Positions 1 through 64,000 of a DNA stretch of 64,000 nt are shown piece by piece. Position 1 is the stretch's first letter. Every line of letters starts with the position of its first letter. Location: contig JAIVFI010000006.1 of NCBI GenBank assembly GCA_025558095.1, forward strand, positions 806,001-870,000, read 5' to 3'. Both the position numbers and the translations under genes were made by a program. The notes beneath the pieces were generated by a model. That model searched no databases and had not been told where the DNA came from. It saw only the letters and a program-made list of their open reading frames with translations. This stretch comes from Hyaloraphidium curvatum. Lineage: Eukaryota > Monoblepharomycota > Hyaloraphidiomycetes > Hyaloraphidiales > Hyaloraphidiaceae.

Positions 1-11
1 CTGGCCAAAGA

Positions 12-2236
12 TCATTCCGCCTCGTTGCTCTCGAAGAACCGCCTCATGTCGGCCTCGGGCAGAAGAAGTGCCGCAGCGATCGCCTCTGCCGGATCCGCCG
101 CGGCCTCGATGTTGCCAGAGACCGTCCTCCCCAACTGCAGGCTGACTGTCGGTGCCCCGTCTGTCATGGGAGCGGGGCTGTCGGGCCGCACGCCCGACGC
201 TGCCATGGCCTCCCGGAAGTTGGCCGCGATCTGCCGCATAAGGGGCCCGAACCGCTTCGCGAGCCAGTCCAGCGTCCGTGCCGCGACCTTTGCGTCCTGC
301 TCGAGCGCGTCCGCCACGGCTGGATCCCCTCCCGACCCGCGGACCAGCGCCGCCGCGGCGAGCCCCAGCGATCCGAGGCGCAGCGCCGGGTTCACCGGAA
401 CAGAATGGGCCAGCTCGCACGCCGGATCCTCAGCCATCATCCCCGCCAGGGTCCGCGAAAGCAGGAGAGCCCTTTCGATCAGCTGGACCAGCGAGGGCGA
501 AGCCACAAGCGACGAGCCGCCGCTGCCGGGGAGCTCAGGGAGGAGGTGGTGCTCCATCATCATGCCCTGCAGGGAGGCAGCGACCCCGGCGACGGCGACC
601 GCGTGCGCCCGGTCGGCGAAAAAGTCGCGAGACTGCGAAAACAGTGGCCCCGTGACGCCCTCGGCGAGGGCAACCCCAATCCCAGATGGCATTGAGGTAA
701 AGAAGGCGTTCAACACAGCTGTGGAGACATCCACAAGGTCCACATAAAGTCTCTGAACGGGAGTGAGCTCCGAATCGGGCCGCCCGAGAATCTCGGCGGG
801 CTGGATGCTCTCGGCGGCGGCAAATGCCCGAATGCGGATGCGCAGACAGCGAAGGAGGTTGCCCACATGGTAGATGGACAGCTGGCTCGCACGGCAGGCA
901 AAGACGGGTTCCACCAGATCTTGGACAGCGCGCGCGGCGTTCTCGGGCGTCAGGCTCCGAGCGTAGGCGGAAAAGTCAACCGAGGCAGCCGGCGCAGCAC
1001 GACCCTCCTGCGTCGAAACAAGGAGCCGGAATGCTTCCTCGGGGTCGGGATGCTGGAAAAACACTTCGGGCGCCGGCAGGGGCAGGCAATGCGGTCCGAA
1101 GAAGTCGACCATGGGCTCCCTATGAACCACGTACGCGTGCGACCCTTCGATGCTGGCCAGCACGATCCACGCGCGCAGCACCATCTCGTTCCGGAGCCAT
1201 TCGTTGACGTCGGCGGGTGGTTGTGACCCGATGAAGCTCCCATCAGGAAGGATCGCCATCCGCCTCAGGAGTTCTAGACACGGCTGTATCAGCGGGCTGG
1301 CCTTGGGGATCTGCCCCAGCGGCAGAGCGACATTCCAGACCAGCAGCATGGTCTGCAGCGCTTCGAGGTCCGTCATCTGCGCGGAACCGGGTGCGCAGTC
1401 CAGGTACCCTGCGCAGACGAGCTCGGTCGCGGCGGCGAACAGGGCACGAGCAGAGGAGAGCCGAGTCATCTCGTCCAGGAAAGAAACCTCGGGGCCCGCG
1501 TCAATCAAGCCCCAGGCAGCGGCGGCGTAGGCCAGGGCGGCCGGGCGTTCGCGTCCGTAGAGTGGACCTCCGGGGGTAACAAAGGCGGCCTCGAAGACCT
1601 GTCGATGGAGGAGCGGGACCTTGCGATTGCGTCCCGAGAAAAAAGAAGAAAGAGCTGGATGCAGAAAGTCGCCGATGGTGAGGTCCGCGCCAGCCGGTGG
1701 TGGGGACGGTATCGAGTCGCCTGGGGATGGGAGTTTGGGGAGGAAAGTGTCCTCTGCGGGAACAAAGATGACCTGGGGCTGGTCAAAGCCGGCAAAAAGG
1801 ACCCGGAGGTCCGCCTGGCTCGAGTGCGAAGCGCTGGAGATCGACCGCGTATCCGTGGGGCTGGCGAGGCGACTCTCGGGACCGTCGCGAGTCCCAACCG
1901 GGGCGGGCTTGCGCCATTTCGCTTTCCTCGCGGCAAAAGCGTTGAGCCCGCGCCCGCCCGACCGAATGAGCGCTTCACGCTTTCGTCGCGAGATGCTGTA
2001 GTCCTGTTCGGTGCAGGGTTCGTTCCCGGCGACGCAGCGGAGGCAGCGCTCGCCAGCCGCCGGTCGCTCGCATTTTTTCTTTATCGTGGAGCACTCCAGG
2101 CTGAGAGAAGTGGTGGTGGTGAGCGGCCGGGCCAGCGAAGTCCACGAGAAAGAGCCCACCAGCTCGGCCGCTTGGGCGGGGGCTCCGCGTCATCGCGCCC
2201 CGAGACCTCCGGGTCGGACGCGGACGCGCTGGACAT
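12..2236 (-). CDS. Zn(II)2Cys6 fungal-specific transcription factor
   Basis: Two exons, 2236..2160 and 2100..12, about 721 residues. The intron (2159..2101) opens with GTGGGC and ends CTCTCAG. Splicing it creates the complete zinc cluster C26-x2-C29-x6-C36-x8-C45-x2-C48-x6-C55, with the basic stretch STIKKK between the second and third cysteines; unspliced, the first cysteine is missing, which is the main argument for this model. The middle of the protein holds a fungal-specific transcription factor region (a stretch FLHPALSSFFSGRNRK followed by LLHRQVF). Such proteins are DNA-binding nuclear regulators of metabolic genes. The target is unknown; no regulated cluster is obvious next to it. A GTG inside the intron could be mistaken for a start. 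Confidence is high for class, moderate for the exact N-terminus. Confidence 0.85.
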
Positions 2237-2796
2237 GGCGCACTTGGCGCGCCAGGTGCAGGGAGATCGGGGGAAGGGAAGTTGTTGTGGTTTGTGAAGT
2301 CGAGCGGCGGCCGGAGCGAACGCCCGCAGATCGGGCCAAAGGTCAAGCCCCAGGTCCGCAACCAGAAGACGCAGAGGGCGGATACGATCGGAGGGCGGGA
2401 TCTGTCCGACATGAACCTGGAACTATACCGTGCTGCTGTTGGCTATGGAGCCCGGCGACACCATTCAGAAAACCGCGAATTGCCTTGGGGCACTCGACCG
2501 GCCTGGACCGCGCCAGCCAGGAGGACCGCAGTGCCGACACACATCCCAACGGAGACGACCGACGCGACACGATGTGAAACGAACCTCGGGGATCGGATGC
2601 AAACGCTTGAAACTCGGCTTATCGAACCCGACATGGTGGCTGTTCGCTTCCGTGCAAGCTTTCGGCCGCCCCGACTACTTTCGCGATATCTTTCTGCCGG
2701 CGGTGCCCGTGCGGCGCGCCGATAGGAGACTCATTTCGATTCCAGCAATCCAACTCACATAGCTGTGAAAATGATTGGATATGGCTGAAGCAAAGT
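2237..2796. other. Intergenic stretch upstream of the Zn2Cys6 gene
   Basis: About 560 bases between the start of the transcription factor gene and the stop codon of the DHH phosphoesterase gene, both on the minus strand. I see no supported coding exon; short frames here lack family motifs and consistent GC-rich third positions. It should contain the promoter of the regulator and the 3' end of its neighbour. Confidence 0.4.
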
Positions 2797-3965
2797 CTAC
2801 GCCGCGGTCCACCGCTCAAACTCAGCGGAGTCGACCACGCACGAGCTGGCGTTCGCGTGCCCCCCGCCGCCAAACATCTGGCTCACGGCCGTCGTGTCCT
2901 CCTTCCCAATCGATCGGAAGGACACCTTGGTCTTACCCGGCTCCACAAAGTAGGCCACCACCCCGATCGCGGGCAGCCCCATGCCCCGCGACATCTCGGC
3001 AAGCTCGTTGCCGAGCTGCGACCGATGCTTCGCGAACGCGTCCGCCTCCTCCGCCGTGTCCATGCGGACCGCCATGCACTCCTTCGGGGGCTGGGCGGGG
3101 AGCCGCACCAGGAAAGCCTTGGCCAGGGCCGAGTCCACGAGCTTCTTGATGGCCGCCATCTCCTCCTTCCCCTGGGCCATCAGCGCGTCCGGATCGAGGG
3201 CAAGCAGGGCGTCAAAGATGCCCGGGTTGGTCTCGGTGGACAGGTCCAAGTCCAGCTTGCCGAAGCCCGCAGAGAACTCCTTGCTCCCCTCGAGCTTCCA
3301 GTTCCACAGGTCCGCGTCCTCGATATGGCACACGATCCGCGCCGTCGCTTCGGACATGGCGGGGCGGAAGTAGTCCCGGGCCATGGTCGCGCCCGACCTC
3401 AGCATGTCGATGTTGAGCTCCACGTTGGCCGGGGCAAGGCTCGCGTAACGGCCCGCCTCGACGGTTCCCTGTGGCACAGCCGGGCCCGATGGGCCGAACG
3501 AGCCCTTCAGTGCCGCCAGCTCCGCGCCCTCCGAGACGAGGTTTTCCATCGCCGTTTTGTGGTGGTCGAGCACGACGACCTTCCCCCGCGGCACCGCGGC
3601 GGCGACAGCCTCGACGAAGCCCTTGGGCCCCGTGAAGTCGACAAAGTACACCGTCTCATCGCCGGAGAGGGCGAGCTTGCCGGGTTCCGGGCGCGCGGTT
3701 ACGGCGAGCGGCTGGAACCGCGCCGAGGGGAGCGCAAGGCGGACCGAGAGCGCGGCGAAGATGCCGTCCGGGCAGGGCCAATCTGGCAGTCGCCAGCAAA
3801 AGGAAAGGGAAAAGGCGCCGAATGCCGTTGCAGGGCAACAGAACGTCCGCCAGAGGCGGCGGGACCGGGCAGACGCGTCGCGCAAACAAAGTGGCGTCAG
3901 GCACGTCGGGCAGGGGAATCGCGCGGCGGGGACCCACGGTAGACGCAGACGGCCTTGTGTGACAT
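2797..3965 (-). CDS. DHH/DHHA1-family phosphoesterase
   Basis: Two exons, 3965..3938 and 3782..2797, 337 residues. The 155-nt intron (GTGGGT...GCCAG) is the longest in the window; splicing it joins the first ten residues to the conserved motif YHWPCPDG (residues 9-16), which in this family binds metal near the N-terminus. Further motifs are VYFVDFTG near residue 54 (acidic D58), DHH at 82-84, and the C-terminal DHHA1 signature GGGGHANASSC near residue 314. DHH-family enzymes are metal-dependent phosphodiesterases or phosphatases acting on nucleotides, oligonucleotides or related molecules; the substrate of this eukaryotic subgroup cannot be read from the sequence. No targeting signal is obvious. 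Its neighbours do not suggest an operon-like link. Confidence 0.85.
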
Positions 3966-4540
3966 TGTTCTGAAGATCTGCCCCACTGCGTTCCGTCTGC
4001 AGAGTTGCTTTGGCGGTCGAGCGAACCGGAGAACTCGAAGCATCAACGCGGGTCCCTGCCGCGGCCCAGCGCCCGATGCGAGTGCTCCCAAAACAGAACT
4101 GGAATCGCAATTTTAGGATACTAGGAAGAAAGAAGCTTGATTGATTCTATTGCGCTCTAGTTGTTCGGGACCGGGAGGTTGGAGTTGTGCTTCCTCGGGT
4201 CACCGGCTACTACTGTGCGACCCGCGCCTAGTCCCGCCGACAACGCGAGGCAAGCCGCACGGGAAAGTGAAGAGCGTGCTGCGTCTCATACACTCGAGTG
4301 AAAAGCCATTTGAGAAGTTTCGGGGAAAGCGAGGTGTGGCGAACGACGTAGTTTTCGGATGGCTGAACTGGATCCTCGGCTTCCGAGAAGGTTCCCCAAG
4401 TTTTTCCCGTGGAACACGACCCCTGCGCACGACCGCACCCTCCCATCCGGGGGACTTCCGATTATCGCAACCTGTGGGGAAAGACCTCGTGCTTGCCCAA
4501 CCGCTCCCGCGCACGGACCGGATCTGCAGGTTCCGAGAAG
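3966..4540. other. Divergent intergenic region, DHH gene / MFS gene
   Basis: About 575 bases between the divergent starts of the DHH phosphoesterase and the MFS transporter. It should hold both promoters and 5' UTRs. Open frames exist on both strands but none has a recognisable domain, so I call no gene. Confidence 0.4.
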
Positions 4541-6157
4541 ATGGAGCCGCCCAGCGTGCCGCCCGCCTCTGCACCCCTTTCGCCCTCGGACACGCACCCC
4601 GGAGACCGCTTCAGCGAGCGGCAGAAAGCTGGCATCCTCGCCCTGACCTCCCTACTCTCCGTCCTCGCCCTGTTCGAGGGCGCGATCTTCACCCCCTGCC
4701 TCCTGGCCGTGCAAAAGGCTTTCGGCGTCTCCCCCGAGGTGGCCAACATGAGCATTACCTCGTATCTCGTCGCCACTGCCCTGGCCCCGCTCCTCTGGGG
4801 CACCCTCTCTGAGCGGCTGGGACGCAAGCCCATTTACGTCGTATCAATGGCGATCTGCCTCGTGTCCAGCGTCGCGCTGGTGTTTTCGCCCAAGTTCAAC
4901 ATCGGCTGGCTCATTGGATGGAGGGCCGTTCAGGGCTGTGGAGCGTGCGCGGCCTTTTCGGTTGGCGCAGGCACGATTGCGGTGGGTGGACGGTGCGGCG
5001 GCCACCGCAATGGGCACTTCACTGACGCCCATCGTCCCCTCGCAGGACATCTATCGCATCGAGCAACGCGGGCGCGCCATCGGCATCTGGACCATCGGCC
5101 CCCTCCTCGGCGCCATCATCGGGCCTGTCATCGGCGGGCCCGTTTCCGAGAGCTGGGGCTGGGAATACGTCTTCGCCGTCGTCGCCGTCCTCACCTTCGT
5201 CCTCCTGGCGGCCATCGTACTCTTCATGCCCGAGACGCTACCGTCGCTCGCCGAGGGTCAGGCAAGGCCAAAGATCAACCCCTTCTCCGCCTTCCCGGCG
5301 CTCCGCCACCTCTTTGTCGACATCCCGATCTACGCTCAAAGCCTGGCTCTGGGCGCGATGTACAGCTTCATCAGCATGATTGCGCGACAGCTGTACGAGG
5401 TCTATGGCTACACCGAGACGGCCACGGGCGTGTACGCCCTCGCACTCGGGATCGGTCAGCTCTTCGGATCGCTTGCGGGAGGCGTCATCGTGAGTTTGCA
5501 GGCAATCCAAGGCACACCCGGTGACTGACCGCGCATCTGGATCCGCAGGCGGACTTCCTCTTCAACCGCGCCCAGGTCAAGGTCAGCGAGACCCGCCTGC
5601 GGGCCTGCTACATCGGCTGCGTCGCGACCGGCACATCCTACATCGCCTGGGCATGGCTCACCTACTACGGCGTGCACGTTGCCCCGGGCCTGGTCTTCCA
5701 GTTCATCATCGGGTTCGCGTCGTGCCTCATTTTCACCCCGACCAGTGAGCCGCCGATTAGGCATGCAGACGGGCCAGAGACTGACCGCGATCCACCCGCT
5801 TAAGTGACCTACCTGATCGACATCTACATCATGGAAGCCGCCTCCATCTCCGCCATCTCCAACCTCTTCCGCCTCGCCGCCTCGGCCATCACCCCGCTCT
5901 TCTCCCCCGCCATGGAAGCCGCCCTCGGCATCGGCTGGATGTACACCGTCTGGGGACTCCTCATCGCCTTCACCATCCTGCCGCTGATCTGGCTGCAGGA
6001 GAAGGTGCTCTGGAAGACGAGGCTGCGCACGGCGCCGTGGTCCGAGGGCGCCGACGCGGGGTTGGGGAAGGTGGTGGACGAGGAGGTGCAGGTCGAAGGC
6101 AAGGTGATCACCGAGCGGGACTCGGGGGTCTCGGTGGAGAAGGAGGTGAAGGAGTGA
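4541..6157 (+). CDS. MFS drug:H+ antiporter (DHA1-like)
   Basis: Four exons: 4541..4981, 5046..5489, 5549..5744 and 5805..6157, giving 477 residues. Introns are 59-64 nt with donors GTGGGT, GTGAGT and GTGAGC. The protein has a short hydrophilic N-terminus, then the usual hydrophobic segments of a 12-TM major facilitator. Visible signatures are the motif-A-like loop WGTLSERLGRKPIY between TM2 and TM3 and, across the first splice junction, GTIADIYRIEQRGRAIG, the fungal DHA1 motif after TM4; the glycine-rich IGPLLGAIIGPVIGG follows. DHA1 proteins sit in the plasma membrane and export drugs, polyamines or metabolites by proton antiport. Substrate is not predictable. The C-terminus is hydrophilic and charged. 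No biosynthetic cluster surrounds it. Confidence 0.88.
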
Positions 6158-7520
6158 ATGCGGAGAAGCACACGTCGAGTGACTTGGAGGAGAGAGGAGC
6201 GAACTATATCATGTTGGGCACAATCCATCGCATACGCTCAGTCTCCTCCTCTTCCCTGCGCCATTTTCAAGGTTACATCTCCAGCAGCCGGGCATTTGTT
6301 GACCCAGGTGGTTTTGGAACAGGATTGATACCGGGCGCTTGACGCATGCATGTGCTGACAAAGCGCAGCTTCGGGGAGCTCCGCCTCCCCAGCGCACAGG
6401 AAACAGCACACTCCCCGCGCGGCCCGCCGCCGGAAACCCAAAGAAGATGGCCTGACTGATAATTGACGGTGCGCTACCCTGCTACCCGGGCCCGCCGCCC
6501 CCCACCTGACCTCCCCTTCTCCGCCCGACTCGCAATTCTCGCCGACCGCAACAGCCTGCGCGTGGGTCTACGCAAAGGCGACCAAGACCGAGTTCCGGTC
6601 GTGCGTGCTCGGGCCGCCGCCGGAGGAGGAGGAGATGCCGCGGAAGAGGGTGCTGCCGGCGGAGCAGGCTCGGCCGGCTGTGGAGGGCAAGCCCGCCGCG
6701 TCGCCCTCCCCGCCTGTCGGGCATAAGCTGCCCACGGGTCCCACGAAGCCGCCGGCCAGCGGCGTGGTGCGGCAGCAATAGGACTCCGGAACGGGGCCGA
6801 GGCGGGCCCGCCGCGCGCATGATCCCGCGCTCGGAAACCCTCCCACTGGGACCAAGGGCGGGGCGCGGGGGAACAACAGCGGGGCGGGACTGGTCGAGGG
6901 CCACGAAACCTTGATCTTTTGCCTGGATTGCGCGAATGATTTCGATGTATAGAATGACGGACACGGAGTTGTCGAGACTTCGGGTCGAGTCCGAGCGCGG
7001 AGGAAAGGCGTCCGTGCTGCCGTCCTGGGCCGGTGGAGCATTGGGGACGGATTGAGATGGCGCCAATCGCATTTCGAACACTCCTGGGGCAGTGTTGGTC
7101 CGCTTGCCTGCGGTTCGTCCGTGCTGGGTTGGAGGCGTTGCGCCCGAGCGGTGCACCAGGAACTGCCGCGCCATGGACGCCGATTCCGGCCAGACGGCCA
7201 TTTTCGTTCATGTTTCTCGATGCAAGCATTCGGATGGCGACCAGAATCTGCGGGTCGATGTACGCCGATTGGGATGGGGACGGCTCAAGGGTCCAAAAGG
7301 CTCCGCGGGCTGTGCCTCGAACGACGTCGGGGCAGCACCAGGGCCGGACTATAACAAGGGAGAGCACAGAAGCCATGGCCGCCCCGCCCGCCGTCGCCGC
7401 GGGGAGGGCCTACCCAGCACCGGGGATGTGGAGTTTCCGCGCCCTGACGAATGCATACACGGTGGCTGGAGGGGGAGCTGCTGTGCGGCATCCCCCCCAC
7501 TCAGAGAAAATGGACCGACA
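6158..7520. other. Long gene-poor interval
   Basis: About 1.36 kb between the MFS gene and the protease gene. Long open frames cover it on both strands, as expected for stop-poor GC-rich sequence, but none shows a family motif. One minus-strand stretch (about 6568..6813) has strikingly GC-rich third positions and is listed separately as a weak candidate. The right end should contain the protease promoter. Confidence 0.4.
6568..7041 (-). CDS. Weak candidate: small unrecognised protein
   Basis: An open frame of 157 codons. The C-terminal half (6568 to about 6813) uses almost only G or C at third codon positions, as real genes here do, and encodes a Gly/Ser/Cys-containing stretch ending in VLVAFA. 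The N-terminal half has mixed third positions and looks non-coding, so if this is a gene the first exon probably lies elsewhere. No domain, signal peptide or homologue is recognised. It may simply be GC-rich noise. Confidence 0.2.
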   Translation of the reverse strand: MLHRPRTAARTPFLRARTRPEVSTTPCPSFYTSKSFAQSRQKIKVSWPSTSPAPLLFPRAPPLVPVGGFPSAGSCARRARLGPVPESYCCRTTPLAGGFVGPVGSLCPTGGEGDAAGLPSTAGRACSAGSTLFRGISSSSGGGPSTHDRNSVLVAFA

Positions 7521-9467
7521 ATGACCCGGGAAAGGCGACGGGCGCCCGCGGGGCGGCGCGATCGGACATTTTGGGGCGGCCCGCGGTCGGCGGTGGCGGC
7601 GGCGTGGGCGCTGCTGGCGGCGCTGCTGCTCGGCGGCGCGGCCCCGCTGCCGCTCCGCCCCGCGGAGGTTGGCCCGACGGATCCCGGGGAATCCGGGCTT
7701 AGGCCGCGGGAATACCTTTTGCGGGACGCTTTAAGCCTTGCGCCCGGCGCGGAGGGGCGGGACAGACGGGCGTGGCCGGTGGGCCCGGCCGGGGCTTCCG
7801 CACAGCCAGTGCTCAAGATGCCCGACCGGCCGCGGACGTCGTCGACGCGGGCGACGACGCGGACGACCACCAGCAGGACGCGGCTGCTGGCGCTCGGCAC
7901 GAGGCTGTTCGACGAGGCGTCAAAGTCGACGTCCAAAACCGCCAGGTCGACGCCAACGGTGACGCGGACATCGACCTCCCGCTCGGAGACCCGCACGAGC
8001 ACTTCCTCTTCGCGGACACGCACCGCGACACGGACGTCGACGTCGCTGTCTGCCACCCGGACGGGCACGCAGACATCCTCTTCCCTCACCAAAACGTCTT
8101 CCTCGCGCTCGGCGACGCCGAGCTCCACCACCCGGACATCGACCTCCCGGACGCAGACCTCGAGCTCGCGGACGGCGAGCTCGACCTCCAGGCGGCAACC
8201 TTCGAGCTCGCGGACGTTGAGCTCCACCTCTCGCACACCAACCTCGAGCTCGCGGACTCTGAGCTCCACGTCCCGCACGCGAACCTCGAGCTCGCAGACG
8301 CGGAGCTCCACCTCCCGCACGCAAACCTCGAGCTCCCGGACAGCGAGCTCGACTTCTAGGACACAAACGTCGAGCTCGCGGACGCTGAGCTCCACCTCCC
8401 GGACGCAAACTTCGAGCTCGCGGACGCTGAGTTCTACCTCCGTCACCCGCACCCAGACCTCATCGACCACCACGCGCACTGCTACGACCACCGTGCCGAT
8501 CACCCAGGTCACCGTGCTAGACTCGCGGTGCTCATACATCCCCGGCGACATCCCGGGTTTCGCGCGCACGGAGCGGTACAACATCGACCTGCTCGTGTGC
8601 GGCGACCGCGCCGAGGACGGGAGCTTCCCGTACGACGGCGTGTTCGCCGAGGCGGCGCGGCGGTGGATGTCGGTCGTGGTGGGCGACGTGCCCACGCTCA
8701 CCCGGACGCAGCCGATCGAGGTCGAGGGGCACGACGGCGAAACCTGGGCCACGGTCAAGGCCGTCGACGACCTGCTCGTTGTGTGCACGGTGGACGACTT
8801 CGACGACGACACGCTCGGAGAGGGGGGCGTGTGGTGGACGCGGCCGCGGTTCCCGTTCCTGAGCAAGGTGCGGCTGAACGCCGCGCATGCCCAGAACCTG
8901 GCGGACCAGGGGCTGCTCCAGGATGTGGTGGGTATCGCCGGAATGCATGGAGAACCGGATGCAGTCGAGCTGATGCATTTTCCTGCGCAGGTGATGCACG
9001 AGATGGGCCACGCCCTCGGTTTCGGCATGGTCTGGGACCGTCCCGCGCTCAACCTCCTCAGCCCCCCGGACTGCTTCGACCGCGCCTCGCGCGGCGACTC
9101 CTTTTCCGCCTCCTTCACGGGCACCCGCGCGTGCGCCGCCAACAACAACATGGGCCTCGCGGGGGCGCCCAAGGTTCAGTCCGCCGCCGGCGAGGCGGGC
9201 GCGTGCGCGCACTGGGACGAGGGCACCTACGGCGCGGAGCTGATGACGTCGTACATCGCCGCGGGGGGCAGCCCGCTGTCGCTGCTGACGGTGGCGTCGC
9301 TCGAGGACATGGGGTACGTCGTCAACAGGTCGAGCGAGTGGGTGACGGGGAACTGGCGCCCGTCGAGGCTGGCGATGCTGGGCGGCGGGGGGAGCAAGGC
9401 GACGGCGAAGCTGGGGGATTGCCTGGCGCACGCGAGGGCCGAGGGGATCAACGTGGTGGAGGGGTGA
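7521..9467 (+). CDS. Secreted leishmanolysin-like (M8) metalloprotease with Ser/Thr/Arg repeat stalk
   Basis: Single exon, 648 residues. A basic N-terminus precedes a hydrophobic segment around residues 21-40 that can serve as signal peptide or anchor. Residues ~100-320 are a low-complexity stalk of repeated units such as TSSSRTLSSTSRTQ, likely extended and O-glycosylated. The catalytic domain follows: zincin motif HEMGHALGFGMVW with H493, E494 and H497, and downstream HWDEGTYGAELMTSY, whose H564 fits the third zinc ligand of M8 peptidases; SLLTVASLEDMGY is the usual region after it. M8 enzymes are zinc endopeptidases, often at the cell surface. A role in the cell wall or extracellular digestion is inference. 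The stop is 127 bases from the stop of the convergent secreted kinase. Confidence 0.85.
   Translation: MTRERRRAPAGRRDRTFWGGPRSAVAAAWALLAALLLGGAAPLPLRPAEVGPTDPGESGLRPREYLLRDALSLAPGAEGRDRRAWPVGPAGASAQPVLKMPDRPRTSSTRATTRTTTSRTRLLALGTRLFDEASKSTSKTARSTPTVTRTSTSRSETRTSTSSSRTRTATRTSTSLSATRTGTQTSSSLTKTSSSRSATPSSTTRTSTSRTQTSSSRTASSTSRRQPSSSRTLSSTSRTPTSSSRTLSSTSRTRTSSSQTRSSTSRTQTSSSRTASSTSRTQTSSSRTLSSTSRTQTSSSRTLSSTSVTRTQTSSTTTRTATTTVPITQVTVLDSRCSYIPGDIPGFARTERYNIDLLVCGDRAEDGSFPYDGVFAEAARRWMSVVVGDVPTLTRTQPIEVEGHDGETWATVKAVDDLLVVCTVDDFDDDTLGEGGVWWTRPRFPFLSKVRLNAAHAQNLADQGLLQDVVGIAGMHGEPDAVELMHFPAQVMHEMGHALGFGMVWDRPALNLLSPPDCFDRASRGDSFSASFTGTRACAANNNMGLAGAPKVQSAAGEAGACAHWDEGTYGAELMTSYIAAGGSPLSLLTVASLEDMGYVVNRSSEWVTGNWRPSRLAMLGGGGSKATAKLGDCLAHARAEGINVVEG
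7830..8500 (+). repeat. Coding tandem repeat (Ser/Thr/Arg stalk)
   Basis: Degenerate tandem repeat inside the M8-like protease gene. The DNA unit is about 42 nt (two 21-nt half units built from pieces such as gagctcgcggacgctgagct) and encodes alternating SSSRTLSSTSRTQ-like blocks. The repeat leaves other frames and the opposite strand open for long distances. Expected to vary in length between strains by slippage or recombination. Confidence 0.8.
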
Positions 9468-9594
9468 GGGCCAGCGGGGCCCGCTTGAGCATGGTTGTGC
9501 TGATTCAATTTGACAACTATCTATGTCTTTTGATCTCCCTCGTCCCCGAGCGCTCGCCGGAGGTTGTTTTCCCCACGATACATAAGAAGAGCTT

Positions 9595-11843
9595 CTACGC
9601 GGCCCACCGCGATCTCTTCCTCTTCCTCTCTCTCCTTCGCTCGTCGTAGTCCTCAGGTGGAGGCTGGTTCTTGGGGCCCCTCCCCGGGCTCCGCGGGGGC
9701 GGGATCACTTCGGGATCGATGTCGTCGGGGCTGCCCAAGCCGTCGTCCTCGCCCGTGGAGCCGTCGTCCTCGCCCGTGGACCCGTCGTCGTCGCCCTCGG
9801 ATCCATCCTCATCGCCTCCGAGGGTTCCGTCGTCTTCTCCCGTATCCTCGTCGCCTCCGTCGCCGTCCGTCCCGCCCGTCGCCGTCACCGGGAGCTTCGC
9901 CTTCTTGGGCGGCGGGAGCTTGTCCCTGGCTCCCGGCACGAGCTTGTCCAGATCCGGGAGGAACAGCTCCTCCAGGTCGTCCTTGACGGGCATGTTCTTG
10001 GACTGCAGCCCGGGCAGGTTGGCCCCCGGCCCGTCGGCGTCGTCGGCGAAGTTGAGCAGCTCGGCGATCTCCTCGTCCGTCATGCCCGCGAGCAGCTTGT
10101 CGACCTCCTTGCCGATGTCGTACTTGAACACCTGCGTGGGCTTCTGCGGCGCCACGGGCGCCTCGGTGATGGCCGTCAGCTCCGTGTTGTCGTTGTCAAC
10201 GGCCTTGAAGCCGCCCTCCATGATGCTGTCCAGCGTGATGCCCATGCTGGTGAAGAAAGGCAGGGCCAAGATGTCGTTGACGTTGTCCAGGCGCTTGTTG
10301 GTCCCGGTCAGATCCTTGGATGTCAGCTTCTGGATCAGCTGCTTGGTCTGCTGCAGAGCGGTCGCATCCGTGATCCACCTGTCGAGCTCGGCGTAGTTGT
10401 AGGGCTGCGACACCCAGTCAGCGCGGCCCGCTGCGGATCGACGGCGGCCCACCTTTGTGAAATCGGCCCGGAACGTGTCCATACCCCCGGCCTTGAAAAC
10501 GGGGCCGCGGTACGGCGAATCTTCGTTGCCGTTCCCCGTGAAGAGATCCCAGATTGCCATCCCGAGCGGGTACCAGTCGGATGCGGCACCGTAGATGAGC
10601 CGGGACTTGAGGGCCTCCAGCTGCTTCGAATACTCGTTGAGGCGAACGAGCGCATTCGCCTTGGCGACCTCCCAAACTTGCGTCTTGAAGTCGATCTTTT
10701 TCAGGTAGGCCTTGACGGTCTTGCTGTCCGTGTTCTTGCCCTTTGCCTCGAACTCCTTCAGCTTGGCCTCGATCGGAGCCATGACGGCGTCGAAATCCTC
10801 CTCGACGATCTGCTTCCTGCGCGCGATGATGGTTTCGTAGACGAACATTTCGGGGGCTCGGCGCTTGACGTCGTCGGTCCCTGGCGGGCGGCGCGCGGGT
10901 CAGCGGCCGCCGCGCGGAAGCTCCCGGCGGCGCTCCCACAGATGGCGGCACCGTTCGGGTCGTCCCCGTAGGGATACAGGCTGATCCATTTGCCCATCCA
11001 CTTGCGCCTGATGTGCAACCCGGCGAGCTGGCCTTGCAGCTCGGACCAGATCAGGGGGGGGGAGTTGAGGATCGCCGTGCCGAAATCCGCGAGGCGCACG
11101 TGGCCGTCCCGACCGACGAGGAAGTTGCCGGCCTGAAAGATCGGCCGGCGAGTTATCAGGTGGATATCCAGAAAACACCCGTAATTCCCCACCTTGATGT
11201 CGCGGTGGAGGTACCCTTTCCAGTGCAGCACGGCGACGGCAGCCACCATCTCGGCCACCATCTTGCGGGTGTCGGGCAGCGTGGGGTCCATGGCTATGGG
11301 GTTTCCCTGGTGGTCCTTCAGGTAGTTCGTCATCGCACCGCGATGGGCGGTCGTGAGGAAGAGGTTCTGCTCCAGCCCGACTTCCTGGTGGCCGAGGTAG
11401 TGCACCATGAACGGCAGCCCGTTGACGTCCTGGAGCACCGCGACCTCGACGTCGAACGCGTCCTTCTGGTCCCTGGTCCGCGTGTCGAGCCGGTCTTCGC
11501 CCTGGGACACCTTGAGGATGCAGCTCTGCTCGCGGGCGTTGCCGAGCCTGCCGCGCGAGTTGCCCGCCTTGAGCACGAGCTTGTACACCTGGCCCTGGGC
11601 GCCGAACGCGATCTGCGTCGAGGTCCACTTGGAGAGGTCCAGGAACTCGCGCTTCAGGACCTTTGCCGCGCCCTGCTTGAAGCGGGCCTTGTACGCCGAG
11701 ATGGGATCCGACGGGCCCTTTGCGGGGACAAAGTTCTTGGTCCTGTCCACGTTGTTGGGCTTCGGCTTGCGCTCCGTGGCCAGCGCGGCGTGGGCGAGCA
11801 GCACGAGCAGGAGGACGGCGAGGAGCGCCGCGCGCGGCGCCAT
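9595..11843 (-). CDS. Protein kinase with N-terminal signal peptide
   Basis: Three exons: 11843..11193, 11132..10940 and 10880..9595, 709 residues. The N-terminus is a clear signal peptide (hydrophobic residues 5-22 ending in AHAALA). The kinase core follows: Gly-rich loop GAQGQVYKL (81-89), catalytic lysine K111 in CILKV, HRDIKAGN from H213 (completed only by splicing the 60-nt in-frame intron), DFG at 233-235, and RRAPEMF across the second splice site as the APE motif. All catalytic residues seem present, so the enzyme is probably active. An insert separates APE from SDWYPLGMAIWDLF. The C-terminal ~150 residues are disordered: acidic GEDDGST repeats, then a basic end RRRERKRKRSRW. A signal peptide on a canonical kinase without an obvious second membrane span implies an ER/Golgi lumenal or secreted kinase. 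Confidence 0.82.
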
Positions 11844-12225
11844 CGCGAGGCGTGTCCCGCGAGAGGCACGGCCGCACGCACTCGGGGTACTCGGTGCGGT
11901 GCTTTCGCCGGCGCGACCCGGCTAGGGCGATCCACCGAGGGCCGGGGGCAGGATGGGTCGGAGGTCCGGTGGGGGCCTGCACCCGTTTTCCCGCCACCGA
12001 CAGGACGAGGTCCAACAGAGGCGGGCGACACTGACGCTACGCAGGTCAATAGTTTCACCGCGGAGCACGGCCCGCGATGGATGGTGATTGGCCGGACCAT
12101 TCGCCATCGGATTGACACGCTGCTTTCGTTCGTCTTCCTTGATCCCCATCGGCTTGTCGAGCTCGCACCGCCGACGTCCTCGTCGCTCGCCTTCACCGGT
12201 CCTCCACACACGTCCCTTCCCGGCA
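11844..12225. other. Intergenic: kinase promoter / GST 3' end
   Basis: About 380 bases upstream of the signal-peptide kinase and downstream of the GST-like gene (both minus strand). No coding exon recognised. Confidence 0.4.
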
Positions 12226-12897
12226 TCACGCATCGGGCGGGGTCTCGTAGCTCGCCAGCAGCATGCTCTCCGGCTCGGCCAGCGCCTCCCTGTACCACCG
12301 GTCGACCAGCGGGTGCGCGCGCACCGCGGCCACGTACTTGCGGCTGGTGTCCGAAAGCTCCGGCTGCCATGTGATGAACCTCCCGACGACGGGCGCGTAC
12401 ATGGCGTCCGCCAGCCCGAAACTGCCGCCGAAGAGGAACGGCCCGCCGTGCTCGGCGAGGCACTCCTCCCAGATCCTTTCAACCCGCGCGATGTCCGCCA
12501 GCGCGGCCGGCGTCCGCCCGAGCCCGGCGAAATCGCGGCCGGCGTTGAACCACATGTTCTGCCTGAGGCCGCGGAAGCCGGTCGCCATCTCGGCCGAAAT
12601 CGAACGCGCCACGGCGCGGGCGGCGGGGTTGGCGGGCCACAGCCCCGGCTTCTGCTCCGCGCAGTACTCGCAGATCGACAGGCTCTCCCACACGCGCACC
12701 CCCTTGTGCTCCAGGTAGGGCACCAGGCCCGCCGGCGTGCGGGACTTGATGTCGGGGGTGCTCGCGGCGCCGTCGGTCCGCACGAACGGGATCACCGCCT
12801 CCTCGACGTCCAGGCCCGCGAGGTGCACGGCCAGCCAGCCGCGCATGGACCACGAGGAGTAGCGCTTGTTGCCGAGCAGCAGGCGGCCGTCGGGCAT
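12226..12897 (-). CDS. Glutathione S-transferase-like protein
   Basis: Single exon, 223 residues from the ATG at 12897; a longer frame begins at 12984, but the stretch before 12897 is not GST-like. The N-terminal thioredoxin-like domain starts LLLGNKRYSSWSMRGWLAV, the region where GSTs carry the catalytic Ser/Tyr, and contains TPAGLVPYLEHKGVRVWESLSIC, in which ES binds the glutathione gamma-glutamyl group. The C-terminal half is helical with the usual FGLADAMYAPVVGRF motif. Function: cytosolic glutathione conjugation or a related thiol reaction. It resembles bacterial-type GSTs of the YfcF/maleylacetoacetate isomerase-like sort more than classical fungal ones, but that is an impression. It shares its upstream region with a decayed F-box copy on the opposite strand. 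Confidence 0.8.
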   Translation of the reverse strand: MPDGRLLLGNKRYSSWSMRGWLAVHLAGLDVEEAVIPFVRTDGAASTPDIKSRTPAGLVPYLEHKGVRVWESLSICEYCAEQKPGLWPANPAARAVARSISAEMATGFRGLRQNMWFNAGRDFAGLGRTPAALADIARVERIWEECLAEHGGPFLFGGSFGLADAMYAPVVGRFITWQPELSDTSRKYVAAVRAHPLVDRWYREALAEPESMLLASYETPPDA

Positions 12898-13040
12898 CGC
12901 GGCGACGGGGCAATCGCGGGACAAGGGAATCCTTTGCCCGACGCTGCAAGCGAGAGAGTGCTTCCGCCGCGTTCGCGTCGCCATGTCGGCGTTGGAACGG
13001 GAGAAAAACGCGTCTTCCGGAGCAGAGAACCACGCATCGG

Positions 13041-13390
13041 AGCTGGCTGGCCGGATTCCGCGATACCGGGCCTCCCCCGGGAAATCGCCCTCCTAGTCCT
13101 CGACTTGGTCCTGACGGACGATCCCGCCTCGGACGACCGGGACGACGCCGCAGAATTCGCCCTCGCCGGCAGGGCGTGCAGCGGGCTGGCGCTGCCTCTC
13201 GTCGCCCGAGAGCTCTGGCTGGGCCTCATGACGGACGACCGGAGCGGTGCGCGCGGTCGTGCGGGATCCGGCGCGGTACGGCCGCGTCGGCTGTTTTGGA
13301 ACAGGAATTTCGGCGGAAAGCACAAGGATGATGCTTGTTGGGCCGCGTATTCGGATATGTGGCGCCTGCTCGCCGGGACCGAGGAGCACG
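13041..13390 (+). pseudogene. Decayed F-box/LRR-like gene copy
   Basis: The translation in frame 1 from about 13041 reads SAIPGLPREIALLVLDLVL and later LALPLVARELWLGLM, closely parallel to the intact F-box-like protein at 28251..29330 (AIPGLPLEIALIILERVL and IALPLLSRDLWLEFM). Further on, the matching segment VVRDPARYGRV (intact copy: VARDPARYTRV) is in another frame, and the match FWNRNFGGKHKDDACWAAY returns to the first frame. At least two compensating frameshifts, no in-frame ATG close to the matching start and loss of similarity after about 13390 indicate a truncated pseudogene. Confidence 0.6.
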
Positions 13391-13544
13391 GTGGAGGTCA
13401 CGAGGCACGAGTACGAATAGGACGCGGCTGTCGGCTGCAGGTGCGGGGTCCCGCGCAAAGGGGGGCAAGATCGCGATCTAGTAGCCAGCTCATGTGGAGC
13501 AGAATAGTGATGAAGCTATAATACCTGAAGAACGAGGGCATCCA

Positions 13545-14552
13545 TCACGCCCCCTCGCATGGCCCCCCGCGGCCACCGCCCTTCATGTGCCACGCCAATG
13601 CCGTCCGAACGATCGTATCCAGGTCCGAACACCTGGGCTCCCACCCCAGCAGCTCCCCCGCCCTCCCCGGCGCAGCCACCAGCGCCGGGGGATCCCCCGC
13701 CCGCCGGGGTGCGTCGACGCACGGCACCGGCCTCCCCGCCGCGCGCTCGACCGCCGCGACGACCTCGCGGACGGATCGGCCTCGGCCCGTGCCGAGGTTC
13801 AGGCAGGTTGGTGGGCCGCCGGAGAAGAGGTACCCCAGCGCGCGGACGTGCGCGTCCGCGAGGTCCGCCACGTGCACGTAGTCCCTGACCGCGGTCCCGT
13901 CCGGCGTGGGGTAGTCTGTCCCCAGCACCTGCAACGCGGGCCCGCCCAGCGCCGCGGCTACGGCGAGCGGGACTAGGTGGGTCTCGGGGTCGTGCCGCTC
14001 GCCGAGCTCCCCGTCCGGGTCGGCGCCGGCGGCGTTGAAATACCGCAGGGCAACGTATTTGAGGCCGTGGGCGAGGGAGTGCCAGTGCAGCGCGCGCTCG
14101 AGAAATAGCTTGGACTCGCCGTAAGGATTCACAGGCCGCTGGATGGCGTCTTCGTGGATGGGCACGGCGTCGGGCGCGCCGTAGGTGGCGCACGACGAGG
14201 AGAAGACGATTGTGCGGACGCCGGCGGATCGCATGGCCTCGAGGAGCTCCAGCGAGTTGGCGACGTTGTTGGAGAAGTACTTTCCCGGGTCGGCCATGCT
14301 CTCGCCCACGTAGGCGTGCGCGGCAAAGTGCACGACGGCCGAGATGGCGTGCTCGCGCAGGGCGCGCTCCACGGCGGCGCGGTCGCCCACGCACGCCCGC
14401 ACCAGCGGGCCCCAGCGCACGTCCTCGGCGTGGCCGCCGCCGAGGGTGTCGAGCACCACGGGGACGTAGCCCGCCGCCGCGAGCGCCTTGCACGTGTGCG
14501 ATCCGATGTATCCGGCGCCGCCCGTGACCAGGACGCGCGGCGCGCTCCTCAT
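13545..14552 (-). CDS. GALE: UDP-glucose 4-epimerase
   Basis: Single exon, 335 residues from the ATG at 14552; an upstream in-frame Met at 14588 would add 12 residues. Extended short-chain dehydrogenase fold: NAD-binding TGGAGYIGSH (residues 10-19), HFAAHAYVGES, the catalytic serine region FSSSCATYG and the Tyr-x3-Lys motif in NPYGESK. RYFNAAGADPDGELGE and DGTAVRDYVHVADLADAH are typical of GalE. The enzyme interconverts UDP-glucose and UDP-galactose in the Leloir pathway, and some relatives act on UDP-arabinose/xylose or UDP-GlcNAc. The length fits a stand-alone epimerase, without the mutarotase domain seen in yeast Gal10. It could supply sugar nucleotides to the glycosyltransferases that follow at 15-19 kb. 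Confidence 0.92.
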   Translation of the reverse strand: MRSAPRVLVTGGAGYIGSHTCKALAAAGYVPVVLDTLGGGHAEDVRWGPLVRACVGDRAAVERALREHAISAVVHFAAHAYVGESMADPGKYFSNNVANSLELLEAMRSAGVRTIVFSSSCATYGAPDAVPIHEDAIQRPVNPYGESKLFLERALHWHSLAHGLKYVALRYFNAAGADPDGELGERHDPETHLVPLAVAAALGGPALQVLGTDYPTPDGTAVRDYVHVADLADAHVRALGYLFSGGPPTCLNLGTGRGRSVREVVAAVERAAGRPVPCVDAPRRAGDPPALVAAPGRAGELLGWEPRCSDLDTIVRTALAWHMKGGGRGGPCEGA

Positions 14553-14699
14553 TTCGGGCCGGCGCGGCCCTTGTTTGTGCAAGGGCACAGCGGGTTTAGG
14601 GGGGGTTGCCCGGGCTGGTGAGTGACTCGCGATTGATTGAGGGACGCGCGGCGCGGCATGAGTCGCGGCGATCCGCCCCCGTAGCTAACGCCGTCGGCT

Positions 14700-14940
14700 A
14701 GAGAGCATCTGCAAATTGTGCCGCGCTGGATCCCCGCGGCCCTGCTCGAGCTGGGCTTCGCAGTCGGCACGTCTCTGCCCCGCGGCGGCGGGACCCGTTG
14801 CCCGCCCGCCTCCGCCCGCCGCCTCGCCCCAAAACCGTTCTAACGGGGCCGAAGTGCGCCTGCTTCTGCTACGCGGGAGTTTCAACGCCGAGCCGTACCT
14901 CCGGCTGCAATACGTGGAAGCCGTCCGGATGACTGAACCT
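14700..14940 (+). pseudogene. Relic of a duplicated glycosyltransferase gene (both ends kept, middle lost)
   Basis: Positions 14700-14830 match the start of the intact gene at 15321: both share gagagcatctgcRaattRtg followed by a near-identical signal-peptide coding sequence (PRWIPAALLELGFAVG versus PRWVPAALLALGFAVG). In the relic the start ATG is GTG (14718). After about 110 bases the sequence jumps to one matching the 3' part of the intact gene (SFNAEPYL versus RFNAKPYL near 17012), so the central ~1.6 kb is missing. Frames are disrupted. This is a deletion derivative of a tandem duplicate. Confidence 0.7.
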
Positions 14941-15320
14941 TCGACCTTTGATTCCGCAGTACCCCGTCCAATTTATCGAAGCTGGAGGCTCTACGGCGAC
15001 TCTAACTCTCCCTACCTAACCCGTCCTCCCATCTCAAAGTCTCCCTCGTTCCCCCCTTCTCCCGTTTCGCCTGATCGAAGCGGACTACGGGTAAGTTTGC
15101 AGGAACGGAGATGGTGGGCCGTGCTTTCCGCCGTGGGGACCTCACTGTCTAGTACTGCGACCAATACTGCCCAACAGGACCTTATTTCGGCCAACGCGGG
15201 CCTGCGAGGAACTAGGGATACAGGGGGTTGGGTGGGCTGGTCTGGACCCAAGGACCCGATGCCTGAGTCGTCGCGGGCGATTCGGCCGCGATTGGGACCG
15301 ACCGAGAGCATCTGCGAATT
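14941..15320. other. Intergenic: relic 3' side and promoter of the fusion glycosyltransferase
   Basis: About 380 bases. No coding exon recognised. The last 25 bases (gagagcatctgcgaatt before the ATG) are duplicated upstream of the relic, so the duplication included some 5' flank. Confidence 0.4.
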
Positions 15321-17294
15321 ATGCCGCGCTGGGTCCCCGCCGCGCTGCTCGCGCTGGGCTTCGCCGTCGGCGCGTCTGTGTCCCGCCGCGGGTCCTGCCC
15401 GCCGCCCGCCGTCGCCGCCGCACCGCCGCCGCCGCGCACGCTACGCTTCTCCGTATGCGACGGCATGGCGCACCAGCGCATCGCTCTCGCGTATGGCCTG
15501 CAGCTGGCGCGCGATGCCGGCCGCGCGGCCGTGCTGCCGCTGCTGCTCGCCGACGGGACGCCGGAGACTGACGACGGCGTGGAGCGCAGCGGGGTGCCCT
15601 TCTCCGACTTCTACGACGAGGAGCAGTTCCTGCGGACCATGGCGGCCATCGGCTTGCGTGTGCTGCTCCGCCCCGATGCGCCTCCGGCCGTGGCGTCCGA
15701 CCCGCGCCGACTGTGGAGCCCCGAGTCGCCCGCCCATGCCGAGATCGGCTGTCCGATCTTCATCAAAGGCGCAAAACTGGACGCCGAGCTCGCTGCTACC
15801 GTCTTTGCCGCGCTGATGCCGGCCGAGCCCATCAGGCGGGCTGTAGAGGCCGCCGACGCCGCCATGCGGCGGCTCTCTCCCACCCACTCCTACTCGGTGC
15901 TGCACCTGCGGGCCGAGGCGGACTGGGTGGCTCACTGCGCGCGGTGGGCGGCCATCCGCGACGGCAGGGCGCGGGACAACTGCCTCAACGGGACCGAAAC
16001 CGTCGGCGCCGAGCTGGCAGCGCGCTTCTACCCCGCGGATCACCCCGTGCTGGTCGTCACGCGGAAGGCCGAGGTCGATCCCGCTACCCTCAAGTCAGCG
16101 ATCGGGTCGCTCGAGGCGCACGGTTACCGCCCCGTCTTCCGCGAGGACCTCGGGCTCAGGAAGCCCGAGGGTCGCGAGCACGCGGCGCTCGTCGACTTTG
16201 AGCTGGCGCTCAAGGCCGAGGCCTTTGCCGGTAACAGCGTCTCTTTCTTGTCCTCCCTGATCATCGTCGCCCGCCGTCGTGCCCGCCGCTACGCGACATG
16301 GTACAACTCGGGCTCCATGCCTCTCCTGCATTCCACCACCCCGGACCTGCTCCAGCTGCCCGTGCTCCTGACGTGGTACTGCGGCGACAGCAACGGCGAC
16401 AATTCGACCTGGGCCCGCATGGCCGCCGACGCCGTCACCTCGGCGATCGACCCCGGGGGCGCGCGCGTGTACGTCCTCTGGGCCGGCCGCCCGGCGGCGG
16501 GCAACCCCCTCGCCGCCACCTTCCGCTCCCTCGGTGCCACAATCGTCCAACACACCCCCACATGGGGCGAGGAAATGTACCAGGAGGCCCAGCGCCGCCG
16601 CGAGGTGGCCGACCGGTATTCCCCCCTGTACGCCTCCCGCGCATCCGTCATCTCGACCTACCTCCGCATCGACGGGCCCCTGCTGCGCGAGCTGGGACAG
16701 TACAACTACGTTCTGTACATGGACGGCGACGCCGTCGTCCTGCGTCGCCTCGCGCTCTCCCTCTTCCCGGACCCGCTTCCTCGCGCACACCTCATGGGGT
16801 ACGAGATGGTCGAGACCTTCCCCTACAACGCCGGCGTCTCGCTGATGAACCTCCCCCGCCTCCGCACATCTCGCGACGCCTTCCTCGCGTGGATCCTCTC
16901 CCGCAAGAACGGCCTGCTCTACGACCAACCGGCCATGTACGGCGTCGTGGACCAGGGCGCCATCAACCAGTTCTACGAAGCCGACGTGCGCCCGCTGCTG
17001 CTGCCCGCGCGGTTCAACGCAAAGCCGTACCTCGGGCCGGTCCAGGATGCGGCGGTGGCGCATTTCCATGGGCCCAAGGCCGCCGATTTCGTGCGGTTCG
17101 TGGAGACGGGGTCCTGCGGGAGGTTCAAGGGGATGTGCAGGATGGCGATGGCGGGCGCGGCGTGCGGGTATGCCGAGGAGGCGGTGAGGGCGGTGCCGAG
17201 GTTGGCGACCGCGTCGGATCTCAGGGCGCTGGCGAGGGCATGCGAGAGGATCGGGCTGAGGGTGAAGGCGCAGAAGGGAGACGGGGAGGCGTAG
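15321..17294 (+). CDS. Two-domain glycosyltransferase: O-fucosyltransferase-like + GT8-like
   Basis: Single exon, 657 residues. An N-terminal hydrophobic segment (residues 5-18) looks like a signal peptide or type II anchor. Residues ~40-330 resemble the GDP-fucose protein O-fucosyltransferase/nodulation fucosyltransferase fold: FSVCDGMAHQRIALAYGLQL, HLRAEADWVAHC and the late AEAFAGNSVSFLSSLI with NxxS spacing. Residues ~345-620 resemble GT8-type retaining transferases: TWYCGDSN, the DxD motif in LYMDGDAVV (D468, D470), NAGVSLMNLPRLR, DQGAINQFY and VAHFHGPK, where the His is a metal ligand in the family. Two catalytic domains in one chain suggest successive sugar additions in the Golgi. Donors and acceptor are not predictable. 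A shortened relic copy lies directly upstream. Confidence 0.78.
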   Translation: MPRWVPAALLALGFAVGASVSRRGSCPPPAVAAAPPPPRTLRFSVCDGMAHQRIALAYGLQLARDAGRAAVLPLLLADGTPETDDGVERSGVPFSDFYDEEQFLRTMAAIGLRVLLRPDAPPAVASDPRRLWSPESPAHAEIGCPIFIKGAKLDAELAATVFAALMPAEPIRRAVEAADAAMRRLSPTHSYSVLHLRAEADWVAHCARWAAIRDGRARDNCLNGTETVGAELAARFYPADHPVLVVTRKAEVDPATLKSAIGSLEAHGYRPVFREDLGLRKPEGREHAALVDFELALKAEAFAGNSVSFLSSLIIVARRRARRYATWYNSGSMPLLHSTTPDLLQLPVLLTWYCGDSNGDNSTWARMAADAVTSAIDPGGARVYVLWAGRPAAGNPLAATFRSLGATIVQHTPTWGEEMYQEAQRRREVADRYSPLYASRASVISTYLRIDGPLLRELGQYNYVLYMDGDAVVLRRLALSLFPDPLPRAHLMGYEMVETFPYNAGVSLMNLPRLRTSRDAFLAWILSRKNGLLYDQPAMYGVVDQGAINQFYEADVRPLLLPARFNAKPYLGPVQDAAVAHFHGPKAADFVRFVETGSCGRFKGMCRMAMAGAACGYAEEAVRAVPRLATASDLRALARACERIGLRVKAQKGDGEA

Positions 17295-17571
17295 CAGTCA
17301 GTGGCGGCGCGGGGCGCCAAACGATAATTGCGGACGACTTCGGTAGCCGTTGGAGATTCGGGCCGATGGCGCATCCATTGAGCAGAGCTGGAGGAGATTC
17401 TCCCGGCGGTCGGTGACGGATTCCCGACCACCCTCGAGATCAGACCAGACCAGAAGCCGCCCTCCATTTCTCCACCCGGCAAACCGACCGAACGGCCCAT
17501 CCGAGCGCTCTCCATATCCTACCGATGTCCCAAATAGCACCCCACGCGCGCCGGCGGTGACTTTTCCCGCG

Positions 17572-18948
17572 ATGGACGGCCCCCCGCCGCGCACGACCTC
17601 CCTCGCGCCGGACGTCCGCCCGCTCCGCCGCGCCAAGCCGTGGCACCGCGAGCTGCGCGAGTACCTCTTCGGGCGGCCGCGGCGGCCCAAAAGCCTTGGC
17701 GGGGCGGCCGACGGGGGCGAAGAAGGGCTGGCGGACGCGCTCGGCTGCGGGACCGCGCGGAGCAGGCGGACGGTGCTGGCATTCGCCGTCGCCGCGCTGC
17801 TGTCGTACTTCGTTTCTTCGTACGCGATTCGGGCGGTGGACTGGGTTTTCGGCGGTGAAAAGCCGTCGCTGGACCTGGTGCGGACCGTGGTGACGACGGA
17901 CGCGGCGGGCAGGCGGGTGTCGGTGCAGCTGCCGCTGGGGACGGCCGCGAAGATCGCGGCGAGGGCGGCAGCAAAGGGACAAACCGATAACGGGGCGGCG
18001 GCCTCGGAGTTCCGCGAGCCCGCTTTCCGGATCCTCTACATCGGCGCCCGGGCCGACGACCAGCCCCAGCCGGCTCCCCCGTGCTTCCCGCGGATCATCC
18101 ACCAGACCTGGAAGGACCGCACCTCGGTCCCCGCCAAGTTCAAGGCGTGGTCTGACACGTGGAAGGCCCATCACCCCGGCTGGACGCACTATCTGTGGAC
18201 CGACGACGCCAACCGCGGCCTCGTGGCCTCGCACTACCCCTGGTTCCTGTACACGTACGACCGCCTCCCCCACGCCATCCAGCGGGTCGACGCGGCCCGG
18301 TTGTTCTACATGCACCGGTACGGCGGCGTCTACGCGGACCTGGACGTCGAGTGTTTGCGCCCGCTCGACCCCCTCGCCGAACGCTTGCGCGGCCGCGCCG
18401 CCGTGTTTTCCATGGGCAACCGCTGGGAATCCGGCGGCGACCCACGGCACGACCACGACCTGCCCAACGCGTTCATGGCCTCGGGCGCGCCGGGCCACCC
18501 GTTCTGGCTGCTGTGCGCGGGCATGGTGGCCGACTCTGCCGCGCGGTTCCGCGAGGCGCCGGAGCTGCTCGTCGACCCGGGCCGGATCGACGTGACCGAG
18601 GCCGTGGCGGGCCCCGTGCTCCTCCGGCGGTGCGTGCTCGAATGGCGCCGCCTCACCGCCGCGGGTGCGTCGGGCGGGGACGTGCTGGCGGTGGTCCCCG
18701 CGCCGCTGGTGTTCCCGTACGACTGGGCGTTCCCCACGGGGGGCGAGCAGGAGTGGAAGCTGTGCTGGACCAACTCGGACGCGTTCGACCGCGAGGCGTG
18801 CCTGCGGCTGCAGAGGGGCAAGGGGATCGACGGCGGGCGCGGGCCGTTCGCCATCACGTACTGGAGCAAGACGTGGTGGGTTTGGCCGGCCGGGGACGGT
18901 TTCATCCCGCCGCGAAGCATGCTGATCGGATCCCGGTCCCGTGTTTAG
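17572..18948 (+). CDS. GT32-family glycosyltransferase, type II membrane protein
   Basis: Single exon, 458 residues from the ATG at 17572. A cytosolic N-terminus of ~60 residues precedes one hydrophobic segment (VLAFAVAALLSYFVSSYAI), the layout of a Golgi type II transferase. The catalytic domain has the GT32 signatures PRIIHQTWKD, WTDDANRGLVASHYPWFL, RVDAARLFYMHRYGGVYADLDVE with the DxD at residues 256-258, and a later FAITYWSKTWW. GT32 contains OCH1-type alpha-1,6-mannosyltransferases and inositol-phosphoceramide mannosyl/glycosyltransferases; the sequence alone does not settle which. The C-terminus is close after the last motif, as usual. It follows the fusion transferase on the same strand, 277 bases after its stop, but shared transcription is not implied. 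Confidence 0.87.
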   Translation: MDGPPPRTTSLAPDVRPLRRAKPWHRELREYLFGRPRRPKSLGGAADGGEEGLADALGCGTARSRRTVLAFAVAALLSYFVSSYAIRAVDWVFGGEKPSLDLVRTVVTTDAAGRRVSVQLPLGTAAKIAARAAAKGQTDNGAAASEFREPAFRILYIGARADDQPQPAPPCFPRIIHQTWKDRTSVPAKFKAWSDTWKAHHPGWTHYLWTDDANRGLVASHYPWFLYTYDRLPHAIQRVDAARLFYMHRYGGVYADLDVECLRPLDPLAERLRGRAAVFSMGNRWESGGDPRHDHDLPNAFMASGAPGHPFWLLCAGMVADSAARFREAPELLVDPGRIDVTEAVAGPVLLRRCVLEWRRLTAAGASGGDVLAVVPAPLVFPYDWAFPTGGEQEWKLCWTNSDAFDREACLRLQRGKGIDGGRGPFAITYWSKTWWVWPAGDGFIPPRSMLIGSRSRV

Positions 18949-19234
18949 GGCGCAAGGGACGGGCAGGGTCGAGTGAGGGCGGGGAGGCGGAGATAGCTGC
19001 TCTGGGCGGACCTGGATGACCGCGCCGATACCCCGTAAGCGGCAGCACAATGCCACGATACCCAGATGGACTAGAGGCAGCTATGGATCGGAAAAAGTGG
19101 TCCCGGGGCGGCATCCTTATCCGGTGATCGAGGACATCGCGGATGGGTCGTGACCCGTTTGGCGGGCTGGCGGACTCCCCATTTGGGTCCCCACCGGGTG
19201 TGCCCGCAGCGCGCGGGCGCCGCTCCAGCGCGCC

Positions 19235-20831
19235 ATGGGCGGCGCCGACGACGCGGCGGCGGGCGGCCGCGGGACGGCGGCGGACCGTGCGGACGGCGGC
19301 GGCGTGCTGGTCGCGGCCGCCGCGCAACCGCTGCCCGCGGAGGTGCCCGCCGCCGAGGCCGCGGACCGTGCGGAATCGCAGGCGACGGATTCGGACGGTG
19401 CCGAGACGGCGGCCGCCGCGGAGGAGGAGGCGGGGCCGGCGGACTGCGTGGGGGACGCCGGCGCGGACTCCGCGGTGACCAACGCCACGCCGACGCTGCG
19501 GCAAATCGTCACCGAGACGATCGTGATCAATCCGGACATGACGCTGGTCGAGCTGCCGGCCTACTCGGACGCGGACGACACGGTGTTGAAGGGGTCGAGA
19601 CCGGCCGTGACCGCCGTTGTGCTGCTCTTTGGGTGGTGGGTGTCGCCGAAAGCGGGGCCAAATTCCGGCTCTCCGATTGTTTTTGCCGGTGTCTGTTGTG
19701 CTGGAATTGCCAATTGGTCGCGGGACTTTCGGTATTTTCGCTCGGGTTCGGCGCTGAGTCGAATCATCTCCCACGCAGGACCGGGTCGACGCTCCGGCAC
19801 GTCTCCAAGTACCGCCAACTCTACCACGAGCTGTCCCCCCTGCACCGCACCGCCGTCATCTCCCACGTGGCGTCGTATGCGGCCGGCACGGCTTCGCCCG
19901 CGGGCCTCGAGGCCTTCTTCCGCCCCCTCATCGACCTCCTCCTCGCGCACTACCCCTCCGTCTTTGACCTCTCCCTCCCCGACCCGCCGCAAAGGCCGCA
20001 CCTCATCGTGCACGCCTTCTCCAACGGCGGCTCGCACCAGCTGCACCACTTTTTCCGGTGCCTCAGGCTGCGCTTCCCCTCCCCCGCGCGGCACCTCCCC
20101 CTGACCTCGCTCATCGTCGACTCGGCCCCGGGCCGCAACACCGTCCGCGGGTTCGCCGAGTTCCTCCTCGTCGTGCTGCGCCTGCGGCGCACCGCGCTCT
20201 CGGTCGCCGCGTGCCACGCGCTCTCGTTCGTCGTGCAGTCGGCCGCCCTTTTCGTGCGCACGGCGTGGGCGCTGCTGCTGGGGCGGAAGAGGGACGGGCA
20301 CAAATGGGGGGTGCCGGACGATTTCTCGGAGCAGATCTTCGAGACGTACGGGTGCGGGCCGCCGCGGAGGGTGCCCGGGCTCGGGGGATCCGAGTGGACG
20401 CAGCGGTGCGGGAAGCTGCTCATCTACTCCGAGGTGGGGCCTCCGCTGAAGGTGCCGCGGGGACCGTTTGCTGACCCGGAGAGCAGATCGACCAGCTGAT
20501 CGACCACCGCGGCGTGCACGAGGTCGCCGACACGCTCCGCATCCGCGCCGCCGAGCGCGAGGCCCGCGGCGAGGCGGACGCGCACGGCTGGGTGGAGGAG
20601 ATGAAGTTCCTCGTGGGTCCCACCCCGTTCCGCCGCAAATCGGGCGCTGACCCCCGCGACCAGGACACGGACCACGTGGCGCACTACCTCGCCTACCCCG
20701 ACGCGTACCGGGACCGGCTGCGGAGCTTCCTGCAGCGGTGCGGGGTCGAGTGCATCGGGACGTTCGGGGACGGGGGCGCGGCGGCACGGCGCGCGGCGAA
20801 GGAGGCGGCGAGCAGGGCGGAGCGGGGCTGA
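19235..20831 (+). CDS. TMEM53: TMEM53/DUF829-type alpha-beta hydrolase-like membrane protein
   Basis: Three exons: 19235..19635, 19779..20433 and 20487..20831, 466 residues. Introns are 143 and 53 nt with donors GTGGGT and GTGGGG. An Ala/Glu-rich, probably disordered N-terminus (~100 residues) is followed by VVLLFGWTGSTLRHVSKYRQLY, assembled across intron 1 and typical of the family start. HLIVHAFSNGGSHQLHHF contains the nucleophile-elbow-like FSNGG, then LIVDSAPG. Splicing intron 2 gives LLIYSEIDQLIDHRGVHEV, the conserved Asp region. Two hydrophobic stretches near VAACHALSFVVQSAALFVRTA could anchor it. Animal TMEM53 is a nuclear envelope protein; the biochemical activity of the family is uncertain. 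Confidence 0.82.
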
Positions 20832-21008
20832 TGTTCTTGTATATTGGTTCTTTAGGTGATCAATCGATTCTTGCTTTCCGCAGCACGTTCGAACCCGAAT
20901 CCGGAGTTCAATGCATGACGGATCTAGTGCGCGCTAGCGGCGAATCCGGAGTTCCGTCCAAACAAACAACTCAAAGGTGCCGGGGGCCGGAGCCCGGAGC
21001 ACACCGCA

Positions 21009-21890
21009 ATGACCTCGCCCCCCGGCATCCGAACCTGCCTCGCGGTGCTGGCGTGCCTTGCGGTGCCGCTCCTGGTCCCCTGGGGGCCCCTTGTCCCTGC
21101 GCCGGCAAGTGCGCCGGACGTTCCGCCGCCGGTCCCGCAGCCGGCCGTGCCGCCCGAGGCCGTCGACGGCTGGCTGCTCGAGCTCCCGGTGGACCCCGAC
21201 GGCGACGGCCGCGCTGACCGCGTGCCGCTCTCCGGCGTGCTGCTTGCGGGGCACCCGCCGTGGTTCGTCCCCGGCCCCGCGGGGTTCGTGCTGCGGTCGC
21301 CCGTGCACGGCGCGCGGTCGCGCACGTCTAAGTTCGTGCGCTGCGAGCTGCGCGAGAGCGGCGCCCCGGAGCGCAACGGCTCGCGGCGCCGCGCCCCCGA
21401 CTGGCCGTGCATGTCGACAGCCCGCGGGATTGTCGCCGAGCTCGCCGTGCTCGCCGCCCCGCCGAAGCGGCCGCGGGTCATCATCGCGCAGCTGCACGAG
21501 AAAATGCACGACCTCGCGTACGCCGCCTACGTCGGACAGCAGACAGGGGGGCCCGGGGAGCTGGTGCTCCGCGCAAACGACGCCCGCAACCGCACCACGC
21601 TGGACGCCGCCTACTCGCTCGGCGACACGCTGCGGTTGGAGATCGCCGTGGAGAACGGCACGCTGACCGTGGGATACCTCAACCGGCGGACGGGCGCCTC
21701 GGCCGCCGCGCGCTTCCGCATCGACCCGGGCCTGGTCAGCGGCGGCTGCTTCTTCAAGACGGGCGCCTACCCGCAGGCGTACAGCGCCACGCAGGCGTAC
21801 CCGGCGCGGTGGAACGTCTCGGGGCCGTTCGACGAGCCGGACGCGTACGGCGAGGTGCTGGTCCGCAGCGTGCGGCTCTTCGGTTCCTAG
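21009..21890 (+). CDS. Secreted polysaccharide lyase (PL7/PL20-like jelly roll)
   Basis: Single exon, 293 residues. Residues 8-24 form a hydrophobic signal peptide followed by a Pro/Ala linker. The three conserved blocks of alginate/glucuronan lyase jelly rolls are visible: KFVRCELRESG (Arg and Glu of the R-x-E-L-R motif), VIIAQLHEKMHD (Q-x-H), and GGCFFKTGAYPQAYS (Y-F-K-x-G-x-Y-x-Q, here with F for the first Tyr). These residues build the active-site cleft and cut uronic-acid polysaccharides by beta-elimination. Whether alginate, glucuronan or another uronan is the substrate cannot be told. It is convergent with, and 56 bases from, a beta-helix DUF4955-type gene, which would also fit polysaccharide use. 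Confidence 0.78.
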   Translation: MTSPPGIRTCLAVLACLAVPLLVPWGPLVPAPASAPDVPPPVPQPAVPPEAVDGWLLELPVDPDGDGRADRVPLSGVLLAGHPPWFVPGPAGFVLRSPVHGARSRTSKFVRCELRESGAPERNGSRRRAPDWPCMSTARGIVAELAVLAAPPKRPRVIIAQLHEKMHDLAYAAYVGQQTGGPGELVLRANDARNRTTLDAAYSLGDTLRLEIAVENGTLTVGYLNRRTGASAAARFRIDPGLVSGGCFFKTGAYPQAYSATQAYPARWNVSGPFDEPDAYGEVLVRSVRLFGS

Positions 21891-21946
21891 CAATCCAGGC
21901 CGGTGTCCACCCCGAGGCGAAAAGACAGGAGCCCAGTGCAGTTGTG

Positions 21947-24067
21947 TCACACCAGCTCCAACCGCCCGTGCACGCCGCCCCTCTTCCTCTCCTCGACCAA
22001 CCACCTCCCCCCCACGGCCTGCGCCATCTCCTCCATCGCCCGCACCACCCTCCCCATCGCCTCGACCTTCCACCCCACCCCCGTGCCCTTGTGCCCCCTC
22101 TTGACCCTGAACGCCACCCGCCCCCCGTCAGCGCGCACGAACAGCGTGCACGGCGGCGCGGGCGGCCACGGCTGCCCGCGGCTGGGGATCTTCCCGGACC
22201 AGGTGCACATGCCGTGCAGCAGGGCGCGCAGGAGGACGTAGTCCGTCCGCAGCGCGACGCCGCCCCACGGGTCCGCCGCCGTGGCGTTTGGCCGCCCCCG
22301 GGGGCCCTCGGGCACCACCCTCACGCGGTCCGCCCAACCGCGGTGCTGCGCCGCCATCACCCCGCTCAGGTCCTCCAGCAGCTCCCACAGCGCGAACCGT
22401 TCCTCCACCAGCGCGGACTTGGCATCGTGCGGCGCGAGCGGCATCCCCACGAACCGCGCGTGCTCCGCGCGGGCGGCGGCGATCCACGCCGGGACGGAGC
22501 CGAGCCGCCGCGCAAGCTGGTGCTCGTACAGCGATTCCGGGCGCACGGGGCGGCCCGGATTGACGTTTGCGAGCACCGTGCGCGGGTCGACAGCAAGGGG
22601 GTCGCCGTGCAGCCCGACGAAGAGGGGCCGCGCGATGCGGGGGAGGTTGGCCCGGCGCGGGCCCCAGAAGTCCACTTCCCCTTCCGGGGTCTGATCGCGG
22701 TGGAGGGTGTTCCAGTGCACGAGGCCGAACGCGTGGTGCGGGTACGCCCGCTCGGGGCCGAAGCTCGCGGCCACGGAGCCGCCGGCCGCCGCGTCGACGA
22801 GGGTGGCGTAGGGCAGGTTGCCGTGGAAATCAAAGGCCTGCGAGGGCGCGAGGGACCAGCGCCAGGCGACGGTGCCGCACGCCGAGTTGCCGACGCTCGC
22901 GGCGTGCAGCTGGCCCCCCGGGGTCTCGTCGTCCGAGAGCGCGAGGAGGGTGAAGGAGGAGGAGCGCACGGCGGCGTTGAAGTGCGAGGGGTTGCCGACG
23001 AAGCGGAGGTGCGAGGCGGTGCAGCCCAGGGCGCGGCGGAAGACGAGCGCGGTGTTGCAGCTGGCAAAGACGAGGCGGCGCGCGAAGCAGCCGGCGACCT
23101 CGTCGAACGCCACAGCGTCCCAGCCCTCGTCGTCGAGGATGGAGCGGTGGTGCGCAAAGGCCGTGCGCATGGCGCCGTGGAAGGCGATGTCCTCGATGCC
23201 GACGTTTTCCAGCACGTCCGCCATGCGGCACACGGAAGCGCCGGCGTCAAAGTCGACGAGCACGGGTTCGTGCAGGAGGAGTTCCCAGTGGGGTCTGCCC
23301 GACGAGTCCGAAGTCCGCCGCACCTCGGCCACGCGGTGCCGCTCCTCGACGAACGCCTCCCCCCCGGCGACGCGGGTCCACGCCGGGTCGGGTTCCAGCC
23401 CGGCAAGCAGGGTGTCCCGCATCGCGCCCCGCGCGTTCGCCTTGATCCGGATCACGTCGCCCCTGCGGAACGCCCCCGCATCGAGGACGTGCACGGCAAA
23501 GCCCCCGCGCCGCGCCCGCACCGCCAGCCCCGTGAGCGCGGCGGGCTCGGCCGGCCCCGGCCCAAACACAAACACCGCCGGGATGGCGTTGAAGTCCGCT
23601 GCCGCCTTCGGCATCGGGAACGGTTCCCGCGGGCCGGCGTGGACGATGCGCACGACGGTGCCGCCCGCTCCCGCCCCCGCGCCGCGCACGACGATGTTCG
23701 AGCCGTTGACTCTGATGGGCCGCGAGGCGCCGCGCACCGTCCACACCAGCAGGCGGCCGGCGGGCAGCTCGACGACGCCGCCGCCCGCGCGCTCGGCGGC
23801 CGCCACGGCGGCGCGGATGGCGGCCTCGTCGGACCGATCGTCGTCGGCGACCGCGCCAAAGTCGGCCGCGCGGAACACGGGGCGGCCGGCGACGACGGCC
23901 GCGGCATCGGGCACGCCGCGCTCGCCCCGGTCGAAGCCGGCGTACGAAAAGTCGGTGCCGACGAGCGATAAGGCGTCGGGCGGGGCCGTCGTCCGAAAAG
24001 CAAACAGCGCGCATAATGCCGCGAGCACCGCCGCCGCCGCCCACCGGGGCAGCCGCGCGGGCTGCAT
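21947..24067 (-). CDS. Secreted beta-helix protein (pectate-lyase superfamily / DUF4955-like)
   Basis: Single exon, 706 residues from the ATG at 24067; the frame remains open upstream, but this Met starts a proper signal peptide or anchor (PRWAAAAVLAALCALFAF). The mature N-terminus has FSYAGFDRGERGVPD and FRAADFGAVADDDRSDEAAI, the opening of a right-handed parallel beta-helix of the pectate-lyase-like superfamily. Central repeats such as VLENVGIEDIAFHGAM, FARRLVFASCNTALVF and CTASHLRFVGNPSHFNAAVRS fit helix rungs, and FGLVHWNTLHRDQTPEGEVDFWG and LYEHQLARRLG match the DUF4955 type of C-terminal part. These proteins occur with polysaccharide-degrading enzymes. Catalytic residues cannot be assigned. 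It shares a 123-base divergent promoter region with a glycosyltransferase-like gene. Confidence 0.72.
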   Translation of the reverse strand: MQPARLPRWAAAAVLAALCALFAFRTTAPPDALSLVGTDFSYAGFDRGERGVPDAAAVVAGRPVFRAADFGAVADDDRSDEAAIRAAVAAAERAGGGVVELPAGRLLVWTVRGASRPIRVNGSNIVVRGAGAGAGGTVVRIVHAGPREPFPMPKAAADFNAIPAVFVFGPGPAEPAALTGLAVRARRGGFAVHVLDAGAFRRGDVIRIKANARGAMRDTLLAGLEPDPAWTRVAGGEAFVEERHRVAEVRRTSDSSGRPHWELLLHEPVLVDFDAGASVCRMADVLENVGIEDIAFHGAMRTAFAHHRSILDDEGWDAVAFDEVAGCFARRLVFASCNTALVFRRALGCTASHLRFVGNPSHFNAAVRSSSFTLLALSDDETPGGQLHAASVGNSACGTVAWRWSLAPSQAFDFHGNLPYATLVDAAAGGSVAASFGPERAYPHHAFGLVHWNTLHRDQTPEGEVDFWGPRRANLPRIARPLFVGLHGDPLAVDPRTVLANVNPGRPVRPESLYEHQLARRLGSVPAWIAAARAEHARFVGMPLAPHDAKSALVEERFALWELLEDLSGVMAAQHRGWADRVRVVPEGPRGRPNATAADPWGGVALRTDYVLLRALLHGMCTWSGKIPSRGQPWPPAPPCTLFVRADGGRVAFRVKRGHKGTGVGWKVEAMGRVVRAMEEMAQAVGGRWLVEERKRGGVHGRLELV

Positions 24068-24190
24068 GTCAGCGCATGCTGCCTGTTGTGGTTGCTGCGG
24101 GCGGCGTGCGATCCCCCTCGGCCCCTCGGCTGGACCCATCAACATGCCGTCCGCAGCAAAACCGACCGCAGCAGTCCACCAGCGTCGAAC
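24068..24190. promoter_or_regulatory. Short divergent promoter region
   Basis: Only 123 bases separate the ATGs of the beta-helix gene (minus) and the glycosyltransferase-like gene (plus). Both 5' UTRs and core promoters must fit here or overlap the genes, so co-regulation is plausible. This is inference from spacing; I identify no specific factor site. Confidence 0.35.
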
Positions 24191-25601
24191 ATGGGGGGCA
24201 GCAGCCGGCCGCTGAAGGCGCTCGCGCTCGCCGTCGTCGGCGTGGCGGCGCTCGGGTGGGCGGCGCCGTGGCAGGCCGGGCTGCCGCCGCATCCCCCGCC
24301 CCCTCCCGGCACCCTCGCCGCGCTGCCGCGGAAAATGACCATCGCCGTGAGCCGGACCGCGTGTCTGCCTTGAAACGATCTCACTGTGCTCGTTGCGTCA
24401 GGTGGTCAACGGCAACAAGTCGCACCAGAACGGGTACGCCGCCGTGCTCTACGCGCTGTCGCGCATGTGGCCTGCGCCGGACGTGACGCTATTCCGCGCG
24501 CCACCGTCGTTCGGCATCGCGTCCGTGACCGCGGCCTTCTTCTCCGGGCCGACGAAACCCTTCGAGGACTTTTTCGCGGACCCGTGCGCGTTCGACGCCG
24601 TCGTCTTTGCGACCGCCCCCTTCGACCGCATGCACCCGGCCGTGCCCGACAACCTCACCGCCAGGCTGATTGCGTGCCGATCACCATCCTCAGGACACGC
24701 GGGCCTGGGTCTTGAACATGCAGGCCGACCAGCCAGCCCCCGCCTCGTGTTCCAGCTGCACAACGCCGACTCGTTCGACGCGCACCCGCCGTCGCTGGAC
24801 CTCCTGCGCGCCCTGCAGCCCGGCGCCGTGCTCGCCGTGGCCCCGCACACGGCGGCGCACATCCGAGCTTCCCTCGCTCGGCACTCCCTGGACGCCGCGG
24901 TGGCGGGCCCGGTGGACTACCTCGTCACCGCCGCCCCGGCCGTGTGCCCCGGCCTGGAGCTGGCGCACCGCAGCGGGCTCGTCGTGCAGGGCAAGATCTC
25001 CCGGGTGCGGCGCAACCTCACCGCCGTGTGGTCCGCCGCGCGCGACCTCCCCGCCGGCTCGCCGCTGCTCCCGATCCGCCTCGTGGGGATGATGGACACG
25101 ACCCCCCGCGGCCGCCCCGCGCTGCCCGCGGACCTGCTCGGGGGCGCAAGGCTGCAGGTGCCGTTCCGCAAGCAGCCGGGCGAGTTCCCGGAGTACTACG
25201 GCGCCGTCGCCCGCGGCGTCGCCCTGCTCCCCGCGCTGCCGGACCCCGGCACGGCGGACGGGTACGACTACTTCTCCAGCAAATCCACGTCGACCGTGCC
25301 CGTCTCGCTGATTGCCCTGACGCCGCTCGTCTCCACCCCCAGGCTGCTCGAGGCCTACGCCTACCTCCCGCCGGAAGCCACGCTGCGCGCCGCGGACGGC
25401 ACCGTCGGCGCCGCCGCGCGCGCGCTGGCCGAGGCGGACTACGGCGGCGTGCTGGCGGCCCTGGGGAGGGCGAGGGACTGCGTGATGGCGAGGAACGCCG
25501 AGGTGCTGGCGAGGGCGGTGGCGGGGAGGACGGAAGGCGGGCCGCTGCCGGATCGGTACTGCGGCGAAGGAGGGGCGGGCGAGCCCGGAGCCGGGCGGTG
25601 A
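24191..25601 (+). CDS. Membrane-anchored glycosyltransferase-like protein
   Basis: Likely three exons: 24191..24346, 24402..24673 and 24737..25601, 430 residues. Intron 1 (GTGAGC...GCGTCAG, with in-frame stops) is well supported and gives MTIAVVNGNKSHQNGYAAVL. Intron 2 (GTGCCG...CCAG, 63 nt) lacks a stop and is less certain; splicing gives LTARLIAPRLVFQLHNADSF. The N-terminus has a signal anchor (ALALAVVGVAALGWAAPW). Features shared with fungal glycosyltransferase-like proteins are FQLHNADSF, VVQGKISRVRRNLTAVW and a late YDYFSSKSTSTVPVSLIALTPLV, suggestive of a GT-B fold nucleotide-sugar enzyme. I cannot assign a CAZy family. Probably Golgi-located. Confidence 0.6.
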
Positions 25602-25927
25602 ACCGGGAGGGGAGGGGGTGCCGGTGCGCATTTTGGGCCCGCGGATCCGCTCCCGGACCCGACGGAGACGGCCGGTCCGATCGAGCCTGTCTTCGGGGTG
25701 CGGACCGCCTCGCCGGGCAGCCGTCGGCGGGAAACGAGGGGGAGGCGGCAAAACAGTGCAGGACTAATGTGTTGTCCCTGATTTAGTTCGATGCCGATTT
25801 AGTTCGATGCCCATGGGCTGTGTCGAGAGTTGGGGTGTTGGTGCGACCATTGCAGATCTGGGAGGTTCGCGGCGTACACCTCATTGGAACGCGCTCCCCC
25901 TCATCCGTTCCCCCGCCACACACCGCC
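25602..25927. other. Intergenic with a short tandem repeat
   Basis: About 325 bases between the glycosyltransferase-like gene and an F-box-like gene on the same strand. It contains a perfect direct duplication of gatttagttcgatgcc (25780..25795 and 25796..25811). No gene recognised. Confidence 0.45.
25780..25811. repeat. 16-bp direct tandem duplication
   Basis: Two adjacent perfect copies of gatttagttcgatgcc. It lies about 115 bases upstream of the F-box-like start codon, so it may be a duplicated regulatory element or simple slippage. Function unknown. Confidence 0.7.
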
Positions 25928-27166
25928 ATGATGAGGGGCCGCATTGTCTTCGACGAGGACGACGACCGCGACGAACTCATGAGCACCGGGTGGGGCTCGG
26001 CGCCGCCCTCGCCCCCGTCGGACGCGGGCCGCATGGACGACCCGGACGCGTTCCACGGCGGCCCGCCGCACCCGCACGGAGCCTTTCCGATCATTTTCGA
26101 CCACCTCGCGGCGAACGGGCTGAACAAGACGCTGCTCCGCTGCGCCCTCGCGTGCCGCGGCCTCCACGAGATCTGCATGCCGCTGCTCCTCCGCCGCCTG
26201 GCGCCGCTGCACGGCGTGCTGTTCCCGCCCAAAAAGGTCACCTCGGCGTGGCTCCGCTTCGCCGACGCGGCGACGGCCGACGGCCGCCTCGCCGGCGTGG
26301 CCGCGCTGGACATGTCGCACGCCTCGCGGTGGTACTCGCGCAACGCGTCGGCGGCCGCGGCGTGCCGCAGGATCCTGCGGGGGTGCACCAATATGGCGGA
26401 GCTCGCGATCCACATCACGCCGAGGAACGTGGAGGACCTCGGGCCGATCCTGTCCGCGTGCGGCTCGGTGCGCAGGCTGCGGCTCGCGCTGCCGTACGAG
26501 ATCGCGAGGACGGGGATGCACCCGCTGCCCAGGTACACCGAAGAGGTCCACATCACAATCTCGAGCGATCCCGCGGTCAAGATCCGGGGCGACCTCTCCC
26601 CGCTGTGGCACGCCCTCGACCAGCTCGAGCACCTCGAGTCGTGGACCCTCGCCGGCGGCCCCGACGCCTCCCTCGCGCAGTACGAGAACCTCGTCTACCT
26701 GCTGTCCTCCCTCGACGCCGGCGACGCCGCCCTCCCGGCCGAGCTCCTCCGCGCAAGGTACTTGCGCCCCCTCGACCTGGCGTTTGCCCCCCCGCGCGAC
26801 CCCGCCGCCTGGCCCGCGGTCGCCAGGCTGCGCATCGAGGGCACGCTCGTCCTGCACGGGCCCGAGACGAGGATGTTCCTCCGCGGGTGCCCCGAGGCGG
26901 GTGAGCTCCGCATCGTGCGGCCGGTGCCGACGATGTTGGCGGCGGACGCGAGCAGCCTCGGCCACGAGGGGCGGATGGCGGCGGTCCGCACCGTGTTGAG
27001 GAGGAGGGTGGGGAGGCTTGCGGTGCAAGCGTACCCGCCCGATGCGGACGCCAAGATGCAGGCGCGCGGGTGGTTCACGGCCAAGGAGAAGAGGTTCTGG
27101 CGCGAGGTGGCCGACGAGTGGCTCGCGCAGGGGATCGAGCGTGACCCGAGGAAGAGGCTTTGGTGA
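25928..27166 (+). CDS. F-box/LRR-like protein
   Basis: Single exon, about 412 residues from the ATG at 25928 (a second ATG follows immediately). After an acidic, disordered N-terminus (FDEDDDRDELMSTGWG) comes PIIFDHLAANGLNKTLLRCALACRGLHEICMPLLLRRL, which has the shape of an F-box: hydrophobic core, alternation of helices and a CALACRGLHEICMPLL centre. Regular leucine-rich stretches follow (CTNMAELAIHI, SVRRLRLAL, LEHLESWTLAG), consistent with LRR-like substrate recognition. F-box proteins recruit substrates to SCF ubiquitin ligases through Skp1. Another intact relative (28251..29330) and a broken one (13041..13390) show an expanded family. Target unknown. Confidence 0.6.
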   Translation: MMRGRIVFDEDDDRDELMSTGWGSAPPSPPSDAGRMDDPDAFHGGPPHPHGAFPIIFDHLAANGLNKTLLRCALACRGLHEICMPLLLRRLAPLHGVLFPPKKVTSAWLRFADAATADGRLAGVAALDMSHASRWYSRNASAAAACRRILRGCTNMAELAIHITPRNVEDLGPILSACGSVRRLRLALPYEIARTGMHPLPRYTEEVHITISSDPAVKIRGDLSPLWHALDQLEHLESWTLAGGPDASLAQYENLVYLLSSLDAGDAALPAELLRARYLRPLDLAFAPPRDPAAWPAVARLRIEGTLVLHGPETRMFLRGCPEAGELRIVRPVPTMLAADASSLGHEGRMAAVRTVLRRRVGRLAVQAYPPDADAKMQARGWFTAKEKRFWREVADEWLAQGIERDPRKRLW

Positions 27167-27232
27167 GGGTGGGTGGCCGTCGCGTGCAGAGAGGTTGCGG
27201 CCGGTCGGCGGGCCGTTGGAGAATGGAGGTGT

Positions 27233-28173
27233 TCATGCGTTGTTGAGCTTGAGCACGTAGTCGACGACCTGGGATAGCGAAGAGATCTGGCCGGGGCCGT
27301 CGATCGGCTTGCCGCGCTTCAGGAGCAGCGCATGCCAACCGGCTTTTGTGGCCGATTCGTAGTCCCTGTCCGGGGGCGTAGTGTCAGGGCGTCGAGCCGG
27401 GCCCTCCTTGGCTGCCCGCCCCGCGACCCACTTTTCCAGGTCATCCCCGACGTGCAGGCACTCCCCCGGCGCCATCCCCTCACCCTCCTTCACCATCCCG
27501 CTCGCCTCCCCCCGCACCCTCTCCCAGACCCGCGGATCCGGCTTCTCGGCGCCCATCTCGTAGCTCCCCAGCGCAAAGTCCGCGGAGATCCCCAGCGTCC
27601 GCAGCACGGCGCCGAGCCGGTCGTCCATGTTCGACGTGCAGCATATGATAGGGCGGGAAGGAAGCGCGCGGAGGGCGTCGAGGGCCGGGAGGGCGTCGGG
27701 GTAGACCTGTCACTGCCGGTGAGCCATGTTCCCGCGCCCTCGAGAGACAACCCACCGTGTACCGCCCCGGATCCCGCGCGAACCCGTCGTACAGCTCCGC
27801 GATCACCGCCTCCCTCCCCGCCGGATCGCGCGCCAGGTCCACCCCGGCCCGCGCGAACGCGTCGCCGATCACCGCCTCCCACCACCCCCGCACGCCCAGC
27901 GAGCCCCGCCCGAAGTTCGGGTGCGAACGCGAGAAGGCCGCGCGCGCGGCGGAGAACGACGCGTCGAGGCGGGATTCCGGGGACGGGAGGGCGGCGAGGG
28001 GGGCGAGGAGGGACGGCGGGAGGTGCGTGCGGGCCGCGGCGAGCTGCCGATCCCGGCGGTCAGGGGCCGCATCGCGGGGCGAACAGGGCGCCGATCCCCA
28101 CGTACTGCGCGCCGACGGAGCCGCGCGGGCTGAAGAGGGTGCCGAACGCGTCGAACGACACGAGGCGGATCAT
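27233..28173 (-). CDS. HDHD3: HAD-superfamily hydrolase, HDHD3-like
   Basis: Four exons: 28173..28102, 28043..27756, 27706..27432 and 27365..27233, 255 residues; introns of 58, 49 and 66 nt with donors GTGGGG, GTGGGT and GTGGGT. The first exon holds the nucleophile motif VSFDAFGTLF (first Asp nucleophile; the second Asp position is Ala-Phe-Gly, as in several HDHD3 relatives). Exon 2 has FSRSHPNFG and WWEAVIGDAF of the cap; exon 3 starts YPDALPALDALRAL and has motif II IICCTSN and the motif III lysine in EKPDPRVW. The junction of exons 3 and 4 yields LHVGDDLEKDYESATKAGWHALL, motif IV with DD. The enzyme should be a Mg-dependent small-molecule phosphatase; substrate unknown. Confidence 0.87.
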
Positions 28174-28250
28174 GTTTGTCGTCTCCGGATGCAACGACTC
28201 TACAACTCACGAGTTGGTTGACGCAGATGCGGTGCCTACATGATGGCAAA

Positions 28251-29330
28251 TCAACTAAACTGCTTTCCGTCCCGCCGTAGCTTTGCTACGCGCGAACAAC
28301 CGCCAGAAATCCGCACACGGTTCGCCGCGCGCAACGAGACTTCCAGGACCGTCCCCTGCCCCAGCCTCTCCAGGGCGGCGGCGATAGCTTCCTGTTGCAT
28401 ATCTGTGATCATCCTGTGGCGCCAGCTGATTTGGATACGGATCCGGGGGATCCCCGGGCGCAGCACGCGAAGCATGGCGACGGCGTCCGAGGGTGGCACA
28501 TCCCGGAGGCTCAGGCTCTCCGTTATCGACATCGTGGCAAGGATGGGCAGGTGGTAGCTAAAGAGCTTCGGGGGATCAGAGAGGGAGAGTCTGAGGTGCT
28601 GGATCCGTATGTCCTGGATATGCGCAAAGTCCACCAGGTACTCGGTCGTGATCCCGAGCTCGGTGATCCTCGTTGCCAGGCGAGGACAGCGCGAAAAGGA
28701 GGCCCCTTGAGGACAGGAAACAGCCTCGAGATTGGGGAGCTGTTCGAAATGCCGCATGAGGCGATTGAAACCGAACCCCAACACATTAATCTTGCGCAGG
28801 TTCGGCATCGTTTCCGAAAGGGGCCGAGGTCCGAAGGCAAACAGTTCCTCGACGTGTGTGTCGCCGACCCCTAACTCCTCCACTTCGGGCGCACCCAGGG
28901 TGCCCAACACCGCCCAGACAGCGTCCAATCCGACGCGGGGCACGATCTGGAACTCGATGGCCTTGACGGTCGCGGCGCAGCGGCGAAACAGCTCCAAGAG
29001 CGCGTCCCAATAGTCCGCATTCATCTCCACTTGGTTGCCTCCTTTGTTCCACGTGATGCGGCTGACGCGGGTGTAGCGCGCCGGGTCCCTGGCGACGGCG
29101 CCCAACGCCGCCGCCGACATGAACTCGAGCCACAGATCGCGGGATAGCAGCGGCAGGGCAATCTCGCTGCAGGCCCGGATGGCGAGGGCGAAATGCAGCA
29201 CGTTGGAACGAGCCCGGCGGCCGGGCCGGCGGCCCAAGACGCGTTCCAGGATGATGAGCGCGATCTCGAGCGGCAGGCCCGGGATGGCGGCATCGGCGTA
29301 CGCGTCCGCAGCGGCGGGAGGATCGCTCAT
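28251..29330 (-). CDS. F-box/LRR-like protein
   Basis: Single exon, 359 residues from the ATG at 29330. The N-terminal F-box-like segment is IPGLPLEIALIILERVLG, followed after a gap by FALAIRACSEIALPLLSRDLWLEFM. Downstream are leucine-rich, evenly spaced stretches (VEELGVGDTHVEELFAF, NLRKINVLGFGF, NLEAVSCPQG, ITELGITTEYLVDF, IQHLRLSLSDPP) that resemble irregular LRRs. The likely role is substrate recognition in an SCF ubiquitin ligase. A truncated, frameshifted copy lies at 13041..13390. The divergent neighbour at 29494 shares a 163-base upstream region. Confidence 0.65.
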   Translation of the reverse strand: MSDPPAAADAYADAAIPGLPLEIALIILERVLGRRPGRRARSNVLHFALAIRACSEIALPLLSRDLWLEFMSAAALGAVARDPARYTRVSRITWNKGGNQVEMNADYWDALLELFRRCAATVKAIEFQIVPRVGLDAVWAVLGTLGAPEVEELGVGDTHVEELFAFGPRPLSETMPNLRKINVLGFGFNRLMRHFEQLPNLEAVSCPQGASFSRCPRLATRITELGITTEYLVDFAHIQDIRIQHLRLSLSDPPKLFSYHLPILATMSITESLSLRDVPPSDAVAMLRVLRPGIPRIRIQISWRHRMITDMQQEAIAAALERLGQGTVLEVSLRAANRVRISGGCSRVAKLRRDGKQFS

Positions 29331-29493
29331 CGCGTGCGGTCGAGGTCGAATTCTCACACCAATCCCTTGAGCGTCGGAAACCCCGGTCTCGGCCACTTCG
29401 CTCCCGGCATTCAGGCTCCGAGAGCACTTCGGTTGTGCCGTTCGCTGCTCTTCTTGTGCGGAACCTCGTTTTGGAAGCTTCTCCCGGCCCGCA
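29331..29493. promoter_or_regulatory. Divergent promoter region, F-box / nuclear protein
   Basis: 163 bases between two divergent ATGs (29330 minus, 29494 plus). It should contain both promoters; inference from spacing only. Confidence 0.35.
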
Positions 29494-30915
29494 ATGCCGC
29501 GGACCAAGCAGATCACGAACTACTTCAAGCCCGGCCCGGCCCCGGCTCCGGAACCCGAGGAGCGCTATTCGGACGACTACGAGCTGGACTCATTCATTGC
29601 CAGCGACGACGAAATCGAAGTCTTGGACTCGGACAGCTCGCCGGCGGAGGAAGCGGAAGGCGGGCGCGGGAAGCGGCGGCGGCTGGTCCGCCGCGAAAAG
29701 GGCGCCGCGCGGTCCGGGTCTTCGGAAGAGGAGGAGGAGGCGACGAGCACGCCACCGGAGCCGAAGAAGAAGAAGGAGAAGGAGGAGCCGAAGCCGCTGG
29801 ACGTCTTTGCCATTTCCGACACGTCTTCCGAAGACGAGGACGGAGCTTCGTCGTCAAAGACCCCGGCCAAACGCTCTGGCTCGGGCAAGAGCAGCGCCAA
29901 AAATGCCCACTCGACGCGCAAGATCAAGAAATCCCCCTCCCCCGAGGCCGAGGAGTTCGTTGCGGCAGTCCTGGAGGAGTTCGACGAGGCGCAGCAGTCC
30001 CGCCCCGTGAACCTCTTGGACGACCGGCAGCACTGGGAGTTTGTCACGCGCACCCAGTCAGGGAACGTGTACCGCTACCGGGACCGCCGGGATCTGGCGC
30101 CCAAGTTCAAGTCGGGGCGGACCAAGGGGCTGGTGCGGGAGGACGTGGCGGATGAGGAGGACGAGAGCGGGGACGAGGATCTGGAGGACTTTATCGTGGG
30201 TGACGACGAGGTCGACGAGGAAGAGTCTTCGGACGAGGAGGAGAGCGGGTCGGATCGGAAGAAGGGCAGGCGCAAATCGGCTTCCAAGGGCAAGGCAAAG
30301 GGCAAGGGGAAGGCCAAGGAGAAGGCCTCCAGCAATGGCCGGCGGAAGCGGGATCCCACGCCCTCGGAATCTGAGGAGGACAGCGCCAGCTCCTCGGAAT
30401 CGGACCGCAAGCGGACATCGTCGCGGAAACGCGGACGAAGCTCCGGCGGGAACTCGGCCTCGAAGCCCGCCAAGCGCCGGCTCGCGAACCGGCGGCGATC
30501 CCCCACCCCCGAAACGGAACGCGATTCCGACGGCAGCTCGTCGTCATCCTCGGATCTCGAACCCCCGGAGAGCCTGGCCAAGCCTAAGCCGAGCAACCCG
30601 CCGTCCTCCGGCAAGAGGAAGCTCGTGCGGCGGCCGCGCAGCCCCGAGCCGGAGCCGGACAGCGAGCCCGAGCCCGTCAAGCCTGCCGCACGGGGAAGCA
30701 AGCGCGCCCGCTCGCCCTCACTCGAGCCCGAACCCGCGCTGCGGAACGAGTCCTCCTCCTCGGATCTGGAACCCCCGCAGCATCTCGCCCGCAGCGCGCG
30801 CAAGCCCGCGCCGGCTCCGAAACCGGCGCCGATCGTGGTGGACTTGGACAACGACGAGGGCGAGGCGAAGCCAAAGAGGAGGCTGATCAGGCACAAGCGG
30901 AGCGACAGTGGGTGA
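29494..30915 (+). CDS. Charged, disordered nuclear protein of unknown function
   Basis: Single exon, 473 residues, almost entirely Ser, Glu, Asp, Lys, Arg and Pro, with many basic clusters that fit nuclear localisation (KRRRLVRR, RKKGRRKS, KRTSSRKRGR). Ordered islands are the N-terminal PRTKQITNYFKPG, a central block of ~45 residues with VNLLDDRQHWEFVTRTQSG and VYRYRDRRDLAPKFKSGRTKGLV, and two acidic elements of the same type (LDSFIASDDEIEVLD and LEDFIVGDDEVDEEES). A short motif SSSSDLEPPxxLA occurs twice. The acidic FIVxDDE elements recall histone-chaperone or chromatin-factor segments, but I do not recognise a family. Its 3' end is only 24 bases from the convergent ZCCHC17-like gene. Confidence 0.6.
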   Translation: MPRTKQITNYFKPGPAPAPEPEERYSDDYELDSFIASDDEIEVLDSDSSPAEEAEGGRGKRRRLVRREKGAARSGSSEEEEEATSTPPEPKKKKEKEEPKPLDVFAISDTSSEDEDGASSSKTPAKRSGSGKSSAKNAHSTRKIKKSPSPEAEEFVAAVLEEFDEAQQSRPVNLLDDRQHWEFVTRTQSGNVYRYRDRRDLAPKFKSGRTKGLVREDVADEEDESGDEDLEDFIVGDDEVDEEESSDEEESGSDRKKGRRKSASKGKAKGKGKAKEKASSNGRRKRDPTPSESEEDSASSSESDRKRTSSRKRGRSSGGNSASKPAKRRLANRRRSPTPETERDSDGSSSSSSDLEPPESLAKPKPSNPPSSGKRKLVRRPRSPEPEPDSEPEPVKPAARGSKRARSPSLEPEPALRNESSSSDLEPPQHLARSARKPAPAPKPAPIVVDLDNDEGEAKPKRRLIRHKRSDSG

Positions 30916-30939
30916 TCTTGACTTTTTGGTGAATTACAG

Positions 30940-32595
30940 TCACCGACGATCGCGGTCGCGGTCCCGATCCCTGCTGTCCCGCCTCCGTTCCAGCGAGCCG
31001 CGGTCGCGCCTGTCGGGCGAACGCTCGCGGCGGGACGGCGAACGGTCGCGGGAATGGCCGCCTCGGCGGTGCTCCCCGTCCCGCCGATCCCTGTCGCGAT
31101 CCGCGTCCTCCTTCCTCCTTCCATTATCCCGGTCCCTGGCTCTGTGAGCATCAGGGGTGCGGCTCCGCCGCCGCGGGGAGCCGTCCCGTCTGGGGGAGCG
31201 GTCCCGCCTGGGAGACCTGTCGCGGCCGTGGTCCTTGCTTTCGCGCCGAGGGGGTGACCGTCGCGGCGGGGAAGGAGATCGACGGCGGGGTGGGGAGCGC
31301 CGCGGTGGGGAGGGAGAGCGGCGGCGTACCGGGGAGCGTTCAGCGCGAGGGGGGGAGCGGTCGCGGCGGGCTGGTGACCGGTCGCGGCGGGCGGGGGAGC
31401 GCGGCTTTTCCCTGTCGTCGCGGTTGCGTGAAGGAGACGGAGAGAGCTTGCGCGCGGGGGAGCGCCGCCGGTTTGGAGATGGAGATCTCCTCTTCGGCGA
31501 CCGGTCGCCCTTTGACTTCTTATCCTTGCGCTTCCTCCGATCCCGCTCCGAGTCCGAGCTAGACGACGATGACGAGGCCTTCCTCTTCTTGGCCTCCTTC
31601 TTCTCCTTGCGCTTCTTCTTCTTGAGCAGCAGCAGCGCCTCGTCCATGTCGGCCGGCTCGACCTTTTCGCCCCGTTCGAGCTTCTCCAGCAGGCGACGCT
31701 TGCGCTCCTTGTCCTCCTTCTTCTTCCGCGCCCGTTCGATCGCCTGCTGCGCCGCGACGTCGGCCTCGTCGTCCGACGCCACCAGATCGTACTGCTTGTA
31801 CCCCGGCTTGGGTGCCGGCGCCGGCCGCATCTCGACGCCGCCGCCCATCTCGCTCCCCGACCCCGCGTCCTGCTCCTCGGCCTGTTGCGGCCTATCCAGC
31901 TGCGAGAAGCACTCGGTCGCGATGTGACCCTTGCCCCCGCACCGCCTGCAAGTGGCATTGCGCATCGCGTCCTCGGCCCGCATCGGCTCGGGCTCCCAGG
32001 GGCCTTTGTTCCCGCCCGCCCGCCGGGCCAGGTCCGAGGCCATCTGAGCGCCGTTGGGGTCCAGGTCCGTGCCCTTGCTCTGGTCGGCGTACTTGAGCGA
32101 CAGTGCGACCTTGGTCCGCCCCGAGTCGTCCTTGTCCAGCGAGACGACCTTGGCAAAGACGGGGTCGCCAATGTCCAGCACGTCCGAGGGGCGGTCGACC
32201 TTGTACTTGCTAAGCTGCGACTTGTGGATCATCCCGTGCCGCCGCGGAAAGTCCTGCAGCTCCACGAACGCGCCGTACTCCTCCAGCCGCACGACCTTGC
32301 CCCTCTGGATCGAGTTGAGCGGGGGCACCGGGCCGTCGTCCCCACGCCTCGGGCCCCCGCCGCCGCCGCCGCCCCTGCCCTCCCTGCCCGGGCCAAAGTC
32401 CTTCGTGCGGTCCATCTCGTTGTACTGCGCGATGCGGTCGCCGTAGCCGCGGTCCTTCCGCACGATGCCCGACGGGTCGGGGCGGTCGATGCCTCCCGAC
32501 GCAAAGTCCAGCGACCGCCCGCCGGTGCCGAATCCGCGCAGCCCGGACCCGCGGTCGCGCGGGTAAAAGTCGTCGTCCTCGCCGCCCGAGTCCAT
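30940..32595 (-). CDS. ZCCHC17: S1/CCHC/RS RNA-binding protein (ZCCHC17/pNO40-like)
   Basis: Single exon, 551 residues from the ATG at 32595. Order of parts: Gly-rich N-terminus; S1 RNA-binding domain (about residues 95-172) with RGKVVRLEEYGAFVELQ and FAKVVSLDKDDSGRTKVALSLK; a single CCHC zinc knuckle CRRCGGKGHIATEC; a Lys/Arg/Glu helix-rich segment; then a long RS domain with SPPRRRSPSPPRR-like repeats and a basic RDRDRDRR end. This order matches animal ZCCHC17 (pNO40), a nucleolar/splicing-speckle protein linked to ribosome biogenesis and splicing. The RS tail is much longer than in the animal protein. The first 60 nt upstream are GC-rich; the epoxide hydrolase gene diverges 137 bases away. 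Confidence 0.85.
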   Translation of the reverse strand: MDSGGEDDDFYPRDRGSGLRGFGTGGRSLDFASGGIDRPDPSGIVRKDRGYGDRIAQYNEMDRTKDFGPGREGRGGGGGGGPRRGDDGPVPPLNSIQRGKVVRLEEYGAFVELQDFPRRHGMIHKSQLSKYKVDRPSDVLDIGDPVFAKVVSLDKDDSGRTKVALSLKYADQSKGTDLDPNGAQMASDLARRAGGNKGPWEPEPMRAEDAMRNATCRRCGGKGHIATECFSQLDRPQQAEEQDAGSGSEMGGGVEMRPAPAPKPGYKQYDLVASDDEADVAAQQAIERARKKKEDKERKRRLLEKLERGEKVEPADMDEALLLLKKKKRKEKKEAKKRKASSSSSSSDSERDRRKRKDKKSKGDRSPKRRSPSPNRRRSPARKLSPSPSRNRDDREKPRSPARRDRSPARRDRSPPRAERSPVRRRSPSPPRRSPPRRRSPSPPRRSPPRRESKDHGRDRSPRRDRSPRRDGSPRRRSRTPDAHRARDRDNGRRKEDADRDRDRRDGEHRRGGHSRDRSPSRRERSPDRRDRGSLERRRDSRDRDRDRDRR

Positions 32596-32732
32596 CGCGG
32601 AAACGGCCAAGGAACGCGTCGGACAAAGGGACTTCCTGTGTTTGACCTGCTCAACCCTCGGCCCGCACAGGCTGCCGAGCCGCTTCCTGTTGCGGCTGAG
32701 GCGATTGGGTTCTCCGCGTATTGAAACCCACA

Positions 32733-33761
32733 ATGCGGTACCCGCCGATGCCCGGCGTCTCCCAGCGCCGCGTCGCTCTCCCGACCGGTGTCTCCCTCGA
32801 CCTCCTCGAATCCGGCCCTTCCGACGGCCCCGCGCTCGTGTTCCTCCACGGCTTCCCCGAGCTCTCCTACTCATGGAGGCACCAACTCGTCGCCTTTGCC
32901 CGCGAGGGGTTCCACTGCCTCGCCCCGGACCAGCGCGGCTATGGCGGATCGTCGCGCCCCGCTAAAGTTGAGGACTACGGCACCGACAGCCTGTGCGCGG
33001 ACGCAATCGCGCTGCTGGACGCCGTCAAGGGCAAGGGCTCCAAGGCCGTGTTCGTGGGGCACGACTGGGGTGCCTGGATCGTGCAGGACCTCACCCGGCT
33101 GTACCCGGAGCGCTGCCGTGCCGCGGTCTACGTCTCTGTCCCCTTTTCCAACTGGAAGGCACCGCCCACCGAGGTGTTCAGGAAGCTCTACGGCGACAAG
33201 TTCTTCTATATCATCTACTTCAACGACTTCATCGGACCCCCCGAGCGGGAATTCGAGGCCGACCCGCGGGAGACCATGCGGAGGATGCTCTGGTCCGTCG
33301 CCGGCGAGAACGCCGACGCCGCAGCTAGCATGTACCCCGACCGCCCGGCCGAGGGCGGCACCTACTACGGGAAGGACGATAAGACCCCGCCGGGACTCCC
33401 GCCGTGGTGCACCGAGGCCGACCTGGACGTGTACGCGGCCGCGTTCAGGGAGAGCGGGTTCTTCGGGCCCGTGAGCTACTACCGCAACCTGGACGCCAAC
33501 TACAAGCGCCTGCTCGCGTACCCCCCTTCGCGCGTCACATTCCCGGTCTTCTTCATCGGGGGCTCGAGGGACCCGGTGATTTCTGTCAGGCTGGACAGCG
33601 TCGACGGGGCGCACAAGCACATCCCTGGGTACAAGGGGTCCGCGGTGATCAAGGGGCCGGGGCACTGGACGCAGCAGGAGGCGCCGGAGGAGTTCAACGC
33701 GGCGCTGCTGGGGTTCCTCAGGGGGCTGGAGGGGGACACGGGCAGCAAGCCGTCGTTGTGA
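32733..33761 (+). CDS. Epoxide hydrolase (alpha/beta-hydrolase fold)
   Basis: Single exon, 342 residues. Classic soluble epoxide hydrolase motifs in order: oxyanion-hole HGFPELSYSWRHQ, LAPDQRGYGGSSRP, nucleophile Asp in FVGHDWGAWI (the Asp replaces the serine of esterases), cap-domain Tyr candidates in YYGKDD and SYYRNLDANYKRL, the acid region FIGGSRDPV, and the catalytic His in IKGPGHWTQQEAPEEFN. These enzymes hydrolyse epoxides to vicinal diols, for detoxification or lipid-signal breakdown, in cytosol or peroxisome. Haloalkane dehalogenases share the fold, but the cap tyrosines and HGFPE favour an epoxide hydrolase. No signal peptide. Confidence 0.88.
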   Translation: MRYPPMPGVSQRRVALPTGVSLDLLESGPSDGPALVFLHGFPELSYSWRHQLVAFAREGFHCLAPDQRGYGGSSRPAKVEDYGTDSLCADAIALLDAVKGKGSKAVFVGHDWGAWIVQDLTRLYPERCRAAVYVSVPFSNWKAPPTEVFRKLYGDKFFYIIYFNDFIGPPEREFEADPRETMRRMLWSVAGENADAAASMYPDRPAEGGTYYGKDDKTPPGLPPWCTEADLDVYAAAFRESGFFGPVSYYRNLDANYKRLLAYPPSRVTFPVFFIGGSRDPVISVRLDSVDGAHKHIPGYKGSAVIKGPGHWTQQEAPEEFNAALLGFLRGLEGDTGSKPSL

Positions 33762-33880
33762 GCTTGGAAGATGGTCCATCCCGGACGGCAGATGCAGTAG
33801 TTGGCGCAGAGAAGGAGCGAAAAGGGCATTCAATTGTCAATCATCATCAAGAGACAAAGTCATCCAGAAGGCCAAGACCA

Positions 33881-35748
33881 TCAGAACATCTTCTTCCACC
33901 TCGCGATCCCAAAGGCCACGCAGCCCACGACTACGCACAGCATGCAGAAACCAAAGAACGGCCAGTAGCTCTCGTCCGTTGGGTCGCCGTCGGTTTGCCA
34001 GGGAACGCGGACTGTGGGTCAAGACACAGCACCAGTCCGTCAGCCCGTGACCAGGCTCACCGAGAGTCAATCCGACCCACCGTTGACGGACCACAGGCCC
34101 AGGATCAGGTTCAGCGGCACGATCACGGATGCGATCAGCGTCAGCTTCGCCGACATGTTGTTGCTCTCGCTGCTCGCTTCCTGGATCTCGATGTTGACCC
34201 TGTTCAAGCACGTGGCATCCGCGTGAACTTAGAGCAGGATCCACGTCGCGCAATGTCGCACCTCGCGAGGTAGGTCCCGTGCGCCCGGGCCAGCGTCTGC
34301 TCCTGGAACTGCAGGTTTGAGAGAAGCCCCGCCACCGAGTCGCCGATGTCCGAAAGGTACAGCGCCAGCTCCGAGATCCCCCTCTCCGAGTAGAACGGGA
34401 GCAGCCTCCTCCGCGCGTGCTTGAGCGCCGACGGCTTCCCCGCCAGCAGGCGCAGCAGCGACATGACCCTCTTCTTGGTGCGGATGATACTCCTCAGCAG
34501 CTCCTCCTGGCTCTGCCGGCGCAGCTCCACCACGAGGTCGTCGATCGACGTCGACTCGGCGTCCGTGGCCTGCACTTGCGGCGCGAACCCGTCGCACACG
34601 GCGTGCAGCAGCGCGTAGGCGAGCCAGTGCGTGCCCGTGGACATGCCGTAGCCTTCGAGAGAGGAGAGGCGCGAGTAGACCTGCGAGATCACGGGGAGCG
34701 GGCGCGAGTGGAAGGTGAGGATCCACTGCGGGCCAGCCGCGGCGCCCGACCGGGTCCCGGCGCGGTCAGCGCCGACGACGGCGTGCAGGCTGACGCCGCG
34801 AAGCTCGTCCTCGGGTTCTTGTGCCGTTTCGTCGGGGGGTTCCAGGGCACGCACAAGGATCAGATAGTAGCCCGGGAAGCTCTCGAACTTTTCGCGGCCC
34901 TCGGTGGCCCCTGAGCCTGAGCGGATGCGCCCCTCGATGATGTCCTCGGCGGTGAGCGGGTGCAGCCCAAAGACGCGGCTGAACATGAACATCTCCGAGT
35001 CGGTGACGTTGAGGATGTCGATCCAGAACCATGGCTGCGCGGCGAGCAGGGCGGGCGAGAAGCTGAAGGTCGTCGAGGTCTCGGGCGAGCTCAGGTTGGG
35101 GGAGTGCAGGACGAAGCGGATGCGAGGGAGGCCCGGCCGGCGCTGGAACTTGGTCTTGGCGCGAAAGTAGCTCACGTCCGTGGGGCTCTTGCTCGAGTCG
35201 TCCGGCGACGGCAGCCCGCCTTTCAGGTTACTCCTCTGCCACTGCTCCAGGAACTCCAAGTCCAGGCCTTTGCGTGTGTGGGCCTCCTGTTCGCGCTTCT
35301 TGGCCCTTTCCTTGTCGATGGCCATGAACACGGCCTGGCGGAGCCGGCTTCCAGGCTGCCCGCCCTGTCCCGCATCCGATGAAAACCGGCGCGGGTGGTC
35401 CCTGTAGTTTGCCAGCATCTCGTCGGCTTCGGCGGTGCCAATGACCGATTCCCCGTCGCTGTCGTCGTCCTCCGAGTCTCCCGAGCCAAACGACGTGCTC
35501 TTCTCGATGTTGCCCACCACCGTCGCCCGCCGCACCGGGCCGTCGCCCACATTTACGGAGCGGTGGCGGTGCAGGATGAACTGGTCGTGCAGCGCGTGCG
35601 GGGTGCTCCCGGGCTCGCGCGTGCCGAGGAGGAAGTCCTCGGCGTCCGACAATTCCGGCGGCGCCGGTTCCATCTCGACCACCGTCGCGTCCGCGGGCGC
35701 GCCGCCGGGCTCGATGTACATCGTTTGCAGGTGCGTATCTGAAGCCAT
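33881..35748 (-). CDS. CorA/Mnr2-like Mg2+ transporter with SVN instead of GMN
   Basis: Three exons: 35748..34262, 34199..34081 and 34011..33881, 578 residues. A long acidic cytosolic N-domain contains the shared blocks FVLHSPNL, FSPALLAAQPWFWIDI, FGLHPLTAEDIIEGRIRS and a long stalk helix ending LQFQEQTLARAHGTYLARVNIEIQEASSESN. The last two exons give TM1 (LIASVIVPLNLILGLW) and TM2 (FFGFCMLCVVVGCVAFGIA) with the loop SVNVRVPWQTDGDP. In CorA, Alr and Mnr2 proteins the TM1 end is GMN, needed for Mg2+ selectivity; here codons 34090..34082 spell S-V-N. The downstream paralogue at 40691 keeps GMN in the same place. So transport selectivity or function may differ. Confidence 0.87.
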
Positions 35749-36011
35749 CGCGATTGTCTGGGTGTCTCTTTGATTCCGGACGAGGCGAGTCACCGGTGGG
35801 CAAAGCCAGGCACGGATTTTCCGCACGGTCGACGTGTCCCTTTCACCCTTCCCGAACAGACAAGATGGATCGAATAGCTGCGTAGAAACACGGATGGATT
35901 TCAAGTGTCTGCGAGGTCGTCTCTGCCGGCCTTTGATGCCCGCCGCAGTCAAAGTTCGCGGGCCTGGCTTCCACCTGCCGCAAAGTACCCTTCGCATCTT
36001 CCACCACTACG

Positions 36012-36292
36012 TCACCACTGCAGCATTATGCACTCCGACGGGCACCCATCCCGGCCCCAGATTGCTGCCCGCACGAGGGGCTGCTCTTGGTCGCTCGGAT
36101 CCAGCTCGACGTCGTGCACTGCGGCCTTTCCCTGGTCGTCCAGATAGTAGACCTCTGCTGCCTCCCCGGCACAGCAACCGCACCCTGGTCGCAATGTCAA
36201 GCGGCATGGTAATGAGATGGGGACTGGGGACGAGGGAACGCACCGACGCAGTTCTCGCGGTCAATGACGATGAGTTCGCGCGCGCTGGGCAT
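36012..36292 (-). CDS. Small single-cluster ferredoxin
   Basis: Two exons, 36292..36244 and 36184..36012, 73 residues; intron GTGCGT...GACCAG, 59 nt. Splicing joins LIVIDRENCVG to CGCCAGEAAEVYYLDDQGKA, creating C15-x2-C18-x2-C21 plus C64-P65 near the C-terminus (DGCPSECI). This is the pattern of short bacterial-type 4Fe-4S (or 3Fe-4S) ferredoxins that donate electrons to, for example, cytochromes P450. The spliced sequence fits the family from its first strand (VIDRENC) to its last (CPSECIML), which strongly supports the model, although neither exon alone is recognisable. No mitochondrial presequence is visible, unlike fungal adrenodoxins (2Fe-2S). It lies between a CorA gene (same strand, 263 bases downstream) and the divergent PRISE-type reductase. 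Confidence 0.75.
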
Positions 36293-36720
36293 TCCGGGCG
36301 CCGTAATCGCGCGCCTGCGACAAGGGAGGAGCAGACGATGGTTTCCAAAGACCACCCGGTCCGGAGAGACCGCGGAATTGTCGCGATGGTGTACCCTCGA
36401 TTTTGGGCGACGAGCGCGAGCACCCGTCGATCCCGCGCCGCGAGTCAAATGTACTTGGTCGATTTGGCATCGTATTCATCCCATCGTCTGGATTCATCGA
36501 CGTTGCTCAGGCTCTGGCGCGTTTCGCGTGGCAGGGCAATCGCGTGACGCGTCGCCACACCTCGCAAAGAAACTCCGAAACTCCGGGCGCGCTCTCCAGC
36601 GATTAACGCGGAGCGGCGCCTTTATTGTGCGTTTGGATCTCCTCGGCATCGCCTTGACGCCTGGTTTCGAGGCCGATAGCCTCGCGTCCCCGTCCCCGTC
36701 TCCCACGGAACCTGGACAAA
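36293..36720. promoter_or_regulatory. Divergent upstream region, ferredoxin / PRISE reductase
   Basis: 428 bases between the divergent ATGs of the ferredoxin (minus) and the reductase (plus). No exon recognised. Two redox genes sharing one upstream region makes co-expression plausible, but no specific site is identified. Confidence 0.35.
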
Positions 36721-38411
36721 ATGCCTCCCGCCGACGATTACGTCGACCCGCCGAACAAGGTCGCCCTCGTCATCGGCGGCAACGGCGTCACGGGCAGCTA
36801 CATCGTCGAGTACCTCCTATCCCTGCCTTCGGCGTCGTGGGCCAGGGTCATCGCGATCAGCCGGAAGCCCCCGTTCGCCCCATGGCTGCGCGAGATGAGG
36901 GACATTGCCGGCTCGGGCGTGGCCGAAGCGGACGTCGAGGCCGTGGCCAAGGCGGGCGGGACGACGGGGAGGCTGAGCTGGGTGTGCAGCGACCTGCTCG
37001 AGGATTCGCATGAGGTCGTGGAGGAGAAGCTGAAGGCCGTGGGCGGGGATGGGATCACGCACGTGTTTTACGCCGGCTACGTCGTGGTGGATGGGTGGAT
37101 GGGGCCCAAGGAGCGGGCGGCGAACGCCAAGCTGTTTGACGTCGGGGTGGGGGCGGCGGCCAAAGTCGCTGCAAAGGCGATGAGGAGGATCGTCCTTCAG
37201 GTGAGTCCGAGGCGTTCAAGCGGGCTCAGGGGGCACTCAGATCATTCCGCTTCACCGACAGGTCGGCGCCAAGTGGTACGGCTTCCACACCAAGTATACG
37301 GTTTGCCCGTTGACAGAGGAGGACGAACCCGACCCGAAGGGCGCCGACTTCTACCTGTTGGTCATCCAACTGTTGCCCATTCACACACTTGCCTTATCTG
37401 CTCATTGCCAGCGACCAATGGGCCTCGGCCAAGCGCCTCTCCGAAGCCTCGGGCGGCCAGTTCGACTGGACCGTCACCATCCCGACCGGCATCTACGGGT
37501 TCGCGAGGTCCTCCTACATGAACTCGGCCACAACGTTTGCGCTCTATGCCGCCGTGCAGGCCTTCAGGGGCGAGCCGCTCGAGTTCCCCGGGAGCAAGGA
37601 GAGGTGGATCGTCGGCAACGATTTCATCGATTCGATGTTGCTCGCCAAGTTCGACGTCTGGGCGGGGACGACCGGCAAGTGCGGCGGGGAGTGCTTCAAC
37701 GTCTCCAACGGGTCGGTTCTCCCGCGAACAAGACCAGGGATTATGAATTCTCAATGCTCACTCTTTAGCTCCGTCTTCACCCACGAATGGCTCTGGCCTT
37801 GGCTGTGCAAGCAGTTCGGCTGTAAGATGCCCGACCTGGACCGTGAGCTGCAACAGCTTTACATTTGCTGATTTCCGAGCCTGACGACGTCTTCTTAGCT
37901 ACGACGCACGCTCCGACCAAGTCGGTCTCGGTCCAGGAGCTCATGACTGGGCGCGTGCTTCCCACTCCGGCGAGCAGCACCACCCTGGACGCAGACCTCG
38001 CCAAGGTTGTCCCCGTCGACAGCAAGGAGAACTTTGCCGAAAGGGCTTGGCGGGAGATGTGCGAGAAGTACCCCGGCATGGATCCGGAGGCCATCAAGTG
38101 GGCGACGTGGTGGTGGGTGTTGGTCTTTCAGCTGGCATTGGAGATGTCTGTTGACGGTGCGACCATTCAGGTTCATCGAGTTTGGACAGACACCTGGCGT
38201 CTACAAGGTCGGCATCCCCGTGCTGGTTGCCCGATCTCGCAATCTCATCCACTACATCTTGCAGATGATCCTGCTCAACTCGGACAAGGGCAGGCGCTTC
38301 GGCTTCAAGGAGTACACGGACCCCAGGGCGTCCTTCGCAGACACGTTCGAGCGGATGAAGCGGGCGGGCGCCCTTCCTCCTTTTGTCGGGACGGGAAAGG
38401 GCCCGCAGTAG
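36721..38411 (+). CDS. PRISE-type short-chain reductase (progesterone 5-beta-reductase / iridoid synthase-like)
   Basis: Seven exons: 36721..37200, 37262..37356, 37412..37711, 37769..37842, 37899..38112, 38171..38207 and 38265..38411, 448 residues. Introns are 55-61 nt. The last one (38208..38264) is in frame without stops and may be retained, adding 19 residues. Motifs: NADPH-binding LVIGGNGVTGSYIVEYL, ISRKPP, CSDLLEDS, HVFYAGYV, the junction-built KWYGFHTKYTV and ADFYLDQWASA (family FYYDQ), WTVTIPTGIYGFARSSYMN, and after splicing CFNVSNGSVFTHEWLWPWLCKQFG. Family members reduce enone double bonds with NADPH. The conserved catalytic Tyr of FYxxY is best matched by FYAGY. Substrate unknown; many fungi and bacteria carry members outside steroid metabolism. 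Confidence 0.82.
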
Positions 38412-38548
38412 GAGCTTGAGAGACGATGAGATTAGACGACTCTTCCTCCTCGACCTCTGTTTGCGGGTGCAGGCGTGACTTTAGTCCCATCGCTCCAGGC
38501 ACCTCCCTTCGCCCCCTCGACGCCGGTCGCCCGAGCTGGGGACCCGCC

Positions 38549-40627
38549 ATGGCGGGCGGCGCCGACGGCCGGCTCATCCTGGCCATCGACCTCGACTACT
38601 TCTACGCGGCGTGCGAGATCATCGCGGACCCGACCCTGACGCGCGACATGCCCGTCGGCGTGCAGCAGAAGCAGATCATCGTGACGTGCAACTACCCCGC
38701 ACGCGAACGGGGCGTCAAGAAGCTGCAGCTGCTGAAGGACTCGCTGGCCGCCTGCCCGGACCTGGTCGTGCGGGACGGGTCCGACATCCAGAAGTACCGG
38801 CGCGCAAGCACGCGAATCTGGGAGGTCCTGGCGCGTGCCATCGGGGTCTGGGGCACCATTTGGCAAGAGGCTGGCCTACCGGAGCCGCGGTTGGTGACCT
38901 CCGAGGTCAGCTGGCCGGAAGACGAACCGCCTTTGGACCCGGCTGTTGTCGACGCGCTCGCAACCAAGCTGGAACGGCTGGGCCTCGACGAGTTCTTTCT
39001 CGACGTAACTGCTCTCGTGGACCATCATTTGAGCGAGGCCGAGCTGGTGGCAGAGGACGAAGAGCAGGGCGAAGGCTGCTGGTTTGCTCTTCCTCTGTTT
39101 CGCGATCCCGTGAACCCGTCCTTCGTCTCCACCGGCTTTCGCTACCACCCGTTTAACCTTCCGAGGGACACCCAGCTGATTGGCGACTCCTCATCTGGAC
39201 TTCCGCGTCGGCTCCTTGCCGCTGCCCACCTCGCTCGGCACCTACGAGAGCTCCTCAGAAAGCTCACGCGCTTCACCACCTCGTGCGGCATCTCCTCCTC
39301 GAAGGTGCTTGCCAAGCTCGCCAGCGACGTACGTAAACCGGACGGGCAGTCGATCCTGCCCGACGCAGCGAGGGAGGGGTTCATTTCGACGATTGAGATC
39401 GGACGTTTCCAAGGAATTGGTTGGAAGATGCGCCGGGACCTGGAGGAGTGGCTGGGTGGCCGCTCGGTGAATGCCGATGGGACTCATAACGCGTCCGTAC
39501 CCTGGCCGGCACCGGAAGACGTGTCAAAGAAGCGAAAGCGTCCCGTCGGCGTGGAGGTGGATATTGACGAGCTTCCCGACGACGCCCCATATCTGGAAGG
39601 CGGCGACATGGACTCGAACGGGTTCGACGCCGGGGACGATGCCCAAATGGCCTTGCTGAATCCGGCCAACTGGCATTCTGACGGCTCGCCTCGCCTCCCC
39701 ACGCACTCCAAGCTGACTCCCTCGCACCTGCTCCCCATCCTCACGAAGTCGAATCCCCCTCCCTCCCTCACGGCCCTCTTGGACCGCCATCCCTCCTTGC
39801 TCCCGCTGCTGAACGGGATCGACGAGACCCCGGTCAAGATGACCACGCTCCCCATCTCGATCTCGATAGAAGACTCGTTCCGCTGCCATGGCACCGCCGA
39901 CGCGTGGCGTCGCCTGGCGGATCTGGTGACCTGGCTCATCGAACGGCTAGAGGAGGAGGAGATGACGGAACCGAACTCGCCCGAGGGGCTCAAGAGGAAG
40001 TGGCGGCGCTTCCCGCGCACGCTGCGGCTTTCCCTGCGGAGGCGGTCCCTGCCCTACCACGCCTCCCGCGAATCCAAGACCATCGCGACGCCATACTCCC
40101 TCCTGGACACCGCCACGGACATGGACGCCCGCGTTGCCAAGACGGTTCGCGCGATCGAGGGCCCTTTCCGCGCGCTGCTCCTCGCCCATCCCTACCCCGG
40201 CTCGACGGAAGCGGAACGGCTGGATGCGGCGGCCAAGGACATGGTCATACTCAACCTCGCTGTGACGGGCTTCCAGAAGGAGTGGGCGCAGGGAAGCGCG
40301 GACATTGGCAAGTTCCTCGTGCGGAAGGAGCCCGGCGCCGCGGAGCCAGCACCCGAGGGCGGGCAGCAGCAGGCCAAGGACGCCCCGCCCGCGAAGCCGT
40401 TCTTTGCAGACCGCCCCGAGGCCGTGCCGAAGGATAAGCCGGTACCGGCGGCGGTGCTGGAGAAGCTCGGGATCGACCCGAAGACGTTCGCGGAGCTGCC
40501 GCCCGAGATTCGCGCCGAGATCCTCCGCAACGGCACGCCGCAGGACGGGACCGCGCGGCCGCTGCCACCTCCTCGGCCCGAGAAGAGGAAAGGAGGGCCG
40601 ATGGACCGGTTCCTGCGCCAAGGTTGA
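38549..40627 (+). CDS. POLI: Y-family DNA polymerase iota
   Basis: Single exon, 692 residues from the ATG at 38549. Catalytic motifs: ILAIDLDYFYAACE (metal ligands D14 and D16), GVQQKQIIVTCNYPARERGVKKLQ and RDGSDIQKYR (fingers), and GLDEFFLDVTALVD with the second acidic pair. TTCGISSSKVLAKLASDVRKPDGQ is the thumb/HhH entry and GIGWKMRRDLEEWLG the helix-hairpin-helix. The little-finger part follows (WRRFPRTLRLSLRRR). The C-terminus has IDPKTFAELPPEIRAEIL, a good ubiquitin-binding motif (UBM), then a basic end MDRFLRQG that may act in PCNA contact. The QQKxxIVTCNYxAR spacing and the UBM favour polymerase iota over eta or kappa. Role: nuclear translesion synthesis. Confidence 0.87.
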   Translation: MAGGADGRLILAIDLDYFYAACEIIADPTLTRDMPVGVQQKQIIVTCNYPARERGVKKLQLLKDSLAACPDLVVRDGSDIQKYRRASTRIWEVLARAIGVWGTIWQEAGLPEPRLVTSEVSWPEDEPPLDPAVVDALATKLERLGLDEFFLDVTALVDHHLSEAELVAEDEEQGEGCWFALPLFRDPVNPSFVSTGFRYHPFNLPRDTQLIGDSSSGLPRRLLAAAHLARHLRELLRKLTRFTTSCGISSSKVLAKLASDVRKPDGQSILPDAAREGFISTIEIGRFQGIGWKMRRDLEEWLGGRSVNADGTHNASVPWPAPEDVSKKRKRPVGVEVDIDELPDDAPYLEGGDMDSNGFDAGDDAQMALLNPANWHSDGSPRLPTHSKLTPSHLLPILTKSNPPPSLTALLDRHPSLLPLLNGIDETPVKMTTLPISISIEDSFRCHGTADAWRRLADLVTWLIERLEEEEMTEPNSPEGLKRKWRRFPRTLRLSLRRRSLPYHASRESKTIATPYSLLDTATDMDARVAKTVRAIEGPFRALLLAHPYPGSTEAERLDAAAKDMVILNLAVTGFQKEWAQGSADIGKFLVRKEPGAAEPAPEGGQQQAKDAPPAKPFFADRPEAVPKDKPVPAAVLEKLGIDPKTFAELPPEIRAEILRNGTPQDGTARPLPPPRPEKRKGGPMDRFLRQG

Positions 40628-40690
40628 GGTCGGGAAACGGTGTACTGAGGCAGCCCAACACGAGAGAGCATCCTAGCCCGATTCAACACG

Positions 40691-42627
40691 TCAGAGCATC
40701 CCCTTGAGGTACGCCCACGTGAGCACCGTGACGATGATGGCCGCCACGATGCAGGCGAAGGTGATGAAGGGGATCAGGTTGTCCTGGTCCGGGTTTCCGT
40801 CCGACTGCCAGGGAACCCGCATGTTCATGCCTGGCGGAGCGGCGTGAGACCAGGGCGCGCAACAGAGGCAACCAGGTGAAACCTACCCCACATGCCGGTC
40901 AGCAGATTGAACGGCACGATGATACTGGCGAGCAACGTGACTGCGGGAAAGCTCAGCACGAGGATTGACGTGCTCAGCCGCAATGAGGTGCCCACCTCGA
41001 TTCGTCATGTCGTTCGAGTTGGCCGTCGACGCCGAGATCTCGATTTGGATCCTGAAAGGCATGGTTACCTGGGGATGTTAGTCGACGAGACTATTGGAGC
41101 CCACCTTGCCAGGTACGAGTTGTGCGCCCGAGCCAACGTCTGCTCCTGGAATTGAAGGTTGCTCATCATGCCCGTAACGTTGTCCCCGACGTCCGACAGG
41201 TACAGCGCCAGCTCCGAGATCCCGAGTTCGTTGAACCGGCTCTGCAGCCTCCGCTTCATGCTCTTCAGGGTCACGGGCTTGCCCGACAGCAGCCGCATCA
41301 GCCCCATCACCCGCTTCTTGCTCTCGTTGATCCGCGCCACCATCTCCTCCTGGCTCTCCTTGCGCAGCATCCCCACGAGCTCCTCGATGCTCGCGGCCTC
41401 CATCTCGGTCGACCGCACCTGCGGCGCGAACCCGTCGCAGACGGCGTCCAGCAGCGCGTAGCAGATCCAGTCCGGGCCCGCCGACATGTCGTACGTCTGC
41501 AGCATCTGGTGCCGCCTGTGCACGGCGGCGACGGCGGGGAGCGGGCGGCTGTGGAAGGAGAGGATCCACGGCGGGGCCGATTTGCTGCTCCCCATGGAGA
41601 CGGCGATGTTGAGGTTCAGCCCGCGGATCTCGTCCGCGTCCTCGCCGTCCTCGTCGTCCATGGGGTCGATGGCCCGAAAGAGCACGAAGAAGTAGCCCGG
41701 GTAGAGCTGCAGCTTCTCCCGGCCCTCGTAGCCAAAGTCGCCCGAGCGGATCCTGCCCTCGATGATGTCCTCGGCCGTGAGCGGGTGCAGGCCAAACACC
41801 TTGGAGAACATGACCATCTCCGAGTCGGTCACGTCCAGCACGTCGATCCAGAACCACGGCTGGGCCGCGAGCAGGGCGGGGGAGAAGCTGAAGTTGGGGG
41901 AGTGGACGGGGTTCGCGAGGTCCGGGGAGTGGAGGACGAAGCGCGTGACCTGCGGCACGCCGTTGAGTTCATATGACGAGGAGGTGGAGCCGGACTGCAG
42001 GAGCAGGCAAGTCAGACGGGGCCAAGCCGGCGCCAACGTTGGTTCCGTCACCTTGAAGGGGCCCGAGATGCCGTTGGAATCCTTCTTCTCCGCGAACCTG
42101 ACAGCCGACTCCTGCCACTTGGCCAAAAACTCCAAATCCAGCCCGCCCGTCTCGATGTGTTTCGGAGAGTCTTTTGGCTTGCCGCCCGTCAACGAAGCCC
42201 GGGGCTCCCTTATCCGCTCCGCGGGAACCACGTCGTCCCCGTCGTCCAGGTCCAGCGAGTCCAGATCCCCCTCCTCGTCGCTCTCGTGACCGGCGTCGTC
42301 CATGTAGTCGTAGCCGGGCAGGCTCCCGACCACAGACCGCCGCCTGCCGCGGACGTTTGCCGCCGTCCGCACCGGCGACACCGGCGACACCAGCGGCGGG
42401 CCGAGGCCGCCATCGCCCTCGCCGTCCATTCCCTGTTGCCGCATGAGCAGGAAAAAGTCCGAGGTCGGGCCCTGCGCCTCCGGGGTGCCGAGCAGGTTGC
42501 GCGGCGACATGGGCACCATGTTGGGCGACGCCGGCCCGAGGCCCGTGCTGCTCGCCGTCCGCGTGGGGAGCAGCGGCGACGGCGGCGCAGCATTGGCCTC
42601 CAAACGCGCGGATCCGGAGGCCGACAT
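40691..42627 (-). CDS. CorA/Mnr2-like Mg2+ transporter with canonical GMN
   Basis: Four exons: 42627..41105, 41051..40996, 40940..40887 and 40830..40691, 590 residues; introns of 53, 55 and 56 nt (GTGGGC, GTGGGC, GTAGGT). The cytosolic domain is closely related to the paralogue at 33881 (FSPALLAAQPWFWIDVLDVTDSEM, FGLHPLTAEDIIEGRIRSG, LQFQEQTLARAHNSYLAR). Splicing three small exons gives IQIEISASTANSNDMTN, TM1 LLASIIVPFNLLTGMWGMN and MRVPWQSDGNPDQDN, then TM2 FITFACIVAAIIVTVLTWAYL. The GMN straddles the last intron (G from the split codon, then ATG AAC). The protein should be a vacuolar or plasma-membrane Mg2+ channel/transporter. Compared with its paralogue it has one extra intron between the stalk and TM1. 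Confidence 0.87.
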
Positions 42628-43023
42628 GGCGTCCCGAAGGGCCCGGGGATCCGCGAGAAATCGAGCTTCTGCGGGTGGCGGAGCACGTGGACAGGCCACG
42701 ACGCCGAGTCGTCAACACCGACGATCTCCCGTGAAAGCTCCTTCCTGCTACTCTACAGGAGATGCAATGATAGTGCGGGCGCTAACTGTCGAAGATTCCT
42801 GGGAGAATGATGGGGAAAAGCTCGACCAACCGTCGACTTCGCGGAAGCGACGACCTCGGACTTGACGGGGCACGATGCGAGGTATCGGGAACCGTAGATG
42901 CTCAAGCGACCTTGGTATCTGACTAGCAAATGCAGTAAGTGCTATACATCTCGGCGCTGTGAAGCGCAAGAACCCCGCTACATGCTCCCTGGTCACACCG
43001 ATCTAGCGAAGCCTGCTCGCCGC
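42628..43023. other. Intergenic, CorA promoter side
   Basis: About 396 bases, more AT-rich than the flanking genes, upstream of the second CorA gene and downstream of the DUF4360 gene. No coding exon recognised. Confidence 0.4.
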
Positions 43024-43848
43024 TCAGTCGCTGCCGCACCACTTCCACTGGATGTGCCACTTCTTCTCCACCTTGAAGTCGGTCGAGTCGGTCGTCAGCA
43101 GGGCCTTCTTGTGCGCGTCGCCGCCCCTGTGACGAACAGCAAATCAGCGATCGGCCGGGGAATCGTGCGGCGAGAGAAGCCCACCAGACCGAGACCTCCT
43201 CCTTGATCTGCAGGTTGCGCTTGGCGCCGCACGGGCACCACACGAGCTGGGCGCTTTCGGCGTGGTCGCTGAAGAGGTAGTCGTCGTTGAAGGGGCCGGC
43301 GAAGTTGGTGGTGAAGGTGGCCTGGTCGGTCTCGCCTAAGGGGGAGGTCCGGAATCAGATCGCGGCGCACGAACGAAAGCGAACGATGAGACCGACCCTG
43401 GAAGTACAGCGTCGTCCTCTGCCTCCCATTGGTCCCCGCGTCCAGAGCCGCGAACCCTCTGGTGTCGACCTGGTACACCGCGAACGAGAGGCCCTGCGGG
43501 TACTTGAGCTTCACGCTGAGCTGGCAGAACTCGCGGCCCTGGGCGGGGGTGCCGGGGCTCTGGGCGGCGAAGTCGTCGTAGAGGACTGCAGAGAGAGAGA
43601 GAGAGAGGATGGTGAGCAGGCGATCGGGGGGAAGCGAGAAGAGGAGTACCGGTGAGGGCCTGCTTGTCGTCCGAGATGGAGACCGCGGCGGAGCCCCCGG
43701 GGCAGCCGCTGCCGCCGTAGGTCACGTCTTCGATGGAGATCTGATCGTAGGGGATAGCGGGCTGACGCTTGTCGAGCCCGACGACGGGCGAGGCGAGCGC
43801 GGAAGCGGCGAGCGCCAGGAGCGCGAGGGCAAGGGCGACGGGCTTCAT
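43024..43848 (-). CDS. Secreted DUF4360 protein
   Basis: Four exons: 43848..43650, 43585..43397, 43335..43185 and 43126..43024, 213 residues; introns of 64, 61 and 58 nt. The first intron ends in a long CT tract before TGCAG. A signal peptide (VALALALLALAASALA) is followed by QISIEDVTYGGSGCPGGSAAVSIS, the hallmark opening of DUF4360. Splicing gives LTVLYDDFAAQSPGTPAQGREFCQL, then YPQGLSFAVYQVDTRGFAAL, and the last exon ends WHIQWKWCGSD. Cysteines (CPGG, FCQL, WCPCG, KWCGSD) probably form disulfides. DUF4360 proteins are small secreted proteins common in fungi; function unknown. Confidence 0.87.
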
Positions 43849-44395
43849 GGCGGGCGGTGACGTGGAAAGGAGCGCGGGTGCCGATGTTCGGAGCTTAATG
43901 GCGGGGCGAACGTCGTTGGCCTGTTCCCTTTTATTCAGAACGCGAACGCAGCGGCGATGCCAGCGCATGCATCTGGGATTTCGGGGAAGCACAGCCGACG
44001 CGGGATGCTGCACAACCGCAGCGTGCAGCATGTCATCACATCACATGGCATTCGGGGTTACGTGCATCTTTTGTTGCGCCATGCTGCTTGTCGACGGCCA
44101 CCTGCCGATGGCCCCGGTCCCATAGCAGGTAGACAATTGGGGCGATCGGCCGCCGGCCCGTACTAAGGCGATGAGCTGGGGCACGGCGCGGTCAACCCCG
44201 GTCAACGACGGATCGCTCAAAGAAGCGCCAAAAGAATAATGGAAGACGATTATTCTACATATCCGTGTGACCGCCAGCTTGCTGCCTTTGCATCCGTGCG
44301 TCAGGGTTGGCCGGTGGGTGGGGGACGGAATCTCGGGGTCCTCCGCCTGTCCGACTCCCGACCGCCTCCCGCTGCCCGACCGCATCGCGGCGCCG
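43849..44395. other. Divergent intergenic region, DUF4360 / ankyrin-AAA
   Basis: About 547 bases between divergent starts, relatively AT-rich around 43880-44280. It should contain the promoters of both genes. Open frames here lack any recognisable domain. A longer in-frame start for the ankyrin gene at 44267 would fall in it, but the added residues look non-coding. Confidence 0.4.
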
Positions 44396-46336
44396 ATGTG
44401 GAAGTCCAAATCGACGCCGTCGTCCGACGCCACGCCGGCGCAGCGGCTCGAGATGGAGATGCTCGCGGCGGTCAAGGCGGCCAACGCCGACATCCTGCGC
44501 GGCTACGCGCTGCGGTTCGACGCGCCGCTCGACCACGCCGACCCCGACGACGGCCAGACGCTGCTGATCAAGGCGGCGATCCACGAGAAGGGGCTGGAGC
44601 ACCGCGTCTCCCTCTGCCGCATCCTGCTCGAGAAGGGCGCGAACCCCGACGGCAAGGCAAAGAACAAGAACGCGCAGACGCCGCTCATGTACGCCGCCTC
44701 GATGCCCGCCTACAACGTGCCCGTGCTGCGGCTGCTGCTCGACTACGGCGCGGACATCGACGCCCTGTCGGGCCAGGGCCACACGGCCATCTCGGTCGCC
44801 GCCTACCTGGGCCACGAGTCCAACGTGCGCTTCCTGCTGCGCGAGGGCGCCGACATCGCCGTCAAGGACGGCCAGGGGAAGACCGCCACGGACTGGGCCC
44901 GCGACAAGGAGCGGCACAAGATCGTGTCGATCATCGAGAAGAGCGAGCAGACCCGGTTCGCCAACATCGAGCGGCGCCTGCGGTCGCTCGAGACCAGCCT
45001 GGGCCGCTCCTCCTCCACCACGCCGGCCACCCTCTCCTCGGGACCCTACGCCATCCAGGCGGAGAAGGAGGGCGTCGACGGCGAGGGCGGCCCCGGCGAG
45101 GCCCCCGCCAACTACTCCCCCATCCCCACCAACATCTCCAGCATCGCCCAGATCCCCGAGCTGATCCTCATGGAGGCCCGCATCGAGGAGCTCGAGCGCC
45201 GCGTCGCGCAGCTGATGACGCAGGACTTTACCAAGGCCCCCAACACCTCGGCCGAGCTGTCTGGCCTGTTCACGGGGATCGTGGGGCTGGAGAACGTCAA
45301 GAAGCAGCTCGAGACGTTCCTCCGCAGCGTCAAGATGGACGTGCAGCGCAAGAAGGAAGGGTTCAAGACAAAGGAGGACAAGTCGGTCCACATGGTGTTC
45401 ATGGGCAACCCGGGGACGGGCAAGACCACCGTCGCGAGGTTGGCGAGCTCCCTCTTCCATCCCCGGGATCGGCTGACCCCGTCATTCACAGAGTCGTCGT
45501 CGAGGGCCTCAAGAAGATTGGGATCCTAAAGCCTACCGCCCCCTTCCTCGAGCTTCAGCGCGAGGACCTCGTCGCCTCGTACATGGGCCAGACCGGCGCC
45601 AAGGTCAAGGCGCACTTCGACGGCGCCAAGGGCGGCGTGATCTTTATCGACGAGGCGTACCGCCTGTGGCGCGGCGAGGGCGGCGGGGGCGGGGACACGG
45701 GAGGAGGGGACTATGGCCGCGAGGCGCTCGAGGCGATCATGGCGCAGATGACGAGCCAGAACAACAGCATCGTGTTCATCTTTGCGGGGTACCCGGCGGA
45801 GATGCAGGTGGGTTGGAGCCGGGCTTGGGAGGTGTCGGGTCGAGATCACTGATTGATCTCCGCAGCGCTTCCTCGACGCCAACCCCGGTCTGCGGCGGCG
45901 GATCCCCTACGTCTTCAGTCTGTAGCCACTCCCCGCGGTTTCTACCGCTCGGCTGACCCATGTGCCGCCCGCAGCCTTCGACGACTACCGCCCCATCGAC
46001 CTCGCCGAGATCTTCATCCGCTGCGCGGCCAAGAACGGCTTCAAGGTCGCCCCCGAGCTGCGCGAAGCGCTCCCGGACATCTTCGAACACTCGTTCAGCA
46101 AGGAGCAGCGGTCCCGCGCCAACGGCGGGCTGTCGGAGCGGCTGTTCAGCTACGCGAAGCAGGACCTCGACCAGGTGGGCGGCATCTGGCGGATCGGGAG
46201 GGGACGGAGCTGACCGGATTGCTGTCGCGCGCCTCAGAACCTGGATGAGGAGGCGACGGGGGAGCAGCTGGTTACGATCGGCAAGGAGAACGTCGAGAAG
46301 GCGGTGGAGGTGATGAACGAGCTCGGGGCGCTCTAG
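44396..46336 (+). CDS. Ankyrin-repeat + CbxX/CfxQ-type AAA+ ATPase
   Basis: Five exons: 44396..45438, 45492..45807, 45866..45917, 45975..46174 and 46238..46336, 569 residues; introns 53-63 nt. The N-terminal ~180 residues hold ankyrin repeats (DGQTLLIKAAIHEKG, NAQTPLMYAASMPAYNVPVLRLLLDYGAD, QGHTAISVAAYLGHESNVRFLLREGAD). A linker and a short helical stretch (MEARIEELERRVAQL) precede the AAA module: FTGIVGLENVKKQLETFL, Walker A GNPGTGKTTVAR across intron 1, ASYMGQTGAKVKAHFDGAKGG, Walker B VIFIDEAY, sensor SIVFIFAGYPAEMQ and the arginine-finger region FLDANPGLRRRIPYVF. CbxX ATPases remodel proteins, for example as Rubisco activases in red-type plastids and bacteria; fungal ankyrin fusions are uncharacterised. 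Confidence 0.87.
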
Positions 46337-46568
46337 TGGCTGGTTGCGGCCGGGCGCCGACCGCCACGGTACCAGAAGCGGATAAGGTGAGAGTGCTCCG
46401 GTGTGGCCGAGGCGCCGCCGAGGCTGACTTTCCGACCTCTCGGCCGGCATCGCTTGAACCCGTCCGGACAAGGCCAAGCAGAACATTCGCCCTCGACGGC
46501 GCTGCTCGACCGCGTCTGAATCAGTCCTTTGGAGACTTCTGACCTGAAACCGGCTGCGGACCGCCGAC

Positions 46569-48291
46569 ATGTCTCTCGCCATCGCCACCGCGACGGTGGG
46601 CGGAGAGCTCCGGCAGCACTTTGATGGCTGGGGCACCACCATGTGCTGGTGGGCCGGCCAGGTCGGCTCGTGGTCGCCGGCAAAGATGAAGGAGATCCTC
46701 GACCTCTGCTTCTCCAAGAACGGGCTCAACCTGAGCATCGTGAGGTTCAACATCGGCGGCGGCGAGAACCCGCAGTGCCCGTTCGGGGCCGGGCACATGT
46801 TCGAGGCCAGAGACATGCCCGGGTACGCTTCGGCCATGACCAAGACCAAGTCGGGGGCGGACTTCACCTGGACGTTCGACAGGGACAAGGCGCAGCAGAA
46901 CGTGCTCCTCTACCTTCTGAAGGAGACCGCGGCCGGAAACTACCGCGTCAACTACCTCGAGGCCTTCAACAACTCGCCGCCCTACTTCATGACCAAATCG
47001 CAGTGCGCGTCCGGGTCCAAGAACGGGGACAGCGACAACCTGCCGGACGACAACTACGCCGCGTTCGCGGACTACGTCGTGGGGGTTCTCAAGTGGTTCC
47101 GCGACACGCACAAGGTCGAGTTCAACTCGCTCTCGCCCTTCAACGAGCCGTCGAGCTGGTGGTGGAAGGCCGGCGGATCCCAGGAGGGCTGCGCCATGTC
47201 GATCAAGGCCCAGGAAAAGATCTTGCCGCTCTTGGACCAGAAGCTGCACGAGGCCGGGCTGACCAAGACAGAGCTGATTGCCAGCGACGATAACTGTGTC
47301 GATGATTGCTATGGTTGGCCAACGTTCCGCGGCTGCTCTAGCCGAATTGACTGACGTGATACCCTCCGTTTGCCAGACACTTACTTCCGCGGCGCCGAGC
47401 TCGATTTCAAGACCAAATCCGGCGGGGGCCTCAAGCGCATCAACACCCACACCTACGCCGGCGAAAGCATCCCCGCCAAGGACCGCATCGAGCTCTTCCT
47501 GGACAACAAGATCCAGGGGCGCAAGCTATGGATGAGCGAGTACTCGTCGGGTGGCCTGGGACAGCACCACGGCACGTCGATGGACGGCGCGATCCCGCTG
47601 GCAAAGACCATCATGCAGGACCTGAAGTACCTGGGCGTGGAGGCGTGGATCGTCTGGCAGGTGATCGAGGGGTGGAAGGAGAACGTACGGATCAACCAAA
47701 ACGTAGGTTTCCGGCGGGCGGGCTTTGATCCCCCGCCGACTTCCTTCGATCCAGTGGGGCTGCATCTGGGCCGTCTACTCGGACTTCCCGGTTGGCAACG
47801 AGGTCTACCAGCGTGAACGTTACCACGCCTCGAAGCAGTACTGGGTGCTCAAGCAGTACGCCCACTTCATCCAGCCGGGCTCGACCATCATCACGGTCCC
47901 CATCCAGCCCGACCCCAACAACGAGGAGATCTCGGCCATCGGCGCCGTCAATCCCGACGGCACCGTCATCGTGGTCGCGCACAACCTGACTGGAGCGGAC
48001 TTCCCGGTCATTTTCGACCTCGGACCGCGGTTCCAGGTCGCGGACAAGAACGTCGAGCGGTTCCGCACCGGCGACGAGGAGTACTGCCAGGCCGTGCCCG
48101 GCGTCGTGATCCAGGGGACATCGTTCATGGACTCGCTTCCGAAGCGGACGGTGACGACGTACCGGATCCGGGCAACCCCGGTGCAGGGTCAGATCCCGGC
48201 GTTCAACCCGGAGCTGAGCAAGTCGCAGCGGAAGGAGCTGAAGAGGCAGGAGAAGAAGCAGAAGAAGGCGCAGGAGAAGAACAGGCAGTGA
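46569..48291 (+). CDS. GH30-family glycosidase without signal peptide
   Basis: Three exons: 46569..47313, 47377..47702 and 47755..48291, 535 residues. Intron 1 (63 nt) is placed at GTTGGC so that SDDNCVDDCYDTYFRG is continuous; a donor 18 nt upstream is an alternative. Features: start FDGWGTTMCWWAGQVG, IVRFNIGGGENPQCPFG, acid/base Glu in SLSPFNEPSSWWW and nucleophile Glu in LWMSEYSSGG, then a beta-sandwich part (INPDGTVIVVAHNLTG-like region, VTTYRI). This is the endo-beta-1,6-galactanase/glucanase-like section of GH30. Unlike the usual secreted enzymes it has no signal peptide and ends in a lysine-rich tail (KELKRQEKKQKKAQEKN). Confidence 0.82.
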
Positions 48292-48332
48292 TGCAGTTAT
48301 GAATGACCGCGATGTTGAACGGAAGAAGTCGC

Positions 48333-49754
48333 TCATGCTCCATGCCCGTTCGCCGAGCCCGCGAGCCCCTCCGCGATCCCATCGATGACCGGCAGCACCG
48401 CCCGCACGTCCTCCTCCGTGGTCCTGTAGTTGACGAAGCACACCCGCATGCACGTCGCCCCGTCCACCACTGCGGGGGCGAGGAACACCCTCCCGTCCAC
48501 CTGAACCGCTGTCGCCAGGCGGGCGTTGAACGAATCGACGTCGCCGCTGCCTGCGCATATGTGGCGGAAGCAGATGGTGGAGAGCTGCGGCTCGTGCAAC
48601 AGCTCGAAGGACGGATGCGCGCGCACGGAATCGGCAAACAGCCTCGCGTTGTCGAGGGTGCGGTCGATCCATCGCCTGTACTGGTCGGCACCGTACAACC
48701 TTAAGGCCAGCCACAGCTTGAGTGCGCGGAAGGGCCGCGAGTACTCGAGCGTGCGGTCCACGGCGTTGACGGTGTCGGGCTTGTGCAGCATGTACTTCTC
48801 GTCGTGGGCGAATGCGCGGAGGAGGGAGGACGCGTCGCGGACCATGACGAGGCTGCAGCTCTTTTGCAGGCCCATCCACTTGTGCAGGTCCACGGTGACG
48901 GAGTCGGCGCGGTCGAGCCCGCGGAAGAGGGGAGCGGCGCGCTTGGTGGCAGCTGCTGGCAGGCCGTAGGCGCCGTCGACGTGCAGCCAGACCCCGAACT
49001 CGGCGCACACGTCGGCGATGGCGTTCAGCGGGTCGACGGCGCCGGTGAGGGTGGTGCCCGACGTAGCGATCACGGCGACCGGAGTGATCCCGGAGGCCAC
49101 GTCTCTCGCGAGAGCTTTCTTCAGCTTCGCGACGTCCATGCGGCGGGAGCCGTCGATCGGGATGCGGCGCACGGCGTTACGTCCAAGGCCAGCGGTCTCG
49201 ACAGCGCGAACGTTCGAGTGGTGGGCCTCGTCAGAGCAGTACACGGCGGCCTTTGAGCCTCCGACACCGTCAATCCGCGATCCCGGAATCGCCCGTTCCC
49301 TCGCCGCGAGCACGGCGGTCAGGTTCGACGTCTGCCCGCCGCTTGTAAAGTGCCCGTCGGCCGCGGGGTACCCGATGAACTCGGCCATCCACCGCACGGC
49401 CTGCGCGTCGAGCTTCTCGGCGGTGCCCGCGGCGGTGGCGAGGTTCACGTCGTACACGGCCCCCAGCGCTGCGGCGAGCACGCCGGCCTCGAGCCCCGAG
49501 GAGCCGATGTACGCCAAATAGAGCGGGCGCGACGGCGACACCGACGCCTCGAGCGCGGCCACCGCGTCGCGCAAGGCCGCGTGGCTGTCCCCCGGCGCCT
49601 CCGGCAATGGGTCCGAGAAGTGCGCGACCAGCGCTCCTTCGGGCGTCGGCTCGGCCGGCCGCGGGTGGTTGAACGACGCCCACGCGCCCTCAATGTAGCG
49701 CTCGAGCTCATCGAGGAGCGTTGCACGACCGTCCAAGTGCTCGCTCGTCGCCAT
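48333..49754 (-). CDS. PLP-dependent group II amino-acid decarboxylase-like enzyme
   Basis: Single exon, 473 residues. Motifs: PLYLAYIGSSG, the cofactor-phosphate region GHFTSGGQTSNLTAVLAAR, SDEAHHSNVRAVETAGLG with the stacking His, ATSGTTLTGAVDPLNAIADVC, HVDGAYGLPAAATK with the PLP-binding Asp, and the Schiff-base lysine in TVDLHKWMGLQKSC. The family includes aromatic L-amino-acid, histidine and glutamate decarboxylases, plus aldehyde-forming relatives. The order and spacing fit the DDC/tyrosine-decarboxylase branch; substrate is not assignable. Cytosolic, no targeting signal. The 3' end is 41 bases from the convergent GH30 gene. Confidence 0.88.
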   Translation of the reverse strand: MATSEHLDGRATLLDELERYIEGAWASFNHPRPAEPTPEGALVAHFSDPLPEAPGDSHAALRDAVAALEASVSPSRPLYLAYIGSSGLEAGVLAAALGAVYDVNLATAAGTAEKLDAQAVRWMAEFIGYPAADGHFTSGGQTSNLTAVLAARERAIPGSRIDGVGGSKAAVYCSDEAHHSNVRAVETAGLGRNAVRRIPIDGSRRMDVAKLKKALARDVASGITPVAVIATSGTTLTGAVDPLNAIADVCAEFGVWLHVDGAYGLPAAATKRAAPLFRGLDRADSVTVDLHKWMGLQKSCSLVMVRDASSLLRAFAHDEKYMLHKPDTVNAVDRTLEYSRPFRALKLWLALRLYGADQYRRWIDRTLDNARLFADSVRAHPSFELLHEPQLSTICFRHICAGSGDVDSFNARLATAVQVDGRVFLAPAVVDGATCMRVCFVNYRTTEEDVRAVLPVIDGIAEGLAGSANGHGA

Positions 49755-50213
49755 CGCTCTTGGCGCCGGAAGGAAGGCTGGGTTGCTGGACCCCGGAATT
49801 GTGGCAAGGAGGTGCGCGGTGCAGGCGAGTCATCCGTCGATCAAATGAAATCGGACGAGCACTTGCATTCTTGAGCTTTCGAACGGATGCTCTCTGCCGG
49901 TCATGATGATAGCCGGCAGGACTGCTCTTTGGCCGCCGGGAGGAGTGAGAAACTTTGCCTTCATTCGCGACTTTCACCGCGGCAGCCCGAAACCGTATCA
50001 AGGAACATGGGCACATAAACAAGGGAGAAGAGCATGAAGTAGATGGTTTCGCTGCCTACGAATCGGGGGCCGCGAAGGCGTTGGCTCTGAGTATGATCGT
50101 CGCCAGGTTCTGTAGGTTGACCCGTCCTCTATTCCCTCGCGTCTCCTGATAGAGAAGCGCAAGCCGGCACCTCGTCGGAGGACGGCCACGCGTCCGGCCT
50201 TCCCGGATCGCCG
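49755..50213. other. Divergent intergenic region, decarboxylase / endomannosidase
   Basis: About 459 bases between divergent starts, noticeably AT-richer than the coding flanks. I see no exon; it should hold both promoters. Confidence 0.4.
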
Positions 50214-51500
50214 ATGTTGGCCTTCCTGTCCCGCCCGGGCGGCGTCAAGGACAACCCGCAGCCGCTGCTCCCCGCGCCGGTTAGCGCGGAAACACGCCGC
50301 CGCCGCCGCGTCCGACCCGCGTTTGTCGCGTTCCTCGTGCTCTCCTTTTTCCTGGCGACGGTATACTACCGCTCGATGGAGTCCCCGTTGCCGGTGGACG
50401 TCGCGGACAACGCGTCGGCCCCCGCCCGACTGGACCCGGAGCTCGCCAAGTACCCGGTGGACTACCGCGCCCACGTGTTCTATTACTCGTGGTACGGCAA
50501 CCCCGAGAACAACGGCAAGTGGGTACACTGGAACCACCGCGTGCTGGTGGACAACGGCACGTCCTACGAGCCGCCCGGCGCCATCGGCTCGACCTTCTGG
50601 CCCGCGCTGGGGCCCTACTCGTCGACGTCGCCTTCCACCGTGAAGGAGCACTTTCGCGCGATCAGGAAGGCGGGGATCGGGACGGTGTGCCTGACGTGGT
50701 GGGGCCGCGGCGAGTCGGACGAGAACGGGGAGAGGGGCATGACGGACGCCGTGCTCCCGCTGCTGTTCCGCACGGCCAAGGAAACCGGGCTGCGGATCTC
50801 GTTCCACGTGGAGCCGTACCCGGGGCGGACCGCCAAGTCGGTCGAGCAGGACGTGGCTGACCTGCTGTCCCGGTTCGCGGAATGGGGCAGCGTGCTGGAG
50901 CCCGTGTTCTTTGTCTACGACAGCTACCTCATCTCCAAGGAGAACTGGGCGGCGGTGCTCGCGCCGGGCACCCCGCTCCGCCGCCACCCGCGGAAACCGG
51001 TGCTCCTCGGCCTCGTGGTGAACCAGCCGGACCTCGCAGCCATCGAGCAGGCCGGGTGGGACGGCGCCTACACCTACTTCGCCTCCCACACCTTTGTTTG
51101 GGGCTCCAACCCCCAGAACTGGGCCGCCATCGCCTCCTGGGCCTCCCGCGCGGGCCGCATCTTCGTGCCCAGCGTCGGACCGGGGTACGACGACGAGCGC
51201 GTCAGGCCGTGGAACTCGCGCAACACGCGGCCGCGCGAGGGCGGGGCGTACTACGACCGCGGGTGGGAGGCGGTGCTTGCCCTGGACCCGCTGCCCAAGG
51301 TGGTCTCGGTGACGTCGTGGAACGAGTGGCACGAGGGGACGCAGATCGAGCCGGCGGTGCCGCACGTGGGGGGGAACGGGTACAGGTACGAGGACTACGA
51401 GAAGGACGGGGACGGGAAGGGGGAGGCAGGGGAGGTGTACCTGCGGAGGACGAGGAAGTGGATCGAAAAGTGGAGCAGGGCGGTCGGGCCAGCGAGCTAG
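50214..51500 (+). CDS. MANEA: GH99 glycoprotein endo-alpha-1,2-mannosidase
   Basis: Single exon, 428 residues. Basic cytosolic N-terminus, then one TM segment (PAFVAFLVLSFFLATVYY) as in a Golgi type II enzyme. The catalytic domain opens VDYRAHVFYYSWYGNPENNGKW; it has GKWVHWNHRVL, IGTVCLTWWGRGESDENG, SFHVEPYPGRT with a catalytic Glu, FVYDSYLI, TFVWGSNPQNW and SWNEWHEGTQIEPA with the second active-site Glu pair. This is the complete GH99 pattern. The animal enzyme clips Glc1-3Man from Man8-9 N-glycans in the Golgi, bypassing ER glucosidases. GH99 is rare or absent in many Dikarya, so it is informative about lineage. Confidence 0.9.
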   Translation: MLAFLSRPGGVKDNPQPLLPAPVSAETRRRRRVRPAFVAFLVLSFFLATVYYRSMESPLPVDVADNASAPARLDPELAKYPVDYRAHVFYYSWYGNPENNGKWVHWNHRVLVDNGTSYEPPGAIGSTFWPALGPYSSTSPSTVKEHFRAIRKAGIGTVCLTWWGRGESDENGERGMTDAVLPLLFRTAKETGLRISFHVEPYPGRTAKSVEQDVADLLSRFAEWGSVLEPVFFVYDSYLISKENWAAVLAPGTPLRRHPRKPVLLGLVVNQPDLAAIEQAGWDGAYTYFASHTFVWGSNPQNWAAIASWASRAGRIFVPSVGPGYDDERVRPWNSRNTRPREGGAYYDRGWEAVLALDPLPKVVSVTSWNEWHEGTQIEPAVPHVGGNGYRYEDYEKDGDGKGEAGEVYLRRTRKWIEKWSRAVGPAS

Positions 51501-51585
51501 GTGATCTCCGTTGTGTTCTTTGTAGTCTGGCTGCCCACAGAGCGCAACGGCAGACGGTGACTAATGGTCCGCCGTGTGAACAACG

Positions 51586-52482
51586 TCAGCTCGGGTTGCG
51601 GACGATATCCGCGACGACGGCAAAGTGGTCCGACCGCGGCATCGGCGTGCCGTCCGCGAGGCCGACGTCGACGGGATCCATCATGGCCGGCGCAGCCCGC
51701 TCAATCGACAGCCCGGGTCCGGCAAACACGTGGTCCAGCGAGTTCTCGCCGTCCTCTGCATTCACCCACTTGTTCTTTGACGGCGAGCAGGTAGCAAACA
51801 AGCCCGTATCCGGGGCGCAAGAAAAGCCAGGTAGCGCGGCCAGCAATGCCCCCCAAATCTCGGCGTCGTGCCCATGGCCCGCTCCCGCACGGGGCGGACC
51901 GACATTAAGGTCCCCCGCGAGCACGACCGGCGCCCTCGGCAGGCCGCACGCGAACGCGCCCAGCTCCCTGATCTGCGACAGCCGCACCGCGCGGTTGTCG
52001 TTCCACGCGTAGGACGAGCACAGGTGCGTGTCGACCACCCACACGGGGCCGAAAGAGGGCACCTCGACCAGCGCGGCGACGGCAGATTTCCGCGCCGCGG
52101 CCTCGCCCTCCCTGAACACCTCCTTCCAGCTGCCGCGCGAGGAATACATCTTCCGGCGGACCTCCTTCACGGGGTGCTTCGACAAAACGAGCAGCCCCGA
52201 GTCCAGCGTCATGTGCCCGGCGCCGACGGTCTCCAGCGGTTTCCCAATCCAGTTGAGCCAGTGGCCCGCGAAGCTGTCCGCGTCTCCGACATGCGGCCAT
52301 CCCAGCGATTTGAACGCCGCCCTGCGACGCGACGGCCAGAGCTCCTGGAGCAGCACGACGTCGGGCCCGTCGGGGTCGCGTGCGAGGGCGGCGAGCGCGT
52401 CGGCGACGGCGTCGAGCCGCTTGGGACCACTCTTGACGCCGGGGACGTCCCAGACGTTCCAGGTCATTAGCTTTAGAGGCAT
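51586..52482 (-). CDS. Endonuclease/exonuclease/phosphatase-family enzyme (sphingomyelinase-like)
   Basis: Single exon, 298 residues from the ATG at 52482; an in-frame ATG at 52533 would add 17 residues with no fold function. EEP motifs: LMTWNVWDVPG (Asn metal ligand), VVLLQELWPSRRRAAF (Glu metal ligand), LDSGLLVLSKHPV, VWVVDTHLCSSYAWNDN (Asp/His), VVLAGDLNVGP (Asp-x-Asn) and, at the end, SLDHVFAGPG and MPRSDHFAVVADI (catalytic Asp-His). The LLVLSKHP and THLCSSY-type spacing fits neutral sphingomyelinases and related phospholipases more than AP endonucleases. No signal peptide or TM segment is seen. Confidence 0.8.
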   Translation of the reverse strand: MPLKLMTWNVWDVPGVKSGPKRLDAVADALAALARDPDGPDVVLLQELWPSRRRAAFKSLGWPHVGDADSFAGHWLNWIGKPLETVGAGHMTLDSGLLVLSKHPVKEVRRKMYSSRGSWKEVFREGEAAARKSAVAALVEVPSFGPVWVVDTHLCSSYAWNDNRAVRLSQIRELGAFACGLPRAPVVLAGDLNVGPPRAGAGHGHDAEIWGALLAALPGFSCAPDTGLFATCSPSKNKWVNAEDGENSLDHVFAGPGLSIERAAPAMMDPVDVGLADGTPMPRSDHFAVVADIVRNPS

Positions 52483-52854
52483 GCCGGGCCGGAATCGTGC
52501 CGAGCCGGCGTGGGGTTCCCACGCTCGATACACGTCCTGACGCCCACACTTCCTCCTGACGGCATATAATGTCTAGGGTATAATTTCGATCGCGGAAAAT
52601 GGTGATCAGTCCATGTAGTGGGTCCGGTGCACTTCGTCACGCTGACGGCTTCGTCATCGCGTCCAGCTGCTCCGCACGAAGATGAACTGCGCGTAGTTGC
52701 ACATCGCATCCAGCTGGAACCTCAGAGACGCCTTGCCATGCGCGCCTCCCTATGGCCCCCGATCCACTAAGCGTCGCAATACCTCGCGATCCCGCACCGC
52801 TTGCGCGCCCGGAGCATGTCCTCGCACCGGCGGGCATGCGCATCACGTCTCGCA
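52483..52854. other. Intergenic, AT-richer stretch
   Basis: About 370 bases upstream of the EEP gene, AT-rich near 52550-52620. No coding exon recognised. Confidence 0.4.
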
Positions 52855-53420
52855 CTGGTTCGCGACGTAGCCGAACATGGTGGCGTACATCGCCTTTAAC
52901 TGCTCCATCTCTTCACGTCTGAACCTCATCCGCTAGGATCGTTGGTTTCTCGAGCATGTTGCAGCTGGCCAGGTCCGTGCCCACCTCGTAGTAGACCCTA
53001 CTGGCAAACTGCTCGCCGACGGGAGTCGTGCACCACCGTTTGTGCACGAACAGGCGCTGCATGAGAAGACCGGCCCAGCCTCCGATGCTAGTGCCCGAGC
53101 CGCCGGCCTTCCGGCCTTGGTGCCACAAGACGTCGCAGGCCATCGCTTGCGATCCGATGGTGCTCAAGGCGTACCGGAGCTAGTCCAGGTTCGCGTCTAG
53201 CAGGATCGCCTCGAATGGTCTTTTAGCAGTGGTCCCCGTGGACCCGAATGGGGCCTGATCGATGGCAAGGAGGGCGCCCACCAACGGATGCGGATCCGGT
53301 GCCGACGCCAAAGACCGGAACTGACGACGAGTGCTCGCGGCGCAGGTAGCCCTCGTGGCAACGGTCGAAGAGGAGACGTGGTTCGGGTTCACGGCCGCAA
53401 CCAGAGGCATGAGATGTACG
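52855..53420 (-). pseudogene. Decayed coding sequence, family unknown
   Basis: On the minus strand a continuous, gene-like frame runs from about 53420 downwards: FEAILLDANLD, an in-frame TAG at 53182..53180, then RYALSTIGSQAMACDVLWHQ and TTPVGEQFASRVYYEVGTDL. A stop at about 52913 is followed, in another frame, by REEMEQLKAMYATMFGYVAN before a further stop. The stop in otherwise coherent sequence and the frame change suggest a decaying gene; unrecognised short introns are an alternative. Base composition is less GC-rich than the active genes. I do not recognise the family. Confidence 0.35.
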
Positions 53421-53792
53421 GGGTTGGGGTTTGGACGATGGGGCCGGTGAGAGCTAGGCGCTCTTTGGGAGCCCTAATTGGATAAGGTCTTGTCCGTTAG
53501 CAGGTGAGCTCCTTGATTCACGATGTCGGATCGGGGACGTGTCCATACCAGTCCATGTCCAACGCTCCGGCACCAGACCGGCCCCGGCCATTTTTGATCT
53601 GATCGAGCACGACGTCGATGCTTCCATTGTACTGATCAACAGTTGACAAAGATTGAAACGGACATCAAGACCATGAAAAGGACCAGCCATGAGAAACGTC
53701 CCTCATCCTCCAGCGCATCGTCCTCGGCAGTAGAAACCTTGAAGAGGCCATCAGCAAGCCAAACCATTGACCTGGTGAAGGAAGGGCCTACC
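53421..53792. other. Intergenic, no supported gene
   Basis: About 370 bases. Minus-strand fragments such as QYNGSIDVVLDQIKNG are gene-like for a few residues but broken by stops; they may belong to the decayed sequence next to it. No intact exon. Confidence 0.35.
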
Positions 53793-54431
53793 TCACAGCT
53801 TGCGCTCGACAGTGCGCCCCGGCAAACCCTCCCGGAACTCGTCCCACTCAGAACCAAACTTCAGCTTCAGGACCTCCTCCAGGACACGTGTCTGGGCCTC
53901 GGCCTGTGCCCTCCTGACTGCCTCGTCCGCGCGGAGCTGTTCTGCCTTGACAGCCTGGTCAACACGGCGAGTTTCCGCCTTGGTGGCGCGTTAGCCCCAG
54001 AAGTTGCTAATGGGGGAATGCCGGTACTCACCTCCCGAAGCTCCGTCTCCTTGACGAGCCCCAAATGCTCTTCCCGGTCCGCGGCTTCACGCTGCAGTCT
54101 CTCTTCTCTTACAGCACTTTGGCGCTCCATTCGCTCTTCCCTCAATGAGGCAAGCAGGCCCGTAGACAGAGTACCTGGTGAACGCGTCGGTTCCAGATGC
54201 GACCAAGCGACCAGGCACCGAAGTGTCACCTGCGGCAAAAGTAACGCCAAGCAACGCAACCAAAAGCGTGCCACTCGAGAAGAAAGAATTTCGGAAACGC
54301 CGAGGCTCCTCGGCGCCTGCAGTTCCACCGGAAGGAACGGCCGAGCCCGCCGCGCGCTGCGAGCGGCGAAAGGTGCCACGGACTCGGGCGGTGGGGCTCA
54401 CGCGGCTCAGACGCGCGGCGTAGCGCGCCAT
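53793..54431 (-). CDS. Small single-pass membrane protein with coiled coil (mitochondrial-like)
   Basis: Three exons: 54431..54230, 54174..54032 and 53978..53793, 176 residues; introns 55 and 53 nt with donors GTGACA and GTGAGT and acceptors CCAG and CCAAG. The N-terminus is rich in Arg, Ser and Ala without acids (MARYAARLSRVSPTARVRG), typical of a mitochondrial presequence. A hydrophobic segment (SGTLLVALLGVTFAAG) follows at about residue 52. The rest is a highly charged helix with heptad-like spacing (REERMERQSAVREERLQREA, then KAEQLRADEAVRRAQAEAQ), ending FGSEWDEFREGLPGRTVERKL. Splicing keeps the frame and removes stops. No family recognised; an inner-membrane protein with a soluble coiled coil is my inference. 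Confidence 0.6.
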
Positions 54432-54586
54432 GGATGATGCCGTAGCCTCGGCGGAGGACAGGCAAGGTTGGCAGTTTCCGGCGTTTCGCCGTGTGGACGG
54501 TGACAAGTTGTTTTGTTGTCACTGGTGTCACCGGACACCGGTCGTGTAATGATCAAGCACAACGCGAATGAGGTTGAAGACTTTAG

Positions 54587-56885
54587 CTAATGCGTATGCG
54601 ACTTCTCGGCCTCCGGCGGCGCGCTCCTCGGCGACGGATCCGCCGCGACCGGCGACGGCTCCGTCATCACTGGGGACCCCAGCTGCAGCCCCGACGCCAT
54701 CGACCCCGACGACATCGACCGCCCCACCACGATCCCAGATCCGCCGTACGACCCCGCCCGGTTCACCGCCAGGAAATCCGGGTGGAGCCCCCTCGCCTCC
54801 TCCGCCGCGATGACCGCATGCCCGTGCGGCACCGCGATCTCGATCCCGTCCACCCGCACGATCGACGCCGGCTTCCTCCCGCGCACCCGCGGGCTGAGGT
54901 TCCCCGACGCCCCGCGCATGCCGTCGATCGCCCCCGACGGCGCGCGGAGGCTCCCCGACGCCATCCGCGCGACGTCCGGGGACAGCGAGAACGAAATGGC
55001 GCCGCTGGCCACCCGCGACAGGTCCCCGCTGGCCATCCCCGTTGGATCGGCGGCGGAAAGCGCGCTCGCGGCACGCAGCAGGGCTTCCCGCCGGGCGAGA
55101 TCCTCCATCTCCTCCCTCGCCTTGGCCAGGTCCTCGTCCAGGCTCCTCCGGTCCATCTGCTCCCTCTCCCCCTCCCCTGCCTCGCCCTCGGCCCGCTCAT
55201 CCCCAATCACGTGGATCTTGAGCGCGCGGAACACCCTGTCCGTCGTGCTGATGACGAAATCGTGCGCCTTCCTCCTGAAGCTCCCGGGCTTGCCGATGTC
55301 GATCTGGCCCGCGAGGTACTCCCCCGTCGCCTCCAGCTTCTCCCTCCCGTAGGCGGACTTTTCGAGCTGCGTCCGCACCGAGTACCTTTTCCCGACGTAG
55401 TACGCCATCAGCCAGAGGTTCGCGACGAGGAGCAGCGCAATGAGCAGGCCGCAGGCCAACCAGAGCCACTCGAACGTGCCCTCGGGGAGCTGCACGAGGA
55501 TGGCGATGTTGAAGAGGATCCAGAAAGGGAGGATAAAGCGGCGGCAGAACATGTCCAGCTCGTGGGCTGCGGGGCCGCGTGAGCGGGGCAGGGCCGGCAG
55601 GGGCGCGGGGATCGACCCACCGACGATGTGGTTGTTCTCCCGCTGGACGAGGTGGTGGATGATGGCGACCTCGAGGAGGGAGAAGAAGGCGACGATGAAG
55701 GAGATGAAGACGTACCAGTCGACTTGGGTCTGCGGCGCGGGTGAGCACAGGCTTGGACCTCGAACCGGACGCACGTACCGCATAGTTGACGAGAGGCAAG
55801 CCCGCCGTCACGGAGTTGTAGAAGCTGATGATGGTGAGCACGAGCGTGATGCACAGCCCCAGCCGCTCGGGCACGGCCTCGACGCTGAACCAGTAGCTGA
55901 CGGCGGTCAGGGCGACGAGCAGCCCCAGCGGGAGGAAGCTCTTGAGGTAGTACGATCCCGTCTTGCGAGACATGCGGATGTCGAAGAGGAGCATCTCGAA
56001 CGCCGGCACACCCTCGCGCGCCTCGTAGCGGATCTTGTCCGTGGTGTACGAGAGGTAGTCCCACGTGACGGACGAGAACATGGCCGCGTTGATGCGCGGG
56101 AACACGGGCTCGGACCGCCACTCGAGCGCGAGCTCGAGTTCATTGTAGCTGTAGCTCGTCACGGGCAGCTGCAGCGTCTGCGAGTCGAAGGGAAACTGCG
56201 CCAGCTCGAACTGGTTCCGCAGCTCGACGCGGAACTGCCGCGACCAGAATATGTCGCCCGTGTAGGGGGTCAGCTTGACGACCTCGTTGAGCATCTCGCC
56301 GCCGACTTCGGTGCCGAAGTAGATGTCCGGGGACCAGATGTCGTGCGTGGGGCCCTGTCCGTTGCCCAGGCTCGTCGAGCCCTGGTAGCGCCAGTCCGAG
56401 CCATTGGAGGGCGGGATGTCCTCCTGGGTCACGCGCAGCCGGGGGTCGTTCCAGTACAGGCGGAGGAACACGTCGATGTTGAAGGTCGAGGCGACGGGGT
56501 CTATAGAGTAGAGGCGATTGACGCGCAGCTGGGCCCGCACCAGCACGGGCGGGCCGAGGAATCCGGGCCGCGTCATTGCGTCGTACCCGGTGCCCTCGCC
56601 CACGGTGTTGGAGACCAGGACTTGGGTCGCATTGTCCGCGGAGAACCCTTCGAAGAGCCGCGGCGCGAGCCGGCGGCCGTCCGCGGCATCCCCGCAGTTT
56701 TGAGGCTCCGGCCGGGTCGGGTCGATCGCCGTCACTTTCAGAGAGCGTGGCCGGTGGCCCCTGGAGCCCGGCTGGCCGGCCAGCAGCGGGGCGGAAGTGG
56801 CCGACCGGGCAGCGTCCCCGGGCGTCCCCAGCGCCGCCAGCACCGCGAGCAGCAGCGCGGCCGCGGCGGTGGCGAGTCCGCGCAT
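54587..56885 (-). CDS. Pentameric ligand-gated ion channel subunit (Pro-loop type), long C-tail
   Basis: Two exons, 56885..55779 and 55729..54587, 749 residues; intron 49 nt. Signal peptide (LATAAAALLLAVLAALG), then a ligand-binding domain with VFLRLYWNDPRL, DIWSPDIYFGTE (loop A) and the signature loop FELAQFPFDSQTLQLP, which has the central FPFD but no flanking cysteines. Hydrophobic segments: M1 FLPLGLLVALTAVSYWFSV; M2 PERLGLCITLVLTIISFYNS with Glu at -1' and Arg at 0', as in cation channels; M3 WYVFISFIVAFFSLLEVAII; M4 RRFILPFWILFNIAILV; then a fifth, FEWLWLACGLLIALLLVANL. A cytosolic-looking tail of about 240 residues follows, with a coiled-coil-like stretch and Ser/Gly-rich end. Head-to-head with its paralogue. 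Confidence 0.88.
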
Positions 56886-57089
56886 CGTCCTCAACAGAGT
56901 ATTATGTTTTCCGGGCGGGAGACGGCGGCAGTCAGGTGTCGGCCGCGGGCTCCAAGGTGCGTCACGCCCGCCATCCCGAAATCAGGGACGCGCAATGGCA
57001 TCCTCCGTCGACGCCTCCGAGCACCTGCGGTCCCGCATCTGAGCTTTCTGAGTTCCCGCTGAGTGACTGCCCACCGGCCGGCGCCCGGA
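56886..57089. promoter_or_regulatory. Divergent promoter region of the channel pair
   Basis: 204 bases between the ATGs of the two channel genes. A stretch agtattatg close to the minus-strand gene is the only AT-rich patch. Shared regulation is inferred from spacing; it would fit co-assembly of the two subunits. Confidence 0.4.
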
Positions 57090-58687
57090 ATGGTGTCGCG
57101 GCAGTGTCTCCCGGCCGCGGGTTTCCTTGCCGCCCTCGCCCTTCTCGGGGTGGCGGTTCTGCCCCGCCCCGTCTCCGCGGTCGTGGACGGGTGGGCGGCC
57201 GAGAATGCTACGGCACGCATCTTCGCGGACATCGCCGGGGCCGGCTACGACGCCCGCACCCGACCTGGGTTCTCGCGCGCACCGACAAACATCTCGGCGC
57301 AGTTCAGGCTCAACAGCCTGTTTGCCGTGGACCCCGTGGCGACCAGCTTCACCCTGGACGTCGGGCTGCTGCTGCAGTGGACCGACCCGCGGCTGCTCCT
57401 CGACGTGCCGGGCTCGTACCCGCTCCCGCCGACGCAGGACATCCGCGTGGTGGGCTCCGTGGACCTGGGCAACGGCCATGGACCCCCGCACTTTGTCTGG
57501 ACCCCGGACGTCTACTTCGAGAACCAGATCTCCCGCACCGTGCTCTCGGAGATCGCCAAGTTCAACCCCGCCACGGGCGGCGTGCTCCTCCGCCGGCACT
57601 TCCTCGTCGAGCTCAAGGGCGACTTTGACTTCCACTCGTACCCGTTCGACAGGCAGTGGCTGCCCGTGTGGCTCACGCCGTGGTCGTACAACTCGGACGA
57701 GGTCACGATGTACTGGGCGCCCAGCCCAGTGTGGCCGGTGGTCAACGGATCGACGTTCAAGCACACCGTCTGGGACTTTGAGACCTACACCATCGAGCGC
57801 GAGGTGTTCTACTCGCGGGAAAACCTGCCCCCGTACGACCGGCTCAAGATGAACATCCTCATCTCGCGGCGGTCGACTTCCTACATCATCAAGGTCATCC
57901 TGCCCATCATCCTGCTCGTCTCCCTGACGGCGGTCAACTTCTGGCTGTCCGTCGACGCCGTCACGGACCGGCTCGCGCTCGTCATCACCCTCATCCTCAC
58001 CATCGTGTCCTTCTACAACTCGGTCTCGCAGGAGCTGCCCTTGGTCAACTACCCCGTGGGTCCCGACGCGCTTTACCCAGATACTGCGCTCACCCGGCCC
58101 CGTTCCAGACGACGGTCGACTACTACGTCGTCGCCGCCTTCCTGGTCGTCTTCCTCTCCCTCATCGAGGTCGCCACCGTGCACCACCACGTGCAGCGCGA
58201 GGGCGACGTCGTCCTCGCCACCGAGCTCGACTACTTCTCCCGCAGGACGATGCTCCCCGTGTGGGCCGCGTTCCAGCTCGTCCTCGTGCAGACGGGGCAG
58301 TGGCTCGGGATTTTGACTGGGGTGATCATCTTTTCGATCATCATATTCAATGCATGGATCATGAAGTACCGCATCGTGCGGCGTCGCCAGCCCCGGGGCG
58401 GGGGCGGCCCGCCACCGTGGCCCGCGTGGGTTGAGCGTCTGGGCAAGGCGACGGATGCGGGGTACGCGTTCTTGGGGATGAAGCCGCCCGTGAGCGACGA
58501 GGAGAGCGCGGTGCGGGTGCTGCGGGAGCAGGCGGACGCGATCAGGGTGCGGGTGGAGGAGGCGGAGAGGAGGGCGGCGGGGTGGGATGGGTTGGATGCG
58601 GTGAGGGTGGACGATGCGGGGTGGGTGTCTGGTGCGGAAGGGGAAGGTGGCGGTCGAGACCGGGGGCTGTGGGACGAGAAGGGGTAG
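57090..58687 (+). CDS. Pentameric ligand-gated ion channel subunit (Pro-loop type)
   Basis: Two exons, 57090..58055 and 58109..58687, 514 residues; intron GTGGGT...TTCCAG, 53 nt, at the same position and phase as in the paralogue (after the NY-Pro/Ala that follows M2). Signal peptide (AGFLAALALLGVAVLPRPVSA). Ligand-binding domain with GLLLQWTDPRL, FVWTPDVYFENQ and the loop GDFDFHSYPFDRQWLP, again without the two cysteines. M1 IIKVILPIILLVSLTAVNFW; M2 TDRLALVITLILTIVSFYNS with Asp at -1' and Arg at 0'; M3 YYVVAAFLVVFLSLIEVATV; M4 RRTMLPVWAAFQLVLVQ; then a fifth hydrophobic segment WLGILTGVIIFSIIIFNAWI and a ~115-residue polar tail. Probably a cation channel of the plasma membrane; ligand unknown. 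Confidence 0.88.
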
Positions 58688-58855
58688 ATGCGGGGGGTGA
58701 TTGTCGCATCCATTCCGCTGCACCGAATAGCCACGGCGTTGACTTCGAGCCTCGGATGTTTTCGGGCGAGCAGCACCTGGAAAGCAAGCGGAGATTCGAG
58801 CACGCTTCGGGCTGTTGGGCCGCGCGTGCCGATGCGCGCAGCCGTCCGCGCAAAC

Positions 58856-59809
58856 ATGCTCTCCCGCATTCCCCCTCGCACCGTCGTCTGCACCGTTTTC
58901 GACCCGTTCGCCTCCTCTCCGCGCGATGCGATGCCCGAACGCCGCACCGTGCGGCTGCCGCCCCCGCCTTCGCCTTCCTTGGCCCCCGCCGACGCGCCGA
59001 GTGAATCCTCACCCCGAACGTTTCTGGCCTACTTCCCGGGCTTCATGTCGCTCCGCAACTCCGTCAAACCCGAATTCCTGCTCTCGAAGTGCCGCGAGCT
59101 CACCGCGATGGGACGCCCTTTGGGCTTCTTCGCGCCGGACTGGTCCGGCACCGGCGACTCCGCCTGCGCAGCAACCGCCTCCCACCACGACCACCCACCC
59201 TTGGACTTCAAGGACTGCGGCATCGACACCTGGCTCTCCGACGCCGTCAGCACCCTCCTCTCCGCCCTCCGCCCGTCCCCCTCTTCACCCGCGGACGTGT
59301 TCCTCGCCGGCGCCAGCATGGGCGCCTGGCTCGCCCCCCTGACCGCCGCCGAGCTGCGCAGTACCCCCGGATTGAACATCAGGGGGTTGATGCTGCTCTG
59401 CCCGGGGTTCGATTTCGCTTCGCTGCTGTTCCGCGGGGACCCGGCCGTCGGCGCCGCCAGGAGGGCCGAGCTGGACGAGAAGGGCAAGTTCGTGGTGCCG
59501 AGCGAGTACCAGCCGGGTGGGTACGTGATCAGCAGGCGGCTTGTGGAGTCGGCGGAGGAGCTGGCGCTGCTGGACGGATCGGACTACGCGGCGGGGGTGC
59601 GCGAGGCGGTGAGGGGGATCCCGGTTTCGGTGCTCTACGCCAAGGACGACCAGAACGTGCCGCCGGAGCACATGGCGAGGGCCGCGGCGTGGTTCGATGC
59701 GGGGGATGTGAGGGAGGTGGTGGCGCTGGAGGAGGGAGGGCACAGGCTGAGCGGGGAGGGGGAGCTGCAAGTGATCTGGGAGTGCTTTGGGAGGCTTGCC
59801 TCGCTGTAG
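58856..59809 (+). CDS. Alpha/beta hydrolase, ABHD10-like
   Basis: Single exon, 317 residues from the ATG at 58856; in-frame ATGs at 58832 and 58931 are alternatives and the frame is open back to the upstream stop. The first ~25 residues (MLSRIPPRTVVCTVF) are basic and could be a mitochondrial presequence, as in animal ABHD10. Motifs: YFPGFMSLRNSVKPEFL, FAPDWSGTGDS, nucleophile elbow VFLAGASMGAWLAPL (Gly-x-Ser-x-Gly), acid region VSVLYAKDDQNVPPEHMA and catalytic His in LEEGGHRLSGEGEL. ABHD10 is a mitochondrial thioesterase/depalmitoylase and acyl-glucuronide esterase. Similarity is good over the whole length but substrate is not assignable. Confidence 0.78.
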   Translation: MLSRIPPRTVVCTVFDPFASSPRDAMPERRTVRLPPPPSPSLAPADAPSESSPRTFLAYFPGFMSLRNSVKPEFLLSKCRELTAMGRPLGFFAPDWSGTGDSACAATASHHDHPPLDFKDCGIDTWLSDAVSTLLSALRPSPSSPADVFLAGASMGAWLAPLTAAELRSTPGLNIRGLMLLCPGFDFASLLFRGDPAVGAARRAELDEKGKFVVPSEYQPGGYVISRRLVESAEELALLDGSDYAAGVREAVRGIPVSVLYAKDDQNVPPEHMARAAAWFDAGDVREVVALEEGGHRLSGEGELQVIWECFGRLASL

Positions 59810-59887
59810 TCATGCGGCGGGGAACGATTCAATACTTCCATAGCAACGATATTCCCAAACAGTATCCGAAATCCAGCCCGAATCGGC

Positions 59888-62096
59888 TCACAAGTTATCT
59901 AAGATCCCCTTCAGCTCGTCTGCGACGTCCCCGAACGACGGCCTCGTAGCGGCATCCATCGCCCAGCACCTCTGCATCAGCGCCCACGTGGCATCCGGGG
60001 TCCCGCGCGGCCGCGGGGGCCTGAAAGGAGGGTCGTTTTGCAGCCGCGCACCGAGCGCCTGAAGGTCAATTTGCCGCAGGGCGGGAATCCACATCCCCTC
60101 GTCCTGGATCTCGTCCCAGAGGGGGATGTCGCCCTCGGAAAGGAGCTCCCACATGGTCATTGCGAAGGCGTACACGTCCGTGGCTGTACCCGGTTTCGCC
60201 CGGGCGGAGAACACTGTGCAGCGAAGCACGCAGGTCAGCAGACGCTAGAGTCCCTACGCGTGCATGGGGACAGACTTTCTGGCGCCATATAGTTCGGCGT
60301 TCCCCCACCGCGGTCCGTGGACTGCAGCGCCGCGGTCGTCCGTATCTTGGACATGCCGAAGTCGGAGACCTTGGCGACGCCGTTCGCGTCCACGAGGATG
60401 TTGCCGCCCTTGAGGTCCAGATGCAGGATCGGCGTCGGCCTCGAATGGAGGTGGTTCATCCCGAGCGCGACCTGAAAGAGGAGGTGGTGCACCACGCGTG
60501 GCTCGTATGCCTTTGGCCGCAGCTTGTCGAGGTAATCCGTGGCGGTGCCACCGGCCATGAAAAGCGTGACGAGGCAAAGGGGCTCGCGGCACCATCCCAT
60601 GAGGGGCAAAACTGTGCGTGAGGCGCGGTGGTTCAATCTAGGATGGTTGCAAACGAGCAACAGCCGATCTCACCGTTCTCGTGGTACGGCAGCCGGGACC
60701 ACAGCTCCATCTCCTGCTCGAGCCCCGCGATGGCATTTTCGAGCTGCCTGCCCTTGAGGTTCGAGCCGCGGATCATCTTGATCGCGACCTTGGTATACTT
60801 CTGGTACGTCCCTTCGATCACCGTGCCGAAGCCGCCCTGGCCGAGATAGCGCCCCTGCTCGAGGTGCTTGCCTTCGATTTCGTAGCTGCTCTTGGAGCTT
60901 CGTTGCTTGTCTGCGGGAGGGGAAGGCTCCGTCCGGGATCGCGGCGCGATAGCGGGGTCGTACACGCTGTCCCCGCGCGCCTGCTTGGCCATCTCCTGTG
61001 CCTCGGCGATTTTGCGCTCGGCTTCCTGCTCCCGCAATTTGACCTCTTCCAGGCGTTGTGCGAGCTCGGCCTCGCGCTCCCGGGCCTGCCGATCCCGGGC
61101 TTCGTTCTCGAGCTGCTGCTGCTTCCGGAGGGCTTCCGCCTCGCCGGCTTCCCGCTGTCGTTGCCGCGTGGCCTGCTGTTCGGCTTCGATGATCCTCCGC
61201 CGCACGGCCTCTGCGGCCCGTTGCCGCTCCGACTCCCGCAAACGCTCCGCCTCCCGCAAACGCTCGACCTCCAGTAGTAGCTCGGCCTCCCGCGCTCGCT
61301 CCGCGTCTCCGCGGCGCTCGGCCTCGAGTTCCCTCTGCTTCTGCAGTGCCCTTTCCTTCCTTCCCGGATCTTTGAGGGTATCCTTGATTTGTTCGAGCAG
61401 GATAAAGGAGACTTGGTTGTCCGTAGCAAAGGCAAGGGGGTGGGTTTCTCCAGGAAACTTCAGGTCGAGATTGGTCAGGAAAGGATTGAGTTCGACCGCG
61501 GAAAGGAGGGCACGGGCGCCCTCGTCCCCGATCGAGTTGTTCCACAGCTGCAGCTCCCTCAGCACAGTGTTCCACTTCAGCATCTCGGCGAGCGCGCGGG
61601 CGCCGTCGTCCCCGATGGAGTTGCGGTGCAGGTCCAGGTTGGTCAGCGCCAAGTTGGCCTTCAGTGCCTCTGCTAGCGCGCGGGCTCCCTCGTTCCCGAT
61701 GTGGTTGTTGCTCAGGTCCAGAGTGTCCAGCGCCGAGTTCCCCTTCAGCGCCTCGGCCAGCGCGCGAACACCGTCGTCGCCAATGGAATTGTTTCGCAGC
61801 TTCAGTGCTGTAATTGACGCGTGCTCTTTCAGCGCCTCCGCAAGCGCGATGGCCTCCATGTCGCCGAGGGACTCTCCGCAGGCGCTGAAGTCCCACCCCA
61901 GCCCCGCGAGCCATGGGGACCGGTACTTCGCATGGCCCGCGAGCCGTGCGCGCCAGTACTCCGCATCGCCCTTTGTCGGCTCGGCGGCCCCTAGCGCCGG
62001 CGGTGGGGGGGAGGGTTGCGCAGAGGCCTGCTGCGGGGGCGGCCGCGCATCGCTGTCCTCCTTCCCCCCCCCGCCGATGCCGAAGAGCTTCTTCAT
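59888..62096 (-). CDS. LRR - coiled coil - TKL-type protein kinase
   Basis: Three exons: 62096..60674, 60611..60276 and 60213..59888, 694 residues; introns 62 and 62 nt. Residues ~70-230 hold four to five ribonuclease-inhibitor-type LRRs (LRNNSIGDDGVRALAEALKG units), then a ~150-residue Glu/Arg coiled coil (REAERLRESERQRAAEA). The kinase domain starts LGQGGFGTVIEGTY, with catalytic Lys in VAIKMI. Splicing gives YHENVLPLMGWC, LVTLFMAGGTATDYL, the catalytic loop ILHLDLKGGNILVD (HLD for HRD), SDFGMSKI and, across intron 2, YMAPEMFSARAKPGTATDVYAFAMTMWELL. The C-lobe ends with CWAMDAATRPSFGDVADEL, typical of tyrosine-kinase-like kinases. The Asp is kept, so activity is possible. Confidence 0.87.
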
Positions 62097-62455
62097 CGCG
62101 CCACCCTCGCCGACCCGCGGCGCTCCGCAGAGGCCCGCGAGGTAGCGTGGGTTGACTGACTGACTGACAACGGGGCAAGGGATTCGCTCGCCCCGCCAAG
62201 CTCGTTCCGACGCCGCCCTCCTCCCCGCCGCCGGTCTGCCCGGAGCGCGAGGGATTGGTTCCGTGCCTGTGACGGACAGCGGGGGACGGCCGGACGGATA
62301 TCAACGCCGTCCTTCCCGAGCCGTGCACCCCAACGGGAGACAGTCGGCGCCTTGCGGCCACATCAAACCCCACTCCTCGGCGTCTGAGCTCCATCCAACG
62401 CGCCCTCCCCGCGCCCCACTCTTCATTCTCTCCCCGCCGCTGCCGGCCCACCGCG
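62097..62455. other. Divergent intergenic region, kinase / ABM protein
   Basis: About 359 bases between divergent starts. It contains a short gactgactgactgac microsatellite near 62150-62166. No exon recognised. Confidence 0.4.
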
Positions 62456-62749
62456 ATGCCCAACCTCGTGCTCCTCGTGGAGCTCGAAATCGCCCCTGGC
62501 AACGAATCCGCCTGCACTGCCGCGATGCTCAAGAACGCCGCCGCCAGCCGCGAGGAACCGGGCTGCCTGCAATTCGACGTCCTCGTGGACCCCGAGAACG
62601 TGCGCAAGGTGCGGTTCTACGAGGTCTACAAGGACGCCGACGCGCTGGGGGAGCACCAGAAGACGGAGCACTTCAAGGAGTGGTTGGAGAAGGGGGTGCC
62701 GCTGTTGGCGTCGAGGCAGAGGACCACGTGGACTAGGATCGCTCCGTGA
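62456..62749 (+). CDS. Antibiotic-biosynthesis-monooxygenase (ABM)-fold small protein
   Basis: Single exon, 97 residues. Dimeric ferredoxin-like fold of the ABM family: NLVLLVELEIAPGNES, AASREEPGCLQFDVLVDPEN, VRFYEVYKDADALGEHQKTEHFKEW, where Glu-Pro-Gly-Cys and the HxxTxHF/W element are the conserved family pieces. Members are small cofactor-free monooxygenases or quinol-handling proteins, such as YgiN-type, and often act on quinones or small aromatics. No targeting signal. Similar proteins are common in bacteria and fungi; the substrate cannot be predicted. Confidence 0.85.
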   Translation: MPNLVLLVELEIAPGNESACTAAMLKNAAASREEPGCLQFDVLVDPENVRKVRFYEVYKDADALGEHQKTEHFKEWLEKGVPLLASRQRTTWTRIAP

Positions 62750-62959
62750 TGACGGTAGTGGGGGGAACGGACGCGTTTCGGGCATTGGGGGACAGTCGCG
62801 TCCCGATTTGCCGATTTGGACGCGCTACCGGGCTGCCGTGACCAATGAGCCAGTTAGGAAAGGGGAGCGGACGCTCTGGGACAACCTGGAGTGGGACTAG
62901 ACGACGAGCTATTGAGCCGGCCTCACGACCGTGCTATGTACATCAGATTCCTTCTTGGC

Positions 62960-63907
62960 TCAATCCGACACGTCGAACATGACCTTGAGCACCCCCTTCC
63001 CCTGCGGATCCTCCCCCTTCTCGCACCACTGGTACCCCTCCTGCGCCTGCCCCATCCCAATATGGTGCGACGCCAGCGGCTTCAGGTTGACGGTGCCGTC
63101 GGTGATCATGCGGAGCGCGGTGGGGTAGTCCGGGCCGTAGAACCACGACTGGCCGCACGGAGCGAGCTTCAGATTGTGCCATGCTCCGGCAAGAGCGGTC
63201 AACCCACCCCTCGGATCTCGAGCTCTCGGGGCAGCAGCTGCCACAGGTTCAACTTGACGTGCACCGTCGCGATCCCGACCATCTGCACCACCCCACCCTC
63301 CTTGACCGCCAGGCACCCCGTCTCGAGCGTCGCCTCGTGCCCTGCCGCGTCCACGACCACGTCGATCTCCTCCCCCGCGAACGCCTCCTTAGCCTTCTCC
63401 GCGGCCTGCTTCGGGTCCAGCCCCGCGACGTCCACCGCCGCATCGGCGCCGAACGCCTTCACCGCCTCGAGCCTCTTGGCCTTGACGTCCGCCACTACCA
63501 CCCTCCCCGCGCCCTCGCCCTTGGCCGCGATCAGCGCCAGCTGCCCGATCGGCCCGGCGCCGAGCACCAGCACGCGATCGCCCTTCTTCACCTTCGCGCG
63601 GCGCACGGCGTGCAGCGAGATGGCGAACGGCTCGCACATCGCGGCCTCCTCGAACGTCACGTGGTCCGCGAGCTTGTGGCACTTGTCGGCGCGGTGCACG
63701 TGGTATTCGGCCAGCATAGTCAGGCCCTCGTACTTGCCCGACTTGTGCGTGGGTTCCAGAGCGACGCGGTCGCCGACCTTGAGGTTCGTCACGCCGGGGC
63801 CGAGCTCCGCTACGACCCCGCTGCCTTCGTGGCCCAAAATAAGTGGGTCCTTGGATTCGGTGCCGGGGGCGGCGCCTTCCCAGTGCGAGGCAAACATGTG
63901 CACGTCG
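62960..63907 (-). CDS. Sorbitol/xylitol dehydrogenase-like MDR enzyme (5' end outside window)
   Basis: Two exons visible, 63907..63208 and 63148..62960, with a 59-nt intron (GTGGGT...GCCAG). The larger exon begins after a CCCCAG acceptor inside the codon for Ser of SDVHMFASHWEG, the residues that follow the catalytic Cys in this family, so the first exon with that Cys lies upstream, probably beyond the right edge. Motifs: ILGHEGSGVVAELGPGV (zinc-binding His-Glu), GDRVALEPTHKSGKYEGL (structural-zinc loop shortened), MCEPFAISLHAV, the Rossmann motif VLVLGAGPIGQLALI and VDAAGHEATLETG. After splicing, IRGSWFYGPDYPTALRMI and the end LKVMFDVSD. It likely oxidises polyols with NAD+. Confidence 0.87.
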
Positions 63908-64000
63908 CTGGGGAGGTGGAGCGCATGAGTGGACGATAATGGAGCCCATTGCCGAAACACTGAAGCCAGGAACGGCCTGACACAAGTTTCCGGCGCTGGA

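Follow-up and report, generated by a model that had tools for sequence, protein, structure and literature searches.

Introduction

By sequence and fold, the nearest solved relatives of the receptor family described here are the animal glycine and GABA-A receptors, which are pentameric ligand-gated ion channels (pLGICs). The likeness lies in loop D (F-L-R) and a loop E Ser in one of two subunit types (the A-type), in a −2′ Pro in eight of the nine members, and in an M4 motif. Unlike these receptors, the family lacks the Cys-loop cysteines, carries Glu or Asp instead of Ala at −1′, and has a short M3–M4 loop together with an extra hydrophobic helix and a tail after M4; identity is about 20–26%. 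ELIC and GLIC are also without the Cys-loop cysteines, and the loop B of one family member (C6b, P-F-S-Y-N) equals that of one part of an ELIC/GABA-A chimera, which we take to be the ELIC part. Neither channel is the best solved match for gene B, for C6b or for the family profile, one best match being the ELIC/GABA-A chimera; GLIC is the best solved match only for a tenth gene (C4). Nicotinic acetylcholine receptors (nAChRs) and the protist Cys-loop relatives P0014–P0016 resemble the family in having an acidic −1′ and a basic 0′ residue, and the loop B Trp of gene B is alike. P0014–P0016 differ from the family in keeping the Cys-loop cysteines, and in the tree they group with the nAChRs (100/99), apart from the family.

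The Cys-less protist pLGICs of Jaiteh et al. 2016 (PMC4795631) are likewise eukaryotic and without Cys-loop cysteines. The same source reports pLGICs to be absent from Fungi and states that a biological role is known for no pLGIC of unicellular organisms, and Merenyi et al. 2023 (PMC10406608) touches on the loss of channels and receptors during the evolution of fungi. In the open literature on pLGICs in fungi and chytrids, a coverage outside which most subscription papers lie, we found no report of a pLGIC family in Hyaloraphidium curvatum, and no pLGIC with a fifth transmembrane helix was found in the open literature. We know of no earlier pLGIC architecture with more than four helices, nor of a pLGIC system in Fungi. 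The existence of some family copies is already on database record (six H. curvatum records are named neurotransmitter-gated ion-channel proteins); the biology is not.

Results

A head-to-head pair of receptor genes

The window, i.e. the whole 64,000-nucleotide stretch of H. curvatum DNA that was analysed, contains two divergent genes, here called A and B, with the following features.

54587..56885, minus strand: gene A, A-type pLGIC subunit, 731 aa (PF02931/PF02932, splice model, fold match)
56885-55779, 55729-55621, 55566-54587, minus strand: exons of gene A
55730..55778, minus strand: gene A intron 1, 49 nt, GT-AG, between M2 and M3 (splice model)
55567..55620, minus strand: gene A intron 2, 54 nt, in frame, GTGGGT...CCGCAG (splice model, paralogue junctions)
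55493..55566, minus strand: M4 of gene A, approximate (M4 motif alignment and helix in the model)
55358..55471, minus strand: predicted extra helix M5 of gene A, approximate (helix 456-493 of the 749-aa model, hydropathy 2.42)
56886..57089, no strand: 204 bp separating the two start codons, presumed to serve both genes as promoter
57090..58687, plus strand: gene B, B-type pLGIC subunit, 514 aa (PF02931/PF02932, splice model)
57090-58055, 58109-58687, plus strand: exons of gene B
58056..58108, plus strand: gene B intron, 53 nt, GT-AG, between M2 and M3 (splice model)
58235..58291, plus strand: M4 of gene B, approximate (M4 motif alignment)
58304..58360, plus strand: predicted extra helix M5 of gene B, approximate (hydropathy 2.32)

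The coordinates in the original prediction were right: gene A runs from its ATG at 56885 to a stop at 54587 on the minus strand and gene B from its ATG at 57090 to a stop at 58687 on the plus strand, 204 bp apart. The length of gene A had to be corrected from 749 to 731 aa, since a second, in-frame intron of 54 nt had been overlooked. In the deposited 749-aa model (P0006) this intron is translated as protein. Its removal produces the junction NHIVAHELD, in agreement with the paralogues, and the corresponding stretch of the 749-aa model has pLDDT values below 50. In all splice models, only introns backed by paralogue alignment were kept.

We noted that A and B have an intron at a common place (after LPLVNYA and LPLVNYP, respectively) which is missing in their nearest relatives, C37m and C37p, where the introns sit elsewhere. 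Gene conversion or old intron loss are possible explanations for these differing places. Several of the receptor models P0006, P0009, P0010, P0013 and the window protein P0001 keep an intron, lose the reading frame beyond M2 or break one gene into two, and such faulty models may conceal family members from surveys.

Both proteins belong to the pentameric ligand-gated ion channel superfamily

Both proteins gave strong matches to both receptor profiles: 77.9 bits for gene A and 67.8 bits for gene B with the ligand-binding domain PF02931 (cut-off 26), and 62.3 and 59.3 bits, respectively, with the transmembrane domain PF02932 (cut-off 28.1). These scores are far above the cut-offs and well beyond chance, and they confirm the proposed identity of A and B as pLGICs. 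Most of the motifs that had been read from the sequence also held. The N-termini of A and B, for which signal peptides had been claimed, are hydrophobic; the W-x-P-D of loop A is present as W-S/T-P-D; the Pro-loop stands without flanking cysteines; and M2 has Glu (A) or Asp (B) at −1′ and Arg at 0′. Both proteins also have the Pro-loop Pro and a 9′ Leu. The FPFD loop ascribed to both is found in A, while B reads YPFD. M1–M4 are present as described, with a further hydrophobic segment after M4 that had escaped attention.

For gene A and the paralogue C6b, fold prediction gave an N-terminal ligand-binding beta-sandwich followed by M1–M4, as in GABA-A and glycine receptors. Throughout the family of nine genes described below, the cysteine pair that encloses the 13-residue loop of animal Cys-loop receptors is missing (9/9) and the M3–M4 loop is short. 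The −2′/−1′/0′ residues of M2 are P-E-R in eight of the nine and T-D-R in B, with a 9′ Leu in every case, and the P-A-R signature of anion channels was found in none of the nine M2 segments. An acidic −1′ residue (Glu in eight, Asp in B) predicts, from sequence, a cation pore.

A gene family in a fungal genome

Taxonomy places H. curvatum in the Fungi (Monoblepharomycota). The genome has matches to PF01644 (chitin synthase) at three loci, and a profile search of it with PF00504 (chlorophyll a/b-binding) gave no match. Its EF-1alpha contains an insertion after PWFKGW, which we take to be an opisthokont mark.

Profile searches of the genome, in which the counts are lower bounds, gave at least nine matches to PF02931, with 9/9 over the cut-off, and at least ten to PF02932, with 8/10 over the cut-off. 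Nine genes belong to one family: the window pair A/B, divergent pairs on contigs C37 (C37m/C37p) and C1 (C1m/C1p), a tandem pair on C6 (C6a/C6b) and a single gene on C39. These are spread over four contigs of 0.49–1.6 Mb and have short introns. When the 7998 best word-sharing candidates were scored with a profile of the nine paralogues, 18 proteins were recovered, eight of them named H. curvatum. Environmental relatives in the same family are P0007 (64% identity), P0008 (70%), P0011 and P0012. When a single protein served as query, nothing beyond the window's own protein was recovered.

A tenth pLGIC gene, of another lineage, lies at L021:1450-2697 (C4, about 70000-71200). It is over the PF02932 cut-off only, among solved structures it matches GLIC, a proton-gated channel of bacteria, best (E 8.5e-15), and no hydrophobic signal-like N-terminus was reported for it.

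The phylogenetic tree comprised 22 rows, 12 of them from the family; P0012 and P0013 were not included, and alignment ends were trimmed for C6a, C1m, C1p, C37m, C37p, C39 and C4. A single branch (100/98; recovered in 100% of 200 bootstrap trees) separates the 12 family rows from the others. Support for the deeper branching order is weak, with long branches flagged: the position of the family has support of 83/83, and the tree is compatible with a place closer to the glycine receptor (GlyR) as well as with one closer to the nAChR.

This loosely fixed deep position, together with the finding of no relative from another named fungus among the 7998 candidates scored, would suit an origin through horizontal acquisition from some eukaryote outside the fungi, or contaminated contigs, in place of an inherited fungal receptor set. 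We regard such an origin as unlikely. Against contamination, which had been named as a risk for this contig, the nine genes lie on four contigs of the size given above and have short introns, and the homologue records carry the name H. curvatum; the contig is thus not a non-fungal contaminant. A recent transfer is at odds with the environmental relatives that group with the family (64 and 70% identity), with an identity of only 20–26% to solved animal receptors, and with pattern scans of IMG/VR and of GTDB genomes, which confirmed no relative (29 and 61 stretches, 0 confirmed, with two short patterns each, which are weak on distant relatives and may omit records of this genome). Ancient transfer is a possible source of the family.

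Two subunit types in divergent pairs

Within the family, B groups with C37p (100/100) and A with P0008 (98/97), C37m being placed beside the latter two without a fixed exact place; C1m, C1p and C39 fall together (100/100). In both the window pair and the C37 pair, therefore, an A-type gene stands head to head with a B-type gene. The gaps between the ATGs are 204 bp in the window pair and 207 bp in the C37 pair, where the start codon taken for C37p is provisional. The C1 pair is also divergent, with a gap of 308 bp, and holds two genes of one type.

The original prediction had taken the divergent arrangement to suggest that A and B supply two subunits to a single receptor. A second divergent pair of one A-type and one B-type gene favours a putative A/B heteromer. 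The C1 pair, with its two genes of the same type, shows that a divergent arrangement by itself need not signify an A/B combination, and it speaks against a strict rule. It is conceivable, if somewhat doubtful, that A and B each form homomers and that the head-to-head layout is a functionally meaningless leftover of an inverted duplication. The C1 pair fits this explanation, as do the tandem arrangement of C6a/C6b, the single C39 and the gaps themselves: promoter likeness was considered and rejected, since the three divergent gaps (window, C37 and C1) have no common sequence above shuffles. It is harder to reconcile with two pairs that each hold one A-type and one B-type gene at near-equal spacing though their compared neighbours differ, or with the A-type keeping a loop D Arg and a loop E Ser which the B-type has lost.

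Besides the receptors, no gene common to the window and C37 loci was found in flanks of about 5–10 kb. Segmental duplication was rejected after comparison of 1016 ORFs of at least 80 aa (flanks of about 5–10 kb plus the rest of the window). Besides receptor ends, cross-locus matches above 60 bits were found only between two ORFs at 59891-60669 and one near the C6 tandem pair.

A predicted binding site

The sites were compared with those of the glycine receptor, in GlyR numbering (F63, R65, Ser129, Tyr202 and F207). In loop D, A, C37m and P0008 have F-L-R, matching F63 and R65; C6a, C6b, P0007 and P0011 have R-L-R; B has G-L-L and C37p has E-L-T; and in C1m, C39 and C1p the Arg position is occupied by Lys or Leu. 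At the Ser129 position of loop E, A, C37m, C6a, C6b and C1p retain the Ser; C37p has Thr, B has Arg, and C1m and C39 have Ala. All nine members keep the loop B aromatic (Trp in B), and the Glu that precedes it in GlyR is not kept. At the F207 position of loop C there is Phe or Tyr in A, B, C37m, C37p, C6a and C6b, and His in C1m, C1p and C39. The Tyr202 position is aromatic in none of the nine, in a loop that aligns poorly. These residues weakly suggest a site for an amino acid or amine, to which A-type subunits would contribute the complementary face; since the loop C Tyr and loop B Glu of GlyR are not kept, the class of ligand is a tentative assignment.

Other genes in the window

A gene for a PLP-dependent amino acid decarboxylase is located at 48333-49754 (minus strand), some 5 kb away from genes A and B. 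Among solved structures it is most like decarboxylases for DOPA, for diaminobutyrate and for precursors in desferrioxamine biosynthesis, and it reached no NCBIfam cut-off; as a maker of the ligand it was rejected. PF00282 matches occur on eight contigs of the genome, so its nearness to the receptor pair means little. The window also contains a glycosyl hydrolase family 99 domain with a strong match (346 bits; 50214-51500, plus strand) and two CorA-type magnesium transporter genes (34204-35997 and 41065-42699, both minus strand), with an impB/mucB/samB-type polymerase gene between them at 38426-40627. A leucine-rich repeat ORF with a weak kinase-domain start lies at 60633-62096 (minus strand), and just downstream of it are the ORFs at 59891-60669 that resemble one near the C6 tandem pair.

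A predicted fifth helix after M4

The M4 of the family matches the M4 of GlyR and GABA-A receptors by motif alignment. All nine paralogues have a hydrophobic segment after M4, here called M5, with a hydropathy of 2.23–2.74 as against 1.31–1.74 for M4; it is the more hydrophobic of the two in every one of the nine. M5 is also carried by P0007, P0008 and P0012, i.e. all three environmental relatives that are long enough, while the protist-like Cys-loop relatives P0015 and P0016 end soon after M4. The 15 residues that follow M5 have a net positive charge in 9/9 paralogues; in the environmental relatives P0007 and P0008 the charge is only +1 and 0, respectively, which counts against a fifth span.

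In the structural models M5 is drawn as a helix with only moderate confidence, at residues 393-430 of C6b (block pLDDT 58–76) and 456-493 of the 749-aa model of A (51–75). Both models superpose on GABA-A/GlyR chains through the end of M4, with M5 beyond the aligned range. P0001 and P0009 were omitted from the folding alignments, as their ends read through introns. A pLGIC subunit normally has four membrane helices, with its C-terminus outside the cell. From sequence and models we infer that M5 would cross the membrane again; the C-terminal tail is expected to be cytosolic because a hydrophobic helix comes after the canonical M4. A motif resembling V/I-D/N-G-I-E-I/V recurs in the tails of A, C37m (P0013) and P0008. 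A search with the M4–M5–tail region only found three proteins among 638 candidates and missed the known carriers P0003, P0006 and P0007, and is thus uninformative on absence elsewhere.

In four of the nine paralogues (B, C37m, C37p and C1p) the hydropathy of M4 is below 1.5, which leaves room for a subunit of four helices whose final span is M5, above all in the case of B. The segment called M4 would then lie at the membrane surface or be re-entrant, M5 would be the working M4, and the tail would be outside or the protein would have a different end. The stronger hydrophobicity of the later segment in all nine would agree with this. We consider it unlikely in view of the motif alignment of M4 with that of GlyR and GABA-A receptors, the superposition of both models on GABA-A/GlyR chains to the end of M4 with M5 outside, and the net basic residues after the last helix in every paralogue.

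Discussion

The family consists of real, fungal, Cys-less pLGICs with, probably, a fifth membrane helix, and has two subunit types found as divergent pairs. The explanation that we favour, with reasonable though incomplete confidence, is that A and B are the two subunit kinds of a surface pLGIC in H. curvatum. The two genes would be co-expressed across the shared 204-bp region and their products would assemble into a common pentamer. The ligand, a small molecule with an amino or carboxylate group, would bind at subunit interfaces, where the A-type subunit, with its loop D F-L-R and loop E Ser, would supply the complementary face and the B-type (loop B Trp) mainly the principal face. Binding would open a cation-permeable pore. 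M5 would recross the membrane, leaving the tail in the cytosol, and through their cytosolic tails the subunits may connect the channel with intracellular partners.

A more specific version, which we hold to be evenly poised, is that of a fungal pLGIC branch with five helices per subunit, in which a long cytosolic tail replaces the usual long M3–M4 loop and an obligate A/B heteromer derives from a divergent pair kept as a unit through duplication. If true, this five-helix branch would, to our knowledge, be without precedent both as a pLGIC with more than four helices and as a pLGIC system in Fungi, and its fifth helix and cytosolic tail would indicate that the pLGIC scaffold tolerates an altered topology after M4, the lipid-facing helix.

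The ten pLGIC genes in one fungus overturn, for at least one lineage, the statement that these channels are absent from Fungi. As fungi and animals are both opisthokonts, the family bears on whether the neurotransmitter receptors of animals go back to an older opisthokont set, and H. curvatum is a system in which the role of a pLGIC in a unicellular organism could be studied.
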